Origin: Synechococcus sp. RS9916
GTDB taxonomy: Bacteria; Cyanobacteriota; Cyanobacteriia; PCC-6307; Cyanobiaceae
Assembly: GCF_000153825.1 (NCBI RefSeq)
Contig: NZ_DS022299.1
Coordinates: 2,072,869 to 2,136,868 of the forward strand
Length of the DNA: 64,000 nucleotides
Reading direction: 5' to 3'
A program made the position numbers and the translations under genes. A model generated the notes under the pieces. It searched no databases and was not told where the DNA came from. It saw only the letters and a list, made by a program, of their open reading frames with translations. Below are positions 1-64,000 of the stretch, piece after piece (position 1 is the stretch's first letter; each line of letters starts with the position of its first letter).

Positions 1-690
1 GCAACTCTCGAGGGCCTCAAGGCATTGATCAGGCGTGTCGAGTCCGCCATTGAGTTCGATGGTCAGCTCAGGGCGCCGTTGCTTGAGGGCGATGACACGG
101 TCGTATTGCAGGGGCGGGATGGTGCGGTTTTGTTTGGGATCCAGGCCTTCCAGCCAGGCTTTACGGGCATGCACTGCAAAGCGGGTGGCACCGGCCGCGG
201 CCACGCGGTCGACAAAGGCCTGCAACAGGGCATCACTGTCGAGGTGATCGATGCCCACCCGGTGTTTGACCGTCACCGGTAGCCGTGAGGCCTGGCCCAT
301 GGCTTCCACACAGCGCGCGACACGATCGGGTTCCGCCATCAGGCAGGCACCGAAGTTGCCCGCCTGCACGCGCGGACTCGGGCAGCCCACATTCAGGTTG
401 ATCTCGTCGTAGCCCCAGTCGGCCGCCATCTGGGCAGCTTCCGCCAGCAGGACTGGGTCATCGCCCCCCACTTGCAGAGCGATGGGATGTTCCACGGGAT
501 CGAAATCCAGCAGCCGCTCCCGGCGATTGGTGTGGTGCAGCGCTTGGGCGACCACCATTTCGGAATAGAGCAGGGCCCGGGTGCTGATCTGACGCATCAG
601 GACCCGGAAGTGGCGATCGGTGCAGTCGAGCATCGGCGCAACGCTGAACCGCCAGGCGGGTTCCCGTTCGCCAGAGGTTGGGGAATCCAT
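1..690 (-). CDS. dusA: tRNA-dihydrouridine synthase, DusA type (3' end cut by window)
   Basis: The flavin enzyme reduces uridines in the tRNA D-loop, using NADPH. The 230 visible residues begin MDSPTSGERE, then show the TIM-barrel start (VAPMLDCTDRHFR), the QVGGDDP segment, and NLNVGCPSPRVQAGNFGACLM with the catalytic Cys in GNFGAC. VKHRVGI follows. These motifs and spacing fit the DusA (Dus20) subfamily rather than DusB. The ATG at 688-690 places the FMN-barrel motif close to the N-terminus as expected. The C-terminal half lies outside the window. It is divergent from msrB, with about 70 bp between the two starts. Confidence 0.9.
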   Translation of the reverse strand, partial: MDSPTSGEREPAWRFSVAPMLDCTDRHFRVLMRQISTRALLYSEMVVAQALHHTNRRERLLDFDPVEHPIALQVGGDDPVLLAEAAQMAADWGYDEINLNVGCPSPRVQAGNFGACLMAEPDRVARCVEAMGQASRLPVTVKHRVGIDHLDSDALLQAFVDRVAAAGATRFAVHARKAWLEGLDPKQNRTIPPLQYDRVIALKQRRPELTIELNGGLDTPDQCLEALESC

Positions 691-759
691 CTCTCCATTC
701 TTCCCTTTGCCCTGCCGGCAACTCCTAAAACAGGTGTTGATTCTTGGAAGGGTGGAGCG

Positions 760-1272
760 ATGGCCTCCTCACTGCAGCATTGGTTGCTCAGCCGTCGGTC
801 CTTGCTGGTGGCCGTACTGACCGGCACGGTGGGCGTGTTCCGGGCGCCGGAGCTGGTGCTAGCGGCATCCAAGGCCGAAGACAGTGCCTGGCAGCTCAGT
901 GATGCTGAGTGGAAGCGTCGTCTTTCTCCGGAGGCTTATCGCGTGCTCCGTCAGGAAGGAACAGAACCTCCCTTCACGAGCCCTCTCAATCAAGAAAAGC
1001 GCTCTGGAACCTTCCATTGCGCCGGCTGTGACCTGCCGTTGTTCTCTTCCGAGACCAAGTTCGACAGTGGCACCGGCTGGCCCAGCTTCTGGCAGGGATT
1101 GCCTGGAGCAATTGCCACGAAGATAGATTTCAAGCTGATCATTCCCCGCACCGAGTACCACTGCAGTCGCTGTGGTGGTCACCAGGGCCATGTGTTCAAT
1201 GACGGCCCCAAACCCACCGGAAAGCGCTTCTGCAACAACGGTGTCGCCCTCCGCTTCCAACCGTCCGCATGA
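760..1272 (+). CDS. msrB: Peptide-methionine (R)-S-oxide reductase, exported
   Basis: MsrB repairs methionine-R-sulfoxide in proteins. The 170-aa product has two CxxC pairs (HCAGCDLP and HCSRCGG) that bind zinc, the GWPSFW substrate loop, and the catalytic cysteine in RFCNNGVALRF near the C-terminus. The N-terminus chosen at 760 gives SRRSLLVAVLTG, a twin-arginine motif followed by a hydrophobic stretch and a VLAA cleavage region. Export by Tat to the periplasm or thylakoid lumen is therefore inferred. The open frame extends upstream, but that part overlaps dusA on the other strand. Its 3' end overlaps the next gene. Confidence 0.92.
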   Translation: MASSLQHWLLSRRSLLVAVLTGTVGVFRAPELVLAASKAEDSAWQLSDAEWKRRLSPEAYRVLRQEGTEPPFTSPLNQEKRSGTFHCAGCDLPLFSSETKFDSGTGWPSFWQGLPGAIATKIDFKLIIPRTEYHCSRCGGHQGHVFNDGPKPTGKRFCNNGVALRFQPSA

Positions 1273-2497
1273 TCTGATCGTCATCGGCGGTGGTCCGGCT
1301 GGCTACATGGCTGCGATCACCGCAGCAGAGTTTGGGGTGCAACGGGTGCTGGTGCTGGAGGGCACCCCTGAAGCGCTGCAGAAGGTGCGCATCAGTGGAG
1401 GTGGACGTTGCAATGTCACCCATGCCTGCTGGGATCCCGGCGAGCTAGTCACCCATTACCCCCGCGGCAGCAGGCCCCTGCGCGGACCCTTCAGCCGTTT
1501 CGCCTGTGGGGATGCGATCAGTTGGTTCGATGACCATGGGCTCACCCTTGTGGCGGAGGCCGATGGCCGCATGTTCCCGGAGCAGAACCGGTCGGAGGCC
1601 GTGATTCAGTGCCTCCAGAGAGCGGCTGTGGCGGCAGGCGTTGAACTGCGAACGCGGGCGATGGTGCAGGAGGTTGTGGCGGAGCCGGCTGGGGGGTTTG
1701 TGCTGAACGGTCGTGGTCTGACTGCGCCGCTTCGGGCCCAAAAGTTGATGTTGGCGACAGGCGGCCATCCCAGTGGCCGTCGCTTGGCCCAATCGCTTGG
1801 GCACAACCTGGTGCCCCCGGTGCCATCCCTGTTCAGTTTGTCGTTGCAGGCTCCGGCCCTGGCTGCTTGCAGTGGCATCGCTGTGGATGAGGTGGGCCTG
1901 GATCTGAAGCTGGGGGACCAGCGCTTCCGTCAGCTGGGCCGGGTGTTGATCACCCATCGGGGATTGAGTGGACCGGCCACCCTGCGCTTATCGGCTTTTG
2001 CAGCCCGGGCGCTGCATCAACGCCACTACACAGGTGAGCTGAAGGTGGATTGGAGCGCTGGATTGGGCCGCTCCGGGGTCGAAGCGCGCCTTCAGGACTT
2101 TCGCCGTCAGCAGGCCCGTCGCACCTTGGCGGCCGCCAAACCGTTTGAGCATCTGCCCCGGCGGCTGTGGCAGGCCTTTTTAAAGGAGGTTGATCTGAAT
2201 GCGGAGCGGCGTTGGGCTGACCTTCCCCTCAAGGCCGAGCGTCAGTTGGTGGAGGTGTTAGTCGGGCAGCGTCTATTGATTCAGGGGCGGGGCCCGTTTG
2301 GAGAGGAGTTTGTGACCGCAGGTGGTGTGGAGCTCGGTGAGATCAATCTGGCGACCATGGAGAGCCGTCGCGTTTCCGGTTTGCACCTCGCCGGTGAGTT
2401 GCTGGATGTGGATGGAGTCACCGGCGGCTTCAATTTCCAGGCCTGCTGGACCGGAGGCTGGCTGGCTGGTCAGGCCATTGCCGCTGCTTTGCAGTGA
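1241..2497 (+). CDS. NAD(P)/FAD-dependent oxidoreductase, HI0933/YhiN family
   Basis: A flavoprotein of the HI0933-like family, whose physiological substrate is not established. The Rossmann FAD motif is DLIVIGGGPAGYMAAI at the start. The family motif RISGGGRCNVTHA follows, and the C-terminal FAD contact is VTGGFNFQACWTGGWLAG. Length, about 418 aa, matches the family. The start is uncertain: a GTG at 1241 gives a 32-base overlap with msrB, while ATGs at 1199 or 1172 give longer overlaps and a non-conserved Ser/Pro-rich leader. It ends 7 bases before the convergent pilC stop, and a perfect hairpin spans both stop codons. Confidence 0.85.
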   Translation: MSPSASNRPHDLIVIGGGPAGYMAAITAAEFGVQRVLVLEGTPEALQKVRISGGGRCNVTHACWDPGELVTHYPRGSRPLRGPFSRFACGDAISWFDDHGLTLVAEADGRMFPEQNRSEAVIQCLQRAAVAAGVELRTRAMVQEVVAEPAGGFVLNGRGLTAPLRAQKLMLATGGHPSGRRLAQSLGHNLVPPVPSLFSLSLQAPALAACSGIAVDEVGLDLKLGDQRFRQLGRVLITHRGLSGPATLRLSAFAARALHQRHYTGELKVDWSAGLGRSGVEARLQDFRRQQARRTLAAAKPFEHLPRRLWQAFLKEVDLNAERRWADLPLKAERQLVEVLVGQRLLIQGRGPFGEEFVTAGGVELGEINLATMESRRVSGLHLAGELLDVDGVTGGFNFQACWTGGWLAGQAIAAALQ

Positions 2498-2510
2498 GCC
2501 CGGCTCACTG
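2492..2510. terminator. Hairpin spanning two convergent stop codons
   Basis: A perfect 8-bp inverted repeat (CAGTGAGC, loop CCG, GCTCACTG) includes the TGA of the flavoprotein gene and the TGA of pilC on the opposite strand. No T-run follows on either side, so it is at best a weak bidirectional terminator or a 3'-end stabiliser. Confidence 0.4.
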
Positions 2511-3779
2511 GATCTGATCGAAGACCGTGAACATCGGTAGATACATGGCCAACAGGATGGAGCCGACAATGCCGCCCACCACCACGATCATGGCCGGCTC
2601 CAGCATCGAGGTGAGCGCCTTGACTGCGGCGGACACCTCGTCTTCGTAGAAATCGGCCACCTTGCTGAGCATCTGGTCCATCTCCCCGGTTTCCTCGCCG
2701 ATCGCCAGCATGCTGAGGGCCATCTCGGGCAGCACCTGCTGACGGATCAGGGCTGTACTTAGCAACACCCCTTCCTGCACCAACGTGCGGGACTCCAGGA
2801 TTGCGTCGGCAATGATCGAGTTGCCGGCGGTTTCGCTGGAAATCTCCAGCGACATCAAGATTGGCACCCCGGCCCGGGTGAGGGAGCTGAAGATCCGGCA
2901 GAACTGGGCAGTGGCGGTTTTGATGATCAAGTCGCCGAACAGCGGCAGCTTGAGCATCAGCCGGTCGATCACCCGCCGACCGTTGTCGGTGGCGTAGTAG
3001 CGGCTGATCAGCCAGATGCCGATCAAAAGCCCCCCGGCCAGCAGCAAGGAGAAGGAGGAGCGCAACAGGCTGCTGAGGTCCACCATCATCTGGGTGAACA
3101 CCGGTAACTCGGCCCCCAGATCTTCAAAGATCCCCGCGAAGGTGGGAATCAGAAAGATCGTCATCCCCAGGAACACCAGGATCGCGATCGCCAGCACGGC
3201 GACTGGGTAGCCGAGGGCTCCCTTGATCTGGTTTTGCAGCCGTGCATTGTCTTCCAGCAGTTTGGCCAGGCGTTTGAGGGATTCATCGAGCACACCCCCT
3301 GCCTCACCGGCTTCCACCATGGCGATGCTGAGCTTGTCGAACACCTTCGGCCATTGGCGCATGGCCGCGGCCATGGCTGTGCCCTGGTTCACATCCAGCC
3401 CGATCTGCACCAAGGCCCGTTTGAACATGGGCAGCCGTTGCTGGCTCGCCATCAGATCCAGGCTGCGCACGATCGGTACGCCGGCATCCACGAGGGCCGC
3501 CAGCTTGCTGGCAAAAACAGCTTTTTCGCGCACGCCGGGCGCCTTTTCAAAGGCGGCACTGAGGTCAAGCGACAGCAGGCCTTGCCGCCCACCGCTGCTG
3601 TTGGCTCCCTTGGTTTCCCCTGGTTTGCGCGTTGTTTTGGCGTCCTCCACTTGCAGCGTGGTGGCTTTGATGCCCCGACGGCGCAGCAGTTTGCGGGCCG
3701 TTGCTAAATCCGACGCTTGGATTCGAACGCTGCGGTCCCCTCCGCTGGCGGCTTGGTAGGTGGCGACAAAGCTGGCCAT
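2505..3779 (-). CDS. pilC: Type IV pilus inner-membrane platform protein PilC
   Basis: PilC/GspF is the integral membrane platform on which the pilus motor ATPases act. The 424-aa product has an N-terminal cytoplasmic part (FVATYQAASGGDRSV) and two T2SF domains, each with a helical bundle and a hydrophobic segment: about 205-230 (VAVLAIAILVFLGMTIFLIP) and about 395-420 (MIVVVGGIVGSILLAMYLP). The paired motifs EAGEAGG and IGEETGEMD are typical. It is the last gene of a pilB-pilT-pilC set, 11 bp downstream of pilT. Start is the ATG at 3777-3779. Confidence 0.93.
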   Translation of the reverse strand: MASFVATYQAASGGDRSVRIQASDLATARKLLRRRGIKATTLQVEDAKTTRKPGETKGANSSGGRQGLLSLDLSAAFEKAPGVREKAVFASKLAALVDAGVPIVRSLDLMASQQRLPMFKRALVQIGLDVNQGTAMAAAMRQWPKVFDKLSIAMVEAGEAGGVLDESLKRLAKLLEDNARLQNQIKGALGYPVAVLAIAILVFLGMTIFLIPTFAGIFEDLGAELPVFTQMMVDLSSLLRSSFSLLLAGGLLIGIWLISRYYATDNGRRVIDRLMLKLPLFGDLIIKTATAQFCRIFSSLTRAGVPILMSLEISSETAGNSIIADAILESRTLVQEGVLLSTALIRQQVLPEMALSMLAIGEETGEMDQMLSKVADFYEDEVSAAVKALTSMLEPAMIVVVGGIVGSILLAMYLPMFTVFDQIQ

Positions 3780-3790
3780 GGTGCGCTGCT

Positions 3791-4876
3791 TCAGCTGCCG
3801 CCCAGCAGACGGTCGAGTTCACCCGGTTTTCCAGCTTTGGCCATCGCCTCGGCCTGACTGATCGCCCCTTCCTGCACGAGGGTCGCCAGAGCCCGCTCCA
3901 AGGTCTGCATCCCCAGATCGCCTCCCGTTTGGATCTGGGAATAGAGCTGGGCGGTCTTGCCTTCGCGAATCAGGTTGGCGATGGCTGGGTTGTTGATCAT
4001 GATTTCCTGCGCCATCACCCGGCCGAATTGACCGGGTTGGGGGTTCTCGCGTTTGCACAGGGTCTGCGAGAACACGGCCACCAGGCTTCCTGAGAGTTGC
4101 ACACGGATCTGGGTCTGCTGGCCTGGCGGAAACACATCCACCATCCGATCCACGGTCTGGGCGGCGGAACTGGTGTGCAGCGTGCCGAACACCAGGTGGC
4201 CAGTTTCCGCTGCGCTGATGGCCAGTTGAATTGTTTCCAGATCCCGCATCTCACCCACCAGGATCACATCGGGGTCTTCTCGCAGGGCCGCTCGCAGGGC
4301 GTTGGCAAAACTGCGGGTGTCTTCGTTGAGCTGGCGCTGGTGCACCATGCTGCGGTCGCTGCGATACACGAATTCGATCGGGTCTTCGATCGTGAGGATG
4401 TGTTCGCTGCGGGTGTGGTTGATGTGGTCCAGAAGGGCCGCCAGGGTGGTGGTTTTGCCCGATCCGGTGGGGCCTGTCACCAGCACCAGCCCCCGGGGGC
4501 GAGCACTGGTCTCCACCACCACCGGCGGCAGGTTGAGGGTTTCGATGCTCGGAATGGAGCTCCCTAGCGCCCGCAGGCAAGCGGCATAACTGCCTTTCTG
4601 GCGGTAAACGTTGACCCGGAAGCGGGCCACTCCTTTGAGGCCATAGGCGCAATCCAGCTCCCAGGTCTGTTCGAGCGTTTTGCGCTGGGTGTTGTTGAGC
4701 ATCGAGAAGATCAGCCGGTTGCAGCTCTCTTCACTTAGGGGGGTGTCGGTGAGGGGACGCAGCTGGCCGCTGAAGCGTCCGAAGGGCGGTTGGCCACAGG
4801 CGAGATGCAGATCGCTGCCCTCCCCCTTCACCAGCTGCTCCATCAGGTCTTCGATCATCAGATCCATGGCGGGCAT
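3791..4876 (-). CDS. pilT: Type IV pilus retraction ATPase PilT
   Basis: PilT is the hexameric AAA-type motor that depolymerises pili. The 361-aa length fits the family. Visible motifs are the Walker A GPTGSGKTTTLAALLDHIN, the Asp box IEDPIEF, the Walker B region DPDVILVGEMRDLETI, and the His box GHLVFGTLHT. The PilT-type C-terminal AQEIMINNPAIANLIREGK is present, which separates it from PilB. It starts directly after the pilB stop and precedes pilC, so co-transcription is likely. Confidence 0.95.
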   Translation of the reverse strand: MPAMDLMIEDLMEQLVKGEGSDLHLACGQPPFGRFSGQLRPLTDTPLSEESCNRLIFSMLNNTQRKTLEQTWELDCAYGLKGVARFRVNVYRQKGSYAACLRALGSSIPSIETLNLPPVVVETSARPRGLVLVTGPTGSGKTTTLAALLDHINHTRSEHILTIEDPIEFVYRSDRSMVHQRQLNEDTRSFANALRAALREDPDVILVGEMRDLETIQLAISAAETGHLVFGTLHTSSAAQTVDRMVDVFPPGQQTQIRVQLSGSLVAVFSQTLCKRENPQPGQFGRVMAQEIMINNPAIANLIREGKTAQLYSQIQTGGDLGMQTLERALATLVQEGAISQAEAMAKAGKPGELDRLLGGS

Positions 4877-4877
4877 C

Positions 4878-6578
4878 TCACTGACGGGGCGTCAGACAGT
4901 ACGGACATTCCAGCCACCCTTCCTGCAGTCCGCCACCACATCCTTCACATGTGACGGTGCTCAGGGCCCGGGCGCGTCGTTCCGATTCCAGCCCTGAATC
5001 GGTCAGGATCATTCTCCCCACCTCTTCCAGGGTCGTCTGACCCTTGCGCACCAGTTCGAGGCTGTAACCCAGCAGCGTTTTCATGCCGGATTCCAAGGCC
5101 AGGCGGCGCAGCACATCGGTGGTGGCCCCATTGGCCACGGCGGTGGCCAGCTGTTCATTCATGCGCAGCACTTCATAGACCCCAATCCGACCCTGGTAGC
5201 CACTGCCCTGACAGTGCGGGCAGGGTTCACCAGTGCCGTCGTGGTGGTGAGCGCGGAAGAAGCGCACATGGCTTTCGTGGTGGCTCATCAGGCCAAACCG
5301 AGCCAGTTCGGTGGCGTTGGGCTGATAGCTCTGGCGGCAGTGGCTGCACACCTTGCGCAACAGCCTCTGAGAGACGATCCCGATCAGGGAGGCGCTGACC
5401 ATGAACGGTTCCACCCCCATTTCGCCGAGGCGGGCGATGGCGCTGGGGGCGTCATTGCAATGCAGCGTGGTGAGCACCAGGTGGCCGGTGAGGGCGGCTT
5501 CGATGGCGGTTTTTGCCGTTTCCAGATCGCGGGTTTCCCCCACCAGCAGCACATCTGGGTCCTGGCGCATGAAGGCCCGCAGAGCCGTGCTGAAGTCGAA
5601 GCCCTTCTCCCGGTTCACCTGGCACTGGGTGATGCCCGGCAGGGTGTATTCGATCGGGTCCTCCACCGTGGAGATGTTGATGCCGGGGTCGTTCCGTTCC
5701 GCCAGCAGCGAATAGAGGGTGGTCGACTTCCCCGATCCAGTCGGTCCGGTGACCAGGATCATTCCGAAGGGTTTGGAGCCAAGCGCCCGCACCAGCTCCA
5801 GGGCCTCCGGGTTGGAGATCAGTTTGTCGAGCCCCAGTTGGGTGGAGGAGCTGTCCAGCAGCCTGAGCACGATTTTTTCGCCGAAGCGGCTGGGCAGGCT
5901 GTTGACCCGGAAATCCACGGTGCGATCGCGGAAGCGCCTGCGGATGCGCCCGTCCTGAGCCTGCCGACGTTCGGCGATGTCCAGGTCGGCCATGATCTTG
6001 AAACGGGAGGTGACGGCTGGCACCAGCCGGGCCGGCAGCGGTTCGCTGTAGCTCTGCAGGACGCCGTCCTGGCGGAAGCGCACCTGCAGCCCGATCTGCT
6101 GGGGTTCCACGTGGATGTCGCTGGCGCCCAGTTGCAGGGCCTGCAGCAGGATCCGGTTCACCAGATTCACCACCGGTGAGGCGTTGGTGTCGCGGAGCGT
6201 CTGTTCGAGGTCTTCGTGGTTTGCGGTCAGGCGCGTCTGGTCTTCAGCGTTCTCCTCCAGCACCCCCTCACTGTTGAAGCCGGAGAGCAGTGAGTCGAGG
6301 TTGATGGCGTCGTCGTCGCTCGCGCTTGCTTTGAGGGGCTCCTCCACCAGAGCATCCGGGTTGGCGTCCGGCTGACTGCTGTCAATGGGTGGGGTTGCTT
6401 CAGCAGAACCGGTCGACTGCAGTGCGGCCAGTGCAGCGGCCACCCGGGGATGCTCGGCCGGTGCCAAGCCTTTGTCCACCAGGCGTTTCACTAGGCGTTC
6501 GTGGTTTGTGGTGTCGAGCTTGTCCGGCACTGCTTCCTGCAGCAACAGCTCCAGAACCAAGCGCTGCGGTTGACTCAC
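4878..6578 (-). CDS. pilB: Type IV pilus assembly ATPase PilB
   Basis: PilB powers pilus extension. The product is about 566 aa: a divergent N-terminal domain, then the GspE/PilB core with Walker A GPTGSGKSTTLYSLLAE, IEDP-like VEDPIEY, Walker B DPDVLLVGETRDLETA and GHLVLTTLHCNDA. The tetracysteine zinc loop is CSHCRQS...CPHCQGSG. An unusual extra C-terminal CEGCGG...CPYC pair follows. I prefer the GTG at 6576-6578 (leading to SQPQRLVLELLLQ). A GTG at 6647 would add 23 residues and leave only 39 bp for the divergent grpE promoter. Confidence 0.92.
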   Translation of the reverse strand: MSQPQRLVLELLLQEAVPDKLDTTNHERLVKRLVDKGLAPAEHPRVAAALAALQSTGSAEATPPIDSSQPDANPDALVEEPLKASASDDDAINLDSLLSGFNSEGVLEENAEDQTRLTANHEDLEQTLRDTNASPVVNLVNRILLQALQLGASDIHVEPQQIGLQVRFRQDGVLQSYSEPLPARLVPAVTSRFKIMADLDIAERRQAQDGRIRRRFRDRTVDFRVNSLPSRFGEKIVLRLLDSSSTQLGLDKLISNPEALELVRALGSKPFGMILVTGPTGSGKSTTLYSLLAERNDPGINISTVEDPIEYTLPGITQCQVNREKGFDFSTALRAFMRQDPDVLLVGETRDLETAKTAIEAALTGHLVLTTLHCNDAPSAIARLGEMGVEPFMVSASLIGIVSQRLLRKVCSHCRQSYQPNATELARFGLMSHHESHVRFFRAHHHDGTGEPCPHCQGSGYQGRIGVYEVLRMNEQLATAVANGATTDVLRRLALESGMKTLLGYSLELVRKGQTTLEEVGRMILTDSGLESERRARALSTVTCEGCGGGLQEGWLECPYCLTPRQ

Positions 6579-6634
6579 GGCACTGCCGGCGAGGGATGGA
6601 TGACCTGAAGGTGCGGGCTTCCCCCGCTTGTGGG

Positions 6635-6649
6635 AGGTGAGCCTCACCT
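6635..6649. promoter_or_regulatory. Perfect inverted repeat between pilB and grpE
   Basis: AGGTGAG-C-CTCACCT is a perfect 7-bp dyad with a one-base spacer, in the space between the divergent pilB and grpE genes. Its place suggests an operator or a short structured leader for grpE. It does not match the CIRCE heat-shock operator. Function is unknown. Confidence 0.35.
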
Positions 6650-6686
6650 ATCAACATGTCTAGGTGTGAATCTCCAACTGGTCAGC

Positions 6687-7424
6687 ATGAGCGGCGATCC
6701 CTCTTCCCCTGCCAACGATCTCGCCGCTGACGCTGCAGCATCGGGTCAGGTTGCTGATGCGGCAGCGGAGTCTGTTGACGCTCCCGTTGCTGATGCTGCT
6801 GCAGGTGTCGCCGAGCAGCCGGCCACGGACGCTCGCGACAACGACGCCCGCCTGGAGCAATTGGAGCGTGAGCACAGCAGCCTGCGGGAGGAGCACGAGA
6901 CCCTGCGCAGTCAGTACATGCGCATCGCTGCTGATTTCGACAATTTCCGCAAGCGCCAGAGCCGCGATCAGGATGACCTGAAGCTGCAGCTCACCTGCAA
7001 CACCCTGAGCGAGATTCTCCCGGTGGTGGACAACTTTGAGCGGGCCCGCCAGCAGCTCAACCCCGAGGGTGAAGAGGCTCAGGCTCTGCACCGCAGCTAC
7101 CAGGGTCTCTACAAGCAATTGGTGGAGGTGCTGAAGCAGCTTGGTGTGGCTCCCATGCGGGTGGTGGGTCAGGAGTTCGACCCAACCCTGCACGAAGCGG
7201 TGCTGCGTGAACCCAGCGAGGAGCATCACGAGGATGTGGTGATCGAGGAGTTGCAGCGGGGCTATCACCTCAATGGCCGGGTGCTGCGCCACGCCATGGT
7301 CAAGGTGTCGATGGGCCCTGGTCCCCAGGGAGAGGCCGCGGCTGCTCCGGCCGCAGATGCGGTCACGGATTCCGGCTCCGATCAGGCCTCGATGGAGGGA
7401 GAACCCAACCACCAGGAGGCCTGA
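6687..7424 (+). CDS. grpE: Nucleotide exchange factor GrpE
   Basis: GrpE releases ADP from DnaK. The 245-aa protein has an Ala/Asp-rich disordered N-terminus and a long coiled coil (about 55-100). The conserved [17 protein letters not shown] segment and the C-terminal beta domain ([31 protein letters not shown]) follow. The ATG at 6687 is preferred, because the upstream extension has no conserved features. It lies 45 bp upstream of dnaJ, so the two likely form a chaperone operon. Confidence 0.95.
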
Positions 7425-7469
7425 GCCCCCTGGGCTGGCCCTTAGGGTGATGAACGGGATGACGAGCTG

Positions 7470-8603
7470 ATGGCCGATTTTTACGACCTGCTCGGCGTCA
7501 GTCGTGACGCCGACGCCGACACGTTGAAGCGTGCCTATCGGCGCCTCGCTCGCCAGTACCACCCGGATATCAACAAGGAGCCTGGCGCCGAGGACCGTTT
7601 CAAGGAGATCGGTCGGGCTTACGAAGTTCTGAGCGACCCCCAGTCCAAGGCCCGCTACGACCAGTTTGGTGAGGCGGGTCTCGGCGGTGCCGCCGGCATG
7701 CCCGATATGGGCGACATGGGCGGCTTTGCCGACCTGTTTGAGACCTTCTTCAGTGGATTTGGTGGTGCTGGTGGCGGTGCTGCAGGACGCCAGCGCCGGA
7801 ATGGTCCGCAGCAGGGTGATGACCTGCGCTACGACCTCACCATCGATTTCGACCAGGCCGTGTTCGGCCAGGAACGCGAAATCCGCATTCCGCATCTCGA
7901 GACCTGCACCACCTGCAACGGCAGCGGTGCCAAATCGGGCAGCGGCCCCACCACCTGTTCCACCTGCGGAGGGGTTGGTCAGGTGCGACGGGCGACCCGC
8001 ACCCCCTTCGGCAACTTCACCCAGGTGGCCGAATGTCCGACCTGCAATGGCACTGGTCAGGTGATTGCTGATCCCTGCAATGCCTGTGGAGGGCAGGGCG
8101 TGACTCAGGTGCGTAAAAAGCTGCGCATCAATATTCCTGCTGGAGTCGATTCCGGCACGCGCTTGCGTGTGGCCGGCGAAGGCAATGCTGGCTTGAGGGG
8201 CGGCCCTGCAGGCGACCTGTATGTGTTCCTGACGGTCAAACCCCATCCCCATCTGCGCCGGGATGGACTCACGGTGCTGTCTGACGTCAAGGTCAGCTAT
8301 CTCCAGGCGATTCTGGGCGACACCATTGAGGTGGAAACGGTGGATGGCCCCACCAGTCTGGAGATTCCCCCCGGCACCCAGCCGAATGCGGTGCTCACCC
8401 TGGAGAACAAGGGCATTCCCAAGCTTGGTAATCCGGTGGCCCGTGGCAACCAGCGGGTGACCGTTGCGGTGCAGTTGCCGACGCGTCTCAACGATGACGA
8501 GCGCACCCTGCTGGAGCAGCTCGCTGGCCATCACTCGGCGCGTGGGGTGCAGCATCACCACCACAAGAGTGGTTTGTTTGCACGCCTCTTTGGTCAGGGT
8601 TGA
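7470..8603 (+). CDS. dnaJ: Chaperone protein DnaJ (type I)
   Basis: The 377-aa co-chaperone stimulates the DnaK ATPase. The J domain holds the HPD motif (YHPDINKE, about residue 31). It is followed by a Gly-rich linker (GGFADLF...[11 protein letters not shown]) and four CxxCxGxG-type zinc motifs: [33 protein letters not shown]-terminal peptide-binding domains end in a His-rich stretch. The full zinc domain makes this a type I DnaJ. The stop overlaps the start of the next gene, showing translational coupling. Confidence 0.97.
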
Positions 8604-8848
8604 CCGTGGCGGAGACCGGCCCCGATCAGCGGCTTGATCTCCGCGGCACGCCTTGTCCGGTGAATTTCATTCGTTGCAAGCTCACCTTGGAGACGATGGC
8701 CTCGGGTGAGGTGTTGTCGGTGACCCTTGACCGGGGTGAACCGGAAGCCATGGTGGTGCCTGGTTTGGAGCAAGACGGCCACCGGGTTGAGGTCGAGGAC
8801 GGCGACGATCACTGGGTGGCGCTGCGGGTGATCTGCGGCGGTGGCTGA
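8600..8848 (+). CDS. TusA/SirA-family sulfur carrier-like protein
   Basis: An 82-aa protein with the TusA fold signature [17 protein letters not shown]. TusA proteins carry persulfide sulfur on the Cys of a CPxP motif. Here the motif reads CPVN, so the second proline is missing while the cysteine is kept. The start is TTG at 8600, overlapping the dnaJ TGA, or GTG at 8606. The 3' end overlaps rsgA by 8 bases. The position in a dnaJ-tusA-like-rsgA run suggests co-expression. A role in tRNA thiolation is possible but not shown. Confidence 0.75.
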
Positions 8849-9740
8849 GGAACGCAGCCGGGGCATGGTGGTGGCTCTCCAGGCCAACTACCTGGCGGTG
8901 GAGCTGGATCCGCCCGATCAAGACACCCGGTTGCTCTGCACCCGGCGCACCCGTCTCAGTCATCGCGGTGCTGCGGTGCATGTGGGTGACCGGGTCTGGG
9001 TGGAGGCGATTGACCCTCAGCAGGGGCGGGCTGTTGTTGCGGATGTGGAACCGCGGAGCAGCTGGCTGACCCGTCCTCCTGTGGCCAATGTCACGGCTGT
9101 GGTGGTGGCTTTTGCCATGGACCAACCCACGTTTGATCCTGACCAGGCCAGTCGCTTTCTGCTCACCGCCGAACAAACGGGCTTGGAGGTGCAGGTGCTG
9201 CTGACCAAGAGTGATCTGTTGTCCTCGGATCAGCGTCAGGCCCTGGTGCAGCGCCTGGAGGCATGGGGTTACGCGCCGATTGCGATTTCTTCCACCACTG
9301 GGGAAGGTCTCGACATGCTGCGCGAGCGTTTGCAGACGCAGGCCCTTTCGGTGCTCTGTGGTCCCTCCGGTGTCGGCAAGAGCTCCCTGCTCAATGGTCT
9401 GATTCCCGATCTCTCCCTGCGGGTTGGCGCCGTGTCAGGCCGATTGCAGAAAGGGCGCCACACCACGCGCCATGTGGAATTGCACCCCCTGGGCCAGGGA
9501 GCCCGGGTGGCCGATACACCTGGGTTTAACCGTCCGGACCTGCCCAAGCAGGTGCACAACTTGGAAGTGTTGTTTCCAGAGTTGCGCCGACAGCTCGAGC
9601 CCCATCCCTGCCGCTTTCGTGATTGCCTGCATCGGGAGGAGCCCGGCTGCGGTGTCAGCCGTGATTGGGAGCGCTACGGCATTTACCGGCGTGCCGTTGA
9701 GGAACTGCTGGATCTCAGCCGCCCATCCCGGGGAGGTTGA
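8841..9740 (+). CDS. rsgA: Small-subunit ribosome biogenesis GTPase RsgA
   Basis: RsgA is a circularly permuted GTPase that acts late in 30S maturation. The order seen is an OB-fold N-terminus, G4 (LLTKSDL), G5 region, G1 ([14 protein letters not shown]), G2 ([10 protein letters not shown]) and G3 (VADTPGF). The zinc knuckle [14 protein letters not shown] comes last. The 299-aa length fits. The start is the GTG at 8841 inside the end of the preceding gene. The 3' end overlaps the convergent ebfC gene by 26 bases. Confidence 0.95.
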
Positions 9741-10056
9741 GGTCGAGCCCACCGGTGAGCTCCTGCATCCGCTCTTTCATGGTGGCGGTGGACTTCTCGT
9801 AGGCCGCTTGCAGTGCGGCGAGGGTGGCGGCTTCACAGGCGCTCTGACCCTCGGCCAACAGGGCTGGGTCCAGCTTCACCCGCAGGGGCTGTTGATTGCC
9901 CGACAGCCAGATGCTGGCGCGGCCATCGCTGCTGCTGCCCTCGATCTCCATGGCATCGAGTTCTTCCTGCAGCTTCTGGGCGTCCTGCTGGATCTGCTGA
10001 GCCTTGCGGAAGGCTTCGGTGAGCTGACCAAAATTGGGGAGTCCGAAACCTGCCAT
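9715..10056 (-). CDS. ebfC: YbaB/EbfC family nucleoid-associated protein
   Basis: A 113-aa member of the YbaB/EbfC DNA-binding family: [20 protein letters not shown] opens an amphipathic coiled coil, followed by the small beta domain ([17 protein letters not shown]) and a C-terminal coil with [12 protein letters not shown]. These dimeric proteins bind and bend DNA. It follows murB by 24 bp on the same strand and overlaps rsgA tail-to-tail. Confidence 0.88.
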
Positions 10057-10080
10057 GACGCCTTGATGGGAATGGGCAGG

Positions 10081-11010
10081 TTAGGCCGTCAGGGCAAGGG
10101 GTTCAGACGGGAATCCCAGCCGTTTCACTTCCGGGTGCAGACCAATGCCGTGGCTGCGTTGCACCTCCTGTTGCACCAGTTCGATCAACGCCAGGATGTC
10201 GTTGGCGGTGGCATTGCCGGTATTGACGATGAAGTTGGCGTGCACCGTCGACACTTCCGCTCCGCCGATGCGTCGGCCCTTCAGCCCCAGAGCTTCAATT
10301 AATTGTCCGGCTTTGTGGGGTTCAGGATTGCGAAACACACTGCCGCAGCTGGGCCATTGATAGGGCTGGGTGGTGGTGCGGTGGTTGAGGTTGCTGCTCG
10401 TGATGCGGCTTAGTTCCTTGGGGTCATGCCCCGGTTCCAGTTGAAAGCGGGCTGACACCACCATCAGGGCGCTGTCTTGCAAAACGCTGTGGCGATAGGC
10501 GAACGCAAGAGCGTCGTTGTTGAGGGTGCGCATCGTTCCTGCATCGTCTTTGGCTTTGGTGTCGATCACCTTCACCGACATCAAACAGTCCGCCGTGCAC
10601 CCCCCCTGTGCACCGGCATTCATCACGGCTGCCCCACCGACGGTGCCTGGAATGCCCACGGCCCACTCCAGCCCGTGGAGCCCGGCTCGGGCGGCTTGGC
10701 GCGCCAGGGTCGGGATTGGCTCACCGGCCAGGGCCTCCACCACGCCGGTGGTCGCATCCACCGACATCCCCTGCAATTTACGGAGACAGAGGGTGAGACC
10801 TGGCAAACCGGCGTCGCTGATCAACAGGTTGGAGCCGGCACCCATCACCCGCCAGGGCATCTGACGTTGCTGCGCCCAGGCCATCAAGCTGCTGAGCTGC
10901 TCGAGGTCTGTTGGCTCAGCAAGCCATTCGGCGGGGCCCCCTACCTTCCAGGTGGTGTAGCCCGCCAGAGGAACCTGGGGCCGCAGCAGTGCGGGGTCTT
11001 CGCAAGCCAT
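10081..11010 (-). CDS. murB: UDP-N-acetylmuramate dehydrogenase
   Basis: MurB reduces UDP-GlcNAc-enolpyruvate to UDP-MurNAc in the cytoplasm. The 309-aa protein shows [16 protein letters not shown], the FAD-binding [10 protein letters not shown], the [21 protein letters not shown] segment and the catalytic CGSVFRNP (Ser). The C-terminal end has [13 protein letters not shown]. Its ATG overlaps the murC stop as ATGA, so murC-murB are translationally coupled. Confidence 0.96.
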
Positions 11011-12461
11011 CAGGCCGCCACGGAAGAGGCGCGTGAGGCGTCTCTGGCGGATGGGTCAGGACACAGGCGACTCCAGAGGCTGTTCACATCACCCGCGCCC
11101 ATGGCCAGCACCAGATCCTGGGGACGGCTGTGCTCCTGAACCAGGGCCGTGAGCTGATCCATGCTGTTGGCCACGAGCACGGATCGATCCGGAATCAGCC
11201 GCTGAAGAGCGTCCCCCAGGGTGTGGCTGTTGACCCCGTCGATCGGTGCCTCTCCGGCTGCATAGATCGGTGCCAGGATCACGCTGTCGGCGCTGCTGAG
11301 GGCTCGGGCGAAGTCGTCGAGAAATTCCTGGGTTCGGCTGTAGCGGTGGGGTTGAAACACCACCAACAGTCGCTCGGGGGGCTGGGGCAGTGGACTGCGA
11401 CCGCTGCTCAGCATCAGTTGGGCCATGTCAAGGGTGGCCCGCACTTCGCTGGGGTGGTGGGCGTAGTCGTCAACGATGAGACGTCCCTCCCAATCGCCGC
11501 GGAAATCAAAGCGGCGGCCCGGGGGACTTAGCTGGCTGAGACCGTCTTGTAGATGCGCAAAGGGGATGCCCTCCATTCGGCAGGCCGCCAGTGCAGCCGT
11601 GGCGTTGCTGAGGTTGTGCAGACCGGGCATCGGCAGGCTGATGCGACCGATCAGCCTGCCCCGCTCGTAGAAGTCGGCCTCGGTGTGATCTCCCTCCAGG
11701 GTGACTGGCAGAGCTGCGAAGTCGACGCCCTCTGCACTGCTTACAGACCACCAGGCTTGGGCCTGGAAATGTTCCCTCAGGATTGGATCGTCGTGGTTGG
11801 CCAGCAGGTGTGTGCAGCCATTGCCAAAGCGTTTGAGGGTGCCGATCAGATCATTGAGATCGGCGTAATGGTCGGTGTGGTCAAGCTCCAAGTTGGTGAT
11901 CACACCAAGATGGGCGGCAAATTTCACCAATGAGCCATCCGACTCGTCTGCTTCGGCCACCAGCAGGCGGCCTTCACCGGCGTGGCCGTTGCTGCCATAA
12001 CAGGGCACCACTCCACCGATCACGGCTGTGGGGTCTTCCCCGGCTGCCGCGAGCAGTGTGGTGATCACGGTGCTGGTCGTGGTTTTGCCGTGGCTGCCGG
12101 CGACGGCGATCGCCGGCTGCTCGTCGATCAGGGCTGCCAGCACGTCGGATCGGTGCAGCACGGTGAGCCCCTGTTCACGGGCTGCCTTCAATTCGGGGTT
12201 GTGCTCAGGAATGGCTGAGCTCACCACCACCTGAGGAGCCGCTGCTTCGCCGGTGGTCAGTTTGGTGATGGTGGAAGCGCACTGTTCGGGGAACACCTCC
12301 ACGCCCAGGTCGCTCAGTTGCTTGACGATGGGTGATGACTTTGGTTCCGACCCAGAGACCCGCTGCCCGCGTTTTGCCAGGATCAGCGCCAGGGCAGACA
12401 TGCCGATGCCGCCGATGCCGATGAAGTGAACGGGTTGCTGGCGGCTGAGCAGACTGGCCAA
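11010..12461 (-). CDS. murC: UDP-N-acetylmuramate--L-alanine ligase
   Basis: MurC adds the first L-Ala of the peptidoglycan peptide. The 483-aa protein starts with the Mur N-terminal domain ([14 protein letters not shown]), the ATP P-loop [21 protein letters not shown], and the C-terminal [14 protein letters not shown] and QPHRYSRT motifs. It is followed by murB with an ATGA overlap and then ebfC. The region upstream (12462-12677) is a short divergent space shared with gap2. Confidence 0.96.
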
Positions 12462-12677
12462 GGGGTTGAACCGTGAGCCCGAAAGATAGGTCAGTCATCG
12501 ACCAAAAACTTGTCATCGACACGCTTGTCAGCAGTCTTCTGATGTGCGGTCGGCGATTGGGAACGGGCCGTTGCGCATCACGCCCTTGGCCTGCGTTGTC
12601 AGCCTCGTACAAAAAGAATTAAGCAATTTCTGTATGATCGGCGGCCAAACCCTGTTCGCGGTTCATCCGCCTTCGTT
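12462..12677. promoter_or_regulatory. Divergent promoter region between murC and gap2
   Basis: The 216-bp space holds no credible gene. It becomes A/T-rich just before gap2, and TATGAT at 12633-12638 is a plausible -10 box about 40 bp from the gap2 ATG. No clear -35 box is seen. No riboswitch or transcription factor site could be recognised. Confidence 0.3.
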
Positions 12678-13703
12678 ATGACCCTGCGCGTTGCGATCAA
12701 TGGATTCGGCCGGATCGGTCGCAATGTGATGCGGGGTTGGATCAGCCGTGGCGCTGACACCGGCATCGAGATCGTGGGCGTGAATGCCACGTCTGATCCG
12801 AAGACCAGCGCTCACCTGCTCACCTACGACTCCATTCTGGGCAAGCTTGACCCCAGCGTGAAGATCGAGACCACTGACGACTCAATGATCGTCAATGGCA
12901 AGCAGGTCAAGTTCTTCTCGGACCGCAACCCTCTCAACTGCCCCTGGAAAGACTGGGGTGTTGACCTGGTCCTCGAGTCCACCGGTGTGTTCAACACCGA
13001 TGAGAAGGCCAGCATGCACATTCAGGCTGGCGCTAAGAAGGTGATCCTCACCGCTCCTGGTAAGGGACCCAAGGTGGGCACCTTTGTGGTGGGCGTGAAT
13101 GAAGACCAGTACCGCCACGAAGACTGGGACATCCTCAGCAACGCCAGCTGCACCACCAACTGCCTCGCTCCGTTGGTCAAGGTGATCGATCAGTCGATCG
13201 GCATCAACCGTGGTCTGATGACCACCATTCACAGCTACACCGGCGACCAGCGCATCCTGGACAACAACCACCGCGACCTGCGCCGCGCCCGCGCTGCAGC
13301 CGTGAACATGGTTCCCACCTCCACCGGTGCTGCCCAGGCCGTGGCTCTTGTTTACCCCGCAGTGAAGGGCAAGTTCACCGGTATCGCCATGCGCGTTCCT
13401 ACTCCGAACGTGTCCGCTGTCGACCTGGTGTTTGAATCGTCCCGCGCTTCTTCCGTCGACGAGATCAAGTCGATCATCAAGGGCGCTGCTGATGGCGCCA
13501 TGAGCAAGATCATCAAGTACGGCGATCTGCCCCTGGTGTCCAGCGACTACGCCGGTACCAACCAGTCGACCATCTTCGATGCCGACCTGACCCTCTCCAT
13601 GGGCGACAACTTCTTCAAGATCGTTGCCTGGTACGACAACGAGTGGGGCTACAGCCAGCGCGTTGTGGATCTGGCCGAAGTGGTGGCTCGTAACTGGAAG
13701 TGA
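12678..13703 (+). CDS. gap2: Glyceraldehyde-3-phosphate dehydrogenase, Gap2 type
   Basis: The enzyme interconverts 1,3-bisphosphoglycerate and glyceraldehyde-3-phosphate in the Calvin cycle and gluconeogenesis. The 341-aa protein has the Rossmann start [17 protein letters not shown], the catalytic [12 protein letters not shown] (Cys near 156), the [11 protein letters not shown] loop, and the C-terminal [17 protein letters not shown]. The S-loop and length resemble the cyanobacterial/plastid Gap2 form, which accepts NADPH. A strong terminator follows. High codon regularity suggests strong expression. Confidence 0.96.
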
Positions 13704-13756
13704 GTCCAGTTGGCTCAACCTGCCGTTGAGCCGATCGAAATGCACGGATCCCCTTC

Positions 13757-13784
13757 TCCCCCTCGGGAGAGGGGGACTTTTTTT
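13757..13784 (+). terminator. Rho-independent terminator of gap2
   Basis: An 8-bp stem (TCCCCCTC, loop GGGA, GAGGGGGA) is followed by C and seven T. It starts 53 bases after the gap2 stop and before the convergent thiL stop. Confidence 0.85.
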
Positions 13785-13819
13785 GCGATGGGTCCGGGGG
13801 TGGTGCGCTCTGTTGCGCC

Positions 13820-14806
13820 TCAGTGGCCGAAGTGGGCAAAGCCGTTGTTCCCCTGCACGGGGGTTTGGGTGTCGGACCACACCACAGCCGAAGGCCCTTC
13901 AACGGCTTCGCCGATCCAGAGGCTGTCGGGTTGCTGCTGCAACCAAGCTTGAGCCCAGGATGGAGGCAGGCTGAGCACCAGTTCGAAGTCTTCACCCCCG
14001 TTGAGGCACCACTCCTGGAACGGTGCTGCGTTGGGCCAAGCACGGTGCTGAGGCAAAGCAGTGGGGTCCAGCCGGATCTGGCAATGGCTGGTTGCGCTGA
14101 TCACTTTTAAAGCCTGTAGTAGTCCATCACTGCTATCCGTGCCGCCCGCCCGCCAGGGAAGAGCGGAGGGTTTGCAGGCGATTAGTCGCTTGAGTGCATC
14201 CAATTTGGGGGTCGGGCGCTGGTGCTGCAGGGTCGCTGTTGCGCATAGAACCCTGTCCAGGGCGAGGCCGCTGAGGCAAGGCTCGTTTTGCAGCAGAGCA
14301 AGGCCGAGGCGGCTGAGGCCGTGGGGGCCGCTGGTCACCAGCCAATCTCCCGGTCGTGCCGCCGAGCGCAGCAGTCGGAGGGGCCCGAGGGCGCCAATGG
14401 CGGTCACGGCCAGCATGCGCTGCTGGCCGCTGGAGCAGTCACCACCAAGGAGCACGCCCCCGTAACGATCCAGTGCCGCTTGGAGGCCTCTATAGACCCC
14501 TTCCACCCAGGCCCACGCCGTCTCGCCTGGTGCCACTAGCCCCACCGTGAGACCAACAACTGAGTCAGCACCACTGGCGGCCAGGTCGGACAGGTTGACT
14601 GCTGCGGCCCGCCACCCCACATCCTCTGCGGAGGTGGTGGCGTCACTGAAGTGAACCCCTTCCACGAGCAGGTCGGTATTGATCACCTGGCGCTGGCTTG
14701 ATGCCGGCAGGTCGGCGGTGTCGTCGTCCAACTGGCCGGCTGGCGCGAATTGCGCCAGCCGCCGGATCAGTTCACTTTCCCCCAATGACCGAAGGGTTTC
14801 AGCCAT
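13820..14806 (-). CDS. thiL: Thiamine-monophosphate kinase
   Basis: ThiL phosphorylates thiamine monophosphate to the diphosphate. The 328-aa protein shows the PurM-like fold motifs: DDTADL near the N-terminus, VEGVHFSDATTSAEDVGWRA, NLSDLAASGA, LLGGDCSSG, and GTDSSDGLLQAL. The ATG at 14804-14806 is favoured, because longer starts would run into the upstream cyclophilin gene, which stops 10 bp before. The two genes likely share a transcript. Confidence 0.93.
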   Translation of the reverse strand: MAETLRSLGESELIRRLAQFAPAGQLDDDTADLPASSQRQVINTDLLVEGVHFSDATTSAEDVGWRAAAVNLSDLAASGADSVVGLTVGLVAPGETAWAWVEGVYRGLQAALDRYGGVLLGGDCSSGQQRMLAVTAIGALGPLRLLRSAARPGDWLVTSGPHGLSRLGLALLQNEPCLSGLALDRVLCATATLQHQRPTPKLDALKRLIACKPSALPWRAGGTDSSDGLLQALKVISATSHCQIRLDPTALPQHRAWPNAAPFQEWCLNGGEDFELVLSLPPSWAQAWLQQQPDSLWIGEAVEGPSAVVWSDTQTPVQGNNGFAHFGH

Positions 14807-14816
14807 CGGTTCGCTC

Positions 14817-15890
14817 TCAGGCGTGGGCTTGGAGGCGATCGGCGCCATCAATCACCTTGATGCTCACCACTTTGTCGTCCACGCCCAGTTCCTCCAGCAC
14901 ATCAAAGCCATCCACGACATAGCCGAAGGCAGCATTGCGACCATCTACCAGGTTGAGGCCGGCCGGTGTCAGTTCAGCCTCGTAGAGAAACATGAAGAAC
15001 TGAGAGGAGCCATCTCCGGGGTCCTGGTCGGAATGGGCCCAGCCCAGCGTGCCGAGGGTGGCGAAGGGAAGCACGGGTGTGGCTTGGAACAGACCGACGT
15101 CTTCAAAGGTCTGGTTGTAGAGGGTGTCGTCCTCGTCGGGGACCCTGATTTCCAGAGGGACTCTGCGCTGTTGCTTGGTGCTGGGGTCGATGTAACCGAT
15201 CTCCGGGCCTTCAGGATCGCCGGTCTGGAGGATGTAGAAGTCCTCGGCGCGGATGAAGGGCAGGCCGTCGTAGAAGCCTTTGAGGCTGAGGTCGATGAAG
15301 CTGCCTGCGGTCAGTGGGGCGTTGTAGCCGTCCACCACGGCGGTGAGTTCACCCTGGGTGGTGGAGATGGCGACGGTGGCGCGTCCGTTGAGTCGAGGGA
15401 GTGCGTCGAATTCCGAGGGAATCGGAGGAATGGTGGCCTCGGTCACCAGAGCTTCCAGATCGCCAACCCGGGCGAGGGTCTCGCGTCTGACCTGGATGAA
15501 TTGCGCTTTGTTTTTCGCGTCCACTTCCGCTTGCATGGCTGTGATGCCCTCGTCCACGGCCTCCAGCAGTCCTTCAGCCGTGGTGGTGTCGCTGGCGGGG
15601 ATCGACGCCAGGATGCTGTTCTGGCGGGTGGTGAGCAGGCCTTGAGTCTTGCTGATTGCGCGGCTCAGGGCACTCCAGCGTTTGGCGCGCAAATCGTCGC
15701 TGGTGCCTTCCAGGCGGTGCTGGAGGTCGCGCAGATCCTCCTGCTCGAAGGGGAGGGCATCGCGGAGGATCGCAGCAGGGTCCTTGACCGCATTGCCCTG
15801 GGGCAGTCCGGCATAGGCCGGAGTGGCCACCAACAGGCCAAATGAAGTGATCAGGGCGACCAGCAGGGCAGCAAGACGCTGATGGGCCAT
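14817..15890 (-). CDS. Lumenal cyclophilin-type peptidyl-prolyl isomerase (TLP40/CYP38-like)
   Basis: A 357-aa protein with a signal peptide ([15 protein letters not shown] ending ATPAYA). An N-terminal helical domain with [18 protein letters not shown] follows. The C-terminal cyclophilin domain has [56 protein letters not shown] and [10 protein letters not shown]. This architecture matches the thylakoid-lumen TLP40/CYP38 family, which supports PSII assembly. Typical cyclophilin active-site residues are diverged, so a chaperone role is plausible. The ATG at 15888-15890 gives the signal peptide. Divergent from efp. Confidence 0.85.
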
Positions 15891-15954
15891 GGATAAGCCA
15901 GGTGCTGCCTGGACTTTGGCACAGCCGTATGATCCCCTGAACCGTCCAGCCGGA

Positions 15955-16515
15955 ATGATCTCCAGCAACGACTTTCGCACCGGCACCAGCATCGAACTCG
16001 ACGGTGCCGTTTGGCGTGTTGTCGAGTTCCTGCACGTGAAGCCCGGGAAGGGTTCTGCTTTCGTTCGCACCAAGCTCAAGGCGGTGCAGAGCGGCAACGT
16101 GGTGGAGAAGACCTTCCGCGCTGGTGAGATGGTTCCTCAGGCCATTCTCGAGAAGACCACCCTCCAGCACACCTATATGGAAGGTGAGGACTACGTCTTC
16201 ATGGACATGTCCACCTATGAGGAAACCCGGCTGACTGCGAAGCAGATCGGTGACAGCCGCAAGTACCTCAAAGAGGGAATGGAGGTCAGCGTCGTCTCCT
16301 GGAACGAAAAGCCCCTGGAAGTGGAACTGCCTAACTCTGTGGTGCTCGAGATCACCCAGACCGACCCTGGCGTCAAGGGTGATACCGCCACCGGTGGCAC
16401 CAAGCCCGCCATTCTCGAAACCGGTGCTCAGGTGATGGTTCCTCTCTTTCTCTCTATTGGAGAGAAAATCAAGGTGGATACCCGCAATGATTCCTACCTG
16501 GGTCGGGAGAACTGA
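15955..16515 (+). CDS. efp: Elongation factor P
   Basis: EF-P rescues ribosomes stalled on polyproline. The 186-aa protein begins [17 protein letters not shown], carries the modifiable-lysine loop [10 protein letters not shown] in domain I, and ends with the domain III segment [23 protein letters not shown]. The ATG at 15955 is the conserved start. Its TGA overlaps the accB ATG (ATGA), giving a coupled efp-accB pair that is common in bacteria. Confidence 0.96.
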
Positions 16516-17003
16516 TGACCATGCAGCTTGATCACGATCAGCTCCACCGCCTTTTGGAGGTCCTCTCCGACAGCGACATCCAGGAATTCCGTCTCGAAGG
16601 AGACGACTTCCGTTTGGAAGTCCGTCGCAACCTTCCCGCCGTTGCCGTCGCGGCTGCGCCCGTGGCTGCGGTGGCAGCCGCTCCTGCTGCTCCAATGCAG
16701 GTCTCCCATGAGGTTTCCGCACCCAGTACGCCCCCTCCTGCTGTGCCGGCCTCACGCTCCGATCTGGTGGATGTGACGGCTCCCATGGTGGGCACCTTCT
16801 ACCGGGCTCCCGCCCCCGGCGAAGCGCCTTTCGTTGAAGTGGGAACGCGGATTGGCGTGGGTCAGACCGTCTGCATTCTTGAGGCGATGAAGCTCATGAA
16901 CGAGCTTGAGTCGGAAGCCGCCGGCGAAGTGGTGGAAATCCTGGTCGACAACGGCACACCCGTGGAATTCGGCCAAGTGCTGATGCGCGTTAAGCCTGGC
17001 TGA
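16515..17003 (+). CDS. accB: Biotin carboxyl carrier protein of acetyl-CoA carboxylase
   Basis: BCCP carries CO2 on biotin for malonyl-CoA synthesis. The 162-aa protein has an N-terminal dimerisation part (LHRLLEVLSDSDIQEFRLEG), an Ala/Pro-rich linker (about 45-85), and the biotinyl domain with APMVGTFYRAPAP. The biotinylation motif is EAMKLMNE, Lys near 126. Translationally coupled to efp. A small hairpin overlaps its stop before the convergent pdxA. Confidence 0.95.
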   Translation: MTMQLDHDQLHRLLEVLSDSDIQEFRLEGDDFRLEVRRNLPAVAVAAAPVAAVAAAPAAPMQVSHEVSAPSTPPPAVPASRSDLVDVTAPMVGTFYRAPAPGEAPFVEVGTRIGVGQTVCILEAMKLMNELESEAAGEVVEILVDNGTPVEFGQVLMRVKPG

Positions 17004-17010
17004 TCCAGGC
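16994..17010. terminator. Short hairpin between convergent accB and pdxA
   Basis: GCCTGG-CTGAT-CCAGGC is a 6-bp stem spanning the accB stop. No T-run follows. A second, longer stem (AGCCCGGAG at 17034, CTCCGGGCT at 17062) lies inside the pdxA end and is followed by TTG. Either could end accB transcription weakly. Confidence 0.35.
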
Positions 17011-17012
17011 AC

Positions 17013-18032
17013 TTAGCCACTGAGATCCCATGCAGCCCGGAGTGCGGCCACCATGCTGGCGCTCCGGGCTTTGCCTTGCCCGGCAATGTCAAAACCGGTT
17101 CCGTGGTCTGGAGATGTGCGTAGAAATGGCAAGCCCAGACTCGTGTTGACCGCTTGATCGAAGGCCAGCAGTTTCACGGGAATCAAGCCCTGGTCGTGAT
17201 ACAGAGCCAGATACCCGTCGGGACTGTGCGCATCGGCACCCTCAGCCCAGGCCTGTCCAGCACTCATCCAACAGGTGTCCGGAGGAAGGGGACCCTGCAC
17301 CCTGACGTCAGGGTTGGCCCTTGCCCACTGATCCAGCGTGGGAATCAGCCAATCGAGCTCGTCGGTGCCCAGCTGACCGTTTTCGCCTGCATGGGGATTC
17401 AGTCCGGCCACAACCAGTCGGGGGTGCTGGCGAAACCTCCGGCAGAACGTGGCCAGGGTGTCGAGTTTGCTCACCAGTAGCTCAGGGTTCAGGACGGAGG
17501 GCACGGTGTGCAGTGGGATGTGGGTGGTGGCCAGCAGGGTGTTGAGCCGCCAGCCGCTGAGGGGTGAGACCGCGGTGAACAGCATCGAGGCTTGGGTGAT
17601 GCCCCCCAGTTCGGCCAGGCGCTCTGTCTGGCCGGGGTAGTGGTGACCTGCAGCGTGCCAGTTGTGTTTGGCGATGGGTGCGGTGACCAGGGCGCGGGCT
17701 CGGCCTGCCAGGGCGTGCTCGGTGGCTCGGGTCAACCAGGCGAAACTGGCGGCACCATCGTCGGGCGTCGGCCTGCCGGGGATCGCTGGCTTGGTCAGCG
17801 GCATGTCGTCGATCTCCAGGCCCGCCGGATCGGCGAGGGGACCATCCCAGTGCTGGCGCAATTGCGTGTAGGTGGCTTCCAGGGTCCGGCGGCAGCCCAC
17901 CAGCATGGGCTGCATGGCCCCTGGGCAGTCGGGTGAGCCCAGCGCTTTCAGAGTGACTTCCATGCCGATGCCGGCAGGGTCCCCAAGGGCGATCACTAAG
18001 CGCTGATTAGCGTCAGTGGGTTCGTTGACCAT
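17013..18032 (-). CDS. pdxA: 4-hydroxythreonine-4-phosphate dehydrogenase
   Basis: PdxA oxidises 4-phosphohydroxy-L-threonine in pyridoxal phosphate synthesis. The 339-aa protein begins with RLVIALGDPAGIGMEV, has the metal-binding HNWHAAGHHYPGQTE, GLNPHAGENGQLG and the C-terminal ALYHDQGLIPVKLLAF and LRTSPDHGTGFDIAGQG. The start at 18032 (or 18038) overlaps the start codon of the divergent small gene. A longer upstream frame has no conserved residues. Confidence 0.94.
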   Translation of the reverse strand: MVNEPTDANQRLVIALGDPAGIGMEVTLKALGSPDCPGAMQPMLVGCRRTLEATYTQLRQHWDGPLADPAGLEIDDMPLTKPAIPGRPTPDDGAASFAWLTRATEHALAGRARALVTAPIAKHNWHAAGHHYPGQTERLAELGGITQASMLFTAVSPLSGWRLNTLLATTHIPLHTVPSVLNPELLVSKLDTLATFCRRFRQHPRLVVAGLNPHAGENGQLGTDELDWLIPTLDQWARANPDVRVQGPLPPDTCWMSAGQAWAEGADAHSPDGYLALYHDQGLIPVKLLAFDQAVNTSLGLPFLRTSPDHGTGFDIAGQGKARSASMVAALRAAWDLSG

Positions 18033-18231
18033 GACCATGCTGCGCTGGCTGCTTCTGGGACTGCTGATCTTCGGGCTGGGGACAGGGTTCAAGAATGGCT
18101 GGCTGCAGGTGGACTGGCGTCGATTGCTGGAGGATGCAGGCCTGGATCTTGGGGATCCCGAACAGCCGATGCAGCTGCATGACAATCCTCTGCTCAGGCC
18201 GCCCGCGCCGCCGGCCCCCCCTGAGGGTTGA
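18031..18231 (+). CDS. Small single-pass membrane protein, unknown function
   Basis: A 66-aa protein: a hydrophobic N-terminal segment (MLRWLLLGLLIFGLGTGF) that could be a membrane anchor, then a charged stretch (VDWRRLLEDAGLDLGDP), then a Pro-rich tail (RPPAPPAPPEG). The ATG at 18031 (or 18037) overlaps the pdxA start on the other strand. The tail overlaps the convergent SDR gene by 38 bases. No family recognised. The defined anchor and spacing support a real gene. Confidence 0.6.
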   Translation: MTMLRWLLLGLLIFGLGTGFKNGWLQVDWRRLLEDAGLDLGDPEQPMQLHDNPLLRPPAPPAPPEG

Positions 18232-19129
18232 GATTCTCCTGTTCCCAGCAGTCGCGGATGCCGTTGCGGAAGTCTGGATGGAGGAGTTGATACCCCAGCT
18301 CCTCACACAGCAGTCGGTTGCTGACGCGCCGATGTTCTGCCCAGAACGAGCGGGCCATGGCGCTCATGCTGTCCACAGCGTCTGCATAGGGCCGGCTTTG
18401 CGGTAGGGAGAGGCCAAGCAGCTCCGCTGCGTGCTGCTGCACCTGGGCTGGTTCAGCCGGCAGGTCATCGCAGACATTCACCAGCGTGGGCCTCAGGCCT
18501 GAGGCCGCGCGATCGATCAGGTGCAGGCATGCGCCGGCGATGTCTTCCACATGCACCCGGGAGAAGACGTGGCCGGGGTTGTCGATCGGGCGGATTTCAC
18601 CGCGCCTGATGGCCTGAAAGGGTGAGCGGCCCGGCCCATAGATGCCAGGCAGGCGAAGTATCTGCACGGGTAAACCTGTGCTCAGCCAGGCCTGCTCGCA
18701 GCCCAGTCGCCTCTTGCTGCGTTCCTGGGTGGGTGCGGCTGGATCCATTTCGCTGACCCACTGCCCCTGGCGGTCGCCATAGACGCCGGTGGTGGACAGG
18801 TACCCCACCCATTGCAGCGGCATGTCCAGCAGTTGGGTGCCGAGGCAGCGCAGCACGGGATCCTGGCCATCGCGTTCCGGGGCAATGGTGCTCACCAGGT
18901 GAGTGACGCCACGGAGCTGTTCGGGGGAGGGGAGCCGGCCCAGTTGGCTGTCGAAGCACAACGCCGTCTCCGGATCGCTGTCGTCAGTAAGGCGGTTGGT
19001 GGTGATCACCCGGGTTCCCAGAGCTCTGGCCAGGGAGGCGATCCGGCTGCCGCTGAATCCTGCACCCAGAACCAAAAGGGTGGCATCGGCCGGCAATGGA
19101 CGGCAGCGCTTGACAAGCTGGTTCAGCAT
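18194..19129 (-). CDS. NAD(P)-dependent epimerase/SDR-like protein (YeeZ-like)
   Basis: A 311-aa atypical short-chain dehydrogenase. The N-terminal dinucleotide motif LLVLGAGFSGSRIASLARAL is clear. STIAPERDGQDP and WVGYLSTTGVYGDRQG contain the catalytic-type Thr and Tyr region, and LRLPGIYGPGRSP is typical of the YeeZ/extended-SDR group. The substrate is unknown. No operon partner is apparent. Confidence 0.8.
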   Translation of the reverse strand: MLNQLVKRCRPLPADATLLVLGAGFSGSRIASLARALGTRVITTNRLTDDSDPETALCFDSQLGRLPSPEQLRGVTHLVSTIAPERDGQDPVLRCLGTQLLDMPLQWVGYLSTTGVYGDRQGQWVSEMDPAAPTQERSKRRLGCEQAWLSTGLPVQILRLPGIYGPGRSPFQAIRRGEIRPIDNPGHVFSRVHVEDIAGACLHLIDRAASGLRPTLVNVCDDLPAEPAQVQQHAAELLGLSLPQSRPYADAVDSMSAMARSFWAEHRRVSNRLLCEELGYQLLHPDFRNGIRDCWEQENLNPQGGPAARAA

Positions 19130-19166
19130 CAGTACAAGTGTATTAGTTCTTGTTCACGGGTCGACC

Positions 19167-19376
19167 ATGACCAGCTCATCTCTGTCGGTGCTGTCCTCAG
19201 ATACTCCTATCGTGGCGCGCCGCCCGGTGATGCGCTTGCGCTTGCCGCAATCGGTTGGCGCCTTGATGACAGCGGCTCTGGTCACCGGTGCGTTTGTGCT
19301 GGCCCCAGAGCAACCCCAGCAGCAGGCCTCCATCTGTGAGCGTCATCACTCGGCCGACGTCTGTCGCGTCTGGTGA
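19167..19376 (+). CDS. Small hydrophobic/secreted protein, unknown function
   Basis: A 69-aa product from the ATG at 19167. It has a basic N-terminal part (ARRPVMRLRLPQ), a hydrophobic stretch (VGALMTAALVTGAFVLAP) and a short C-terminal part with two cysteines (SICERHHSADVCRVW). It could be an anchored or exported small protein. No family recognised. The stop is 10 bases before the convergent HNH gene end. Confidence 0.5.
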   Translation: MTSSSLSVLSSDTPIVARRPVMRLRLPQSVGALMTAALVTGAFVLAPEQPQQQASICERHHSADVCRVW

Positions 19377-19386
19377 GCTGATCGCT

Positions 19387-19818
19387 TCAGGCTGCCTGAA
19401 AGCTCCAGTCGCCAGCTCGCCCGTCGTTGTCATGGGTTCGTTGATGAGCGGGACCTGGAGGCGTGGTGTTGAGTTCGGGCTGAGCCCACTGCAAGAGGCG
19501 CATGGCCAGCCGCAGGTCTCCGTCCATCCAGGCGCGGATCGCCATTGCTCTGCGGGGGTCATAAAACCGTTGGCGTCGGTACCAGTCGAATGCGTCGGCA
19601 TCGGACTTCTGGCCGTTGCAAGACAAGCAGGCCGGAACGCAGTTCTCAGTGACGCTTAAACCGCCGCGACATTGAGGAACAATGTGATCAATTGATTCCG
19701 ATGGTTTGCCGCAATAAATACAACTTTTACCGGTATAAGTATGGAGAGATTGACGCCATCGTCGGACACGCAGTTTGGGACAGAGTTCATCGAGGAAAAC
19801 CGCATCCCTGTTATGCAT
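19387..19818 (-). CDS. HNH endonuclease family protein
   Basis: A 143-aa protein with the HNH zinc/metal core: CIYCGKPSESIDHIVPQCRGG, then ENCVPACLSCNGQKSD. The two CxxC pairs and the central DH plus N match the HNH_5-like fold. A helical tail follows (FYDPRRAMAIRAWM). Similar proteins are common in cyanobacterial chromosomes and need not be mobile. Divergent from the SNF2 helicase with about 110 bp of AT-rich DNA between. Confidence 0.85.
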   Translation of the reverse strand: MHNRDAVFLDELCPKLRVRRWRQSLHTYTGKSCIYCGKPSESIDHIVPQCRGGLSVTENCVPACLSCNGQKSDADAFDWYRRQRFYDPRRAMAIRAWMDGDLRLAMRLLQWAQPELNTTPPGPAHQRTHDNDGRAGDWSFQAA

Positions 19819-19926
19819 CCGAGTATCTCGGTTGACAGCATTTTGACTGGTTTTGCCAGGGCGTCAATGTGTCGAAGACTGCATTTTTTCAAGTTGTTGA
19901 TGGTCTGCGATCAAGAAAGTTTTTGA

Positions 19927-21582
19927 TTGCTTGTCGTCGTTGCTCAGGCCCCTAAGATTTCCTTTGCTGGTCTTTCGGCTACGGCGTCCTCCGGCTCCCG
20001 TTGCTACCTCGGTCTTTCCCCATCAGGACTGGTGCAGGTGATGCATCCCTTCGATGCGGTGACCCATGCTCAGATTGGCCGCGTGCGTCCCCGGGGGACC
20101 TGGAAAGGTGCCAAGAAGGGGTGGGAGTTTCCCCTCGCTGCGGCCCAGGTTTTGCAGGATCGACTGGGAGCCCGCTTTCCGGTGCAGGACGACCTGGCCC
20201 GTTGGATCGATTGGCATCGCCATCCGTTGCCGCCCCTGCCGGATCACCGTCGATTAGTGCAGCTTGCGGATTTGGAGGCGGTGCTTCCAGATGGTCGCCA
20301 GCCCCTTCCCCATCAACGCTCTGGGGCGCGCTGGTTGTTGGCTCGGCGTGGTGCGGTGCTGGGCGATGAGATGGGGCTGGGCAAGACTCTCACCGCCTTG
20401 CTCGCCGCTCGTGCATTGATGCGGGCGATGCCGCTGCACTTGATGGTGGTGGCCCCGGTGGGGCTTCACGGCCATTGGCGACGGGAGGCGGAAGCCCTTG
20501 ATGTGTCGCTCACCTTGTTGAGCTGGGCGCGTCTTCCCGACGATCTGCCTCCCTCCGGATCGCTGCTGCTGGTGGATGAAGCCCATTACGGCCAGTCGAT
20601 GGCTGCTCAGCGCACCCAGGCGCTGCTGCGTCTCGCCCGCCACCCCCGTTTGCGGGCCATCTGGCTGCTCACTGGCACGCCGATGAAGAACGGACGGCCT
20701 GATCAGCTTTATCCCTTGTTGGCAGCCATTGACCATCCGATCGCTCGAGATCAGCGGGCCTTTGAGGAGTCGTTTTGTCAGGGACATTGGCGGGAGGATG
20801 GCGGCCGACGTCGCTGGCAGGCAAAGGGGGCCAGTCAGTTGGAGGAGTTGCGGCGGCTGACCCGTCCCTTGGTGCTGCATCGCCGCAAGCAGCAGGTGCT
20901 GGGTCTTCCCCCCAAGCAACGTCGGTTTCATCCCATCACCCTTGCAATGCCTGAGGCGCGAGGTCTCGACCATCGCGTCTCTCAGGTCATCGATGACTAC
21001 CGCCAGCGCGTGCGTGAGGGTTTGGTGCGCTCGGATGCCGAGGCCTTCGCTGTGCTCACCGCTTTACGGCGGATTGGTGCTGAATTCAAACTGCCGGAGG
21101 CGGAACAGTTGCTGCAGAGCCTTCGCGCTCAGCAGCAGTCGGTTGTGTTGTTCAGTGGTTTTGTCGGTCCCCTGGAGTTGTTGCAGCAGCGCATCGGCGG
21201 TGAGCTGCTGACAGGTCGTCTGAAGCCGGGGGAACGCCAGGCTGTGGTGGATCGCTTTCAGGCCGGTGACAACGATCTGTTGTTTGCCACCTATGGCGCC
21301 GGAGGATTGGGGTTCACCCTGCATCGCGCCCGTCAGGTGGTCTTGCTCGAACGGCCTTGGACCCCTGGTGACGTGGATCAGGCCGAGGATCGTTGCCATC
21401 GCCTGGGGATGGATGGCGGCCTCACCAGTCACTGGTTGCAACTGGGTGTGGCAGACCAGTTGGTGGATGGTCTGGTCGCCAGCAAGGCGCGTCAGATCGA
21501 GGTGTTGTTCGGTCGCCGTCGCCTGAGTCTTGAGCGTCAGCCCTTGCCGGCCATGCTCCGGCGCTGTTTGCAGGACTCCTGA
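19927..21582 (+). CDS. SNF2-family helicase with HARP-like N-terminus
   Basis: A 551-aa superfamily 2 ATPase. The N-terminal part (GTWKGAKKGWEFPLAAAQVL) resembles the HARP domain of SMARCAL1-type annealing helicases. Motif I is LGDEMGLGKTLTALLAA, motif II LLVDEAHYGQS (DEAH), motif III LLTGTPMKN. C-terminal motifs V and VI are GAGGLGFTLHRARQVV and QAEDRCHRLGM. It probably remodels or anneals DNA during repair. The start appears to be the TTG at 19927. No ATG lies near, and the next in-frame ATG would remove part of the HARP-like region. Confidence 0.85.
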   Translation: MLVVVAQAPKISFAGLSATASSGSRCYLGLSPSGLVQVMHPFDAVTHAQIGRVRPRGTWKGAKKGWEFPLAAAQVLQDRLGARFPVQDDLARWIDWHRHPLPPLPDHRRLVQLADLEAVLPDGRQPLPHQRSGARWLLARRGAVLGDEMGLGKTLTALLAARALMRAMPLHLMVVAPVGLHGHWRREAEALDVSLTLLSWARLPDDLPPSGSLLLVDEAHYGQSMAAQRTQALLRLARHPRLRAIWLLTGTPMKNGRPDQLYPLLAAIDHPIARDQRAFEESFCQGHWREDGGRRRWQAKGASQLEELRRLTRPLVLHRRKQQVLGLPPKQRRFHPITLAMPEARGLDHRVSQVIDDYRQRVREGLVRSDAEAFAVLTALRRIGAEFKLPEAEQLLQSLRAQQQSVVLFSGFVGPLELLQQRIGGELLTGRLKPGERQAVVDRFQAGDNDLLFATYGAGGLGFTLHRARQVVLLERPWTPGDVDQAEDRCHRLGMDGGLTSHWLQLGVADQLVDGLVASKARQIEVLFGRRRLSLERQPLPAMLRRCLQDS

Positions 21583-21950
21583 CGCACCGTTAATTCATGG
21601 TTGATCATCGGATCAGCCTTGGCGCCCTGACGTTTGACGAGACGGAGCGCTTGGTTCACATCCAGACAGGCCTGATCCATCTGGCCCAGCAAGGTGTGCA
21701 GGAGAGAACGATCCGTGAGCGGGGCTGGATTGTTTTCGTGGGCAGCAACGATCTGGTTGCAGCGTTTGAGGGCCTGATCCAGATTGTTGAGGTCCAGTTC
21801 TTCGAGGCAGGCCTGGGGTGTCAGCTCAGCTTCGGGAATGGTGTTGGTGGGAGCTGAGTGGCTGCGGCAGCCCACTGCAGTGAGCAGCAGGCTTGCCAGC
21901 AGCATGGTGGCCAGACCAGGACGCGACTTAATAGCTGTAGCGCTGTTCAC
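21537..21950 (-). CDS. Putative lipoprotein with TPR-like repeats, unknown function
   Basis: About 137 aa from a GTG at 21950. The N-terminal part (KSRPGLATMLLASLLLTAVGC) is a lipoprotein-like signal, with Cys after the hydrophobic run. The rest has helix pairs (LDQALKRCNQIVAAHENN, MDQACLDVNQALRLVKRQG) like degenerate TPRs. A start at 21998 would overlap the upstream gene by 71 bases. The 3' end overlaps the helicase gene by 46 bases tail-to-tail. Confidence 0.6.
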   Translation of the reverse strand: MNSATAIKSRPGLATMLLASLLLTAVGCRSHSAPTNTIPEAELTPQACLEELDLNNLDQALKRCNQIVAAHENNPAPLTDRSLLHTLLGQMDQACLDVNQALRLVKRQGAKADPMINHELTVRQESCKQRRSMAGKG

Positions 21951-22323
21951 CGTAAGAAGGGGAAGTTGACGTGGACGACTGGGTGCTGCTGCTGGCACTG
22001 CTCTTCTTGGGTGCGAACAGATCGCCGAGGTAACGGCCGCACTCCGGATAGCTGCCGGGGTCGTTGACCACAGCCTCGGTGATCATCACAGCGGCATGTT
22101 CTGGGGATGTTTTGAACATGCCGCTCTTCTGCCGCTTGATCAGGGCGTAAGACGCTTCCCAGCTCACATTGTGGTTATTGCCGTTGCTGCGCATGAAGCA
22201 GTAGACCTGCGCCCCTTTGTTGGGAGTGGGATCAGCGGCGCGAGCGTTCAACGGCAGCAGGCTGCTCAGGCAAAGACCCGCCAGGGACAGCGTGAGCAGA
22301 GAGCGGGTACGGTTCCTGGCCAT
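21928..22323 (-). CDS. Secreted small protein, unknown function
   Basis: A 131-aa protein with a signal peptide (RTRSLLTLSLAGLCLSSLL, cleavage near NARA-AD). The mature part, about 105 aa, contains QVYCFMRSNGNNHNVSWEASYALIKRQ and a second Cys in YPECGRYLGDLF. A disulfide between them is possible. The Ser/Thr-rich tail is disordered. I recognise the pattern of a cyanobacterial conserved exported protein but no biochemical role. It is followed by the lipoprotein gene on the same strand. Confidence 0.65.
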   Translation of the reverse strand: MARNRTRSLLTLSLAGLCLSSLLPLNARAADPTPNKGAQVYCFMRSNGNNHNVSWEASYALIKRQKSGMFKTSPEHAAVMITEAVVNDPGSYPECGRYLGDLFAPKKSSASSSTQSSTSTSPSYGEQRYSY

Positions 22324-22396
22324 GGCTGGACGAAGTGGTCGATCTGCGCCAACGTATCGACTCGCCCGATCATGTCCAGGGGTTCTGCGCCAGCTC

Positions 22397-22912
22397 TCAG
22401 GATTCCCCGAGGCCGAGAGGCACCAGCAACTTGACCACCAGGGGCAGCACCAGCAGAACGGTGATCAGACGAACGGCGTGAAGGGCTGCCACGGCTGCAC
22501 CGACGCCGAACTCAGTACCCACCAGGCTCATGCCGCTGATGCCCCCGGGTGCAGCGCCGAGAAGGGCGACCACGGGATCAATCCCCAGCAGTCGACTGGT
22601 CCACAGTCCGATCACCAACCCCGTCATCACCAGCGTGATCGTGATCAGCAAGGCGGGTTTCCACAGCAGTTGAAGTTGTTCCAGGGAGGCGCGGGTGAGG
22701 CTGGTGCCAATCACCACGCCGATCCCGATTTCCAGGGCGGTGCGGGTCCCTGAGGGCCAGGCTGCGATCTCGAGTTTTCCGCTCATGCTGACGATCCCAG
22801 CTCCCAGCAGGGCCCCTGCCAGAGGGGCGGCGGGGATGCCCGTGCGCAGTGCCAGTAAGCCCATGGCGGTGCCGGCGAGGGCATAGATCAGAAGCGTTGC
22901 CAGGGGGGGCAT
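22397..22912 (-). CDS. AbrB-type membrane protein (single-domain), putative transporter
   Basis: A 171-aa very hydrophobic protein with about five membrane segments. GTAMGLLALRTGIPAAPLAGAL and APGGISGMSLVGTEFGVG are typical of the AbrB-duplication membrane domain, once annotated as putative ammonia monooxygenase. Full members carry two copies, and this one has a single repeat. It could work as a dimer. Substrate unknown. Confidence 0.75.
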   Translation of the reverse strand: MPPLATLLIYALAGTAMGLLALRTGIPAAPLAGALLGAGIVSMSGKLEIAAWPSGTRTALEIGIGVVIGTSLTRASLEQLQLLWKPALLITITLVMTGLVIGLWTSRLLGIDPVVALLGAAPGGISGMSLVGTEFGVGAAVAALHAVRLITVLLVLPLVVKLLVPLGLGES

Positions 22913-22993
22913 GGGGGTGTTCCGATCACAGAAGGGTTTCAGTCTGATCCCAGATGTGTTGTTATCGGCGCACCTATTCGGCTTGTTTTGGCC

Positions 22994-23299
22994 ATGACCC
23001 AGTCCGTGTCATTCCGGATCACTCGCACGGCCGAGGACGTCGCACAGACCATCAATGCGCTGTCCCAGCGATTGGTGAAGTTGGAACAGCGTTTGGAGAG
23101 TTTGGAGCTGCAGGTGCAGCAACAGCGCAGTGCTGAGATGCCCGCGGAGGAGTTGGCTCGCCTGGATGATGTCGATCGACTGTTGATGGACTGCCAGTCG
23201 CTGCTGCAGACGTCCGCTGATGCTGAGGTGGCACCTGAGGCTTCAGGTGGGTTTGGGTCGTCAGCAGACGGTGATCCCCAGCACCAGCAGGCTGCATGA
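22994..23299 (+). CDS. Small coiled-coil protein, unknown function
   Basis: A 101-aa product from the ATG at 22994. It has a predicted heptad-type helix (TINALSQRLVKLEQRLESLELQVQQQ) and a second acidic helix (LARLDDVDRLLMDCQSLLQT). The Gly/Ser/Gln-rich tail is disordered. Nothing points to a catalytic role. It is the first of three small same-strand genes. Confidence 0.6.
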   Translation: MTQSVSFRITRTAEDVAQTINALSQRLVKLEQRLESLELQVQQQRSAEMPAEELARLDDVDRLLMDCQSLLQTSADAEVAPEASGGFGSSADGDPQHQQAA

Positions 23300-23336
23300 A
23301 GGGATCAATCGTGTCAAAATAAAAAGAAACTGACCG

Positions 23337-23564
23337 ATGGCTCTTTCTCAGTCAGCTTCCTGTGCAATTGGCGGTAGCCGCCGCGCCTCTCACGCCACCC
23401 CGGCCCTGCAAGCTCCCCATGGTTTTGTGGAGGGAGGTCATCAGCTCGAGAAACTTGAGTTTGCTCTGGCTGTGGCGATCACCCGAGGTGATGATGTTCG
23501 AGCTGCTCTGTTGAGAGAGCAGATCGATGCCCTTGGCGGGAATGTTGAGGAGCCCGGCACCTGA
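23337..23564 (+). CDS. Small protein with UVR-like helix motif
   Basis: A 75-aa product. The C-terminal half (LEKLEFALAVAITRGDDVR, then AALLREQIDALGG) resembles the UVR helical hairpin of UvrB/UvrC and stress-response proteins. The N-terminal third is low complexity. The start ATG at 23337 sits 38 bases after the previous stop. Function is unknown, and a protein-interaction role is the best guess. Confidence 0.5.
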   Translation: MALSQSASCAIGGSRRASHATPALQAPHGFVEGGHQLEKLEFALAVAITRGDDVRAALLREQIDALGGNVEEPGT

Positions 23565-23594
23565 CCGACGCCCGTAGGTTTTCAGAATGCTGTT

Positions 23595-23861
23595 TTGAGC
23601 AGCGTTAAACTTGTCAAGAATGTGTCCAAGTCAGTGACGTCAATACTCGCGAAGTCCACTAAGGGTTCTGTTTCGGCTGTGGTTGATCAGCGTCAGTCTT
23701 ATCTCGACGCTGCACGACGCTTTTATGGCGAAGCCAAAGAAGCGGCCGAGCAAGGCCATGTCGCTGAATCTGGTGCTCTAATTCTTCAGGCCTTAGATCA
23801 GGAACGCAGGGCTGGAGGGGTTGGTCCTCAAGTCATGCAATTGATCAAGCCACGCGCCTGA
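23595..23861 (+). CDS. Small helical protein, unknown function
   Basis: An 88-aa product. The central part (YLDAARRFYGEAKEAAEQGH, then VAESGALILQALDQERRA) is a clear helical repeat-like pair. The N-terminus is basic and Ser/Val-rich. The apparent start is TTG at 23595. A GTG at 23622 would remove nine residues. Base composition at its 5' end is AT-richer than its neighbours. No family recognised. Confidence 0.5.
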   Translation: MSSVKLVKNVSKSVTSILAKSTKGSVSAVVDQRQSYLDAARRFYGEAKEAAEQGHVAESGALILQALDQERRAGGVGPQVMQLIKPRA

Positions 23862-23909
23862 CAGGTCTCACCTGTTTCTCTTTCGCGAAGATTGAGTGAT
23901 TTTTGTTGA

Positions 23910-23981
23910 AGCGGATGACCGGATTCGAACCGGCGACGTTCAGCTTGGGAAGCTGACATTCTACCACTGAATTACATCCGC
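23910..23981 (-). tRNA. tRNA-Gly (anticodon CCC)
   Basis: The minus strand reads GCGGATG at the 5' acceptor and CATCCGC at the 3' acceptor. The D-arm is TTCAGTGGTAGAA, the anticodon arm TCAGC-TTCCCAA-GCTGA, and the T-arm CCGG-TTCGAAT-CCGG, with discriminator T. Loop position 34-36 is CCC, which reads GGG glycine codons. No CCA is encoded at the 3' end. It lies 60 bp downstream of an aminotransferase gene on the same strand. Confidence 0.95.
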
Positions 23982-23984
23982 ATA

Positions 23985-24007
23985 GCGGCAGTGTATGGCA
24001 CTGCCGC
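23985..24007. repeat. 9-bp hairpin just before tRNA-Gly
   Basis: GCGGCAGTG-TATGG-CACTGCCGC is a perfect 9-bp inverted repeat. On the minus strand it lies after the aminotransferase stop and three bases before the tRNA 5' end. No T-run follows. It may be a terminator of the aminotransferase mRNA or a processing structure for a joint transcript. Confidence 0.5.
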
Positions 24008-24040
24008 CTGCTTTGCGCCATTGATTGGCGCATTGTTTCG

Positions 24041-25192
24041 TCAGCTGGCGAGTGCTGCTGCAGTTGCTGCGACGCCAGCGCCCATGCTGGTTTTGTGCAA
24101 TCCCAGGGATTGAAGCGTTGATTCAATCGCGGCCACGGCGGTCAGCACATCCCGGTCGCAGACAAAGCCCAGGTGGCCGATGCGGAACACCTGGCCTTTG
24201 AGGTGATCCTGACCACCGGCCAGAAGGATGTCGAAGCGATCCTTGACTGCTTTGCGCAGCTGCTCAGCATCAATGCCTTCGGGGGCCACAGCGGTGATCG
24301 CCGGGCTTCCGTAGCCCTCTGCCGCGTAGAGGGGCAGGCCCATGGCTTTCATGCCGGCTTGGGCCGCGGCGCGATGGCGAGCGTGGCGGCTGAAGATCGC
24401 TTCAAGCCCCTCCGCTTGCATCATTTCGAGGGCAGCCTCAAGGGCGAAATAGAGATTCACCGCAGGGGTGAAGGGGTTGCTGTTTTTGGCCGCAGTTTTC
24501 CGGTAAGGGCCGAGATCGAGATAGAACTTGGGTAGGTCGGAGCGTTCATACGCCTCCCAGGCGCGGGAGCTCATGGCCACAAAGCTGAGGCCGGGAGGCA
24601 TCATGTAGCCCTTCTGGGAACCGGAGGCCACCACGTCCAAGCCCCAGCCATCCATCGGCACGTTGGTGGCGCCGAGGCTGGTGACGCAATCGGCAATGGT
24701 CAGTGCTGTGCCATGGGCTTTGACGTGTCGGCTGATGCTCTCCAGATCGTTGATCACTCCGGTGGAGGTTTCGGAGTGGGTCAGGATCACAGCGCGGATC
24801 GACTTGGCCGTGTCGGCTTCCAAAGCAGCGCGGAAGGCTTCCGGATCCAGGGGTTGTCCCCACTCCGCTTTGATCACCTCCACCTCAAGGCCGTAGGCCT
24901 TGGCCACTTTCACCCAGCGCTCACCAAACTTGCCGTTGTCGCCGCACAGCACCTTGTCGCCGCGGCTAAGGGTGTTGATGATCCCGGCTTCCATTGCCGC
25001 TGTGCCGCTGCCGGTGATCACCAGCACGTCGCTGCTGGTTTGATGAAGCCAGCGCAGTTGCTCGGTGGTGCGCTTGACCACATCCTGAAACTCACCACTG
25101 CGGTGACCGATGGGGTGACGGCCCATGGCCTTGAGCACCGTTTCGGGCACCGGGGTCGGCCCGGGGATCATCAGGGTGAGCTTGTCCTGCAC
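24041..25192 (-). CDS. Alanine/serine--glyoxylate aminotransferase family (class V, PLP)
   Basis: A 383-aa class V aminotransferase. It opens MQDKLTLMIPGPTPVPETVL, has HRSGEFQDVV, GSGTAAMEAGI (cofactor phosphate site), the DCVTSLGATNVP segment with the PLP ring Asp, and the Schiff-base lysine in VASGSQKGYMMPPGL. The likely role is glyoxylate transamination in photorespiration. Members were also once named soluble hydrogenase small subunit. GTG at 25190-25192 is the conserved start. Divergent from cbiD. Confidence 0.9.
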   Translation of the reverse strand: MQDKLTLMIPGPTPVPETVLKAMGRHPIGHRSGEFQDVVKRTTEQLRWLHQTSSDVLVITGSGTAAMEAGIINTLSRGDKVLCGDNGKFGERWVKVAKAYGLEVEVIKAEWGQPLDPEAFRAALEADTAKSIRAVILTHSETSTGVINDLESISRHVKAHGTALTIADCVTSLGATNVPMDGWGLDVVASGSQKGYMMPPGLSFVAMSSRAWEAYERSDLPKFYLDLGPYRKTAAKNSNPFTPAVNLYFALEAALEMMQAEGLEAIFSRHARHRAAAQAGMKAMGLPLYAAEGYGSPAITAVAPEGIDAEQLRKAVKDRFDILLAGGQDHLKGQVFRIGHLGFVCDRDVLTAVAAIESTLQSLGLHKTSMGAGVAATAAALAS

Positions 25193-25259
25193 GGCCAGGG
25201 AAATGCCAATCCAACATCTTAAAAAATGGACCTGAACATCCCCTGGCTGGTGGTGCCCC

Positions 25260-26420
25260 ATGTCTGAGGTCGTTCCTTCACCATCGCCAGGTCTGATCTT
25301 GCCGGTGTGGGTTGCTGCTGCTGCCCGTGCTGCAACCCAGCGTCTGGTCGGCGAAGCGGTTGCTTTGGAACAGCCTCTGGTGGTGCCGGAGCCGGAGGGT
25401 GACGAGCGTGTGGTGATGGTGCCGGTGCGTTCCGTTGCCGGCCTTGCCGATGATCAGCAGGTGCTGGGCATTGCCGTTTGTGATCCCGGTCTTGGGTTGG
25501 ATCTGACCCGAGACCTGGAGGTGTGGGTGCGGGTGGCGTGGGGGGCTTCGCTGGAGCCTTGGCTCACCGTCGTGCCCGGCGAAGGGGTGGGTCGGTTTGC
25601 CGAGGGTGGTGGCATTTGCGTGTCGGAGTTTGCCCTGCAGCTGCTGGAGCGGAATTTGAGGCCCCTGGTTCCATCCGGTCGTGGTCTCGAACTGGAGGTG
25701 GTGTTGCCGCGGGGTCGAGAGCTGGCAGAACGCACCAGCAATGCTGCTTTTGGGGTGGTGGATGGCCTGGCGCTGATTGGAACTCAGGCAACGGTGCAGA
25801 TCAGTGCATCACCGGATCAACTGCAAGACAGCCTCGAGCAGGTGCGTGTGATCACCGAACAGCCCCAGTTCGGTGGTCGGCTCACCTTGGTGATTGGTGA
25901 AAACGGTCGTGATCTGGCGACGCAACTCGGCTTCCATACCTCTGGCGGTTTGCTCAAAACCGGCAACTGGATCGGACCGGTTCTGGTGGCTGCCGCGGAA
26001 GCGGGCGTGAAGGAGTTGGTGTTGTTCGGCTATCAGGGCAAGTTACTCAAGCTGGCTGGCGGCATCTTTCACACCCATCACCATTTGGCGGATGGACGCT
26101 CGGAGGTGCTCACGGCGTTGGCGGTGGATTTGGGCTTGCCGCTGGAGCGTTTGCAGCAGTTGCGCAAGGCGTCGTCCGTGGAGACGGCGATGGAGGCACT
26201 GCAGCAGCAGGATGCAGTTCAGGCTGATGGTTTGCGTCAGCGCATGGCTGCAGAAGTTGAGGCACGGGCCTCTAGTTACCTCAAGCGCTACGGCAGCTGG
26301 TCCATGCAGGTGGGTGCTGTGTTGTTCGATCGCTCTCGGGAGCGGCGTTGGGCAGGGCCTGCAGGACAGGTCCTTCTCAAGACCTGGCAGTTAGCCCTCG
26401 AAGCCCCTTCTCTACGCTGA
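25260..26420 (+). CDS. cbiD: Cobalt-precorrin-5B C1-methyltransferase
   Basis: CbiD methylates C1 in anaerobic-type cobalamin synthesis. The 386-aa protein starts LPVWVAAAARAATQ, then has VCDPGLGLDLT-like and NAAFGVVDGLALIGTQ segments. The family C-terminal block GNWIGPVLVAAAEAG, with LVLFGYQGKLLKLAGGIFHT directly behind it, is present. Marine picocyanobacteria make pseudocobalamin by this pathway. It stands alone here, 39 bp before guaA, with which it may be co-transcribed. Confidence 0.92.
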   Translation: MSEVVPSPSPGLILPVWVAAAARAATQRLVGEAVALEQPLVVPEPEGDERVVMVPVRSVAGLADDQQVLGIAVCDPGLGLDLTRDLEVWVRVAWGASLEPWLTVVPGEGVGRFAEGGGICVSEFALQLLERNLRPLVPSGRGLELEVVLPRGRELAERTSNAAFGVVDGLALIGTQATVQISASPDQLQDSLEQVRVITEQPQFGGRLTLVIGENGRDLATQLGFHTSGGLLKTGNWIGPVLVAAAEAGVKELVLFGYQGKLLKLAGGIFHTHHHLADGRSEVLTALAVDLGLPLERLQQLRKASSVETAMEALQQQDAVQADGLRQRMAAEVEARASSYLKRYGSWSMQVGAVLFDRSRERRWAGPAGQVLLKTWQLALEAPSLR

Positions 26421-26459
26421 TGGATTGACGGTCGTGAGCCCGCGACCTCACCCGTAGCG

Positions 26460-28046
26460 ATGTCACAAACTCAGCCTGACGGCCAGCGCAAGCCGGCCAT
26501 TGTCATTCTCGATTTCGGTTCGCAGTATTCCGAGCTGATTGCCCGCCGCGTGCGGGAAACCGAGGTGTTTTCTTTGGTGCTGGGCTACAGCACCTCAGCA
26601 GCCGAGCTCCGGGAGATGGCGCCGGCAGGAATCATCCTCAGTGGGGGTCCCAGTTCGGTGTATTCGGAGGGCGCCCCTCTTTGTGATCCCGAAATCTGGA
26701 ACCTGGGCATCCCCGTGCTGGGGGTTTGCTACGGCATGCAGCTGATGGTGCAGCAGCTCGGTGGCGTGGTGGAAGCCGCCACCGGTAAGGCGGAATACGG
26801 CAAGGCTCCTCTGGAGGTGGACGATCCCACCGACCTGCTCACCAACGTCGATAGCGGCTCCACGATGTGGATGAGCCATGGCGATTCAGTGAAAGCCCTG
26901 CCGGAGGGCTTTGTGCGCCTGGCCCACACCGCCAACACGCCTGAAGCGGCCGTGGCGGATCACAACCGCCGGCTTTATGGCGTGCAGTTCCACCCCGAGG
27001 TGGTGCACTCCACCTGCGGCATGGCGTTGATCCGCAATTTCGTCTACCACGTCTGCGGATGTGAGCCGGATTGGACCACCGATGCCTTCATCGAGGAGGC
27101 GGTGGCTCTGGTGCGTGACCAGGTGGGTGATAAGCGGGTGCTGTTGGCCCTGTCTGGGGGTGTGGACTCGTCAACCCTCGCCTTCCTGCTCAAGAAGGCG
27201 ATCGGTGATCAGCTCACCTGCATGTTCATCGATCAGGGCTTCATGCGGAAGGGTGAGCCTGAGTTCCTGATGGACTTCTTCGATCGCAAGTTCAACATTC
27301 ACGTTGAGTACATCAATGCGCGTCAGCGCTTTCTGGCGAAGCTCAACGGCATCACTGATCCGGAGGAGAAGCGCAAGATCATCGGCACGGAATTCATCCG
27401 TGTGTTTGAAGAGGAAAGCAAGCGTCTCGGACCATTTGATTACCTCGCGCAGGGCACCCTGTATCCCGATGTGATCGAGAGTGCTGGCACCAACGTTGAC
27501 CCCAAGACGGGCGAACGGGTGGCCGTGAAGATCAAGAGCCACCACAACGTGGGTGGCTTGCCGAAGGATCTCCAGTTCAAGCTGGTGGAGCCCCTGCGCA
27601 AGCTGTTTAAAGACGAGGTGCGCAAGGTGGGCCGAAACCTTGGTCTTCCTGAGGAGATCGTGCGCCGCCATCCCTTCCCTGGTCCTGGTCTGGCCATCCG
27701 CATCCTGGGTGAGGTCACCGACGAGAAGCTGGATTGCCTTCGCGATGCCGATTTGATCGTGCGCGAGGAGATCAAGGAGGCAGGGCTCTACCACGACATC
27801 TGGCAGGCCTTTGCCGTGCTGCTTCCCGTGCGCTCCGTGGGCGTGATGGGCGACAAGCGCACCTACGCCTGGCCGATCGTGCTCCGTTGCGTGTCCAGCG
27901 AAGACGGCATGACCGCCGACTGGTCGCGTCTGCCAGCCGATCTGCTCGAGACGATCTCCAATCGCATCGTCAACGAAGTGAAGGGGGTCAACCGCGTGGT
28001 GCTCGACATCACCAGCAAGCCGCCCGGCACGATCGAGTGGGAATAG
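26460..28046 (+). CDS. guaA: GMP synthase (glutamine-hydrolysing)
   Basis: GuaA converts XMP to GMP using glutamine and ATP. The 528-aa protein has the class I amidotransferase domain ([18 protein letters not shown], catalytic Cys in LGVCYGMQL, and [11 protein letters not shown] with the triad His). The PP-loop [16 protein letters not shown] follows, and the C-terminal dimerisation domain ends KPPGTIEWE. The reading frame is intact even though a mobile element is inserted right at its 3' end. The last 12 bases of the gene are part of the attachment core duplicated at 33727-33740. Confidence 0.97.
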
Positions 28047-28047
28047 T
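28034..28047 (+). repeat. Attachment core, guaA side (attL)
   Basis: CGAGTGGGAATAGT includes the last codons of guaA (Glu-Trp-Glu-stop). An identical copy lies at 33727-33740. Bases directly outside differ on both sides, so the identity is exactly 14 bp. Confidence 0.9.
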
Positions 28048-28085
28048 CCGCAAGGTCTAACCGACTGGTATCACTGGATTGTTTG

Positions 28086-28104
28086 ACTACCCCGTGACTA
28101 CCCC
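28086..28104 (+). repeat. Arm-type repeat pair 1 (ACTACCCC x2)
   Basis: ACTACCCC at 28086 and 28097 are 11 bp apart in direct orientation, one helical turn. They lie 39 bp inside the left core. The same arrangement recurs at 28147 and at 33650. Confidence 0.7.
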
Positions 28105-28146
28105 TTAATTTCGGGGTCACCGTCACAGCAGGGTTTTGGGCGACCT

Positions 28147-28165
28147 ACTACCCCGCAACTACCCC
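28147..28165 (+). repeat. Arm-type repeat pair 2 (ACTACCCC x2)
   Basis: ACTACCCC at 28147 and 28158, again 11 bp apart and in the same orientation as pair 1. It lies between the left core and the integrase start, a usual place for integrase arm sites. Confidence 0.7.
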
Positions 28166-28197
28166 ACGTCACCCCGTCATCTTCTCTGTGAAGAAGT

Positions 28198-28221
28198 CGT
28201 AGAAGGTCTGTTTTCTCTACG
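28198..28221. promoter_or_regulatory. Inverted repeat upstream of the integrase gene
   Basis: CGTAGA ... TCTACG form a 6-bp dyad with a 12-base spacer, 18 bp before the integrase start. The right half is part of the element-wide 9-mer TTCTCTACG. A similar dyad lies upstream of the serine recombinase. Operator function is inferred. Confidence 0.4.
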
Positions 28222-28239
28222 GACGACAGGGGTGACGCC

Positions 28240-29625
28240 GTGACCAAAGGGAAGCGTGGAGGAGGCAGTAAGCACCAGTTGCTTTGGGAGGAAGTCCCCT
28301 TCCTGAAAGTTGAGAAGACGGGCAAACCAGTCGCCATCTATAAGAGGGAGGACGTGCAGAAGGACCTCCCGTTAGAGCAACGCAACTACTACGCCCACTT
28401 CCCCATCCGAGGGACCAGAGGCAAGCGGATGTCCCTTCTGGTTGCTGAAAGGGAAGAGGCGTTGATGAGGGTGCAGGAGGAGGCGGTAAACCTTCGGGTC
28501 CAACTGGCGCAGGGAGTGACTGTCGTCATCAAGACGACTGTGGAAGACCTTGTGGCGAAGTTTCTTGCTTACAAGCGGTCACGCATACGAGGTGAGTGGG
28601 AAGGCAAGGGAGAAGCAGGTCGGAAGAGCATCACCAAGGAGCGGTATGCCCTTATTGAGGGGAAATTGCGTAACTACCTCGTCCCCTTCCTTGGGGCGAA
28701 GACAGACGCCAAGAGCATCCCCATCAGGAAGTGGAGTGAGTGGGAGACGTGGCGACGACAAAACGTGAGAAGGGGTGGTGCTCCAAAGGCAGACACCCTG
28801 CTCAATGAGATGGGTCACATCAGGGAGTGTTGGAAGTGGGGTATGGAGCAAGGTCAAATCCCCTTTGCACCTGTCCTTCCTTTCAATGACGAAAACCTTG
28901 TTACTGACGACAAGGTGCGACGGGATACATGGGAATTGGACGAGTGGAATCGCTTCAAGTCCAAACCCGCCAAGTGGTTGAGAGAGCAGGAAAGCAAAGG
29001 CGAAGACGAATACTGGGACTGCTTCGTTGCCTATCAAATGCTCTTCTTCTTATCCAATAACGGGATGAGAGTGGGTGAGGTAGTGAAGGTGAGAAGGAAG
29101 GACATTCGTTTCTATGAAAGGAAGTTGGGTGATAGGACCAATTCCTTCAAGCGTTTAGGTGCCCTTGTCCAAGTGCATAAGAGCACCAAAACGGGTGCTC
29201 GTGAGGTCAACAGCATGGGTGGTGAGTTTGCGATGCGTGTTTATGAGAAAGCAACTCACAAGAGAAAGGATGACTTTCTCTTTCAGCATCTTGATGGGAG
29301 TCCCTTCACTACTCGCCAGTTTGGGACCTTATTCAGGAAGATATTGAAATATACGGACCAAGAGGAGGTTACTGGGAAGCGTCTGGTCCCTTATTCGTTG
29401 CGACACATGTATGCAACTACTCGTCTTCAACACGGCACATCACATAATGCACTTTGTGAGAATATGGGCGTGGGGGAATCTTACCTAAAAGTCCATTATT
29501 CTCATTATCTTCCACGTCTTGCAACAGAAGACCTGACTCGTATGCGTAACGATATTGGTCTTGATGGAAGATTTCTGCGAGAAGGTGATGACTTTGCTGT
29601 GATGGATGATGAAGTGACCAAGTGA
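28240..29625 (+). CDS. Tyrosine recombinase (integrase) of the guaA element
   Basis: A 461-aa site-specific recombinase. It has a basic N-terminal arm-binding part and a core-binding domain (VEDLVAKFLAYKRSRIRGEW). The catalytic domain has Arg I in NNGMRVGEVVKVRR (near 276), Lys on the beta hairpin (VHKSTKTGAREV), YSLRHMYATTRL with Arg II near 387, and the nucleophile Tyr in KVHYSHYLP (near 418). First-position His of HxxR is replaced by Tyr, as in many phage integrases. It starts at GTG 28240. It is adjacent to the attachment core and should catalyse integration and excision at guaA. The ORF is intact, and a strong hairpin follows. Confidence 0.93.
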   Translation: MTKGKRGGGSKHQLLWEEVPFLKVEKTGKPVAIYKREDVQKDLPLEQRNYYAHFPIRGTRGKRMSLLVAEREEALMRVQEEAVNLRVQLAQGVTVVIKTTVEDLVAKFLAYKRSRIRGEWEGKGEAGRKSITKERYALIEGKLRNYLVPFLGAKTDAKSIPIRKWSEWETWRRQNVRRGGAPKADTLLNEMGHIRECWKWGMEQGQIPFAPVLPFNDENLVTDDKVRRDTWELDEWNRFKSKPAKWLREQESKGEDEYWDCFVAYQMLFFLSNNGMRVGEVVKVRRKDIRFYERKLGDRTNSFKRLGALVQVHKSTKTGAREVNSMGGEFAMRVYEKATHKRKDDFLFQHLDGSPFTTRQFGTLFRKILKYTDQEEVTGKRLVPYSLRHMYATTRLQHGTSHNALCENMGVGESYLKVHYSHYLPRLATEDLTRMRNDIGLDGRFLREGDDFAVMDDEVTK

Positions 29626-29650
29626 CCGTCACTTCGTCATCAACCTTTTT
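29605..29650 (+). terminator. Terminator at the end of the integrase gene
   Basis: A 14-bp stem (GATGATGAAGTGAC with GTCACTTCGTCATC, one G-T pair), 9-base loop, then a run of T at 29646-29650. It begins inside the last integrase codons and includes the stop in its loop. It also faces the converging small-gene operon. Confidence 0.75.
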
Positions 29651-29738
29651 GGCGAAAAAAATCTGGGAGATTATTTTTTTATGCGAGACAACACTCGCTC
29701 GCTTTTGGTGCGTTGTAGGTTTGGGTCTCTATCGTTTT

Positions 29739-29888
29739 TTAGTTTGAGGGTGCTTTACTCCCGTATAACGTTAGTGACTTCTGCTTCTTCTTGTCCTTAT
29801 CATTCATTCCAAACTTCTTATCATCGTTTGGGTTATTGATAGCAGGACGGTCTGATAGAAAGTGCCTGAATGATTTGATGTTAGTCAT
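29739..29888 (-). CDS. Small basic protein, 49 aa, last gene of the rep operon
   Basis: Begins MTNIKSFRHFLSDRPAINNP and ends KKKQKSLTLYGSKAPSN, with a Lys/Asp-rich middle. The ATG overlaps the TGA of the preceding gene as ATGA, strong evidence for translational coupling. The sequence is polar and may be disordered or nucleic-acid binding. No family recognised. TAA stop at 29739. Confidence 0.5.
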   Translation of the reverse strand: MTNIKSFRHFLSDRPAINNPNDDKKFGMNDKDKKKQKSLTLYGSKAPSN

Positions 29889-30016
29889 CTCAATCTCTTG
29901 TATGCGTCATTGACTAATTCTTCAATCATCTGAATCGGTTTCTTCCTATTCTTCTTTGCAACTTCCTTCAACATCTCAATGGTGACGGGGTCTTTGACTT
30001 GTTGGAATGGATTCAT
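29885..30016 (-). CDS. Small putative ribbon-helix-helix-like protein, 43 aa
   Basis: Begins MNPFQQVKDPVTIEMLKEVA and continues with the helix KPIQMIEELVNDAYKRLR. The short strand followed by two helices resembles CopG/Arc-type or antitoxin-like small DNA-binding proteins, but the match is by eye. It starts two bases after the previous stop and ends with an ATGA overlap into the next gene. Confidence 0.5.
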   Translation of the reverse strand: MNPFQQVKDPVTIEMLKEVAKKNRKKPIQMIEELVNDAYKRLR

Positions 30017-30018
30017 GG

Positions 30019-30183
30019 TCACGATACTGATTTAACTACTTCCTTCCCAAACTCCTCACGAATCTTCTGTTTGACCCATGCAGAGCGTGAAATGCAGATT
30101 CGTTTTGTGCCTTCATTAAGCATTTCAAGTAACTACGTTTCGTCTCTACCAAAGGAGACAGGCATAAGTGTATTGCTTCTCAT
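30019..30183 (-). pseudogene. Ribbon-helix-helix-like small regulator with in-frame TAG
   Basis: A good ribosome binding site (GAGGG, 8 bases upstream) precedes ATG at 30183. The frame reads MRSNTLMPVSFGRDET, then TAG at 30133-30135, then LLEMLNEGTKRICISRSAWV, with KQKIREEFGKEVVKSVS and TGA. The part after the stop gives the usual RHH pattern (beta strand, helix, SRSAWV turn, helix), so the TAG splits a real protein. It could be a nonsense mutation, a readthrough site, or re-initiation at the ATG four codons later. Confidence 0.6.
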
Positions 30184-30272
30184 TTGTTTATTCCCTCGTT
30201 GAAATGATGCGATGCGTTTTCAATGGTTTATCCCTGTCTCTATTTATGTGATTTGCATGCTTCTTATATACA

Positions 30273-30899
30273 TTATTCCATGTCGCTATTCTCCCAATCA
30301 ATGTGCTCCCAAACATTGAAGTCCCAACTATCAAGCGACTTGTTGAGGTATTCAATTCTCCAATCAACTTCGCCAATATCCTTTGCGTTAAAACTTTGCT
30401 TCCCATGACCAAGACGAAAGACCCATCTCTACATGTGATGTGTAAGTGATTCAAGCATCATCTCCCCAATGGATTGCCTGCCTTGGATTAAATCCAATAT
30501 TGTGCTCTTCCTAATGCTTATCTTTCTATTCCTTTTGCTCAACCATTCCATCTCATCCATGCCCTCCATGAGGACGTGAAGGTGGAGGTCTCCGTCTTTA
30601 TGCTTCTCTACGAATAACCAAAACCGTATTCTGTTTTTTGGTTTCTTATTTGGATAGAAGAAGTCAAGGATGACTTTCTTGATATGCTCATTATCAAGGT
30701 ATTGATTGATGATGCATCTCTGTGGTTTGTAGAAGGAGAGTGTGAGGAAGTATCTAAACTTAAATCCTCTCTCCTTCGCTAAACCCTTTAACCATGCTTC
30801 TGTGGTCTTCCTCTTTGATAAACCGCGATATTGCAGTTTGGTGAAGTGACGGGGTGACTGAAGTAATTCCAATGCTTCCATCTTATCTAATCTGCTCAT
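30273..30899 (-). pseudogene. HUH-type replication initiator/relaxase-like Rep with in-frame TAG
   Basis: The first 156 residues show HUH motif I (YFLTLSFYKP, 50-59) and motif II (GDLHLHVLMEG, with His 106 and His 108). TAG lies at 30429-30431. The same frame continues 51 more codons to TAA at 30273, including DWRIEYLNKSLDSW, which fits motif III (YxxK, nucleophile Tyr). All three catalytic motifs are therefore present only if the TAG is read through. Rep proteins of this fold nick DNA for rolling-circle replication. Without readthrough the product would lack the tyrosine. Base composition is AT-rich. Confidence 0.75.
30844..30863 (+). repeat. 20-bp repeat copy inside rep (AAGTGACGGGGTGACTGAAG)
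   Basis: Matches the sequence at 33579-33598 in 18 of 20 positions. Its 12-bp core TGACGGGGTGAC also occurs inverted at 28168-28179. Location in the 5' part of rep is reminiscent of Rep origins, but this is inference. Confidence 0.5.
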
Positions 30900-31104
30900 G
30901 ACTGCTTCCGTTTCATTTGCGTATGTTTTATATATGCAAGTTATTCAGACAGCATATGTTTTTGTTTGCAATTAAACATAATTCCGATAGTTTGCACTCT
31001 TACACCGCTTTCTGGATGGTTTCGTCATCTCGTCATTCGGACGTTATGAAACACGAAACGACATTTTTAAGCATCTTTATTTGATTTCCATACTGCTTGC
31101 GGAC
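30900..31104. promoter_or_regulatory. AT-rich region upstream of rep
   Basis: About 205 bp without a credible gene, between the 320-aa gene and rep, both on the minus strand. The minus strand holds several TATA-like stretches (GCATATATAAAACATAC about 30-50 bp before the rep start) that could form its promoter. No defined origin repeats were found by eye. Confidence 0.35.
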
Positions 31105-32067
31105 TTAAAGCAGACCACTGTTTTTGAGGACAAAGTTTCTCCATATGACCAATTTGGTGCTCTCTTCATGAGCAAGCACTTCTTCAATGCGCCGCTTCAA
31201 GTTGTATCTGTTGGTCCTGCTTTCAGTCGTCTCTTGGAGGTGGTGGAGTTTGGCGACGTATGCCTGCCCATGGTCCTCATAGAAGTGCTGCTTCCCCCTA
31301 CCCGTCCTGATGAGGAAACCAGTGAAGGTGCGTAGTGGTGCGTCCCAGACCTCTTCAACGACTTTGAGGTTGAAGGTCTTCCTGACTTCCTTGTCCGTCT
31401 CTTGAAACCACTTCTGGGTCAGTTGCTCTTCCAAGACCTCTCTCCAAAACGCTGCCTTCTCCTTCCTGTCTGCTTCCCGTAGAGCAATGGTGCTTTCGTT
31501 GGATGCCTTACGGATGTCCATCCCGTAGCGAGAGCAGACCTTGCGTAGGTCCTCCTCCAACTGCCGTTGCAGGTATTCGCTCAATGGAGTGTCTTCTGGT
31601 CGGCAGACCCGATACAGCGTCTCTTCCTTGATGCTCCAACGTCCTTTCTCAACGTCCCCACCCAGCGACTGACGAGGGAAACGGACTTGTTTGACGTAGG
31701 TGGTTGCTGCTCTGACCGATGTCTTGGGGGTGACCTGCTTCGTCTTGACCGCTGTCGCTAACTCGTCTGGTTTCAGGGCACAGAGCAGATGAATCGTGGA
31801 ATAGGAGGCGGGTAACCCTTTGGTGACTTCTCTACGGGTCTTGTCGTCCAGTTGACCCAGTTGGTCGCCTATGACCTTCAACTTGGAGAAGACCTTCTCT
31901 CCCAGAGCAGTGGCGTCCCTGTAAATGGACAGGGTGGTTGGAGACAGACGGTCTGCTGCTGCTGCAATCCCCAGTGAAAGGGTCACTACCTGCTCTGCTG
32001 TGCCTGTGTGGGGGTTTTCAGCGACAAACTGCTTGAAGGTCGCCAGACCCTTTTCTTCGGCAGTCAC
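31105..32067 (-). CDS. Putative DNA-binding protein of the element, 320 aa
   Basis: No known family is certain. The middle part (KGLPASYSTIHLLCALKPDE, then LATAVKTKQVTPKTSVRAA) has the look of the helix-turn-helix region found in phage and plasmid ParB/KorB-like or DUF3102-like proteins. The N-terminus is helical (TFKQFVAENPHTGTAEQVVT), and the C-terminal half is charged and helical. The frame is intact, with TAA stop. GC content is nearer to host than that of rep. A role in element regulation or replication is inferred from place only. Confidence 0.6.
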   Translation of the reverse strand: MTAEEKGLATFKQFVAENPHTGTAEQVVTLSLGIAAAADRLSPTTLSIYRDATALGEKVFSKLKVIGDQLGQLDDKTRREVTKGLPASYSTIHLLCALKPDELATAVKTKQVTPKTSVRAATTYVKQVRFPRQSLGGDVEKGRWSIKEETLYRVCRPEDTPLSEYLQRQLEEDLRKVCSRYGMDIRKASNESTIALREADRKEKAAFWREVLEEQLTQKWFQETDKEVRKTFNLKVVEEVWDAPLRTFTGFLIRTGRGKQHFYEDHGQAYVAKLHHLQETTESRTNRYNLKRRIEEVLAHEESTKLVIWRNFVLKNSGLL

Positions 32068-32111
32068 TTAGTTACTGTTTTTTGGGAAAAGATACGACGT
32101 GCCGTAGAGAA

Positions 32112-32291
32112 ATGGTCAAAAAAAACCCAAGAGGAGTAACTAGCTTCCCCAGCATCATGGTTTTTACATTGTTGTTAGCAGCTCAGGTAAGACCCAGCTC
32201 AGTTAATCGGGCGTTAACCCCGCTGACTTGCGTTGAAGGTCTGATTGTGTGCAGAGAAGCAGATCGGTGCGAGTTGTTAGAAAATTACTAA
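32112..32291 (+). CDS. Small exported protein, 59 aa, unknown function
   Basis: ATG at 32112 gives MVKKNPRGVTSFPSIMVFTL as a basic N-terminus and hydrophobic core, cleavage possibly after AAQV. The mature part has three cysteines in LTCVEGLIVCREADRCELLENY. The element motif CGTAGAGAA sits directly before the ATG. The stop overlaps the convergent gene by 4 bases. Evidence is only the signal-like pattern. Confidence 0.4.
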   Translation: MVKKNPRGVTSFPSIMVFTLLLAAQVRPSSVNRALTPLTCVEGLIVCREADRCELLENY

Positions 32292-32551
32292 TCGCACTTG
32301 CCATCAGTGTATGTATCAAAAGCTATTTTTGGACCCCCTGTGGTTGCATTAATCTCTTCAATTGTGAGCCATACGCCTACGGGTCGCTGAAATACGTCTG
32401 CCATATCTTCGTCGGTAATCATAATTTTTCTGGTTTCGCAATTTGCCTTTGCTACATTTATGCCCACAACATCGACTATAATTTCTTTCGCCTTTGCGTC
32501 TGGTTGTAATGTTATGGTCGCCAGTGCTACAAGGATAATTAGCTTTCTCAT
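32288..32551 (-). CDS. Small secreted protein, 87 aa, unknown function
   Basis: A signal peptide (MRKLIILVALATITLQPDAKA) is followed by a 66-aa mature part with two cysteines (KANCETRK and the C-terminal GKCD) that may form a disulfide. The stop TAG is followed directly by TAA, so TAG is used here as a real stop. No family recognised. It lies just downstream of the serine recombinase on the same strand. Confidence 0.6.
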   Translation of the reverse strand: MRKLIILVALATITLQPDAKAKEIIVDVVGINVAKANCETRKIMITDEDMADVFQRPVGVWLTIEEINATTGGPKIAFDTYTDGKCD

Positions 32552-32572
32552 CTTGAAAGATTATAGTTAATG

Positions 32573-33250
32573 TCAATTATATAGCATCTGTGCTGCTTTT
32601 ATTCGTTTGAGCATTTGAGAGACCAGTGGTGGATAGAAGACACCGCCTTTGCTGGTCCTTGCTCCACTCGCGTTTAAGACCCCACAGATGGTCCGTAGAG
32701 AAGCGCCTGACTGTCGTAGCGGGACAATCACTCCTTCCACCTTCTGGGCGTCTTCCAGTGCCCTCTGCTTCTTTGCTTTCGCCAAGGCGTCTATGTGGTG
32801 GACGGGTGCTCCAAGACGGATTCCTCTTGCCTTCGCTGCTTGAAGGGCAGCAGTTGTCCTTTGGGAGATAAACGCTCTTTCCTGCTCCGCCAGTGCTGCA
32901 TAGATGTGCAGTTGAAACCTGTCTGCATAAGGCATTTGGGCGACCTTGAAGTCCAACCCCTTCTCCTCCATCAGTGCCGCCAGAAAACTGACCCGACGGG
33001 ACAACCTGTCCAACTTGGCGACCACCAGCACTGCTTCTGTCTTCTTCGCCAGAGCAATGGCGGCATTCAGTTGAGGACGGTCGTTGTCTGACCCTGTGTG
33101 GGTCTCTACGAAGTCCCCGACCACTTCATATGGGGACTCTGCGTAGTTGTCCAAGAAGAGTTGAATGTCCCGTGCTTGCGCCTCCAACCCAAGGCCGCTC
33201 TTCCCTTGCTCTGTGCTGCTGACCCTTCGGTAGGTGACGTATTTCCTCAT
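32573..33250 (-). CDS. Serine recombinase (resolvase/invertase family)
   Basis: A 225-aa protein. The catalytic Ser is in YRRVSSTEQGKSGLGLEAQ, with DRPQLNAAIALA, the arginine segment VAKLDRLSRRVSFLA, and LAEQERAFISQRTTAALQ. The C-terminal HTH is SGASLRTICGVLNASGARTS. It resembles small DNA resolvases that resolve multimers or invert DNA. The start is ATG at 33250, and an upstream alternative at 33268 has no conserved residues. A dyad of the element motif lies about 54 bp upstream. It could resolve element dimers formed during Rep-driven replication. Confidence 0.92.
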   Translation of the reverse strand: MRKYVTYRRVSSTEQGKSGLGLEAQARDIQLFLDNYAESPYEVVGDFVETHTGSDNDRPQLNAAIALAKKTEAVLVVAKLDRLSRRVSFLAALMEEKGLDFKVAQMPYADRFQLHIYAALAEQERAFISQRTTAALQAAKARGIRLGAPVHHIDALAKAKKQRALEDAQKVEGVIVPLRQSGASLRTICGVLNASGARTSKGGVFYPPLVSQMLKRIKAAQMLYN

Positions 33251-33303
33251 TTGACCCTCCGTTTTCAACCGAAACGACCGTTTGACTGAAAACAGAATAC
33301 GAT

Positions 33304-33320
33304 TTCTCTACGCGTAGAAG
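33304..33320. promoter_or_regulatory. Dyad TTCTCTACG-CGTAGAAG upstream of the serine recombinase
   Basis: A nearly perfect inverted repeat with CTACGCGTAG at its centre, about 54 bp upstream of the recombinase ATG. It could be a resolution half-site or an operator. The left half equals the element-wide 9-mer. Confidence 0.45.
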
Positions 33321-33578
33321 TAGTATCCAGATGAGCAAGTGTCCCCTTCCCGCACTCGGGAATGTCTTTTTCATGCCGCGCCCACGCCATTGAGTTGGGT
33401 GGTCATGGATGTTTCGCGCGTTGCTCCTGCCCAAGCAAAGAAGAAGGCGCTTGCTCTGCGCCGCGCCCTTGCGCTTCGCAGGGGTAGAGAGTGCGGAAGA
33501 GGAATAGTTTCTCCGCGCCTTGTCGCGACTCTTGCGGAAGGTCTTCTTCTCTGTCCCAAACTCACTCTGCTGGACGCG

Positions 33579-33598
33579 AAGTGACGGGATGACTGATG
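33579..33598 (+). repeat. 20-bp repeat copy near the right end
   Basis: AAGTGACGGGATGACTGATG, 18 of 20 identical to 30844-30863. It is followed directly by CGTAGAGAA, another element repeat. Confidence 0.5.
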
Positions 33599-33649
33599 CG
33601 TAGAGAAGTGGTTTAAGTGCCCTGAAATAGGTTTGGTCAGGTTGCTTTT

Positions 33650-33668
33650 ACTACCCCGTAACTACCCC
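33650..33668 (+). repeat. Arm-type repeat pair 3 (ACTACCCC x2)
   Basis: ACTACCCC at 33650 and 33661, 11 bp apart, same orientation as pairs 1 and 2. It lies 58 bp inside the right core. Confidence 0.7.
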
Positions 33669-33726
33669 GTGTGTCTAGCAGATGTCATAACCCAGTGTTT
33701 GTGGGACTGTTGGTTGAGCGGTTAAC

Positions 33727-33740
33727 CGAGTGGGAATAGT
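33727..33740 (+). repeat. Attachment core, far side (attR)
   Basis: Exact 14-bp copy of the guaA 3' end (28034-28047). DNA after it returns to host-like composition. Confidence 0.9.
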
Positions 33741-33803
33741 GCCTCTGGGGGCTGGTGGGCAGTCGGCGTCGCCGATACTCTGAGCCCCCGGCCCGAAGTA
33801 TTT

Positions 33804-34415
33804 GTGACCGCCGCCCAAGAGCAGAATCAGCAGCTGCAGCGCCGTTTGCAGCAAGACAGCATCCAGCTGGCGGGCAAGACCATCTACATCAACCCTTTCC
33901 TCTACTGGCGGCGGTTTGACAGCAACACCGACCGCTGGTTGCGGGAACCCGGTCAGCTGACCGAAGAGCAGATTCGCCAGAACAGAGGTCGTTTTTATCC
34001 CGAGCTGGCCTGGGATCTCCTCGATGACGATGCGCGTCAGATCAAGGACGGTGCCGTGGAGATGTTTCTCAAGAGCCTGGAGCTGATCAGCACCTTCCAT
34101 CCCGAGCTCACCTCCGGCCAGCTGCTTGAGGTGGAACGCAAGATGGCGATCACCAAGAAGCGTTCCTTTGAGCGCTGGGTTGAGAAATCCTTCCGCCGCC
34201 GTTCCAAGCAGGAAACCCGTGAACGCCGCCGTTTTGCGCGGGATCGCTTCCTGCGGGGCTGGGGCGAGTGGCTGCGGCTGGAGACCACCCATCAGGCGCT
34301 GGTGCCGATCCTGGCCTTGATCGTGCTCAGTGCGGTAACGGGTTGGTCGTTGGGAGCCCGTCAGGCTGCCTGTCCCACGCTGGTGCTCCCCTCGGAGCAG
34401 ACTGGACTTCGCTGA
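33804..34415 (+). CDS. Conserved hypothetical protein with C-terminal membrane anchor
   Basis: A 203-aa protein from GTG 33804. The N-terminal half is helical and charged, with INPFLYWRRFDSNTDRWL and FYPELAWDLLDDDARQIKDG. An Arg-rich stretch (EKSFRRRSKQETRERRRFAR) precedes a single C-terminal membrane segment (ALVPILALIVLSAVTGWSLG). No function recognised. It was the gene next to guaA before the element arrived and is 10 bases upstream of the next gene, so it likely heads a unit with PBP2. Confidence 0.7.
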   Translation: MTAAQEQNQQLQRRLQQDSIQLAGKTIYINPFLYWRRFDSNTDRWLREPGQLTEEQIRQNRGRFYPELAWDLLDDDARQIKDGAVEMFLKSLELISTFHPELTSGQLLEVERKMAITKKRSFERWVEKSFRRRSKQETRERRRFARDRFLRGWGEWLRLETTHQALVPILALIVLSAVTGWSLGARQAACPTLVLPSEQTGLR

Positions 34416-34425
34416 ATCCGGTCCG

Positions 34426-34809
34426 ATGGCCGACAACCGACCGTTTGACGCGTTCAGGCTCTCCGTGATGCAGGACGTTCTGCCCGTGGGTCTGGCCATG
34501 GTGGAGCGGGTCCGCCAGGGCGGTGCGGCCAAGGTTGTGGAGGGTTTGACCAGCTCGTCCGACCCGTTGGCGGATTTGCGCGAGGAAGGTGCTCCAGCGG
34601 CAAAGGCCGTGCGTGAGCGTCTCGACCAGGTCAGTCCTGGCCTTGGCAACCCTGTGGTGCAGGTGGATGTGGAGGTGGATCCTGCGCCGGAATCTGTGTC
34701 GCAGCCCCTCTCCGAGCCACGGACTGTTGATGACGGTGATCCGTTGCCGGTGGTTCTCGCCAGGATTGAGAGCAAGCTGGATCAGCTCCAGCAGCATCTC
34801 GCCCCCTGA
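34426..34809 (+). CDS. Hypothetical acidic protein, 127 aa
   Basis: Begins MADNRPFDAFRLSVMQDVLP. It has a helical N-terminus (VGLAMVERVRQGGAAKVVEGL), a disordered acidic/proline middle, and a short C-terminal helix (VLARIESKLDQLQQHL). It sits between a membrane-anchored protein and PBP2 with tight spacing (10 and 17 bases). No family recognised, and a role linked to cell-wall growth is only a guess from place. Confidence 0.6.
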   Translation: MADNRPFDAFRLSVMQDVLPVGLAMVERVRQGGAAKVVEGLTSSSDPLADLREEGAPAAKAVRERLDQVSPGLGNPVVQVDVEVDPAPESVSQPLSEPRTVDDGDPLPVVLARIESKLDQLQQHLAP

Positions 34810-34826
34810 GCCCTTCCTTCCCTTCC

Positions 34827-36632
34827 ATGGCGCGATCCAGCTTCACCGGCCGTGAGGGCTATCGCCACAGCGGTCTCAAGCAGCAGCCACTGGTGCTGAT
34901 CGGTCTCGTGTTGGTGTTCTGCGGAGCGATGTTGGCCCGGCTCACCTGGCTTCAAGTGGTGGAAGGAGCGCACTACCGCGAGCTGGCGGACGAAAACCGG
35001 ATTCGTCTGGTGCCGCGCTCCCCGATCCGCGGGCGTCTGCTGGATCGTGAGGGGCGCGTTCTGGCGTCTAGCAAACTCACCTATTCGCTCTACATCGAGC
35101 CTCGGTTGGTGGACGACTCCAGCTGGCCAGCGCTGCGCGATCGTCTCGCTCAGGTGCTCAAGCTCGACCCGGCAGAGTTGGATCAGCGCCGTGGTCGGGG
35201 TGTTGACCGCGATGGCTATCGCACCACGCTGGCGACAGAGCTGAATCCAGAACAGGTGTTGCGTTTTCGGGAGCAGGCCCTGGGGCTGAAGGGTGCGCTG
35301 GTGGATGTGGACATCCTGCGCTTTTACCCCCATGGCACCCTTGCGGCCCATGCCCTGGGCTATTCCCAGCCGATCACGGAAGACGAATACAAACAGCTGG
35401 CTGGAGAGGGCTACAAGATTCGCGATCGCATCGGTCGCACCGGGGTCGAGGCCGCCTACGAATCCCATCTGCGCGGTAAGTGGGGCGGTCAGATGCTGGA
35501 GGTGAATGCCATGGGCGAGGTGCAGCGCAACCTCGGTGATCGCCCGTCGGTGGCGGGCAAAGATCTGACGCTCACCCTTGATCTCGATCTGCAGAAGGTG
35601 GCGGAGCAGGCCCTGGCCGACAAAAAGGGTGGGGCGATTGTGGCGATGGACCCGCGCACCGGCGCGATCTTGGCGTTGGCCAGTAAGCCCAATTTCGATC
35701 CCAACTTCTTCTCGAAATTGGTGACCACGCAGAAGGAATACGACCAGCTCTTCTCCAATCCGCGCAAACCGCTGTTCAGTCGTGCCTTGAATGCCTACGA
35801 CCCTGGCAGCACCTGGAAAGCGGTGACGGCGATGGCCGGCATGGAGTCAGGCAAGTTCCCCCCCGACGTGAAGCTGGCGACAACCGCTTGCATTACCTAC
35901 GGCGGCCACTGCTTCCCGGATCACAACGGTGCTGGGTTCGGAACGATCGGCTATGCCGATGCCCTGCGTTTTTCCAGCAACACATTTTTCTATCAAGTGG
36001 GGGTGGGTTCGGGGTCACGCGCTCTCAAAAAAGCGGCCTCGGCTCTTGGTTTTGGCAGGAAAAGCGGCATCGAAATCGGTTGGGAAGAAAGCGTCGGGTT
36101 GGTGGGTGATGAAGACTGGGCTGCTGCCGGTCGTGGGTGGAGCAAACCAGGGTCCACTCCTTGGATTCCAGAAGACATGGCCAGTGCCTCCATTGGTCAG
36201 TCCGTGGTGCAGATCACCCCGTTGCAGCTGGCCAGGGCCTACTCCGTGTTCGCCAATGGCGGCTGGTTGGTGACCCCTCACTTGGCCGATCAGGGCCTCG
36301 ACTGGACAGCTCCAGAGCGCCGCAGTCGGGTGGCGATCAAACCGGCCACGTTGGCCAAGATTCGCGAGGGCCTGCGCAAGGTGGTTTCAGATGGCACCGG
36401 TTATGGGCTGAATGGGCCGGGGATTCCGCCTGCTGGGGGCAAGACCGGCACCGCGGAAGACAGCACGGGAGGGCCAGATCATGCTTGGTTCGCCACCTAT
36501 GCCCCCTATCCGGAGGGTCAGATCGTGATCGTTGCCTTTGCGGAAAACACCCCGGGCGGAGGCTCCGTGCACGCCCTGCCGATGGCCAAGAAAGTGATGG
36601 AGGTGTGGAACCGGAAGCGCCTGAAAGGCTGA
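34827..36632 (+). CDS. mrdA: Penicillin-binding protein 2 (transpeptidase)
   Basis: PBP2 cross-links peptidoglycan during elongation. The 601-aa protein has one N-terminal membrane anchor (LVLIGLVLVFCGAMLARLTW) and the dimerisation domain with RGRLLDREGRVLA. The transpeptidase motifs are SxxK in PGSTWKAVT (near 328), SxN in SSNTFFYQVG (near 382) and KTGT in GGKTGTAED (near 541). All active-site motifs are intact. It is convergent with sqdX, with three bases between the genes. Confidence 0.95.
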   Translation: MARSSFTGREGYRHSGLKQQPLVLIGLVLVFCGAMLARLTWLQVVEGAHYRELADENRIRLVPRSPIRGRLLDREGRVLASSKLTYSLYIEPRLVDDSSWPALRDRLAQVLKLDPAELDQRRGRGVDRDGYRTTLATELNPEQVLRFREQALGLKGALVDVDILRFYPHGTLAAHALGYSQPITEDEYKQLAGEGYKIRDRIGRTGVEAAYESHLRGKWGGQMLEVNAMGEVQRNLGDRPSVAGKDLTLTLDLDLQKVAEQALADKKGGAIVAMDPRTGAILALASKPNFDPNFFSKLVTTQKEYDQLFSNPRKPLFSRALNAYDPGSTWKAVTAMAGMESGKFPPDVKLATTACITYGGHCFPDHNGAGFGTIGYADALRFSSNTFFYQVGVGSGSRALKKAASALGFGRKSGIEIGWEESVGLVGDEDWAAAGRGWSKPGSTPWIPEDMASASIGQSVVQITPLQLARAYSVFANGGWLVTPHLADQGLDWTAPERRSRVAIKPATLAKIREGLRKVVSDGTGYGLNGPGIPPAGGKTGTAEDSTGGPDHAWFATYAPYPEGQIVIVAFAENTPGGGSVHALPMAKKVMEVWNRKRLKG

Positions 36633-36635
36633 CCT

Positions 36636-37781
36636 TCAGGCGACGCTGCTCAGCTCCTTCTGCAACACCTGGCGGTAGTAGCCCCGGAGTTGTTCGGTGG
36701 CACCGGCCCATCCCCAGCGTTCTGCTTCTGAGCGTGCGGCAGTGCGCAAGCCCTGGCGCTCGATGTCGTTGCCCAGCAGCTTGCGGGCGGCATTGATCAG
36801 GCTGGCTGCGCCTTCATCGGCACCGTCGGGCTCATACAGGCAGCCGTTGATGCCGTCGCTAATGATGTCGGGGATGCCGCCACGATTGGCGCCGACCACC
36901 GGGCAGCCGGCGGCCATCGCTTCCAGCAACACCAGGCCGAGGGTTTCGGTGCTGGAAGGGAACAGGAAGGCGTCACCACTGGCATAGGCGCTGGCCAGTT
37001 CCTCGCCGGCCAGATAGCCCACGAAGGTGGTGGCAGTGCCCTCGAAGTGCTTTTCCAGTTGCTGGCGGTGCGGGCCATCACCGACAAGGGCCAGGCGGGT
37101 GTCTGGCAGGGCCTCCAGCACTGGTTTAATCCGTTCGATCTGCTTCTCTGCTGACAGGCGGCCCACATAGAGCAGCAGCGATCCCCGATCGTCGTGGCGG
37201 CCCAGCAGCCGTTGGCGCATGGTCTCGCTGCGCAGCTCCGGTCGGAACAGGTCGGTGTCAACGCCCCGCTGCCACAGATCGGTGTGCTGGATGCCCTTCT
37301 CGCTGAGCTCCTTCACCATTGCGGTGGAGGTGCAGAGGTTGAGAAGGGCCTGATTGTGGGCGGCTTTGAGCATCTCCCAAAGCAGGGGCTCGAGCATGCC
37401 CATGCCGTAGTGCTCGAGGTATTTGGGGAGATGGGTGTGGTAGCTGGCCACCAGGGGAATGCCCTTGGTTTTGGCCAGCCAGATGCCTCCAAGGCCCAAC
37501 ACAGCGGGATTGACCACATGAATGAGGTCGGGCTGGAAGGCGTCAATGGCGTCCGATACAGCCGGCCGAGGCAGGGCCAGCTTCAGTTCCGGATAAAGGG
37601 GCAGCGGCATGGCGGGGACGCCGACCAGCTTGGCTCCCATGTAGTTGTCGGGGCAGCCTTCCGGGCAGAAGACCATCACCTCATCACCCGCGTCCACCAG
37701 GTGCTTCACCGTTTTGGTGAGCCTGGTGACGATGCCGTCGACCTTGGGAAGGAAGGTTTCGGTGAAAAAAGCGACTTTCAC
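36636..37781 (-). CDS. sqdX: Sulfoquinovosyltransferase (sulfolipid synthase)
   Basis: SqdX transfers sulfoquinovose from UDP-SQ to diacylglycerol to make SQDG, a thylakoid lipid. The 381-aa GT4 protein opens MKVAFFTETFLPKVDGIVTR. It has SYHTHLPKYLEHYG, WQRGVDTDLF, LLYVGRLSAEKQIE and the donor-site SSTETLGLVLLEAMAAG. It lies 25 bases downstream of sqdB on the same strand, forming a pathway operon. Confidence 0.95.
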   Translation of the reverse strand: MKVAFFTETFLPKVDGIVTRLTKTVKHLVDAGDEVMVFCPEGCPDNYMGAKLVGVPAMPLPLYPELKLALPRPAVSDAIDAFQPDLIHVVNPAVLGLGGIWLAKTKGIPLVASYHTHLPKYLEHYGMGMLEPLLWEMLKAAHNQALLNLCTSTAMVKELSEKGIQHTDLWQRGVDTDLFRPELRSETMRQRLLGRHDDRGSLLLYVGRLSAEKQIERIKPVLEALPDTRLALVGDGPHRQQLEKHFEGTATTFVGYLAGEELASAYASGDAFLFPSSTETLGLVLLEAMAAGCPVVGANRGGIPDIISDGINGCLYEPDGADEGAASLINAARKLLGNDIERQGLRTAARSEAERWGWAGATEQLRGYYRQVLQKELSSVA

Positions 37782-37806
37782 GAGGTCGGCGGCTGGAAAA
37801 GGCGGA

Positions 37807-39003
37807 TCAGGACGCGGTGCTGATGGCCTGGGCTTGTGTCTTGGTCCAGGCGGAGGTGCAGAGGATGCGGTTGCGGTCGCAGCGGTCGGCGTAGCGGGTG
37901 GCGATTTCCACCACTTCCTTCAACAGACCATCATCAAGGGTGGTCGGGTTGAGACCGAGCTCGAGGAAGCAACGGTTGTCCACGATCAGGTCGTTCTCGA
38001 CCGCTTCATTGCGGGGGTTGGGCAGGTTGTTGACCTGAGCACCGGTGAGGGCGGCCACCTTCTTAGCCAGTTCACCCACCTGATGGCTTTCGGTCATCTG
38101 GTTGAAGATCTTCACCCGCTCACCCTGCACAGGGGGATTCTCCAGGGCCAGTTGCACGCACTTCACCGAATCACGGATGTGGATGAAGGCACGGGTCTGG
38201 CCGCCGGTGCCGTGCACGGTGAGGGGGTAGCCGATCGCCGCCTGCATCAGGAAGCGGTTGAGCACGGTGCCGTAATCACCGTCGTAGTCGAAGCGGTTGG
38301 TCAGGCGGGGGTCACGATCGGTGGCGTCGGTGTTGGTGCCCCACACGATCCCCTGGTGGAGGTCGGTGATGCGCACCTGATCGTTTTTGTTGTAGTAGAG
38401 GAAGAGCAGCTGATCGAGCGTCTTGGTCATGTGATAGACGCTGCCAGGGCTGGCGGGGTGGAGGATCTCCTCCTCGAAGCGGCTGCCGTCGGGCTGAGGC
38501 ACCTCCACCTTGAGGTAACCCTCGGGAATGGTGGCGCCGCGGTGGGAGCCATAGCCGTAGACGCCCATGGTGCCCAGGTGCACCACGTGGATGTCCTGAC
38601 CGCTCTCCACGATGGCGGCCAGCAGGTTGTGGGTGCCGTTGACGTTGTTGTCGACGGTGTAGCGCTTGGTGGCGCTGCTCTTCATCGAGTAGGGCGCTGC
38701 GCGCTGCTCGGCGAAGTGCACCACGGAGTCAGGCTTCTCGTCGATCAGCAGATCGAGCAGGCGCTGATATTCGTGCGCGATGTCCATGTGCACGAAGCGC
38801 ATGGGCTTGCCACCGATCTCCTCCCATGCCTTCAGACGCTCACCGATGCTCGTGATCGGTGTGAGCGACTCGACTTCCAGGTCGATATCGATTTTGCGGC
38901 GGCTGAGGTTGTCGACGATCAACACGTCGTGACCCTGATCAGCCAGATTCACTGCGCAGGGCCAGCCACAAAAGCCGTCACCGCCAAGAACGAGAACCTT
39001 CAC
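37807..39003 (-). CDS. sqdB: UDP-sulfoquinovose synthase
   Basis: SqdB makes UDP-sulfoquinovose from UDP-glucose and sulfite. The 398-aa extended SDR starts VLVLGGDGFCGWPCAVNLAD, then NLSRRKIDIDLEVESLTPI. Active-site Thr region is LGTMGVYGYGS, and the Tyr/Lys motif is SVYHMTKTLDQ. RFDYDGDYGTVLNRFL and GGQTRAFIHIRDSV are family hallmarks. First gene of the sqdB-sqdX pair. Sulfolipids reduce phosphate need in oligotrophic waters. Confidence 0.97.
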   Translation of the reverse strand: MKVLVLGGDGFCGWPCAVNLADQGHDVLIVDNLSRRKIDIDLEVESLTPITSIGERLKAWEEIGGKPMRFVHMDIAHEYQRLLDLLIDEKPDSVVHFAEQRAAPYSMKSSATKRYTVDNNVNGTHNLLAAIVESGQDIHVVHLGTMGVYGYGSHRGATIPEGYLKVEVPQPDGSRFEEEILHPASPGSVYHMTKTLDQLLFLYYNKNDQVRITDLHQGIVWGTNTDATDRDPRLTNRFDYDGDYGTVLNRFLMQAAIGYPLTVHGTGGQTRAFIHIRDSVKCVQLALENPPVQGERVKIFNQMTESHQVGELAKKVAALTGAQVNNLPNPRNEAVENDLIVDNRCFLELGLNPTTLDDGLLKEVVEIATRYADRCDRNRILCTSAWTKTQAQAISTAS

Positions 39004-39061
39004 CTCAAACTCCTGCCGAAGCGCGCTGACCGCTTATCTGAGGCAAGCTACTACAGGGTTT

Positions 39062-39229
39062 TCAGCTGATCGCCACAGTCACGGCCATCAGGGCCACCAC
39101 CAGTGCGCCACCAACGATGATCATCAGCCGAGAGCTCTTGCTGCGGCTGGATTGATCCTCGATCACCTCCATGCGGGGTTCCTTGGCAAAGGCGTTCAGC
39201 CGTCCGCCGTCCTCTTCCGTGACCTGCAT
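39062..39229 (-). CDS. Small single-pass membrane protein with GGRLNAFAKEP motif
   Basis: A 55-aa product from ATG at 39229: MQVTEEDGGRLNAFAKEPRM, a short basic/Ser stretch, then one membrane helix (LMIIVGGALVVALMAVTVAIS). The N-terminal GGRLNxFAxEP sequence is shared by cyanobacterial thylakoid proteins such as high-light-inducible proteins and the Psb35-like group. The chlorophyll-binding helix of Hlips is absent, so a Psb35-like assembly factor is the best guess. It is a lone gene between sqdB and thiG. Confidence 0.6.
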   Translation of the reverse strand: MQVTEEDGGRLNAFAKEPRMEVIEDQSSRSKSSRLMIIVGGALVVALMAVTVAIS

Positions 39230-39326
39230 ATTTGCGTGATATCTGGGGGGGACCTTATGAGTATTTGTGCGTTCTGGTGCATTACGGCAATGCACCTTCA
39301 TGGGCTCATGACCTGATTGGGGCCGC

Positions 39327-40157
39327 TCAGCTGCTGACGCGTCCGCTCACGGGCGAGCTGGGGGAGGCGTTCTGACGCAGCGGCAAACGTCCTGCGCGAT
39401 GGGCTTGTCGGCCTGCCTGCACGGCCATGGCCATGGCTTCGGCCATCGCCGGCGGGTCACCCGCCAGGGCGATGGCGCTGTTCACCAGCACGGCATCGGC
39501 TCCCATTTCCAGAGCTTGGGCGGCTTCGCTTGGAACGCCGATGCCCGCATCCACCACCACGGGGACACCGGCATTTTCGATGATCAGCGCGATGTTGGCG
39601 TCGTTGCGTAGACCTTGACCGGAGCCGATCGGTGACCCAAGCGGCATCACAGTGGCGCAGCCCACGTCTTCCAGCCTTTTGGCCAGCAGTGGGTCAGCAT
39701 TGATATAGGGAAGAACGGTGAAGCCCTCTTTCACCAGTTGTTCAGCGGCGTCCAGGGTGCCGATGGGATCGGGCAGCAAATGCCGGCTGTCGGGAATCAC
39801 CTCCAGCTTCACGAAGGAGTTGTCTTCTTGCCCGGCCAACTTGGCCAGTTCCCGCCCTAGCCGGGCCACGCGGATGGCTTCTTCGGCTGTGGCGCAGCCG
39901 GCTGTGTTGGGCAGCATCCAAATCCGCGACCAGTCGATCGCCTCCATCAGGCCCTCATGGCCTGCGGCCACGGTTTGCACGCGGCGGACGGCCACGGTCA
40001 CCATGTCGCACCCAGAGCGTTCAAGGCTCTGCTGCATCGCGGTCATGTTGGGATATTTGCCGGTGCCGGTGAACAGACGGCTCTGGAAGGGGCGACCGCC
40101 AATCAGCAGGGGATCCTGATCACTCATGCCGCTGTGGAGAGTCGAAACCGTGGACAT
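39327..40157 (-). CDS. thiG: Thiazole synthase
   Basis: ThiG builds the thiazole phosphate moiety of thiamine. The 276-aa TIM barrel shows [20 protein letters not shown] at the N-terminus, the Schiff-base lysine in [30 protein letters not shown], and [30 protein letters not shown] follows directly. The start may be 40157 or the ATG at 40127. thiL lies elsewhere in the window, and no thiamine riboswitch is visible upstream. Confidence 0.95.
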
Positions 40158-40250
40158 GCTGATGGCGCTCGAGATGGTGTGCGAACCGGTTTGGGTCTGA
40201 ACAGGCCTGGGGGAATGGCCCTACTTTGTGCCCATCATCCTGTTTGACCA

Positions 40251-40769
40251 ATGCCTGTTCCACCCGTTGTGGATCTGCCGGTTGAAACCGCCATACCTCT
40301 GGAAACGCAGTATTCCTTCGATTCATCGCGTCTGGCGATGCCATTGATGCTGGAAGGGAGCGTTGAAAGCTTCGATCCAGTGGCGCGAGCCACAGATTTG
40401 GCGGCCACGATGCCGCGCCAATGGTGCGGCACCTACAAAGCCTTTCCCAGCGGCATGGATCAGGCGGTTCAGCTCCAGTTGTCGGATGTGCGCGCCTACG
40501 GGCAGATGGTGGCCGTGCGCGGTGCGATGACGATCGGCAGCGCCCACACCCCGGTGCAGGGCAATCTCAATGCCAAGTCAGACCAGCTCGACCTGATTCC
40601 CCTCGCGGACAACCTGGGTGATGGCGTGGAATCGGGTGGTGAATTCCTGGGTCTTCAGGGGTTGGATCTCTCGGGTTGGCAGGCTCCACGGCTGACGAAC
40701 CAGGGAGGGCGACTCAGCCTCTCCCCGAGCTGTGGGTCAGAAGCCCTTCCGATTCGCGGACTCTGGTGA
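40251..40769 (+). CDS. Conserved cyanobacterial hypothetical protein, 172 aa
   Basis: A soluble-looking, beta-rich protein with no signal peptide evident. Notable parts are RQWCGTYKAFPSGMDQAVQL, VAVRGAMTIGSAHTPVQGNL and the Gly/Leu-rich LGLQGLDLSGWQAP. I cannot assign a function. The 3' end overlaps ycf37 by 33 bases tail-to-tail. It is divergent from thiG. Confidence 0.65.
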   Translation: MPVPPVVDLPVETAIPLETQYSFDSSRLAMPLMLEGSVESFDPVARATDLAATMPRQWCGTYKAFPSGMDQAVQLQLSDVRAYGQMVAVRGAMTIGSAHTPVQGNLNAKSDQLDLIPLADNLGDGVESGGEFLGLQGLDLSGWQAPRLTNQGGRLSLSPSCGSEALPIRGLW

Positions 40770-41306
40770 AGTTGCGTTGACGCCGGAGCGGATTCGGCGT
40801 TCGATCCGCTTCAGGCGTTTGGTGGCGGTTTTGTTGGAGGGTTCCACGGCCAACACCTGGCGGTAGAGCTCTGCAGCTTCCTCGGGTTGAAGCAATCGCT
40901 CTCGGGCAAACGCCAGGTTGTTTAGTGCCACCGGGTAATCGGCTTTGGCATTGATGGCGGCTTTGTAGTGCTTGACGGCCCCATCGAAATCTTTTTGGGC
41001 TGCGAGAGCAAACCCAAGAGCATTTTCAACCAAAGCCTTGGCTTCGTCGGGTTCACCAGAAAGCCGCTTGAGTGCCTGGCGCAGGTTGGCCGTGGCCTGG
41101 GGATATAGCCGCTTGCGCAGCTGCACTGAGGCCAGCTCGTACAGCTGACCTGCATCTTTGGAGGCCGCGGCTCCGTCTTGCTCAAGCTGGATCAGATTGA
41201 GCTCGTCTTTGCGAACACGCAAAAGCTGGCGTCCGACCACAACGGCCACGATCGCCAGCAATCCGATCAGACCTAAGAGGTAGGTCTGGGGGAGGAGACT
41301 ATCCAT
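40737..41306 (-). CDS. ycf37: TPR protein Ycf37-like (photosystem I assembly)
   Basis: A 189-aa protein with an N-terminal membrane segment (LLGLIGLLAIVAVVVGRQLL) and about three TPR units: QLYELASVQLRKRLYPQATA, ALVENALGFALAAQKDFDGA and PVALNNLAFARERLLQPEEA. The architecture matches Ycf37, which aids PSI stability. Upstream are rplT and rpmI on the same strand, 29 bases from rplT. Confidence 0.8.
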   Translation of the reverse strand: MDSLLPQTYLLGLIGLLAIVAVVVGRQLLRVRKDELNLIQLEQDGAAASKDAGQLYELASVQLRKRLYPQATANLRQALKRLSGEPDEAKALVENALGFALAAQKDFDGAVKHYKAAINAKADYPVALNNLAFARERLLQPEEAAELYRQVLAVEPSNKTATKRLKRIERRIRSGVNATSPESANRKGF

Positions 41307-41335
41307 GACAAGAAGCTCCTCGTTTCAGTGTTTGA

Positions 41336-41683
41336 TCAACCTTTGGCTGCTGTCACCACATTGGTGAAGCTGCCGGGATCAACCACGGCCAGCTGGGCCA
41401 GCATTTTGCGGTTGATGCGCACGTCAGCCTTTTTGAGGCCACCGATCAGACGGCTGTAGCTCATGCCGTTCATGCGGGCTGCAGCGTTGATGCGTGCAAT
41501 CCACAGACGACGGAAGTCGCGCTTACGACGACGACGGTCGCGGTAGGCATTGCACAGGGCCTTCATCACCCGCTGGTTAGCGGTGCGGAACAGGGTGCCG
41601 TTGCTGCCACGGAAGCCGCGGGCAAGGCGCAGGATTTTGTTGCGGCGCTTGCGGGCAACGTTGCCTCTCTTAACGCGAGCCAT
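41336..41683 (-). CDS. rplT: 50S ribosomal protein L20
   Basis: 115 aa: [20 protein letters not shown], then [21 protein letters not shown], and the conserved [21 protein letters not shown]20 is an early assembly protein that binds 23S rRNA, and in some bacteria represses its own operon. Preceded by rpmI. infC is not adjacent here. Confidence 0.98.
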
Positions 41684-41741
41684 CGATTAGGGGTGAAATA
41701 AAGGGGAAAGAGTTAGTTCGCAGCGAACGAGCTCAGCTCGA

Positions 41742-41939
41742 TCAGGCGTAGGGCATCATCAGGGCCACACGCTCTTCATCGGTGCGGTCCACAACGGCCT
41801 TGGTGCCCAGGTGGCGCTTCAGCTTGGGGCTCTTGTGATCGAGCAGGTGGTTGCGGAAGGCGCGACGACGCATGAACTTGCCAGTGCCGGTTGCCTTGAA
41901 CCGCTTCGCGGCTGCTTTGCGGGTCTTGAGCTTGGGCAT
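41742..41939 (-). CDS. rpmI: 50S ribosomal protein L35
   Basis: 65 aa: [41 protein letters not shown]. The ATG is at 41937-41939. Longer upstream starts lie in the divergent gene region and are not conserved. Forms the usual rpmI-rplT pair with a 58-base gap. Confidence 0.97.
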
Positions 41940-41997
41940 GTCTCTGGCGGCTCGTGGCACAAACGACAACAATACGCCCTCGACCTCCCCATCGCCC

Positions 41998-43578
41998 ATG
42001 AACCGGATGCAGAGCGGACAACCCCTGGGGAGCATCGCCCGCTCGTTGGTGTTGCTGGGTTTGATCACGGCTGGCTGCCAGGCCCAGGAGGCCGCTGCAC
42101 CTGTGGCGTCGGTCTCTTCTGCACTCCCCACCCACCGCGCTGTGCCGTCTCCACCAGCGGTGACCACTGATCAGCTGTGGGTGGCCTTGGATGACCACCT
42201 CGGCCAGGGCACGCGACGGGATCAGCCTGCGGCCCCGCTGCGTCTCAGCAGTGCCGGTGCAGCTTTTTTGGTGCTGCGGTCTGTGGATGCCGCTCCTGGA
42301 TCTGCGCCTCTCGCGGAGGGTGCTGCCCTACAGATCAGCTGGCGGCTGGTGCCTCTGGCGAAGTCTGTGAAGGTGTCCCGTTTGGTCGCCGGGCCTTACG
42401 CCAGTTTTGAATCGGCGGACCGGGTGGCGGAGCGCTGGCGTGCCAAGGGGGTAACGGCGCGTGTGGCCCATCCAGGGGAGTGGGAAGTGTGGGTGCCCTC
42501 GGAGGCTCCGGCCCTGGAAGGGGTGACCACCAGGCCTTGGCGTCAGACGATCACCACCGAGGTGCGTCCCCATCTCGAGGGGCCCCAGGGCGGCCAGACC
42601 TTGACGGGCGCGCTGGAGCTTGAGGCGCCCGATGGTCTGCGTTGGAACGGCGGCGTGATGCAGGGGCCGTTCCGTTTGCAGCCCGATGCCTACGGCAGTT
42701 GGACGTTGTTGGAGCAAGTGCCGCTGGAGCGTTATCTCGAGGGAGTGGTGCCCCATGAAATCGGCGCGGGTTCGCCCCCTGCGGCCCTGCAGGCTCAAGC
42801 GGTGCTGGCTCGCACCTGGGCGTTGGCCAACAGTCACCGTTTTGATTTGGATGGCTATCACCTCTGCAGCGACACCCAGTGCCAGGTGTACAGCGATCCC
42901 CGCCTAGCGGGATCGGCAGTGCGTCAGGCCATTGGTGCCACGTCCGGTCAGGTGTTGCAGTGGCAGGGCAAGCCCATTAGTGCCGTCTATCACGCGTCCA
43001 ATGGCGGTGTGATGGCATCGGCTCCCGAAGCCTGGGCGATGGCACCAGCCGCCTATCTCAAGGCCCAGCCCGATGGCGACCAGACCTGGCGGGAGCAAAG
43101 GGCGCTGCCCCTGGATGCCGCTGCTGTGACGCGTTTGCTCCAGGGAGGCGCTGGGGCCTATGGCGCGGGTCATCCGCTGTTCCGCTGGCAGCGGACCTAC
43201 TCAGCAGCACAGCTCCAGACCGCTTTGGCTGACCCGGGTCTGGGGGCGATTCGAGATCTGAAGGTGATGGAGCGGGGCCCGAGCGGCCGGGCGTTGCGTC
43301 TGCGCATCAGCGGGGATGGGCCCGACTCTCCTGTCACCCTGCGGCTGGATGCCATCCGTCGCCGCTTGCGGCGGCTGCCCAGCACGCTGTTTGTGATCCA
43401 TCCGGCCGGTCCTGGCCTTTGGCAGTTCCAGGGCGGAGGGTTTGGCCATGGCGCTGGTCTGTCGCAGGCCGGCGCCATCGATTTGGCCCGTCGCGGTTGG
43501 CCCTTGAAGCGGATCCTCAGCCATTACTACCCCGGTGCCACGCTTGCTCCGGTGTCTCCTGCTGGCAAGGCCCCTTAG
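41998..43578 (+). CDS. SpoIID/LytB-domain lipoprotein
   Basis: A 526-aa exported protein. [11 protein letters not shown] is a lipoprotein-type signal, followed by an SPOR-like segment ([20 protein letters not shown]). The SpoIID domain has [61 protein letters not shown] and the C-terminal [18 protein letters not shown]. In spore formers SpoIID is a peptidoglycan lytic transglycosylase. Cyanobacterial versions probably act on septal or peripheral peptidoglycan. Confidence 0.88.
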
Positions 43579-43602
43579 AGTCGCCACATTCCAGGATGGT
43601 CG

Positions 43603-44922
43603 ATGGCTCAAGCCGCAGTGACGGGAGATCACCGACGCGGCAAGTCAGCGCTGTTTCTTGTGGCTTGTGGAGCGGCTGGTGCTGCTCCCCACTGGCTCGA
43701 CCCACTCCGCAGCCTGGCCCCGGCCTGCACCTTGGCGTTGCTGCTCGGCGGTTATGGCTTGCGCACTGTGTTGCGCAGCCGCGATCAGCCCTGTGCCTGT
43801 GGGTTGGAGCCCTTGCCTGAAGAGGCTGCCATTGATCTACCGGCTGTGGATGTGGTGGTGGCCGCTCGCGATGAAGAAGCCGTTGTTACGCGACTCGTGG
43901 AGCGGCTGACTGCCCTGAGCTACCCCCGCGAGCGTCTTTCGCTTTGGGTGGTGGATGACGGCAGCGAGGACCGGACGGGACCGTTGCTGGATGAGCTCAA
44001 GCAGCAGCATCCACAGCTGCAGGTGATCCATCGCAAGCGTGGTGCGGGCGGAGGCAAGTCTGGTGCCCTCAACACCGTGCTTCAGCAACTCAAGGGCGAT
44101 TGGATGCTGGTGCTGGATGCCGATGCCCAGCTGCAAAACGATGTGCTTGAACGCCTGTTGCCCTTTGCGATCAGGGGCCGTTGGGCGGCGGTGCAGTTGC
44201 GCAAAGCGGTGACCAACGCCCAGGAAGGTTGGTTAACGCGGGTGCAGGCCATGGAGATGGCGCTCGATGCTCTGCTGCAACAGGGCCGCCTCTGGGGTGG
44301 CGGAGTGATGGAGTTGCGGGGGAATGGACAGCTGCTGCAGCGCAGTCGGCTGCAGGCTTGCGGTGGTTTCAACGAAGACACCGTCACCGATGACCTCGAT
44401 CTGAGTTTTCGCTTGCTTACCGATGGTGCTCCGGTGGGCTTGCTGTGGGACCCTCCGGTGCAAGAGGAAGCGGTTGAATCGTTGCCCGCTCTCTGGAAGC
44501 AGCGGCAGCGCTGGGCGGAAGGTGGTTTGCAGCGCTTCTTCGATTACTGGCCCAAACTCACGTCCGGCACCCTCGCCGGTCGGCAAAAGCTCGATCTGGT
44601 CTGCTTCTTCCTGCTGCAATACGTCCTTCCACTGCTCTCTTTCGCCGACTTGATCACCAGCCTGGTGTTGCGCAGTGCACCTGTGTATTGGCCGCTGTCG
44701 ATCGTGGCCTTCAGTGTGTCGGGCCTGGCCTATTGGCGGGGGTGCCGCCGGGTGAGCGAAGGGCCTGAGCTGCCCCGGCCCGGGGTGATCAACCTGTTGC
44801 TGGCGATTGCTTATCTCGGCCACTGGTTTGTGGTGATCCCGTGGGTGACCCTGAAAATGGCGCTCTTCCCCAAGCGGCTGGTCTGGGCCAAGACCAGCCA
44901 TCGCGGCGAACTCTCGGCTTAA
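43603..44922 (+). CDS. Family 2 glycosyltransferase, membrane-bound
   Basis: A 439-aa protein with N-terminal membrane segments. The GT2 core has VDVVVAARDEEAVV, VVDDGSEDRT and LVLDADAQL (DxD-type metal site). TVTDDLDLSFRLL and QRQRWAEGGLQR (QxxRW) follow. About three C-terminal membrane helices end the protein. The QxxRW motif is typical of processive, cellulose-synthase-like enzymes that make polysaccharide at the membrane. Substrate unknown. The gap to the SpoIID gene is 24 bases. Confidence 0.88.
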   Translation: MAQAAVTGDHRRGKSALFLVACGAAGAAPHWLDPLRSLAPACTLALLLGGYGLRTVLRSRDQPCACGLEPLPEEAAIDLPAVDVVVAARDEEAVVTRLVERLTALSYPRERLSLWVVDDGSEDRTGPLLDELKQQHPQLQVIHRKRGAGGGKSGALNTVLQQLKGDWMLVLDADAQLQNDVLERLLPFAIRGRWAAVQLRKAVTNAQEGWLTRVQAMEMALDALLQQGRLWGGGVMELRGNGQLLQRSRLQACGGFNEDTVTDDLDLSFRLLTDGAPVGLLWDPPVQEEAVESLPALWKQRQRWAEGGLQRFFDYWPKLTSGTLAGRQKLDLVCFFLLQYVLPLLSFADLITSLVLRSAPVYWPLSIVAFSVSGLAYWRGCRRVSEGPELPRPGVINLLLAIAYLGHWFVVIPWVTLKMALFPKRLVWAKTSHRGELSA

Positions 44923-44928
44923 ACCCGC

Positions 44929-45597
44929 TTACTGCACCATTCCCCGTTCGGCGGCTTCGGCGTAGCGCAGCAGGTTGGGATCTGTGCGTTGCGTGGTGTT
45001 GAGAAAGTGCCGCACGATGCCCGCAGCCTCTGGGTAATAGCTGCGCAAGTGCCCCAGCCCATGTAAGGCGCTTTCAACGCAGCACACATTGCTGAGATTC
45101 AGGCATTGGCGCATCACATCGGCCACTGCGGCGTAAATCTTCTCTTTGTGGGGATTGCGCTCACACCAGCTCAATGGAGTTTCATCCCAGAAGTGAAAGC
45201 ACACCTGATCGAGTTTGCTGCCGGGCGTGCAGCGCGCATTCAGGCAATCGCGAAACAGGGTGGCCATCGCTGCAATTGCCTTCAGTTTCAGTTCGATCTC
45301 GACCTCTCCGTCACGCAGTGCATAGGCGTAGATGCAGTTGGAATCAAACACGAAATGCAGCCCATGGGCGATTTGAAGCTCGGAATAGGGGGCGAGTTCG
45401 GTCTCGGCGGTGGCGCAGAGACGATGGGTGTAATACACCGTTTGTGCATCCGTTAACAGCATCATTGGGCTGTCGTCGAAGCGCCATTGGCCTTTGGGGT
45501 CATCGCGATCAAACAGGAACCGAATCCAGCGTTGGAACTTCGGATCGTCATCCCAGGTGATGCGTCGAGCGGCTTGCTTTTGTTTGCGCCGTGTCAT
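44929..45597 (-). CDS. Conserved hypothetical protein, 222 aa
   Basis: A soluble protein with a basic N-terminus (TRRKQKQAARRITWDDDPKF). Several cysteines and aromatic residues occur, for example VCFHFWDETPLSWCERNPHK and LSNVCCVESALHGLGHLRSY. The helical, Cys-rich C-terminus recalls repeat or metal-binding folds, but no motif is decisive. Convergent with the glycosyltransferase gene. Confidence 0.6.
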   Translation of the reverse strand: MTRRKQKQAARRITWDDDPKFQRWIRFLFDRDDPKGQWRFDDSPMMLLTDAQTVYYTHRLCATAETELAPYSELQIAHGLHFVFDSNCIYAYALRDGEVEIELKLKAIAAMATLFRDCLNARCTPGSKLDQVCFHFWDETPLSWCERNPHKEKIYAAVADVMRQCLNLSNVCCVESALHGLGHLRSYYPEAAGIVRHFLNTTQRTDPNLLRYAEAAERGMVQ

Positions 45598-45693
45598 TGA
45601 TGAGCCGTTGTGCTGCGCTCACCCTGCTGCTACTGACGATTCGACTCCGTGTGGAAGTGCTCGTTGGGATGTGATCTCACTCACGCCTGATCG

Positions 45694-47733
45694 TCAGGCT
45701 TCCAGATCCACATCCACCACCTGGCCGTTGAAGAACTCCGCGAAGCGCTTCACCTTGTCGTCCATGGGGGAACTCATCGGCCGGGGAGGAGCCTCTGGTG
45801 CATTGGTTTCGGGGCTTGGTGCTGCTGCTGCGGGGGCCGGGGTTTGCGGCAGTTGGGGTGCCGGTGCTGCGGACGGAGGCGTAGACGCTGCGGGTTGTGC
45901 TGGTGGGGCAACCGCCGCTGCACTGGGCGCAGTGGGCGGAGAGGACGCAGGAGTTGGAGACGGTGAGCTGGTGGGTGGCGCGACAGGCGCTGGAGCTGCT
46001 GCCGCCGCAATCGTTGGGCTGGGAGGACTGGGAGGAGTTGAAGGGGGGGCGGCTCCTGGAGCTGGCGTGGCTGGGGTGATGGCACCGGCGTGGCTTTCCA
46101 ACACCAGTTGACGGTTGCCGCCGCAGGCCCGGGCGATCGCTTGCTCCAGCAGGGTGGCCCGGCTCTGCACCATGCCCATCCAGTTGCCAGCCACCTGCAC
46201 CACAGCGCGGTGGGCGTCCATGCGCACCAGCTGGGCCTGTTGAGAGAGCAGCATGCGGGTGGAGGGCAGTTCGAGGCTGCCGAGGATCTGCTGCCATAGC
46301 TCCGGCAGGTTGGTGCTGGTAGAGGGTGCCGTGTCTGGAGCTGCAGGCGCCGTTGCGTCCTCTGTGGGGGAAGGTGCGCTGCCGGTTTGGGCTGCACTCC
46401 CGGTTGGTGGCAACGACACCGCTGGGGTTGCTGGTTGGGCTGCGGGTGTCGGTGCTGCGACGGGCGTTGTTGCGACTGAGGGTGCTGGGGCTGGCGGTGG
46501 TTCTGGTGCTGCTGCTGCGACCTGGGGCATGGCTGGAGCCGGGGGGGCGCTTGCCGCTGCCTGTGCGGTGCTGATTGCTGGGGATGGCGTTTGGCGTGCG
46601 GCTTGCTGCATGGCGGGGGCAGCAGCAGCGCTGGGTTCGGCCTCGGCCAGCAAGCCCATCAGCAGCACCTCCAGCCACAGACGCGGTTGCACGCTCAGGC
46701 GCAGTTGCTGCTCACTGCCTCGCAGACGCGCTTGCCACTGCAGCAGTCGCTGCCGGCCGATGCGTTTGGCCAGCTCCGGCAGTTGATCGCGGAACTGGGG
46801 GGAGACGCTGGTGAGCTCCGGGCGATCGGGCGCCGCCGCCATCAGCACCAGGTCTCGGAGAATGCCGGCCAAGCCCTGGAGCACAGCGCCAGGATCGCGG
46901 CCCCGATCCAGCAGGCTGCGGCTGGATTCCACCAACTGAAGGGGATCGCCGCTGGCCAGTGCTTCTGCCAGGGCAATCAGGTCTTGCTCCGGCACGGCGC
47001 CGAGCAGATCCCACACCGCATCGGCTTCGATCGGTGCTGGCAGCAGGCTGAGCTGATCGAGCAGGCTCTCGGCATCGCGCAGGCCTCCCTGGGCCCGTTG
47101 GGCCACCACGTGCACGGCTTCCGGTTGGATCGGAATCGCTTCCTGCTCCGCGATCCAGGTGAGGTGGGCCTCGAGGGCATCGAGGGGGATGCGGCGGAAA
47201 TCAAACCGCTGGCAGCGGCTGAGGATCGTCGGCAGCACCCGTTGCGGGTCGGTGGTGGCGAGTACAAACACCACCCGCGGCGGTGGCTCCTCCAGGGTTT
47301 TGAGCAGGGCGTTGAAGGCCGCGGTGGAGAGCATGTGGCACTCGTCCACCACGTACACCTTCCAGCGGGCCTGCACCGGCGCGAAACGCGAGCGCTCGAT
47401 CAGGTCGCGGATGTTGTCGACGCCGGTGTTGGAGGCGGCATCGATCTCGATCACATCGAGGGCTGTGCCTGCCGCGATCGTGGTGCAGAGCTCGCAGCTG
47501 CCGCAGGGCTCGGGGGTGGGGCCATCGCTGCTGAGGCAGTTGAGCGAGCGGGCCAGGATGCGGGCACTGGAGGTTTTACCGGTGCCTCGTGGCCCGCTGA
47601 ACAGATAGGCGGGCGCGATGCGATTGCTGCGCAGGGCATGGCCAAGGGTGGCCGCAATGGCGTTCTGCCCCACCAGTTGGTCGAACCTCTGGGGGCGGTA
47701 CTTGTGATGCAGCGGCTGGTAGGCCTGGCTCAT
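45694..47733 (-). CDS. dnaX: DNA polymerase III subunits gamma and tau
   Basis: The clamp-loader ATPase. The 679-aa protein has HHKYRPQRFDQLVGQ, Walker A FSGPRGTGKTSSARILARSL, a zinc module (CLSSDGPTPEPCGSCELC) and VYVVDECHMLSTAAFNALLK. The SRC motif is SRCQRFDFR. About 300 C-terminal residues include two long Ala/Pro-rich linkers. The C-terminal LPELWQQILGSLELPSTRML domain is the tau-type polymerase-binding part. No clear slippery A-run for gamma frameshifting was seen. Confidence 0.95.
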   Translation of the reverse strand: MSQAYQPLHHKYRPQRFDQLVGQNAIAATLGHALRSNRIAPAYLFSGPRGTGKTSSARILARSLNCLSSDGPTPEPCGSCELCTTIAAGTALDVIEIDAASNTGVDNIRDLIERSRFAPVQARWKVYVVDECHMLSTAAFNALLKTLEEPPPRVVFVLATTDPQRVLPTILSRCQRFDFRRIPLDALEAHLTWIAEQEAIPIQPEAVHVVAQRAQGGLRDAESLLDQLSLLPAPIEADAVWDLLGAVPEQDLIALAEALASGDPLQLVESSRSLLDRGRDPGAVLQGLAGILRDLVLMAAAPDRPELTSVSPQFRDQLPELAKRIGRQRLLQWQARLRGSEQQLRLSVQPRLWLEVLLMGLLAEAEPSAAAAPAMQQAARQTPSPAISTAQAAASAPPAPAMPQVAAAAPEPPPAPAPSVATTPVAAPTPAAQPATPAVSLPPTGSAAQTGSAPSPTEDATAPAAPDTAPSTSTNLPELWQQILGSLELPSTRMLLSQQAQLVRMDAHRAVVQVAGNWMGMVQSRATLLEQAIARACGGNRQLVLESHAGAITPATPAPGAAPPSTPPSPPSPTIAAAAAPAPVAPPTSSPSPTPASSPPTAPSAAAVAPPAQPAASTPPSAAPAPQLPQTPAPAAAAPSPETNAPEAPPRPMSSPMDDKVKRFAEFFNGQVVDVDLEA

Positions 47734-47829
47734 GCGCTGCCTGCGGAACCCAGAGGTTACCGAGGCCGACTGGTGGCAGGCGTGCTTGAGGGTGTGGCTG
47801 TTGAGCTGGCCTCAGATCACAGGTGTGGG

Positions 47830-50601
47830 TTAGGTGACCGAATCAAACTGGAAACCAATGATGTGATCGTCGAAGTCACGGTCACCACCACCGAACTGGT
47901 CTTCGAGTCCAAAGACGTTGTTGCCAAGCACGCGGAAGTGGCTGATGCCATCGGCGTTGGCTTTGGCAAAGGCAAAGAAGGTATTGCTCTGCACCTTGGC
48001 GTAGGGGGCCAGGTAGCCGCCGAGGTCCCCCATCTCGAGCGATGCCTCTTCCGTTTTGTTATTGGCCAGAGAGAAGGTGAACGTGTCTCCGCCGTAAAGG
48101 TTGTCGGCGCGCAACGCTGCTTCGGTGTAACCGGCTGCGCCTGGGGCAATGAGAGAGCCGTCAGCAGCCATCACGACGCCGGTGGGATCGACCACGCGGT
48201 AGAAGCCGGTGAGGGCATCCAGGGTGGCTTCACGGGCCTGGGCCCAGACCCCACGCAAGGATTCGCCATTGCTGAAGGCTGTGCCATCCAGTACTGGAGC
48301 GATGCCTTGTTCTTGGGCCACTAGGGCATTCAGACCTTGGTCGTTGGCATTGAGAGCAAGGTTGAAGCTCAGCCCTGCGCTTGCTGCGAAAGAGACGCTG
48401 CCATCGCTGTTGACCGTTGAATCCAGGAAAGACAAACGGGAATCTTTCACGCTCTTGAGTGTGTCGAGCGTGGTGTCTGCCAAAGAGAAGAAGCGCAGGG
48501 ATTGGCCGTTGCGAACCAGCAGATCACGCTTGAACGTGTAGTTGTCAGGAATGACGACGTCGTCTGCTTCCAGGCTGCTGAACACGATGGTGGCGCGCTC
48601 CTTGAGTTGATCAAGATCACCAAGAATGGTCTTGGCGGAGGCGACTTCGTTGGCATCCAGCACGATGTAGCCAATTTGGTGTACAGCCTTACTGCGCCCG
48701 GTAATGGTGGCGCTGAGGTTTAAAGCGGCAGGTGCAGCATTGTTGGGGTCGGCAATCGTGAGCAGATTGAAGGGCCCATCATTGGCTTGGATAACAGGAT
48801 CCAGTGCCACGGAGGCTGCAGTGGATGGATCGACAATCACTCCATTTTTTGTCCCGTCTTTGTCGCCGAATCCGCCATCGATCAGAGTCAGGGAGAGGTA
48901 ATCGGCAAGTCCATCGCCATCGAGGTCATAGAAACGGGCGCCGGCATTGACGAGCGGGTCAAAACTCAGGGCTGAAACCTCTCCTTCGTCATCAACGGAG
49001 TAGTAAAGAAGTTTTTGAGAGGTGTCGCGTTTTCCTTCGCTTGTCGTGATGGCACCATTCTCGAAGTTGAGGCTTGAGAGGGCCAGATTGAACGTGGTTC
49101 TGGGAATGCTCTCGTCAATCGCGGCTTCAAAATTGAGGGAGTCGGTCTGCAGTGTGATGCCGGAATCACTCAGTACTGCGCGAGCTTTTGAGTTGATTGC
49201 GTCGACTGTTGTGACCAATGAAATATTGGTCGCCTTGTCTGAACCGCTGAGGTAGGAGATTTCAGTGTTCGGCGCCGCCTCTGCTGCCTTTGCTGCCGCC
49301 TCTGCTTCAGCCGCCGCCGCTGCCGCTGCTGCGACTACCTCTTCAATATTTCTCTTTGACTGAATAATGATATTGCTAAACAAGTCATTATTGTCTGCGT
49401 CGAACATGTTGACGTCGGCGAAAACGATTGTATTGCCACTGCCGACGGTCTCTCGGGCCATGACAATGTTGTTGGTCGCGTTTTCGCTGGTGACAAGAAT
49501 CGCTTCGGCGGACTCGTCGTCGATTTCTAAGGCGCCAAATGTGCGTGTTTGTACTGTGCTTAATCCGGATGTAATATCGTAATTTCCGATTTCTACAATA
49601 TCGGTTGTGCCATCGGGTGGTGTTGCATTCAAATCATTATCGCGAATAGATCCAACTCCTTCTTTGACTGCAATCGAGGAGCCTACGTAGTTAAGAATTT
49701 CGCTTGCGTTTGAATTTATGTCATCAAAGCTAGGGCTCCATTCGCCGCTGATGAGAAGTGTTCCTCCTCCCTCGACAAATTGCTTGAGATTGTCGAGCTG
49801 GCTTGTTGTTGGTACGGATTTTGGAAAAATAATGTAAACAAGATCAGCGTCTATTTCGCTATCTAAAAAAGAGTAGTCGTCGGTGTATGTTGTATAGCTA
49901 AGGTTGCCAATGGCGTCGAAGGTTGGCTTGACATAAGCTGTATCAATGCTGTATTGGCTGGCCGCGTAGCCAACGGCAGTGATCTGTTCGCTGCTCGTTA
50001 GAGGAGCGCTCGCCTGAGGTCCTTCGCTAAAGGTCGCATAACTCACTGTCGCGAGTTGATAGGCCCAGGTATCACTGTCTCCGAAGTTCAGTGGCCAATT
50101 GATGGTATTGCTGTGCCCCTTTGAATGGAGAGTCCAGTGTTTTTGGCCGTCGGTATCGAGGCCCAAGATGCCGCTCGATGAATAGACGGAGGTCCCAAGC
50201 AGCTCTTCCCAAAGGCTCAACGCACTGTTGTCGGCTCCGTAATCGCAAGCCCAAAGCGCAAGTTCATCCAGCTGCCAGTCGATCAGTTGGTTGCTGGCTG
50301 CCAGCAGAGCAGCGCGATTAACCTTTTTTTCTCCAACGCGCAGCACGCCTGGGCTGCCGTGGCTGACCCAGTGCAGCGCCTTCACTGGTTGTCCGTGCTC
50401 GCGACGATCTGACAACGCATCGCTGATGGCGGCCAAGGGCTCCTGTTCGCCGTCCAGCCACAGCACCGGCACCAAGGCCTCAGCCAGCAGCTCCCGGATC
50501 TTGGGGCAGCTGCCGTCAGCAACGATCAGCGTGGCCTGTCTCTGCCCTTGGGTTGTGGTGGAGTTGTTGATCTGCTCGAGTCCGCAGGCTTTCAGGGTCA
50601 T
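47830..50601 (-). CDS. Large surface or secreted protein with DUF4347 and DUF4114 domains
   Basis: 923 aa. Domain order: DUF4347 (ALHWVSHGSPGVLRVGEKKV, ELALWACDYGADNSALSLWE), a ThuA/GATase-like segment (SFLDSEIDADLVYIIFPKSV, GGTLLISGEWSP), an Ala/Glu-rich helix (VVAAAAAAAAEAEAAAKAAE near 430), beta-rich repeats, and a C-terminal DUF4114 (NTFFAFAKANADGISHFRVL, NNVFGLEDQFGGGDRDFDDH). The acidic DxDxD-like ends suggest Ca2+ binding. No Sec signal is visible. Such proteins often leave by type I secretion, which fits the HlyD/ABC genes at 59617-63811. The N-terminal half (49200-50060) is AT-richer than the rest. Confidence 0.8.
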   Translation of the reverse strand: MTLKACGLEQINNSTTTQGQRQATLIVADGSCPKIRELLAEALVPVLWLDGEQEPLAAISDALSDRREHGQPVKALHWVSHGSPGVLRVGEKKVNRAALLAASNQLIDWQLDELALWACDYGADNSALSLWEELLGTSVYSSSGILGLDTDGQKHWTLHSKGHSNTINWPLNFGDSDTWAYQLATVSYATFSEGPQASAPLTSSEQITAVGYAASQYSIDTAYVKPTFDAIGNLSYTTYTDDYSFLDSEIDADLVYIIFPKSVPTTSQLDNLKQFVEGGGTLLISGEWSPSFDDINSNASEILNYVGSSIAVKEGVGSIRDNDLNATPPDGTTDIVEIGNYDITSGLSTVQTRTFGALEIDDESAEAILVTSENATNNIVMARETVGSGNTIVFADVNMFDADNNDLFSNIIIQSKRNIEEVVAAAAAAAAEAEAAAKAAEAAPNTEISYLSGSDKATNISLVTTVDAINSKARAVLSDSGITLQTDSLNFEAAIDESIPRTTFNLALSSLNFENGAITTSEGKRDTSQKLLYYSVDDEGEVSALSFDPLVNAGARFYDLDGDGLADYLSLTLIDGGFGDKDGTKNGVIVDPSTAASVALDPVIQANDGPFNLLTIADPNNAAPAALNLSATITGRSKAVHQIGYIVLDANEVASAKTILGDLDQLKERATIVFSSLEADDVVIPDNYTFKRDLLVRNGQSLRFFSLADTTLDTLKSVKDSRLSFLDSTVNSDGSVSFAASAGLSFNLALNANDQGLNALVAQEQGIAPVLDGTAFSNGESLRGVWAQAREATLDALTGFYRVVDPTGVVMAADGSLIAPGAAGYTEAALRADNLYGGDTFTFSLANNKTEEASLEMGDLGGYLAPYAKVQSNTFFAFAKANADGISHFRVLGNNVFGLEDQFGGGDRDFDDHIIGFQFDSVT

Positions 50602-50989
50602 GAGTAATCGGCTTGGGATGTGGGCGAGTGAAGTGGTTGGGCGGTGTTGGGGCAGGCGCCTGAGTGCGTTGCTTTTCAGGGCTGAGTTCTGCTTGCGTTG
50701 CTACGGGGATACACCTGTGCCAGGGCTGTATGGATCAGCGCCTGGTTAAGTCGCACAGGCGTTGCTGGGCTTTGCAGTTGTTGTTGCTCTGTGGGCTGCG
50801 GAGTGGCGTTTACGCATTACCCAAGATCGTCAATTTCCTATGTGGATTGACATTCGCATGACATTTAATTGAGTTGTTGGTTGTTTTTGTCAGCTTTGTT
50901 TTGAAAGGGTGAATTATCTTCACCCCCCTGTTGCCCAAGCAAAAGCGTGTTTGTGCCGCTTTCTTGGCCTGGATTCGAATCAGCCTGAT
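50602..50989. other. 388-bp intergenic region upstream of the DUF4347 gene
   Basis: No credible gene. A hairpin (GGGTGAA-TTATC-TTCACCC, 50907-50925) lies after the LRAT-like gene on the minus strand and is followed by TTTC there, a weak terminator. The rest probably carries the promoter of the DUF4347 gene. AT content rises around 50830-50920. Confidence 0.45.
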
Positions 50990-51610
50990 CTATTGGTTTT
51001 TGTCTTGCTGTTCCAGCAGGGTGTTGAGCTTGGTCTCCAGGTCTTCCACCGCCGCTAATTCATCGGCCAGGCTCTGGCCGCTTAGTAGCAAGCGCTGATT
51101 GCCGCCATCACCCGCCTGTTGCAGCAGCGCTTCCAATTTGCTGAGCAGTTTGAGGCGTAATTGTTCGAGTTGACTCACGCCTTTTCGGGCCAGGGCGCGG
51201 CTGTTGGCATCCAGAAGTCCCCGTTGCACCAGCAGCTCCAGCCCAGCCATCAGCGCTGAGGGCATGCGTGCACTCCAGCTGCGGGCTTTGTCGATCACCG
51301 AGTTCACCTGGGCGCTGTGATGGCGGCCGGTTTTGCACCAGGTGGCGAAGTGCTCGCAGTTGTTGAACAGCAGGTTGTAGTTCTGCTCGCCGATGCGGCT
51401 CATCGCTCGCCGCAGGGTCACCCCCTGGGGAGAGCACTGCGTGTGCGGCACCACACTCACCGGTTGGCCTTGGCTGAAGTCGTCCAGCGCACTGCGCAGG
51501 ATTTCGCGGCCTTCCAGGTAATGGGCCACGGTGCCGTCGCCGAGATCGATGCCGTGATGGAGAAACAGGCCGTGTTGCCGCGGCACCTGCAGGTGATCGG
51601 CCGCGGCCAT
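50990..51610 (-). CDS. LRAT-domain (NlpC/P60-like) protein with coiled-coil tail
   Basis: 206 aa. The LRAT-type papain-like core has His residues in HGLFLHHGIDLGDGTVAHYL and the catalytic cysteine in LLFNNCEHFATWCKTG. LRAT-family enzymes are acyltransferases or thioesterases acting on lipids. The C-terminal half is helical (LEQLRLKLLSKLEALLQQAG, VEDLETKLNTLLEQQ). It begins 4 bases after the clpX stop, so it belongs to the clpP-clpX transcript. Substrate unknown. Cellular role inferred only from context. Confidence 0.75.
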   Translation of the reverse strand: MAAADHLQVPRQHGLFLHHGIDLGDGTVAHYLEGREILRSALDDFSQGQPVSVVPHTQCSPQGVTLRRAMSRIGEQNYNLLFNNCEHFATWCKTGRHHSAQVNSVIDKARSWSARMPSALMAGLELLVQRGLLDANSRALARKGVSQLEQLRLKLLSKLEALLQQAGDGGNQRLLLSGQSLADELAAVEDLETKLNTLLEQQDKNQ

Positions 51611-51614
51611 GGCT

Positions 51615-52970
51615 TTAGGCGGATTCCTGCTGGCGGTCGCTGCCGGGAAGGGGCAACACCTTGCCGCCGGTGTGCTCTTCCACCATCGTTCGCGTCACCG
51701 TGAAGTTCTTCACGTTTTTGCGTGAGGGCAGGTCATACATCAGATCGAGCATCAGCTCCTCCACGATGCCGCGCAGGGCCCGGGCGCCAGTTTTGCGCCG
51801 ATGGGCTTCGCTGGCGATCGCTTCCACCGCTTCGGTTTCGAAGTCGAGCTGCACGTTGTCCATGCTCAGCAGGGTGCGGAACTGCTTGACCAGGGCATCG
51901 CGGGGCTCGGTGAGGATCGATTTCAGGGCCTCTTCATCGAGGGGCTCGAGCACGGCGCTCACCGGCATGCGGCCGATGAATTCCGGAATCAGGCCGTAGC
52001 GCACCAGGTCATCGGGTTCCAGATGGCGCAGCACCTGGGCCGCCTGGAGGTCTCGGCTGGCTTTGTTGCGTCCGCGTCCGTCGCTGCTGGGCACAAAGCC
52101 AATGGCATTGCGGCCCATGCGCTTCTGCACCACATCATCGAGGCCCACAAAGGCACCGCCGCAGATGAACAGGATCTGGCTGGTGTCGATTTGGATGCAG
52201 TCTTGATAGGGGTGCTTGCGGCCCCCCTGGGGCGGCACGTTGGCCACGGTGCCTTCCAGCATCTTCAGCAGGGCCTGCTGCACGCCCTCGCCCGACACAT
52301 CGCGGGTGATCGAGGGGTTTTCGCTCTTTCGGGCGATCTTGTCGATTTCGTCGATGTAGATGATGCCCCGCTGGGCCTGATCCACATCCATGTCGGCTTT
52401 CTGCAGCAGCCGCAGCAGGATGTTTTCCACGTCTTCACCGACGTAGCCCGCTTCGGTGAGGGTGGTGGCGTCGGCCACCGCGAAGGGCACGTCGAGCATC
52501 TCGGCCAGGGTCTGGGCCAGCAGGGTCTTGCCGCAGCCGGTGGGGCCGATCAGCAGGATGTTGCTCTTGTGCAGGCGGGTGGCGGTCTCTTCGGTTTCGC
52601 CCTTGCCATCTCCTTGCCAGGCGAGGCGCTTGTAGTGGTTGTAGACGGCCACCGAGAGCACTTTTTTGGCAGCGTCCTGACCCACCACCTGGTGATCCAG
52701 GAAGGCCTTGATCTCCTGCGGTTTGGGAATCGTGGCCAGGGTTGGAGCAGGTTTGTTGCTCTTGCGTGTGGTCTGGGCGGCTTTGCGGCCCTGTTCGGCG
52801 CCTTGGCGAGGATTGCCCTGGGCGTCGATCAGTTCTTCATCCAGGATCTCGTTGCAGAGATCGATGCATTCATCGCAGATGTAGACCCCAGGGCCCGCAA
52901 TCAGCTTGCGCACCTGCTCCTGGGATTTCCCGCAGAAGGAGCACTTCAGATGGGCATCGAATTTGGCCAT
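51615..52970 (-). CDS. clpX: ATP-dependent protease ATPase subunit ClpX
   Basis: ClpX unfolds substrates for ClpP. The 451-aa protein has the zinc-binding domain ([11 protein letters not shown] ... CDECIDLC), Walker [21 protein letters not shown], Walker [14 protein letters not shown] and the sensor region. The IGF-type ClpP-docking loop region is present (NAIGFVPSS). Located after clpP with 87 bases between. Confidence 0.97.
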
Positions 52971-53057
52971 CGGGCGCCAGACACTTCAAACGGGAAAAAC
53001 GGACCTCACGCGTTGGGAACGGCCCGACTCCAAGGATCGTTGTGGAAGACAGTGCTG

Positions 53058-53747
53058 TCAGCCTTCCGTAACGATTCCTCCGTCTGCGGGGCTGTCCACC
53101 ACCCGATCGATCAAGCCGTATTCAACCGCTTCTGCCGGGGAAAGGAAGTGGTCGCGATCAGTGTCTTCGGCGATTGTTTCCAGAGGCTGGCCGGTGTGCT
53201 CCGCCATCAGTCCGTTGAGGGTTTCCTTGAGGTAAAGGATCTCCTGGGCCTGGATTTCAATGTCCACCGCCTGGCCTTGGGCGCCGCCCATGGGCTGGTG
53301 GATCATGATCCGAGCATTGGGCAGGGCCAAACGCTTGCCCTTGGTGCCGCCGGAGAGCAGGAAGGCTCCCATGGAGGCCGCAAGGCCGTAGCAGATGGTC
53401 ACCACGTCAGGGGCCACCTGCTGCATGGTGTCGTAGATCGCCAGGCCGGCGGTGACGGAGCCACCTGGGGAGTTGATGTAGATCTGAATGTCTTTTTCCG
53501 GATCCTCGGCTTCGAGGAACAGGAGCTGGGCCACGAGGGCGTCAGCCACCTGATCATCGATACCGGTGCCCAGAAAGATGATCCGTTCGCGCAGCAGGCG
53601 CGAATAGATATCGAAGGCACGCTCGCCTCTGCCCGACTGTTCCACCACCGTGGGCAGCACACCCGGGGCCGCGGATGGCATCACCGCTGTGGGGCGGATG
53701 CCAGTCCAGCGGTTCTGGATCGGGTGTGAGCTGCTGGCGTCGATCAC
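53058..53747 (-). CDS. clpP: ATP-dependent Clp protease proteolytic subunit
   Basis: 229 aa. Serine protease with [20 protein letters not shown], catalytic Ser in [11 protein letters not shown], His in [13 protein letters not shown] and Asp in [11 protein letters not shown]. The N-terminus from ATG 53747 is about 20 residues longer than typical mature ClpP, so a processed propeptide or a later start is possible. Forms tig-clpP-clpX order on the minus strand, as in many bacteria. Confidence 0.95.
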
Positions 53748-53793
53748 GCTGCGAACAGAACGGGTTGATGTGCGTGCAATCTATGGGGCCTGA

Positions 53794-55233
53794 TCAGGCC
53801 TCGGCGTCCTCCTTGGACTTTTCAGCTTTTGCCTTGGTGGTTTTCTTGGCCGCAGGCTTCTTGGCTGCAGTCTTTTTGGCTGCAGGCTTCTTTTCAGCTT
53901 TGGCGTCGTCAGCCTCAGCGGCCTTCTCGGTCACCGTGCTGTTGTCTTCCAGCCAGCCCAGAAGCTTGTCGCGCAGCAGGTCGTCGATCACGGCATCACG
54001 CAGACGCTGGGGATCGATGTCGCGCTCACCGGCGAGCTGCTTCTTCACCTCCTTCACCTTGGCGTCGATCGCGGCGTCTTCGACCTTGAGGCCTTCGCTT
54101 TCCGCCAGGGCGGACAGGGCGAGGCTGCGGCGCAGGCGTTCCACGGCTTCGGGACGGGACGACTCCATCAGGTTGCGCACCAGATCAGGTGTGAACAGGG
54201 ATTTCACATCCATGCCCTGCTGGGCGAACTGACCGGCGGTTTGCTCCACCAGGTTGCGCACTTCCTGTTGCACCAGGCTTTCGGGCAGTTCCACCTCGAG
54301 CTGCTCCACCAGGGCTGCAATCAGCGCGTCATGGCGGTTGCTCTTCTGGCGGCGCTCGGCGTCGTCCTTGAGGCGCTCCTCCAGGTCTGCGCGCAGTTCG
54401 GCCATCGTTCCTTTGTCGCTGGCCTGCTTGGCGAAGGCGTCGTCGAGTTCAGGCAGCTCGCGGGTTTTGAGGTCCTTGAGGTTGATCACAAAGCTGGCTT
54501 TGCGGCCGCGGGCGTCCTCTTTGGGGTAGTCCTCGGGGAACTGACACTCAACGGTTTTCTCGTCGCCAATGGCCATTCCCACGACCCCTTCCACGAAGCC
54601 GGGGATCATGCGGCCGTCTTCCAGCTCCACGTCCATGGAATCGGCGCTGCCCCCTTCGATGGCGCTGCCGTCATCGCTGTAGGTGCCGGCGAAGCCCACC
54701 ACAGCCACATCGCCATTGGCGGCGGCACGGTTCTCCACGGGCACCAGGGTGGCCATCTGGCGACGGGATTGTTCGATCATCTCGTCGACCTTGGCGGGGT
54801 CATAGCTGACGCTTTCCGCTTCGGCTTTGAGGCCTTTGGTGGTTTTGAGCTTGGGGACAGGGGCGACGTCGGTTTCCAGGGTGACGGTCAACTCCTTGCT
54901 GGGATCGAACGCCTCGAGCAGGGTCTCAAAACCGTCGGTGAGGTCGGGCTGGCCCAGGGCCTCGATCTTTTCCTGGTCGATGGCTTCACGCCACACGCCA
55001 TCCACCATTGATTCCAGTGCTGTGGCACGGATGCGCAGCGGACCGATCTGCTGCAGCAGCACGGCTCTGGGCACCTTGCCCTTGCGGAAACCGGGCAGAT
55101 TGATGGTGCGGCTCAGGCGTGCAACAGCGGCTTCGTAGCTCTCTTTGCAGCGCTCCGCGGGCACTGCCACTTCAACCGCCAGGCGGCTGCCGGGGCGGGC
55201 GGTGGTCTTGACCTTCAACGAAGCGGCGCTCAT
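53794..55233 (-). CDS. tig: Trigger factor
   Basis: Ribosome-bound chaperone and prolyl isomerase, 479 aa. The ribosome-binding loop is [19 protein letters not shown], the FKBP domain starts at [20 protein letters not shown], and the SurA-like C-terminal helices follow. An extra Lys/Ala tail ([20 protein letters not shown]) of about 40 residues ends the protein. ATG at 55233 is the conserved start. The next genes on the strand are clpP and clpX. Confidence 0.95.
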
Positions 55234-55398
55234 CAGAACTGGTACGGGCAGCCCAACACTGTATGCAAGCGTCCGTGCCGGCTTGGCCGCGTATTGTGGC
55301 AACAGCGTTCTGATGGGTTGTTCCGCTTCTCTTCACAGCGGAGGCCCGATGCAATCAGAAGACGTCTGAATTCGTTTCTCAGCTCTAGCGATACCCAT

Positions 55399-56445
55399 TT
55401 GTCCACCTCTTCTTCTCCAACGCGTCCTGGTTCTCTCCCCGCCCGCCCGCTGACCGTTGCGGTGCTCGGTGCCAGCGGAGCTGTGGGTCAGGAGTTGCTC
55501 CAGCTGCTCGACGAGCGTCAGTTTCCGATTGCTGAATTGCGCCTGCTGGCATCGGCCCGCTCTGCGGGTCAGAAACAGCAGTGGAAAGGTCAGGAGCTGA
55601 TCGTTCAAGAGGTCAGTGCCGCAGCCTTCCAGGGTGTGGATCTGGTGCTCGCCTCGGCTGGTGGCTCGGTGTCGAAGCAATGGCGTCAGGCGATTACGGA
55701 TGCCGGCGCTGTGATGGTCGACAACTCCAGTGCCTTCCGTATGGACGAGGGCGTGCCGCTGGTGGTGCCTGAGGTGAACCCCGATGCAGCCTTCAGCCAT
55801 CAGGGGGTGATCGCCAATCCCAACTGCACCACGATCCTGCTGAGCCTGGCGCTGGCACCTTTGGCGGCCAAGCGTCCGATGCGTCGTGTTGTGGTGAGCA
55901 CCTATCAATCCGCCAGCGGTGCCGGTGCGCGGGCCATGGATGAACTGCGTGACCTCAGCCAGGTGGTGCTCGATGGGGGCACGCCGGAAAGCAGCGTGTT
56001 GCCCCATTCCCTGGCCTTCAACCTCTTCCTCCACAACTCCCCGCTGCAGGCCAACAGCTACTGCGAAGAGGAAATGAAGATGGTCAATGAAACCCGCAAG
56101 ATCATGGCGCTGCCAGATCTTCGTTTCAGTGCCACCTGTGTGCGCGTTCCGGTGTTGCGCGCTCACTCCGAGGCCGTCAACGTGGAGTTTGAGCAGCCTT
56201 TCCCCGTTGCTGAAGCCCGTGCGCTGTTGGCTGAAGCCCCTGGGGTTGAACTGATCGACCGCTCCGACGAGAACCGCTTCCCGATGCCCACTGATGTCAC
56301 CGGTCGCGATCCCGTAGCGGTGGGCCGGATTCGCCAGGACATCAGCGAGCCCAATGCCCTGGAGTTCTGGCTCTGCGGTGATCAGATCCGCAAGGGGGCA
56401 GCGCTTAACGCGATTCAGATCGCAGAACTATTGATTGCCGCCTGA
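55399..56445 (+). CDS. asd: Aspartate-semialdehyde dehydrogenase
   Basis: Makes aspartate semialdehyde for lysine, threonine and methionine. About 348 aa: nucleotide site [20 protein letters not shown], active-site Cys in [20 protein letters not shown]-like [18 protein letters not shown] and the His region [14 protein letters not shown]. The start is taken as TTG at 55399, because no ATG gives a conserved N-terminus. dapA follows 5 bases later, forming asd-dapA. Confidence 0.94.
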
Positions 56446-56450
56446 TCTTG

Positions 56451-57359
56451 ATGTCTGTCGCCGCTGAACTGTCACCCACCCCCTTCGGTCGCCTGCTGAC
56501 CGCGATGGTCACCCCCTTTGACGGCGAGGGGAACGTCGATTTTTCTCTGGCTGGCCGTCTGGCTTGCCATCTGGTGGACCAGGGATCGGATGGACTGGTG
56601 GTCTGCGGGACCACCGGTGAATCCCCAACCCTCAGCTGGGATGAGCAGGCTCAGTTGCTGGCGGCGGTTCGGGAGGCCGTGGGCTCAGGCGTGAAGGTGT
56701 TGGCCGGCACTGGCAGCAATTCCACGGCGGAAGCGGTTGAGGCCACAGCCCATGCGGCCGCGGCTGGTGCTGACGGGGCCCTGGTGGTGGTGCCCTATTA
56801 CAACAAGCCTCCCCAGGAGGGGATGGAGGCCCATTTTCGTGAGGTTGCGGCCGCGGCTCCTGAGCTGCCGCTGATGCTTTACAACATCCCTGGCCGTACT
56901 GGATGCAGCCTGGCGCCCGCCACGGTCGCTCGCTTGATGGACTGCCCCAATGTGGTCAGCTTCAAGGCCGCCAGTGGCACCACCGAAGAAGTCAGTCAAC
57001 TGCGCTTGGCCTGTGGCCCGCGCCTGGCGATCTACAGCGGCGACGATGCCCTCACCTTGCCGATGTTGTCTGTTGGCGCTGTGGGTGTGGTCAGCGTCGC
57101 CAGCCATGTGGCCGGTCAGCGCATGCGCTCCATGATTGAGGCCTTTTTGAGCGGCCGTCATGCCGAGGCCCTGGCACAGCACGAACTGCTCTTGCCTCTC
57201 TGCAAGGCCCTGTTCGCCACCACCAATCCGATTCCGGTCAAAGCAGCGCTCGAGCTGAGCGGCTGGCCCGTCGGTGCTCCCCGTCTTCCCCTTGTTCCTC
57301 TGGATGCCGCCATGCGTGAGTCCCTTGCCCAAGCCCTCAATGCCCTGCGTCAGACCTGA
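56451..57359 (+). CDS. dapA: 4-hydroxy-tetrahydrodipicolinate synthase
   Basis: DapA condenses pyruvate with aspartate semialdehyde, the first step to lysine and DAP. The 302-aa TIM barrel shows [50 protein letters not shown] with catalytic Tyr, and the Schiff-base Lys in [14 protein letters not shown]. It starts at ATG 56451, directly after asd. Confidence 0.97.
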
Positions 57360-57453
57360 CGCCTCGGCTGATTGACCACCGGTGCTCCGGAGCCAGCGGC
57401 TTCGTTGTTAGTGCCCGACCTGAGTTTTCCTTTTCCCCTAAACGACGCCTTTC

Positions 57454-59526
57454 ATGACACCGATCTCCACCGTGAACCGCTCCCGCAACGGACAAGCTGC
57501 CGCCAACGAACCCTGCCTGCGGGTGATCCCCCTGGGCGGTCTGCACGAGATCGGCAAGAACACCTGCGTGTTCGAGTACGGCGATGACCTGATGTTGGTG
57601 GACGCCGGTCTGGCCTTCCCCAGCGACGGCATGCACGGCGTCAATGTGGTGCTGCCCGACACCAGTTTCCTGCGCGAGAACCAGAAGCGCATCCGCGGCA
57701 TGATCGTGACCCACGGTCATGAAGACCACATCGGGGGCATTGCCCACCACCTCAAGCACTTCAACATCCCGGTGATCTACGGGCCTCGGTTGGCCCTGTC
57801 GATGCTCACCGGCAAGATGGATGAGGCCGGTGTCACCGACCGCACCACCCTGCAGACCGTGAGCCCACGTGACGTGGTCAAGGTGGGCCAGCATTTTTCG
57901 GTGGAGTTCATCCGCAACACCCACTCGATGGCCGACAGCTTCTCGCTGGCCATCACCACACCCGTGGGCACCGTGATCTTCACCGGTGATTTCAAGTTCG
58001 ACCACACGCCGGTTGATGGTGAGCACTTCGATCTGGCCCGGCTGGCCCATCACGGTGATCAAGGCGTGCTCTGCCTGTTCAGTGACTCCACCAATGCCGA
58101 GGTGCCCGGGTTCTGCCCCCCTGAGCGTTCGGTGTTCCCCAACCTCGATCGCCACATGGCTGAAGCGGAAGGGCGTGTGATCATCACCACCTTCGCCAGC
58201 TCGATTCACCGCGTGGCGATGATTCTTGAGCTGGCGCTCAAGAACGGCCGCAAGGTGGGTCTGCTGGGACGCTCGATGCTCAACGTGATCGCCAAGGCCC
58301 GTGAACTGGGCTACATGCGCGCCCCCGATGAACTGTTTGTGCCCATCAAGCAGATCAATGATCTGCCGGACCGGGAAACCCTGTTGTTGATGACCGGAAG
58401 CCAGGGTGAACCCCTCGCAGCCCTAAGCCGCATTTCCCGCGGTGAGCATCCCCAGGTGAAGGTCAAAACCACCGACACGATCATCTTTTCGGCGAGCCCG
58501 ATCCCCGGCAACACCATCTCGGTGGTGAACACCATCGACCGGCTGATGATGCTCGGCGCCAAGGTCGTCTACGGCAAAGGCGAAGGCATCCACGTGTCTG
58601 GCCATGGCTTCCAGGAAGACCAGAAGCTGATGCTGGCCCTCACCAAGCCGAAATTCTTCGTGCCGGTGCACGGTGAGCACCGCATGCTCGTGCAGCACGC
58701 CAAGACCGGCCACTCCATGGGCGTGCCGGAAGACAACACCTTGATCATCGACAACGGTGATGTGGTCGAGCTGACTGCCGATGCGATCCGCAAGGGTGAT
58801 GCGGTCAAGGCCGGCATTGAGCTGCTCGACCAGTCCCGCAATGGCATCGTCGACGCTCGCGTGCTCAAAGAGCGTCAGCAGCTGGCTGAGGATGGCGTGG
58901 TCACGATCCTGGCGGCCATCAGCACGGATGGCGCCATGGTTGCCCCGCCGCGGGTGAACCTCCGCGGTGTGGTGACCACTGCCGATGCCCGCAAGATGTC
59001 GCTCTGGACCGAGCGAGAGATCAAGTGGGTGCTTGAGAACCGCTGGAAGCAGCTGACCCGCAACACCGGTGGCAAAGCGCCTGAAGTGGATTGGATGGGT
59101 GTTCAGCGTGAGGTGGAAGTCGGCCTTGGCCGTCGCATGCGCCGTGAGCTCCAGGTGGAGCCCCTGATCCTGTGTCTGGTCCAGCCCGCTCCGGGCGGTA
59201 CCCCGGTGTACAAGGGTCGTGCCGATGCCGAGCCCGATGACCGTCCGATGGGCCGTGGCCGTGGCGGTCGTGGGGGTCATGGTGGCCGCCAGGGTCATGG
59301 TGGCAACGGTCATGGCCGTCGCGATCGCGATCAAGCCCCTCCCCGCGTGATCACCACGCCGTCGGCAGCGGCAAATGCGGCCGCCGCCGCCAATGGTTCC
59401 ACCCCCCCTGTATCCACTCCGAAGCCGGCTCCTCAAGCAGCACCGGTCGTGAATCGCGCCCAGCCTGAGCCCGAGCCCGAGATGCCCGCAGGTCGCACCC
59501 GTCGTCGCCGTTCGGCGGCGGCCTGA
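57454..59526 (+). CDS. rnj: Ribonuclease J
   Basis: Metallo-beta-lactamase RNase with 5'-exo and endo activity in RNA decay. 690 aa. Motifs: VTHGHEDHIGGIAHHL (metal-binding HxHxDH), RNTHSMADSFSLAI, FTGDFKFDHTPVDG, the beta-CASP segment GLLGRSMLNVIAKARELGYM, and VHGEHRMLVQHAK. After the usual core (about 555 aa) comes a Gly/Arg/His-rich region (GRGRGGRGGHGGRQGHGGNG) and an Ala/Pro-rich basic tail ending RTRRRRSAAA. It is downstream of dapA and ends in a strong terminator. Confidence 0.95.
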   Translation: MTPISTVNRSRNGQAAANEPCLRVIPLGGLHEIGKNTCVFEYGDDLMLVDAGLAFPSDGMHGVNVVLPDTSFLRENQKRIRGMIVTHGHEDHIGGIAHHLKHFNIPVIYGPRLALSMLTGKMDEAGVTDRTTLQTVSPRDVVKVGQHFSVEFIRNTHSMADSFSLAITTPVGTVIFTGDFKFDHTPVDGEHFDLARLAHHGDQGVLCLFSDSTNAEVPGFCPPERSVFPNLDRHMAEAEGRVIITTFASSIHRVAMILELALKNGRKVGLLGRSMLNVIAKARELGYMRAPDELFVPIKQINDLPDRETLLLMTGSQGEPLAALSRISRGEHPQVKVKTTDTIIFSASPIPGNTISVVNTIDRLMMLGAKVVYGKGEGIHVSGHGFQEDQKLMLALTKPKFFVPVHGEHRMLVQHAKTGHSMGVPEDNTLIIDNGDVVELTADAIRKGDAVKAGIELLDQSRNGIVDARVLKERQQLAEDGVVTILAAISTDGAMVAPPRVNLRGVVTTADARKMSLWTEREIKWVLENRWKQLTRNTGGKAPEVDWMGVQREVEVGLGRRMRRELQVEPLILCLVQPAPGGTPVYKGRADAEPDDRPMGRGRGGRGGHGGRQGHGGNGHGRRDRDQAPPRVITTPSAAANAAAAANGSTPPVSTPKPAPQAAPVVNRAQPEPEPEMPAGRTRRRRSAAA

Positions 59527-59551
59527 GCTTGCCCGGACTCGTGATCACAAG

Positions 59552-59578
59552 AAAGCGCCGCAATCGCGGCGCTTTTTC
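59552..59578 (+). terminator. Rho-independent terminator of rnj
   Basis: A 10-bp stem (AAAGCGCCGC, loop AATC, GCGGCGCTTT) with a T-run at the 3' side. Located 26 bases after the rnj stop. The A/T symmetry may let it work for the convergent HlyD gene as well. Confidence 0.85.
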
Positions 59579-59616
59579 ATGGTCTGTGTTGACGGTGGCT
59601 GGTGATTCCCGCGCGT

Positions 59617-60843
59617 TTAGATCTGGCGCAAGGAATCAGTCTTGCTGCGGAAGGTGTTGAGCAGCAGTTGGAGGTAACTGACGCTGCGCAGTTTGATATT
59701 GGCGGTCAGTGACATGCCCACCTGCAAGGGAAGCACTGTGCCGTTGTTCACCTTCAGTTCCTGATCATTGAGTTTGATCGTGGCTGGGTAGCGGTATTCC
59801 TCGCGGCCCTTCTGTGCATCAGGGGCCAAAGCATCTGATCCCACCGATGACACGGTGCCTTCCAGCACCCCGAAATCGGTGGCGGGGAACGAATCGATGC
59901 TGACCTCTGCAGATTGGCCGGTGTGCACGAAACCGATCTTGCTGCTGGGGATCTCCACATCAGCTTCCAGGGTGTTGAACGGCACCACCTTCAACGCGGC
60001 CTGGGCCGATTGATCCTGAGACACGAAGCCGGGGTTGGTGAGCTTGAGGTCGAACACGATCCCATCCACCGGTGAGCGCAGCAGTTGGTTGCGGTTGGTC
60101 ACCTTCACTTCGGTGCGGCGGGCTTCCAGCTGGGAGCGCTCGCTGCGCAGACCCGCCAGCTCAGCGTTGAGTTGTTCCACCTGTTGATCGATCAGCGCGA
60201 TCTGGCGACGGCCGTCCAGTTCTTCCTTGGTGATCTGACCCTTCAGCTCAGCGACGCGGTTGCGTTGTTGGAGGTATTGGATGTCGGGGGATGCCCCTTC
60301 ACGGGCCAAGCCCGCAAGCCTGTCGAGGATCTGTCTTTCCAGCGCCAGGTTGGAGCGGGTGGTGGCCAGCTGTTCGCGGTTGAGATCGAGGGTGCGCTGA
60401 CGCTCCAGGCGTTTGAGCTTCAATTGCTCCTGCTTCTGAGCGATCTGGGAGCTTTTCTCGGTCACGCTCTTCTCCAGGGAGACGAGCTGTTCCGCGGTGC
60501 TTTCTTGGTCGAGGCGAATCAGCAGCTGGCCTTTTTTCACCCGGTCGCCGCTCTTGACCAGGATCTCTTCCACCACACCGCCGGTGGGGATACGGATCTC
60601 CTTCACATCGCCAACCGGCTCGAGTTTTCCCATGGCCACCACCACTTCTTCGGTGCGGGCAATGCCCAGCCAGCCGATGCCAAACACCGTGGTGCCGATC
60701 AGCGTCCAGGTGACGCTCTTCAGCCAGAAACGATCCTGCTGCAGCACGCTCTCGTTGTCGGTGAGGGTGCCGGCCCGCTTCTCCAGTTGATCCTGCGCTT
60801 TGCGGATCAGTCCGCCGACGGGGTTTTGGTTGAGCTTGCCCAT
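59617..60843 (-). CDS. HlyD-family membrane-fusion (adaptor) protein
   Basis: 408 aa. One N-terminal membrane helix (VTWTLIGTTVFGIGWLGIA), lipoyl/barrel-sandwich halves (VVEEILVKSGDRVKKGQLLI and LLRSPVDGIVFDLKLTNPGF) and long coiled coils (about 115-250) between them. It would bridge the ABC transporter to an outer-membrane TolC-type channel in type I secretion. It sits one base after the ABC gene on the same strand, so a shared operon is likely. Confidence 0.9.
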   Translation of the reverse strand: MGKLNQNPVGGLIRKAQDQLEKRAGTLTDNESVLQQDRFWLKSVTWTLIGTTVFGIGWLGIARTEEVVVAMGKLEPVGDVKEIRIPTGGVVEEILVKSGDRVKKGQLLIRLDQESTAEQLVSLEKSVTEKSSQIAQKQEQLKLKRLERQRTLDLNREQLATTRSNLALERQILDRLAGLAREGASPDIQYLQQRNRVAELKGQITKEELDGRRQIALIDQQVEQLNAELAGLRSERSQLEARRTEVKVTNRNQLLRSPVDGIVFDLKLTNPGFVSQDQSAQAALKVVPFNTLEADVEIPSSKIGFVHTGQSAEVSIDSFPATDFGVLEGTVSSVGSDALAPDAQKGREEYRYPATIKLNDQELKVNNGTVLPLQVGMSLTANIKLRSVSYLQLLLNTFRSKTDSLRQI

Positions 60844-60844
60844 G

Positions 60845-63811
60845 TCAGCCGGCCTCCTGTTGGCGATAAAGCGCGTAGTAGCGGCCGCGTTTGGCCATCA
60901 AGTCATCGTGGCTGCCCACTTCGGCCACCACGCCCAGGTGCATCACTACGATCAGGTCGGCCCGGCGCACGGTGGCCAGGCGGTGCGTGATGAAGAACAC
61001 CGTGCAGTCCTGCAGTGCCCCCACCAGGTTGTCGCAAACCCGCCGTTCGGTTTCGTAGTCGAGGGCGCTGGTGGCCTCGTCCATCACCAGCAGTTTGGGG
61101 TTGCTGAGCAGGGTGCGGGCAATGGCGATGCGCTGGCGCTGCCCGCCACTGAGGGATGCACCGCGCTCGCCCACCGGGGTGCTGTACCCACTGGGCAGTC
61201 CCATGATGAAGTCATGGGCATCTGCCAATTTGGCGGCCATCACAATCTCATCACTGCCGGCGTCGGGCTGCGTGAGAGCGATGTTTTCGCTGATGGTTCC
61301 CGAGAACAACAGCGGGTCCTGAGGCACGATGCCGATCTGGCGGCGAAGCGAATACAGCTCCACTTTGTCGATGTCGTAACCATCGATCAGGATTCGCCCT
61401 TCTTCCGGTGCGTAGAGGCGCGGGAGCAGCTTCACCAGCGTGCTTTTGCCGCTGCCGCTCTGGCCGACGATGCCGACGAAGGTGCCGGCCTTCACCTTCA
61501 GGTTGATGTCTTTCAGCACCGGAGGTGCTTCGGGCCGGAAGCGGAAGGTGAGGTTCTCGAAGTTCACCGCACCGTCGATGGGCGGCAGGGGCACCTTTGC
61601 TTTATCGACGTCACTCGATTCTTGGGGCGTGTCGATCACGTCGGCCAGACGTTCGAAGCTCACCTTTAGCTCCTGGATGTTCTGCCAGATGCTCGAAAGC
61701 CTCAGCAGCGGTTGGGTGACGTAGCCGGAAATGATCCGGAAGGCGATCAGCTGGCCGAGGGTGAGGTCACCGCTGAGCACCAGCGTGGCGCCCACCCACA
61801 ACACCATCAGCTGGGAGAGCTTCTGCAGCACCTGCGAGGTCTGACTCAGCACCGTGCCGCTGATTGTTTTTTCAAACGAACGGTTGATGTAGCCGGCGTA
61901 GAGGTCCTGCCAGGAGAAGCGGCTCACCATTTCCACGTTCTGGCTTTTCACGGTCTGGATGCCCGTGAGCACCTCCACCAGATGGCTCTGGGTTTTGGCG
62001 TTGGCTTCTGCGGCCTGGCGGTACTGGCGGCGGAACAGGGGTGCTCCGATCAGGGTCAGGCCCACCTGGATCGGCAGCACCACCAGGGCGATCAGAGTCA
62101 GCAGCCAGCTGTAGAGCACCATCACCACGATGTAGATCACCGAGAAGGCAGCATCCAGAAGGGTGGTGAGGGCCTGACCGGTGAGGAAGTTGCGGATCTT
62201 CTCAAGCTCGCCGATGCGGGACCCCAGTTCACCCACCGGGCGTTTGTCGAAGTAGCCAAGGGGCAGGCGTAGCAGGTGGTCGATCACCTCTGCGCCAAGG
62301 CGTTGGTCGATGCGGTTGGTGGTTTCCGAGAACAGGAACGTCTTGAGACTGCCCAGGACCCCTTCCAGCAGGGTCACCACCACCAGCGCGATGCCCAGCA
62401 CTTGCAGTGTGTCGAGGCTGCGCTGGGTGATCACCTTGTCGATGATCACTTGAATCAGCAGGGGGTTGGCCAGGGCAAACAGCTGCACCACGAAGCTGGC
62501 CGCCAGCACCTGAATCAGCACCCCCCGGTGACGTTTCAGCGCTGGCCAGAACCAGGAGGGGCCGAACGTCTCGTTCGGGGTGGTGTTGGTGCGGTCAAGC
62601 AGCAGCAGGTCGATGCCTTCCGGGAACTTCTCCTCCAGCTGCTCCGGCTTGAGGTTGATGATTCCCTCCTTCGGTGAGGCCAGGGTGAGGCCGTCCTGAT
62701 TGCTGCGGGCCACCAGAGCGAAACTGTCACCCCACGGAATCAGCGTCGGTGTTTGCAGTCGGGTGCCCATCGCGGCAGCGACCCTGGCGCCAGAGACGTG
62801 TAGACCAAGACCTGCGGCGATCTGGCCGCATAAGCGCAGATTGGGGGTTTGGCCGCGGCGGATGGTTTCGCGCAGGATCTTGTCGATCGCATCCCGGCGC
62901 ACCGGCAGCTTCATCAGCTGCGCCAGCATCTGGAAGCAGGCCAGGGTTTCCTGAAGCACGCCTTCGGCGCGAATCAACCGCAGTTGACCGAGCACATTGC
63001 CGCTCGGATCAAAGCGGCTGACGGGGGTCGGTCCACCGGGTTGGGCGCTGAGGGCATCGTCAGAGGGCTCGCTGTTCGCCACCAAAGCAACCGGTGCCCC
63101 ATCGGCCGCGCTTGGGTCGTCATCAGCACTGCTGAGGATCATCTCCACGAGCGCCGCCGGCAGGCTGATCAGGCGCGCAGGAAACGGTTGGCTTGTGGGC
63201 GGAAGCTCGCCGTCGTTCAGGAGCTGGCCGGGCGTGCCGTCGTTCCATGTCGACACCACAAACACCTGGCGTTGCTCGCCTTGGGCGGCCTGGATGGCTG
63301 CAGCCTTCAAGGGAACCCGCTGAGCAGCCCGCAAGCTGTCCTGAAGCAGTCGCAGGGAGGTGCCTTCGGTGCGGGCGTTCCCCTGCTGCAGGTCCTGCAG
63401 CAGGGTGATCACTTCCTGGCCCCACAACTGGCGATCGCACCAGTCGCGGAAGCTGTCTTCCGTGCCGTAGAGCTCGGCCCACAGTTCATCGCTGATCGAG
63501 GCAGCGGTGACTGCATCACTGGCGATCAGGTTTTCGCAGTTGCGTCCACAAAGCAGGCTGGCGGCCCCGAGCACGGCCCCGGGGTCAAATTTTCCGAGGG
63601 AGATCAGCCGGCCCTGATCGTTGCCCACCAATCGGGCCCGGCCTTTCAGCAGGATCAACACCCGGCCTGGAATCACCCCGGGTTCCACCAGTTGCTCTCC
63701 GAGCTCGAAGGAGAGCATCTCCATGCCGTCGCGCAGGCGCTGCCGCGCTGACTCACTAAGGCCGCGAAACGCTTCGTGCTGAAGCAGCTGATCCAGGTTG
63801 ATCGGGCTCAT
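60845..63811 (-). CDS. Type I secretion ABC transporter with N-terminal cyclic-nucleotide-type domain
   Basis: 988 aa. Order: cNMP-binding-like domain (LLQHEAFRGLSESARQRLRD, then GRVLILLKGRARLVGN), a C39-like peptidase-related region without a clear Cys (FQMLAQLMKLPVRRDAIDKI), membrane domain with about six helices, and an ATPase with Walker A GIVGQSGSGKSTLVKLLPRL, LSGGQRQRIAIARTLL and LLVMDEATSALD. It exports large proteins with the HlyD partner. The ATG overlaps the stop of the upstream gene as ATGA. Confidence 0.9.
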   Translation of the reverse strand: MSPINLDQLLQHEAFRGLSESARQRLRDGMEMLSFELGEQLVEPGVIPGRVLILLKGRARLVGNDQGRLISLGKFDPGAVLGAASLLCGRNCENLIASDAVTAASISDELWAELYGTEDSFRDWCDRQLWGQEVITLLQDLQQGNARTEGTSLRLLQDSLRAAQRVPLKAAAIQAAQGEQRQVFVVSTWNDGTPGQLLNDGELPPTSQPFPARLISLPAALVEMILSSADDDPSAADGAPVALVANSEPSDDALSAQPGGPTPVSRFDPSGNVLGQLRLIRAEGVLQETLACFQMLAQLMKLPVRRDAIDKILRETIRRGQTPNLRLCGQIAAGLGLHVSGARVAAAMGTRLQTPTLIPWGDSFALVARSNQDGLTLASPKEGIINLKPEQLEEKFPEGIDLLLLDRTNTTPNETFGPSWFWPALKRHRGVLIQVLAASFVVQLFALANPLLIQVIIDKVITQRSLDTLQVLGIALVVVTLLEGVLGSLKTFLFSETTNRIDQRLGAEVIDHLLRLPLGYFDKRPVGELGSRIGELEKIRNFLTGQALTTLLDAAFSVIYIVVMVLYSWLLTLIALVVLPIQVGLTLIGAPLFRRQYRQAAEANAKTQSHLVEVLTGIQTVKSQNVEMVSRFSWQDLYAGYINRSFEKTISGTVLSQTSQVLQKLSQLMVLWVGATLVLSGDLTLGQLIAFRIISGYVTQPLLRLSSIWQNIQELKVSFERLADVIDTPQESSDVDKAKVPLPPIDGAVNFENLTFRFRPEAPPVLKDINLKVKAGTFVGIVGQSGSGKSTLVKLLPRLYAPEEGRILIDGYDIDKVELYSLRRQIGIVPQDPLLFSGTISENIALTQPDAGSDEIVMAAKLADAHDFIMGLPSGYSTPVGERGASLSGGQRQRIAIARTLLSNPKLLVMDEATSALDYETERRVCDNLVGALQDCTVFFITHRLATVRRADLIVVMHLGVVAEVGSHDDLMAKRGRYYALYRQQEAG

Positions 63812-64000
63812 GACGCTTCCGCACCGTTGTCAGTGTTGCCCGAAAGGGCTTGGACCCGACGACGGGTGTCTTCTTTCAGCCACTCTTGAAGCAATTCCAT
63901 CCTCATCTGAGCACCCATCCGCTCGTCGAAACTCGCGGGTGCGAAGCGCTCCAGTCGAGCCACCACCCACCAACGGTCGATGCGGAAGGGTTCGAGCAGC
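63808..64000 (-). CDS. C-terminal end of a peptidyl-prolyl isomerase-like protein (5' end outside window)
   Basis: The visible 63 codons read LLEPFRIDRWWVVARLERFA ... MELLQEWLKEDTRRRVQALS and end ATGA-overlapped with the ABC gene. The pattern fits the C-terminal part of SurA/PpiC-type proteins that accompany type I secretion genes in cyanobacteria. Identity is tentative because only the tail is seen. Confidence 0.5.
   Translation of the reverse strand, partial: LLEPFRIDRWWVVARLERFAPASFDERMGAQMRMELLQEWLKEDTRRRVQALSGNTDNGAEAS

Follow-up and report, generated by a model that had tools for sequence, protein, structure and literature searches.

The window (the whole 64,000-nucleotide stretch of DNA that was analysed) carries an element of ~5.7 kb, from 28034 to 33740, which has integrated into the 3' end of guaA and is bounded by 14-bp direct repeats; guaA itself (528 aa) remains complete despite the insertion. 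The G+C content, in 2-kb bins, is 46-52% over the element, compared with 61-63% for the two bins to either side of it. (A local dip in G+C, to 0.528, is also seen at 48001-50000 of the window.) The host is, by kinship, a picocyanobacterium, the closest genome being labelled with the same genus. The closest relative of the element's rep gene (97% identical at the amino acid level) is a copy in Synechococcus sp. AG-679-A04 (contig QCUI01000027.1; L011), which we take to be a marine single-cell genome. In order of coordinates, the features are:

28034-28047, no strand: attL, 14-bp direct repeat over the last guaA codons, identical to the 14-mer at 33727-33740
28240-29625, plus strand: tyrosine recombinase (integrase), 461 aa, intact; PF00589, E 6.8e-11; 98% identical in L011
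29885-30016, minus strand: small ORF, 43 aa, intact; also in L011; no Pfam match above cut-off
30019-30183, minus strand: small ORF with in-frame TAG; 54 codons in L011; no Pfam match
30273-30899, minus strand: rep, HUH endonuclease frame, with motif I FLTLSF, motif II HLH, TAG and motif III YLNK
30429-30431, minus strand: in-frame TAG splitting rep motifs I and II from motif III (from translation and alignment)
30900-30965, minus strand: conserved non-coding block upstream of rep (from an alignment of 8 upstream regions)
31105-32067, minus strand: orf320, conserved element gene; homologues 39-97.5% identical; no Pfam match above cut-off
32288-32551, minus strand: orf87, no family (from the ORF list and Pfam)
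32573-33268, minus strand: serine recombinase with resolvase/invertase-type N-terminal domain, intact; PF00239, E 1.7e-24
33727-33740, no strand: attR, 14-bp direct repeat identical to the attL 14-mer

The site-specific integrase (PF00589) and the direct att repeats at both ends identify an integrated plasmid-like element; no extrachromosomal copy of it was found, and there is no match in the plasmid collection. The conserved block at 30900-30965 is a candidate origin, promoter or operator; its inverted repeats are weak and not common to all eight upstream regions. (A search for defence systems returned the serine recombinase as Cas4, a single weak match that is not credible.)

The rep frame comprises 208 codons on the minus strand (30899-30273): 156 codons, a TAG at 30431-30429, 51 codons and a TAA, the TAG falling between motif II (HLH) and motif III (YLNK). 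(In practical terms, a mechanical ORF list yields only a 156-aa product, the truncation that the preliminary description expected of gene callers; its coordinates, motif residues and truncated length are all reproduced when the frame is translated.) Residues F51-F56 (FLTLSF) constitute motif I, the FLTL of which, like the FITL, FLTL or similar of close relatives, conforms to the UUTU definition for HUH Reps given in the available text of PMC6668415; H106 and H108 supply the HUH of motif II. The YxxK of motif III is missing from the translated product, its Tyr codon lying beyond the TAG, and the window gene looks like an HUH Rep pseudogene, not a working member of that family. Motif III is nevertheless genuine, as had been claimed: its Tyr and Lys are invariant in the aligned relatives. 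The part of rep that precedes the TAG matches Pfam family PF23343 (REP_ORF2-G2P) at 31.8 bits (cut-off 27.8) over residues 50-127, that is, from motif I to slightly beyond motif II, with motif III outside the match; the part that follows is 42.9-96.1% identical to nine other loci. Matches on both sides of the TAG make the frame more than a chance occurrence. Relative to the AG-679-A04 copy, the N-terminal part, with motifs I and II intact, is 97% identical and the part beyond the TAG 96% identical. No helicase domain was found in the 208-aa Rep with Pfam. The AlphaFold model (mean pLDDT 36.3) is too poor for fold comparison, and PDB sequences searched with an eight-row Rep profile gave just eight unrelated matches (E 0.2-0.81).

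The 156-aa part of Rep has matches in 9 of 400 genomes of the host's family, and the eight-row profile in 15 of 399 genomes of the order, the host's own genome being included in each count. Twelve Rep loci were compared with that of the window (L011-L018 and L077-L080; six weak matches, L030-L035, for which no stop is listed, were left out of this count). Eleven of them have HxH and a downstream YxxK in one uninterrupted frame (YLNKS, YVNKS, YTNKS, YMNKE, YCSKQ or YCTKQ; L077-L079, which the motif pattern missed, were judged by eye), and no stop separates the two motifs in any of these 11. Of the twelfth, L080, no more than a C-terminal remnant with YVNKS is left. Neither the Tyr nor the Lys of YxxK varies in an alignment of six sequences or among eight relatives down to 18-24% identity; both His residues of motif II are invariant in the eight-row alignment, and the residue between them is Arg, not hydrophobic, in L017 and L018. 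In the profile search, five rows other than the window's (G265, G009, G294, G437 and G004) are listed with one stop, and these stops lie outside the motifs, since the frames from HxH to YxxK are open. Among the sequences of the eight-row alignment, five match PF23343 (E up to 0.01). Five Reps of the window's family have no match in PHROGs (E up to 0.1), and the 156-aa part has none by tblastn in phage and plasmid collections (E up to 0.01). Short Rep peptide patterns found no relatives in IMG/VR, a method that reaches only sequences sharing those stretches. No intact copy of Rep that might serve as a helper was found elsewhere in the window genome.

At the position of the TAG, the five close relatives in the alignment of six have the sense residues K, Q, Q, Q and K. 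Homologues ending at this point without motif III, the refuting case named in the preliminary description, do not occur among the relatives compared; all of them carry a sense codon there, and the TAG thus lies inside a conserved gene. The suggestion of a recent nonsense mutation gains its support from the same comparison.

A second TAG private to the window (30135-30133) interrupts the small ORF beside rep (30183-30019) at what is a sense codon in AG-679-A04, and is found in no relative compared. Homologues of this ORF occur at 7 of 13 loci searched, and each of those 7 has an open rep; L016-L018, whose rep is open but distant, are without one. (Its product looks ribbon-helix-helix-like by eye only; five members compared with Pfam gave no match.) The presence of two such codons bears on one alternative, an error of sequencing or assembly that conceals an intact rep. 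The rep frame is indeed intact on both sides of its TAG and nearly identical to that of AG-679-A04, as an error would leave it, but the second TAG is about 300 bases off, with silent differences beside it, so that two independent errors would be needed, and the genome is a single contig of 2,664,873 bases with 99.97% completeness. We consider an error improbable.

The other suggestion made at the outset was programmed TAG readthrough or amber suppression, which would allow low-level synthesis of full-length Rep and so throttle replication. Frames that stay open past both TAGs, the occurrence of two TAGs in one module, and the close likeness of the post-TAG part of rep to that of AG-679-A04 (96% identity) speak for it; to this extent an open frame past the TAG is a counterpoint to the nonsense reading, since readthrough would explain it as recent mutation does. 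Against readthrough, none of the 41 tRNA loci of the window genome has a CUA anticodon (the loci were found with Rfam RF00005, and a tRNA missed by RF00005 escapes this count). TAG serves as a normal stop: guaA terminates with it, and so do 4 of the window's 36 long ORFs (at least 250 aa, with little overlap, chosen mechanically). Moreover, both TAGs are absent from the relatives compared, the rep TAG occurring at no other Rep locus among them. Readthrough is thus unsupported and very unlikely, and a suppressor tRNA was rejected on the anticodon count and the use of TAG as terminator. Re-initiation past the rep TAG was rejected as well: between the stop and the Tyr codon the frame contains no ATG, GTG or TTG, and it has two ATT codons. 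A working role for the 156-aa product, such as that of a DNA-binding repressor or a dominant-negative Rep, would suit its intact motifs I and II and an N-terminal part 97% identical to that of AG-679-A04, but the truncation is private to the window strain among the loci compared and no relative ends there, and we find this proposal highly doubtful. Scarcely credible is a joint low-level readthrough switch formed by the paired ambers of rep and the small gene, holding the element integrated unless amber is decoded, and no less far-fetched its triggering of replication, for example by stress or a phage-borne suppressor.

An ordinary nonsense mutation also agrees with the pattern of divergence from the AG-679-A04 copy. 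The rep genes differ by 2 synonymous, 6 non-synonymous and 1 nonsense change (omega about 0.7, a value that rests on few changes and is too small a sample for a firm test) and the small ORFs at 30183-30019 by 4 synonymous, 1 non-synonymous and 1 nonsense change; the integrase genes differ by 47 synonymous and 7 non-synonymous changes (omega, or dN/dS, 0.04) and the orf320 genes by 14 and 8, respectively (omega 0.18). The element is a mosaic, since dS differs between integrase (0.17), orf320 (0.06) and rep (0.02). Residue 153 is the same in the window and L012-L015 and deviates in AG-679-A04, so that not all changes in rep belong to the window lineage. Of random single changes in the AG-679-A04 genes, 5.9% produce a stop in rep and 5.1% in the small ORF, with TAG the commonest of the three stops in both; two stops among 15 changes therefore need no special cause. 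The mutation looks recent because rep has decayed little beyond its stop. Most likely, then, the rep stop arose by an ordinary loss-of-function mutation of recent date, with no special decoding involved.

The frames, their stops, the relatives and the border repeats are direct observations; from them we infer the loss of Rep function, while the function of intact Rep is predicted from its motifs and one Pfam family. For the intact relatives, the expected course is that the tyrosine integrase inserts a circular form at, and later excises it from, the guaA 3' end and that the HUH Rep nicks the excised circle at its origin by way of the YxxK Tyr, nicking being the presumed start of rolling-circle replication. 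(The motif III Tyr of HUH Reps makes the nick and the covalent bond, according to the available text of PMC5714925 and PMC6668415.) In the window strain the private amber cuts Rep off after residue 156, leaving a product with motif I and the metal-binding HxH and without the nucleophilic Tyr; such a protein should retain metal and DNA contacts but be unable to cut. A second amber terminates the adjacent small conserved gene. Private amber codons in both genes suggest that the replication module is dead; most likely it is non-functional and the element no longer replicates by itself, but would be passively copied along with the chromosome, its integrase, orf320 and serine recombinase genes remaining intact. 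Taken as a whole, an integrated plasmid-like element with a private nonsense mutation in rep, a second amber beside it and a replication module that is likely dead is the reading in which we place high confidence.

Over 28000-31999, the window element and that of AG-679-A04 are 95.5-99.5% identical in 16 of 20 200-bp bins and 88.5-93.5% identical in the other four, and the flanking guaA bins are 75.5-88% identical. The excess of element identity over that of adjacent guaA implies that the element moved between species recently, and by this comparison of two species it is mobile between hosts. The match to AG-679-A04 extends to window position 32112, which is some 410 bases short of the end of that contig, and the orf87/serine-recombinase part is consequently unmatched in the AG-679-A04 sequence at hand. 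The arrangement integrase-rep-orf320 beside guaA recurs in L011-L015, L077 and L079, and the same seven have orf320 homologues adjoining rep; a serine recombinase, 60-83% identical, lies beyond orf320 in L012-L014, L077 and L079, and none was found in the L015 stretch. Repeats of the guaA end, 11-18 bp long, also lie on the far side of the elements of L012-L015; in L011 the contig stops and the far repeat is consequently missing. The 16 kb of L078 include rep and the small ORF but no guaA. Judged from these sequences, the element is one of a family of plasmid-like elements that carry a Rep and integrate at guaA.

Integrases of the element's family (E up to 1e-40) are found in 10 of 400 genomes, the host's own included. 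Past the integrase end at guaA, L014 and L015 have more than one further copy of the att repeat, suggesting elements stacked at one site. L091 and L092 have an integrase and, adjoining it, orf320 at guaA, with no rep match in the search used (they perhaps carry another replication module), and L093 and L094 have decayed integrases at guaA with in-frame stops (the one at L093:5474-6946, in another genome, has a single in-frame TAG). From these four loci, Rep seems dispensable for persistence at guaA. L014:4419-6416 encodes a 665-aa cargo protein that matches PHROG 28855, with DUF5906 below cut-off, and is perhaps of helicase/primase type; L080:5912-7786 and L093:7231-9321, from two genomes, are large ORFs that resemble each other, look acyltransferase-like by eye and lie between guaA and orf203.

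Prochlorococcus tycheposons are likewise integrase-driven picocyanobacterial islands, using tRNA genes where the window element uses guaA. Two other islands, GIsul2 and ICERspD18B, reportedly use guaA as integration site. Both are integrase-bearing and are described in papers whose available text mentions guaA (PMC9376610 and PMC7775301, respectively); their hosts are other organisms, and the window element differs from them by its HUH Rep, orf320 and serine recombinase. Integrated HUH-Rep plasmids (Kazlauskas et al. 2019, PMC6668415) are comparable, according to the available text, in that an HUH Rep resides in an att-bounded, site-specific chromosomal element, and their Reps share the motif set UUTU, HUH, YxxK with the window Rep. 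The pCRESS Reps in the same text are nuclease-helicase fusions, whereas the window Rep has 208 aa and no helicase domain in Pfam; the term "cyanobacteri" is absent from the main text of that paper. The HUH replication proteins of PF23343 resemble the window Rep over residues 50-127 and in the single Tyr of the relatives' YxxK; on the other hand, the Pfam match excludes motif III, and PHROGs, phage and plasmid matches are lacking. The marine elements in the available text of PMC12324425 are other than the window's. Among the open-licence papers listed, none is, by title or abstract, about this element or about amber readthrough in a prokaryotic Rep, an absence that counts for little as evidence.

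The nonsense mutation itself is ordinary, and the element is more useful. Were readthrough true, it would tie an integrated element in a new way to the state of decoding in the cell, but the evidence speaks against it. The guaA-specific family of plasmid-like islands spans several genera of one picocyanobacterial family, and within it the window strain, with a recently broken replication module, and the close copy with an open rep in another species form a natural pair that could show whether Rep matters for the spread of these elements or only for their copy number.
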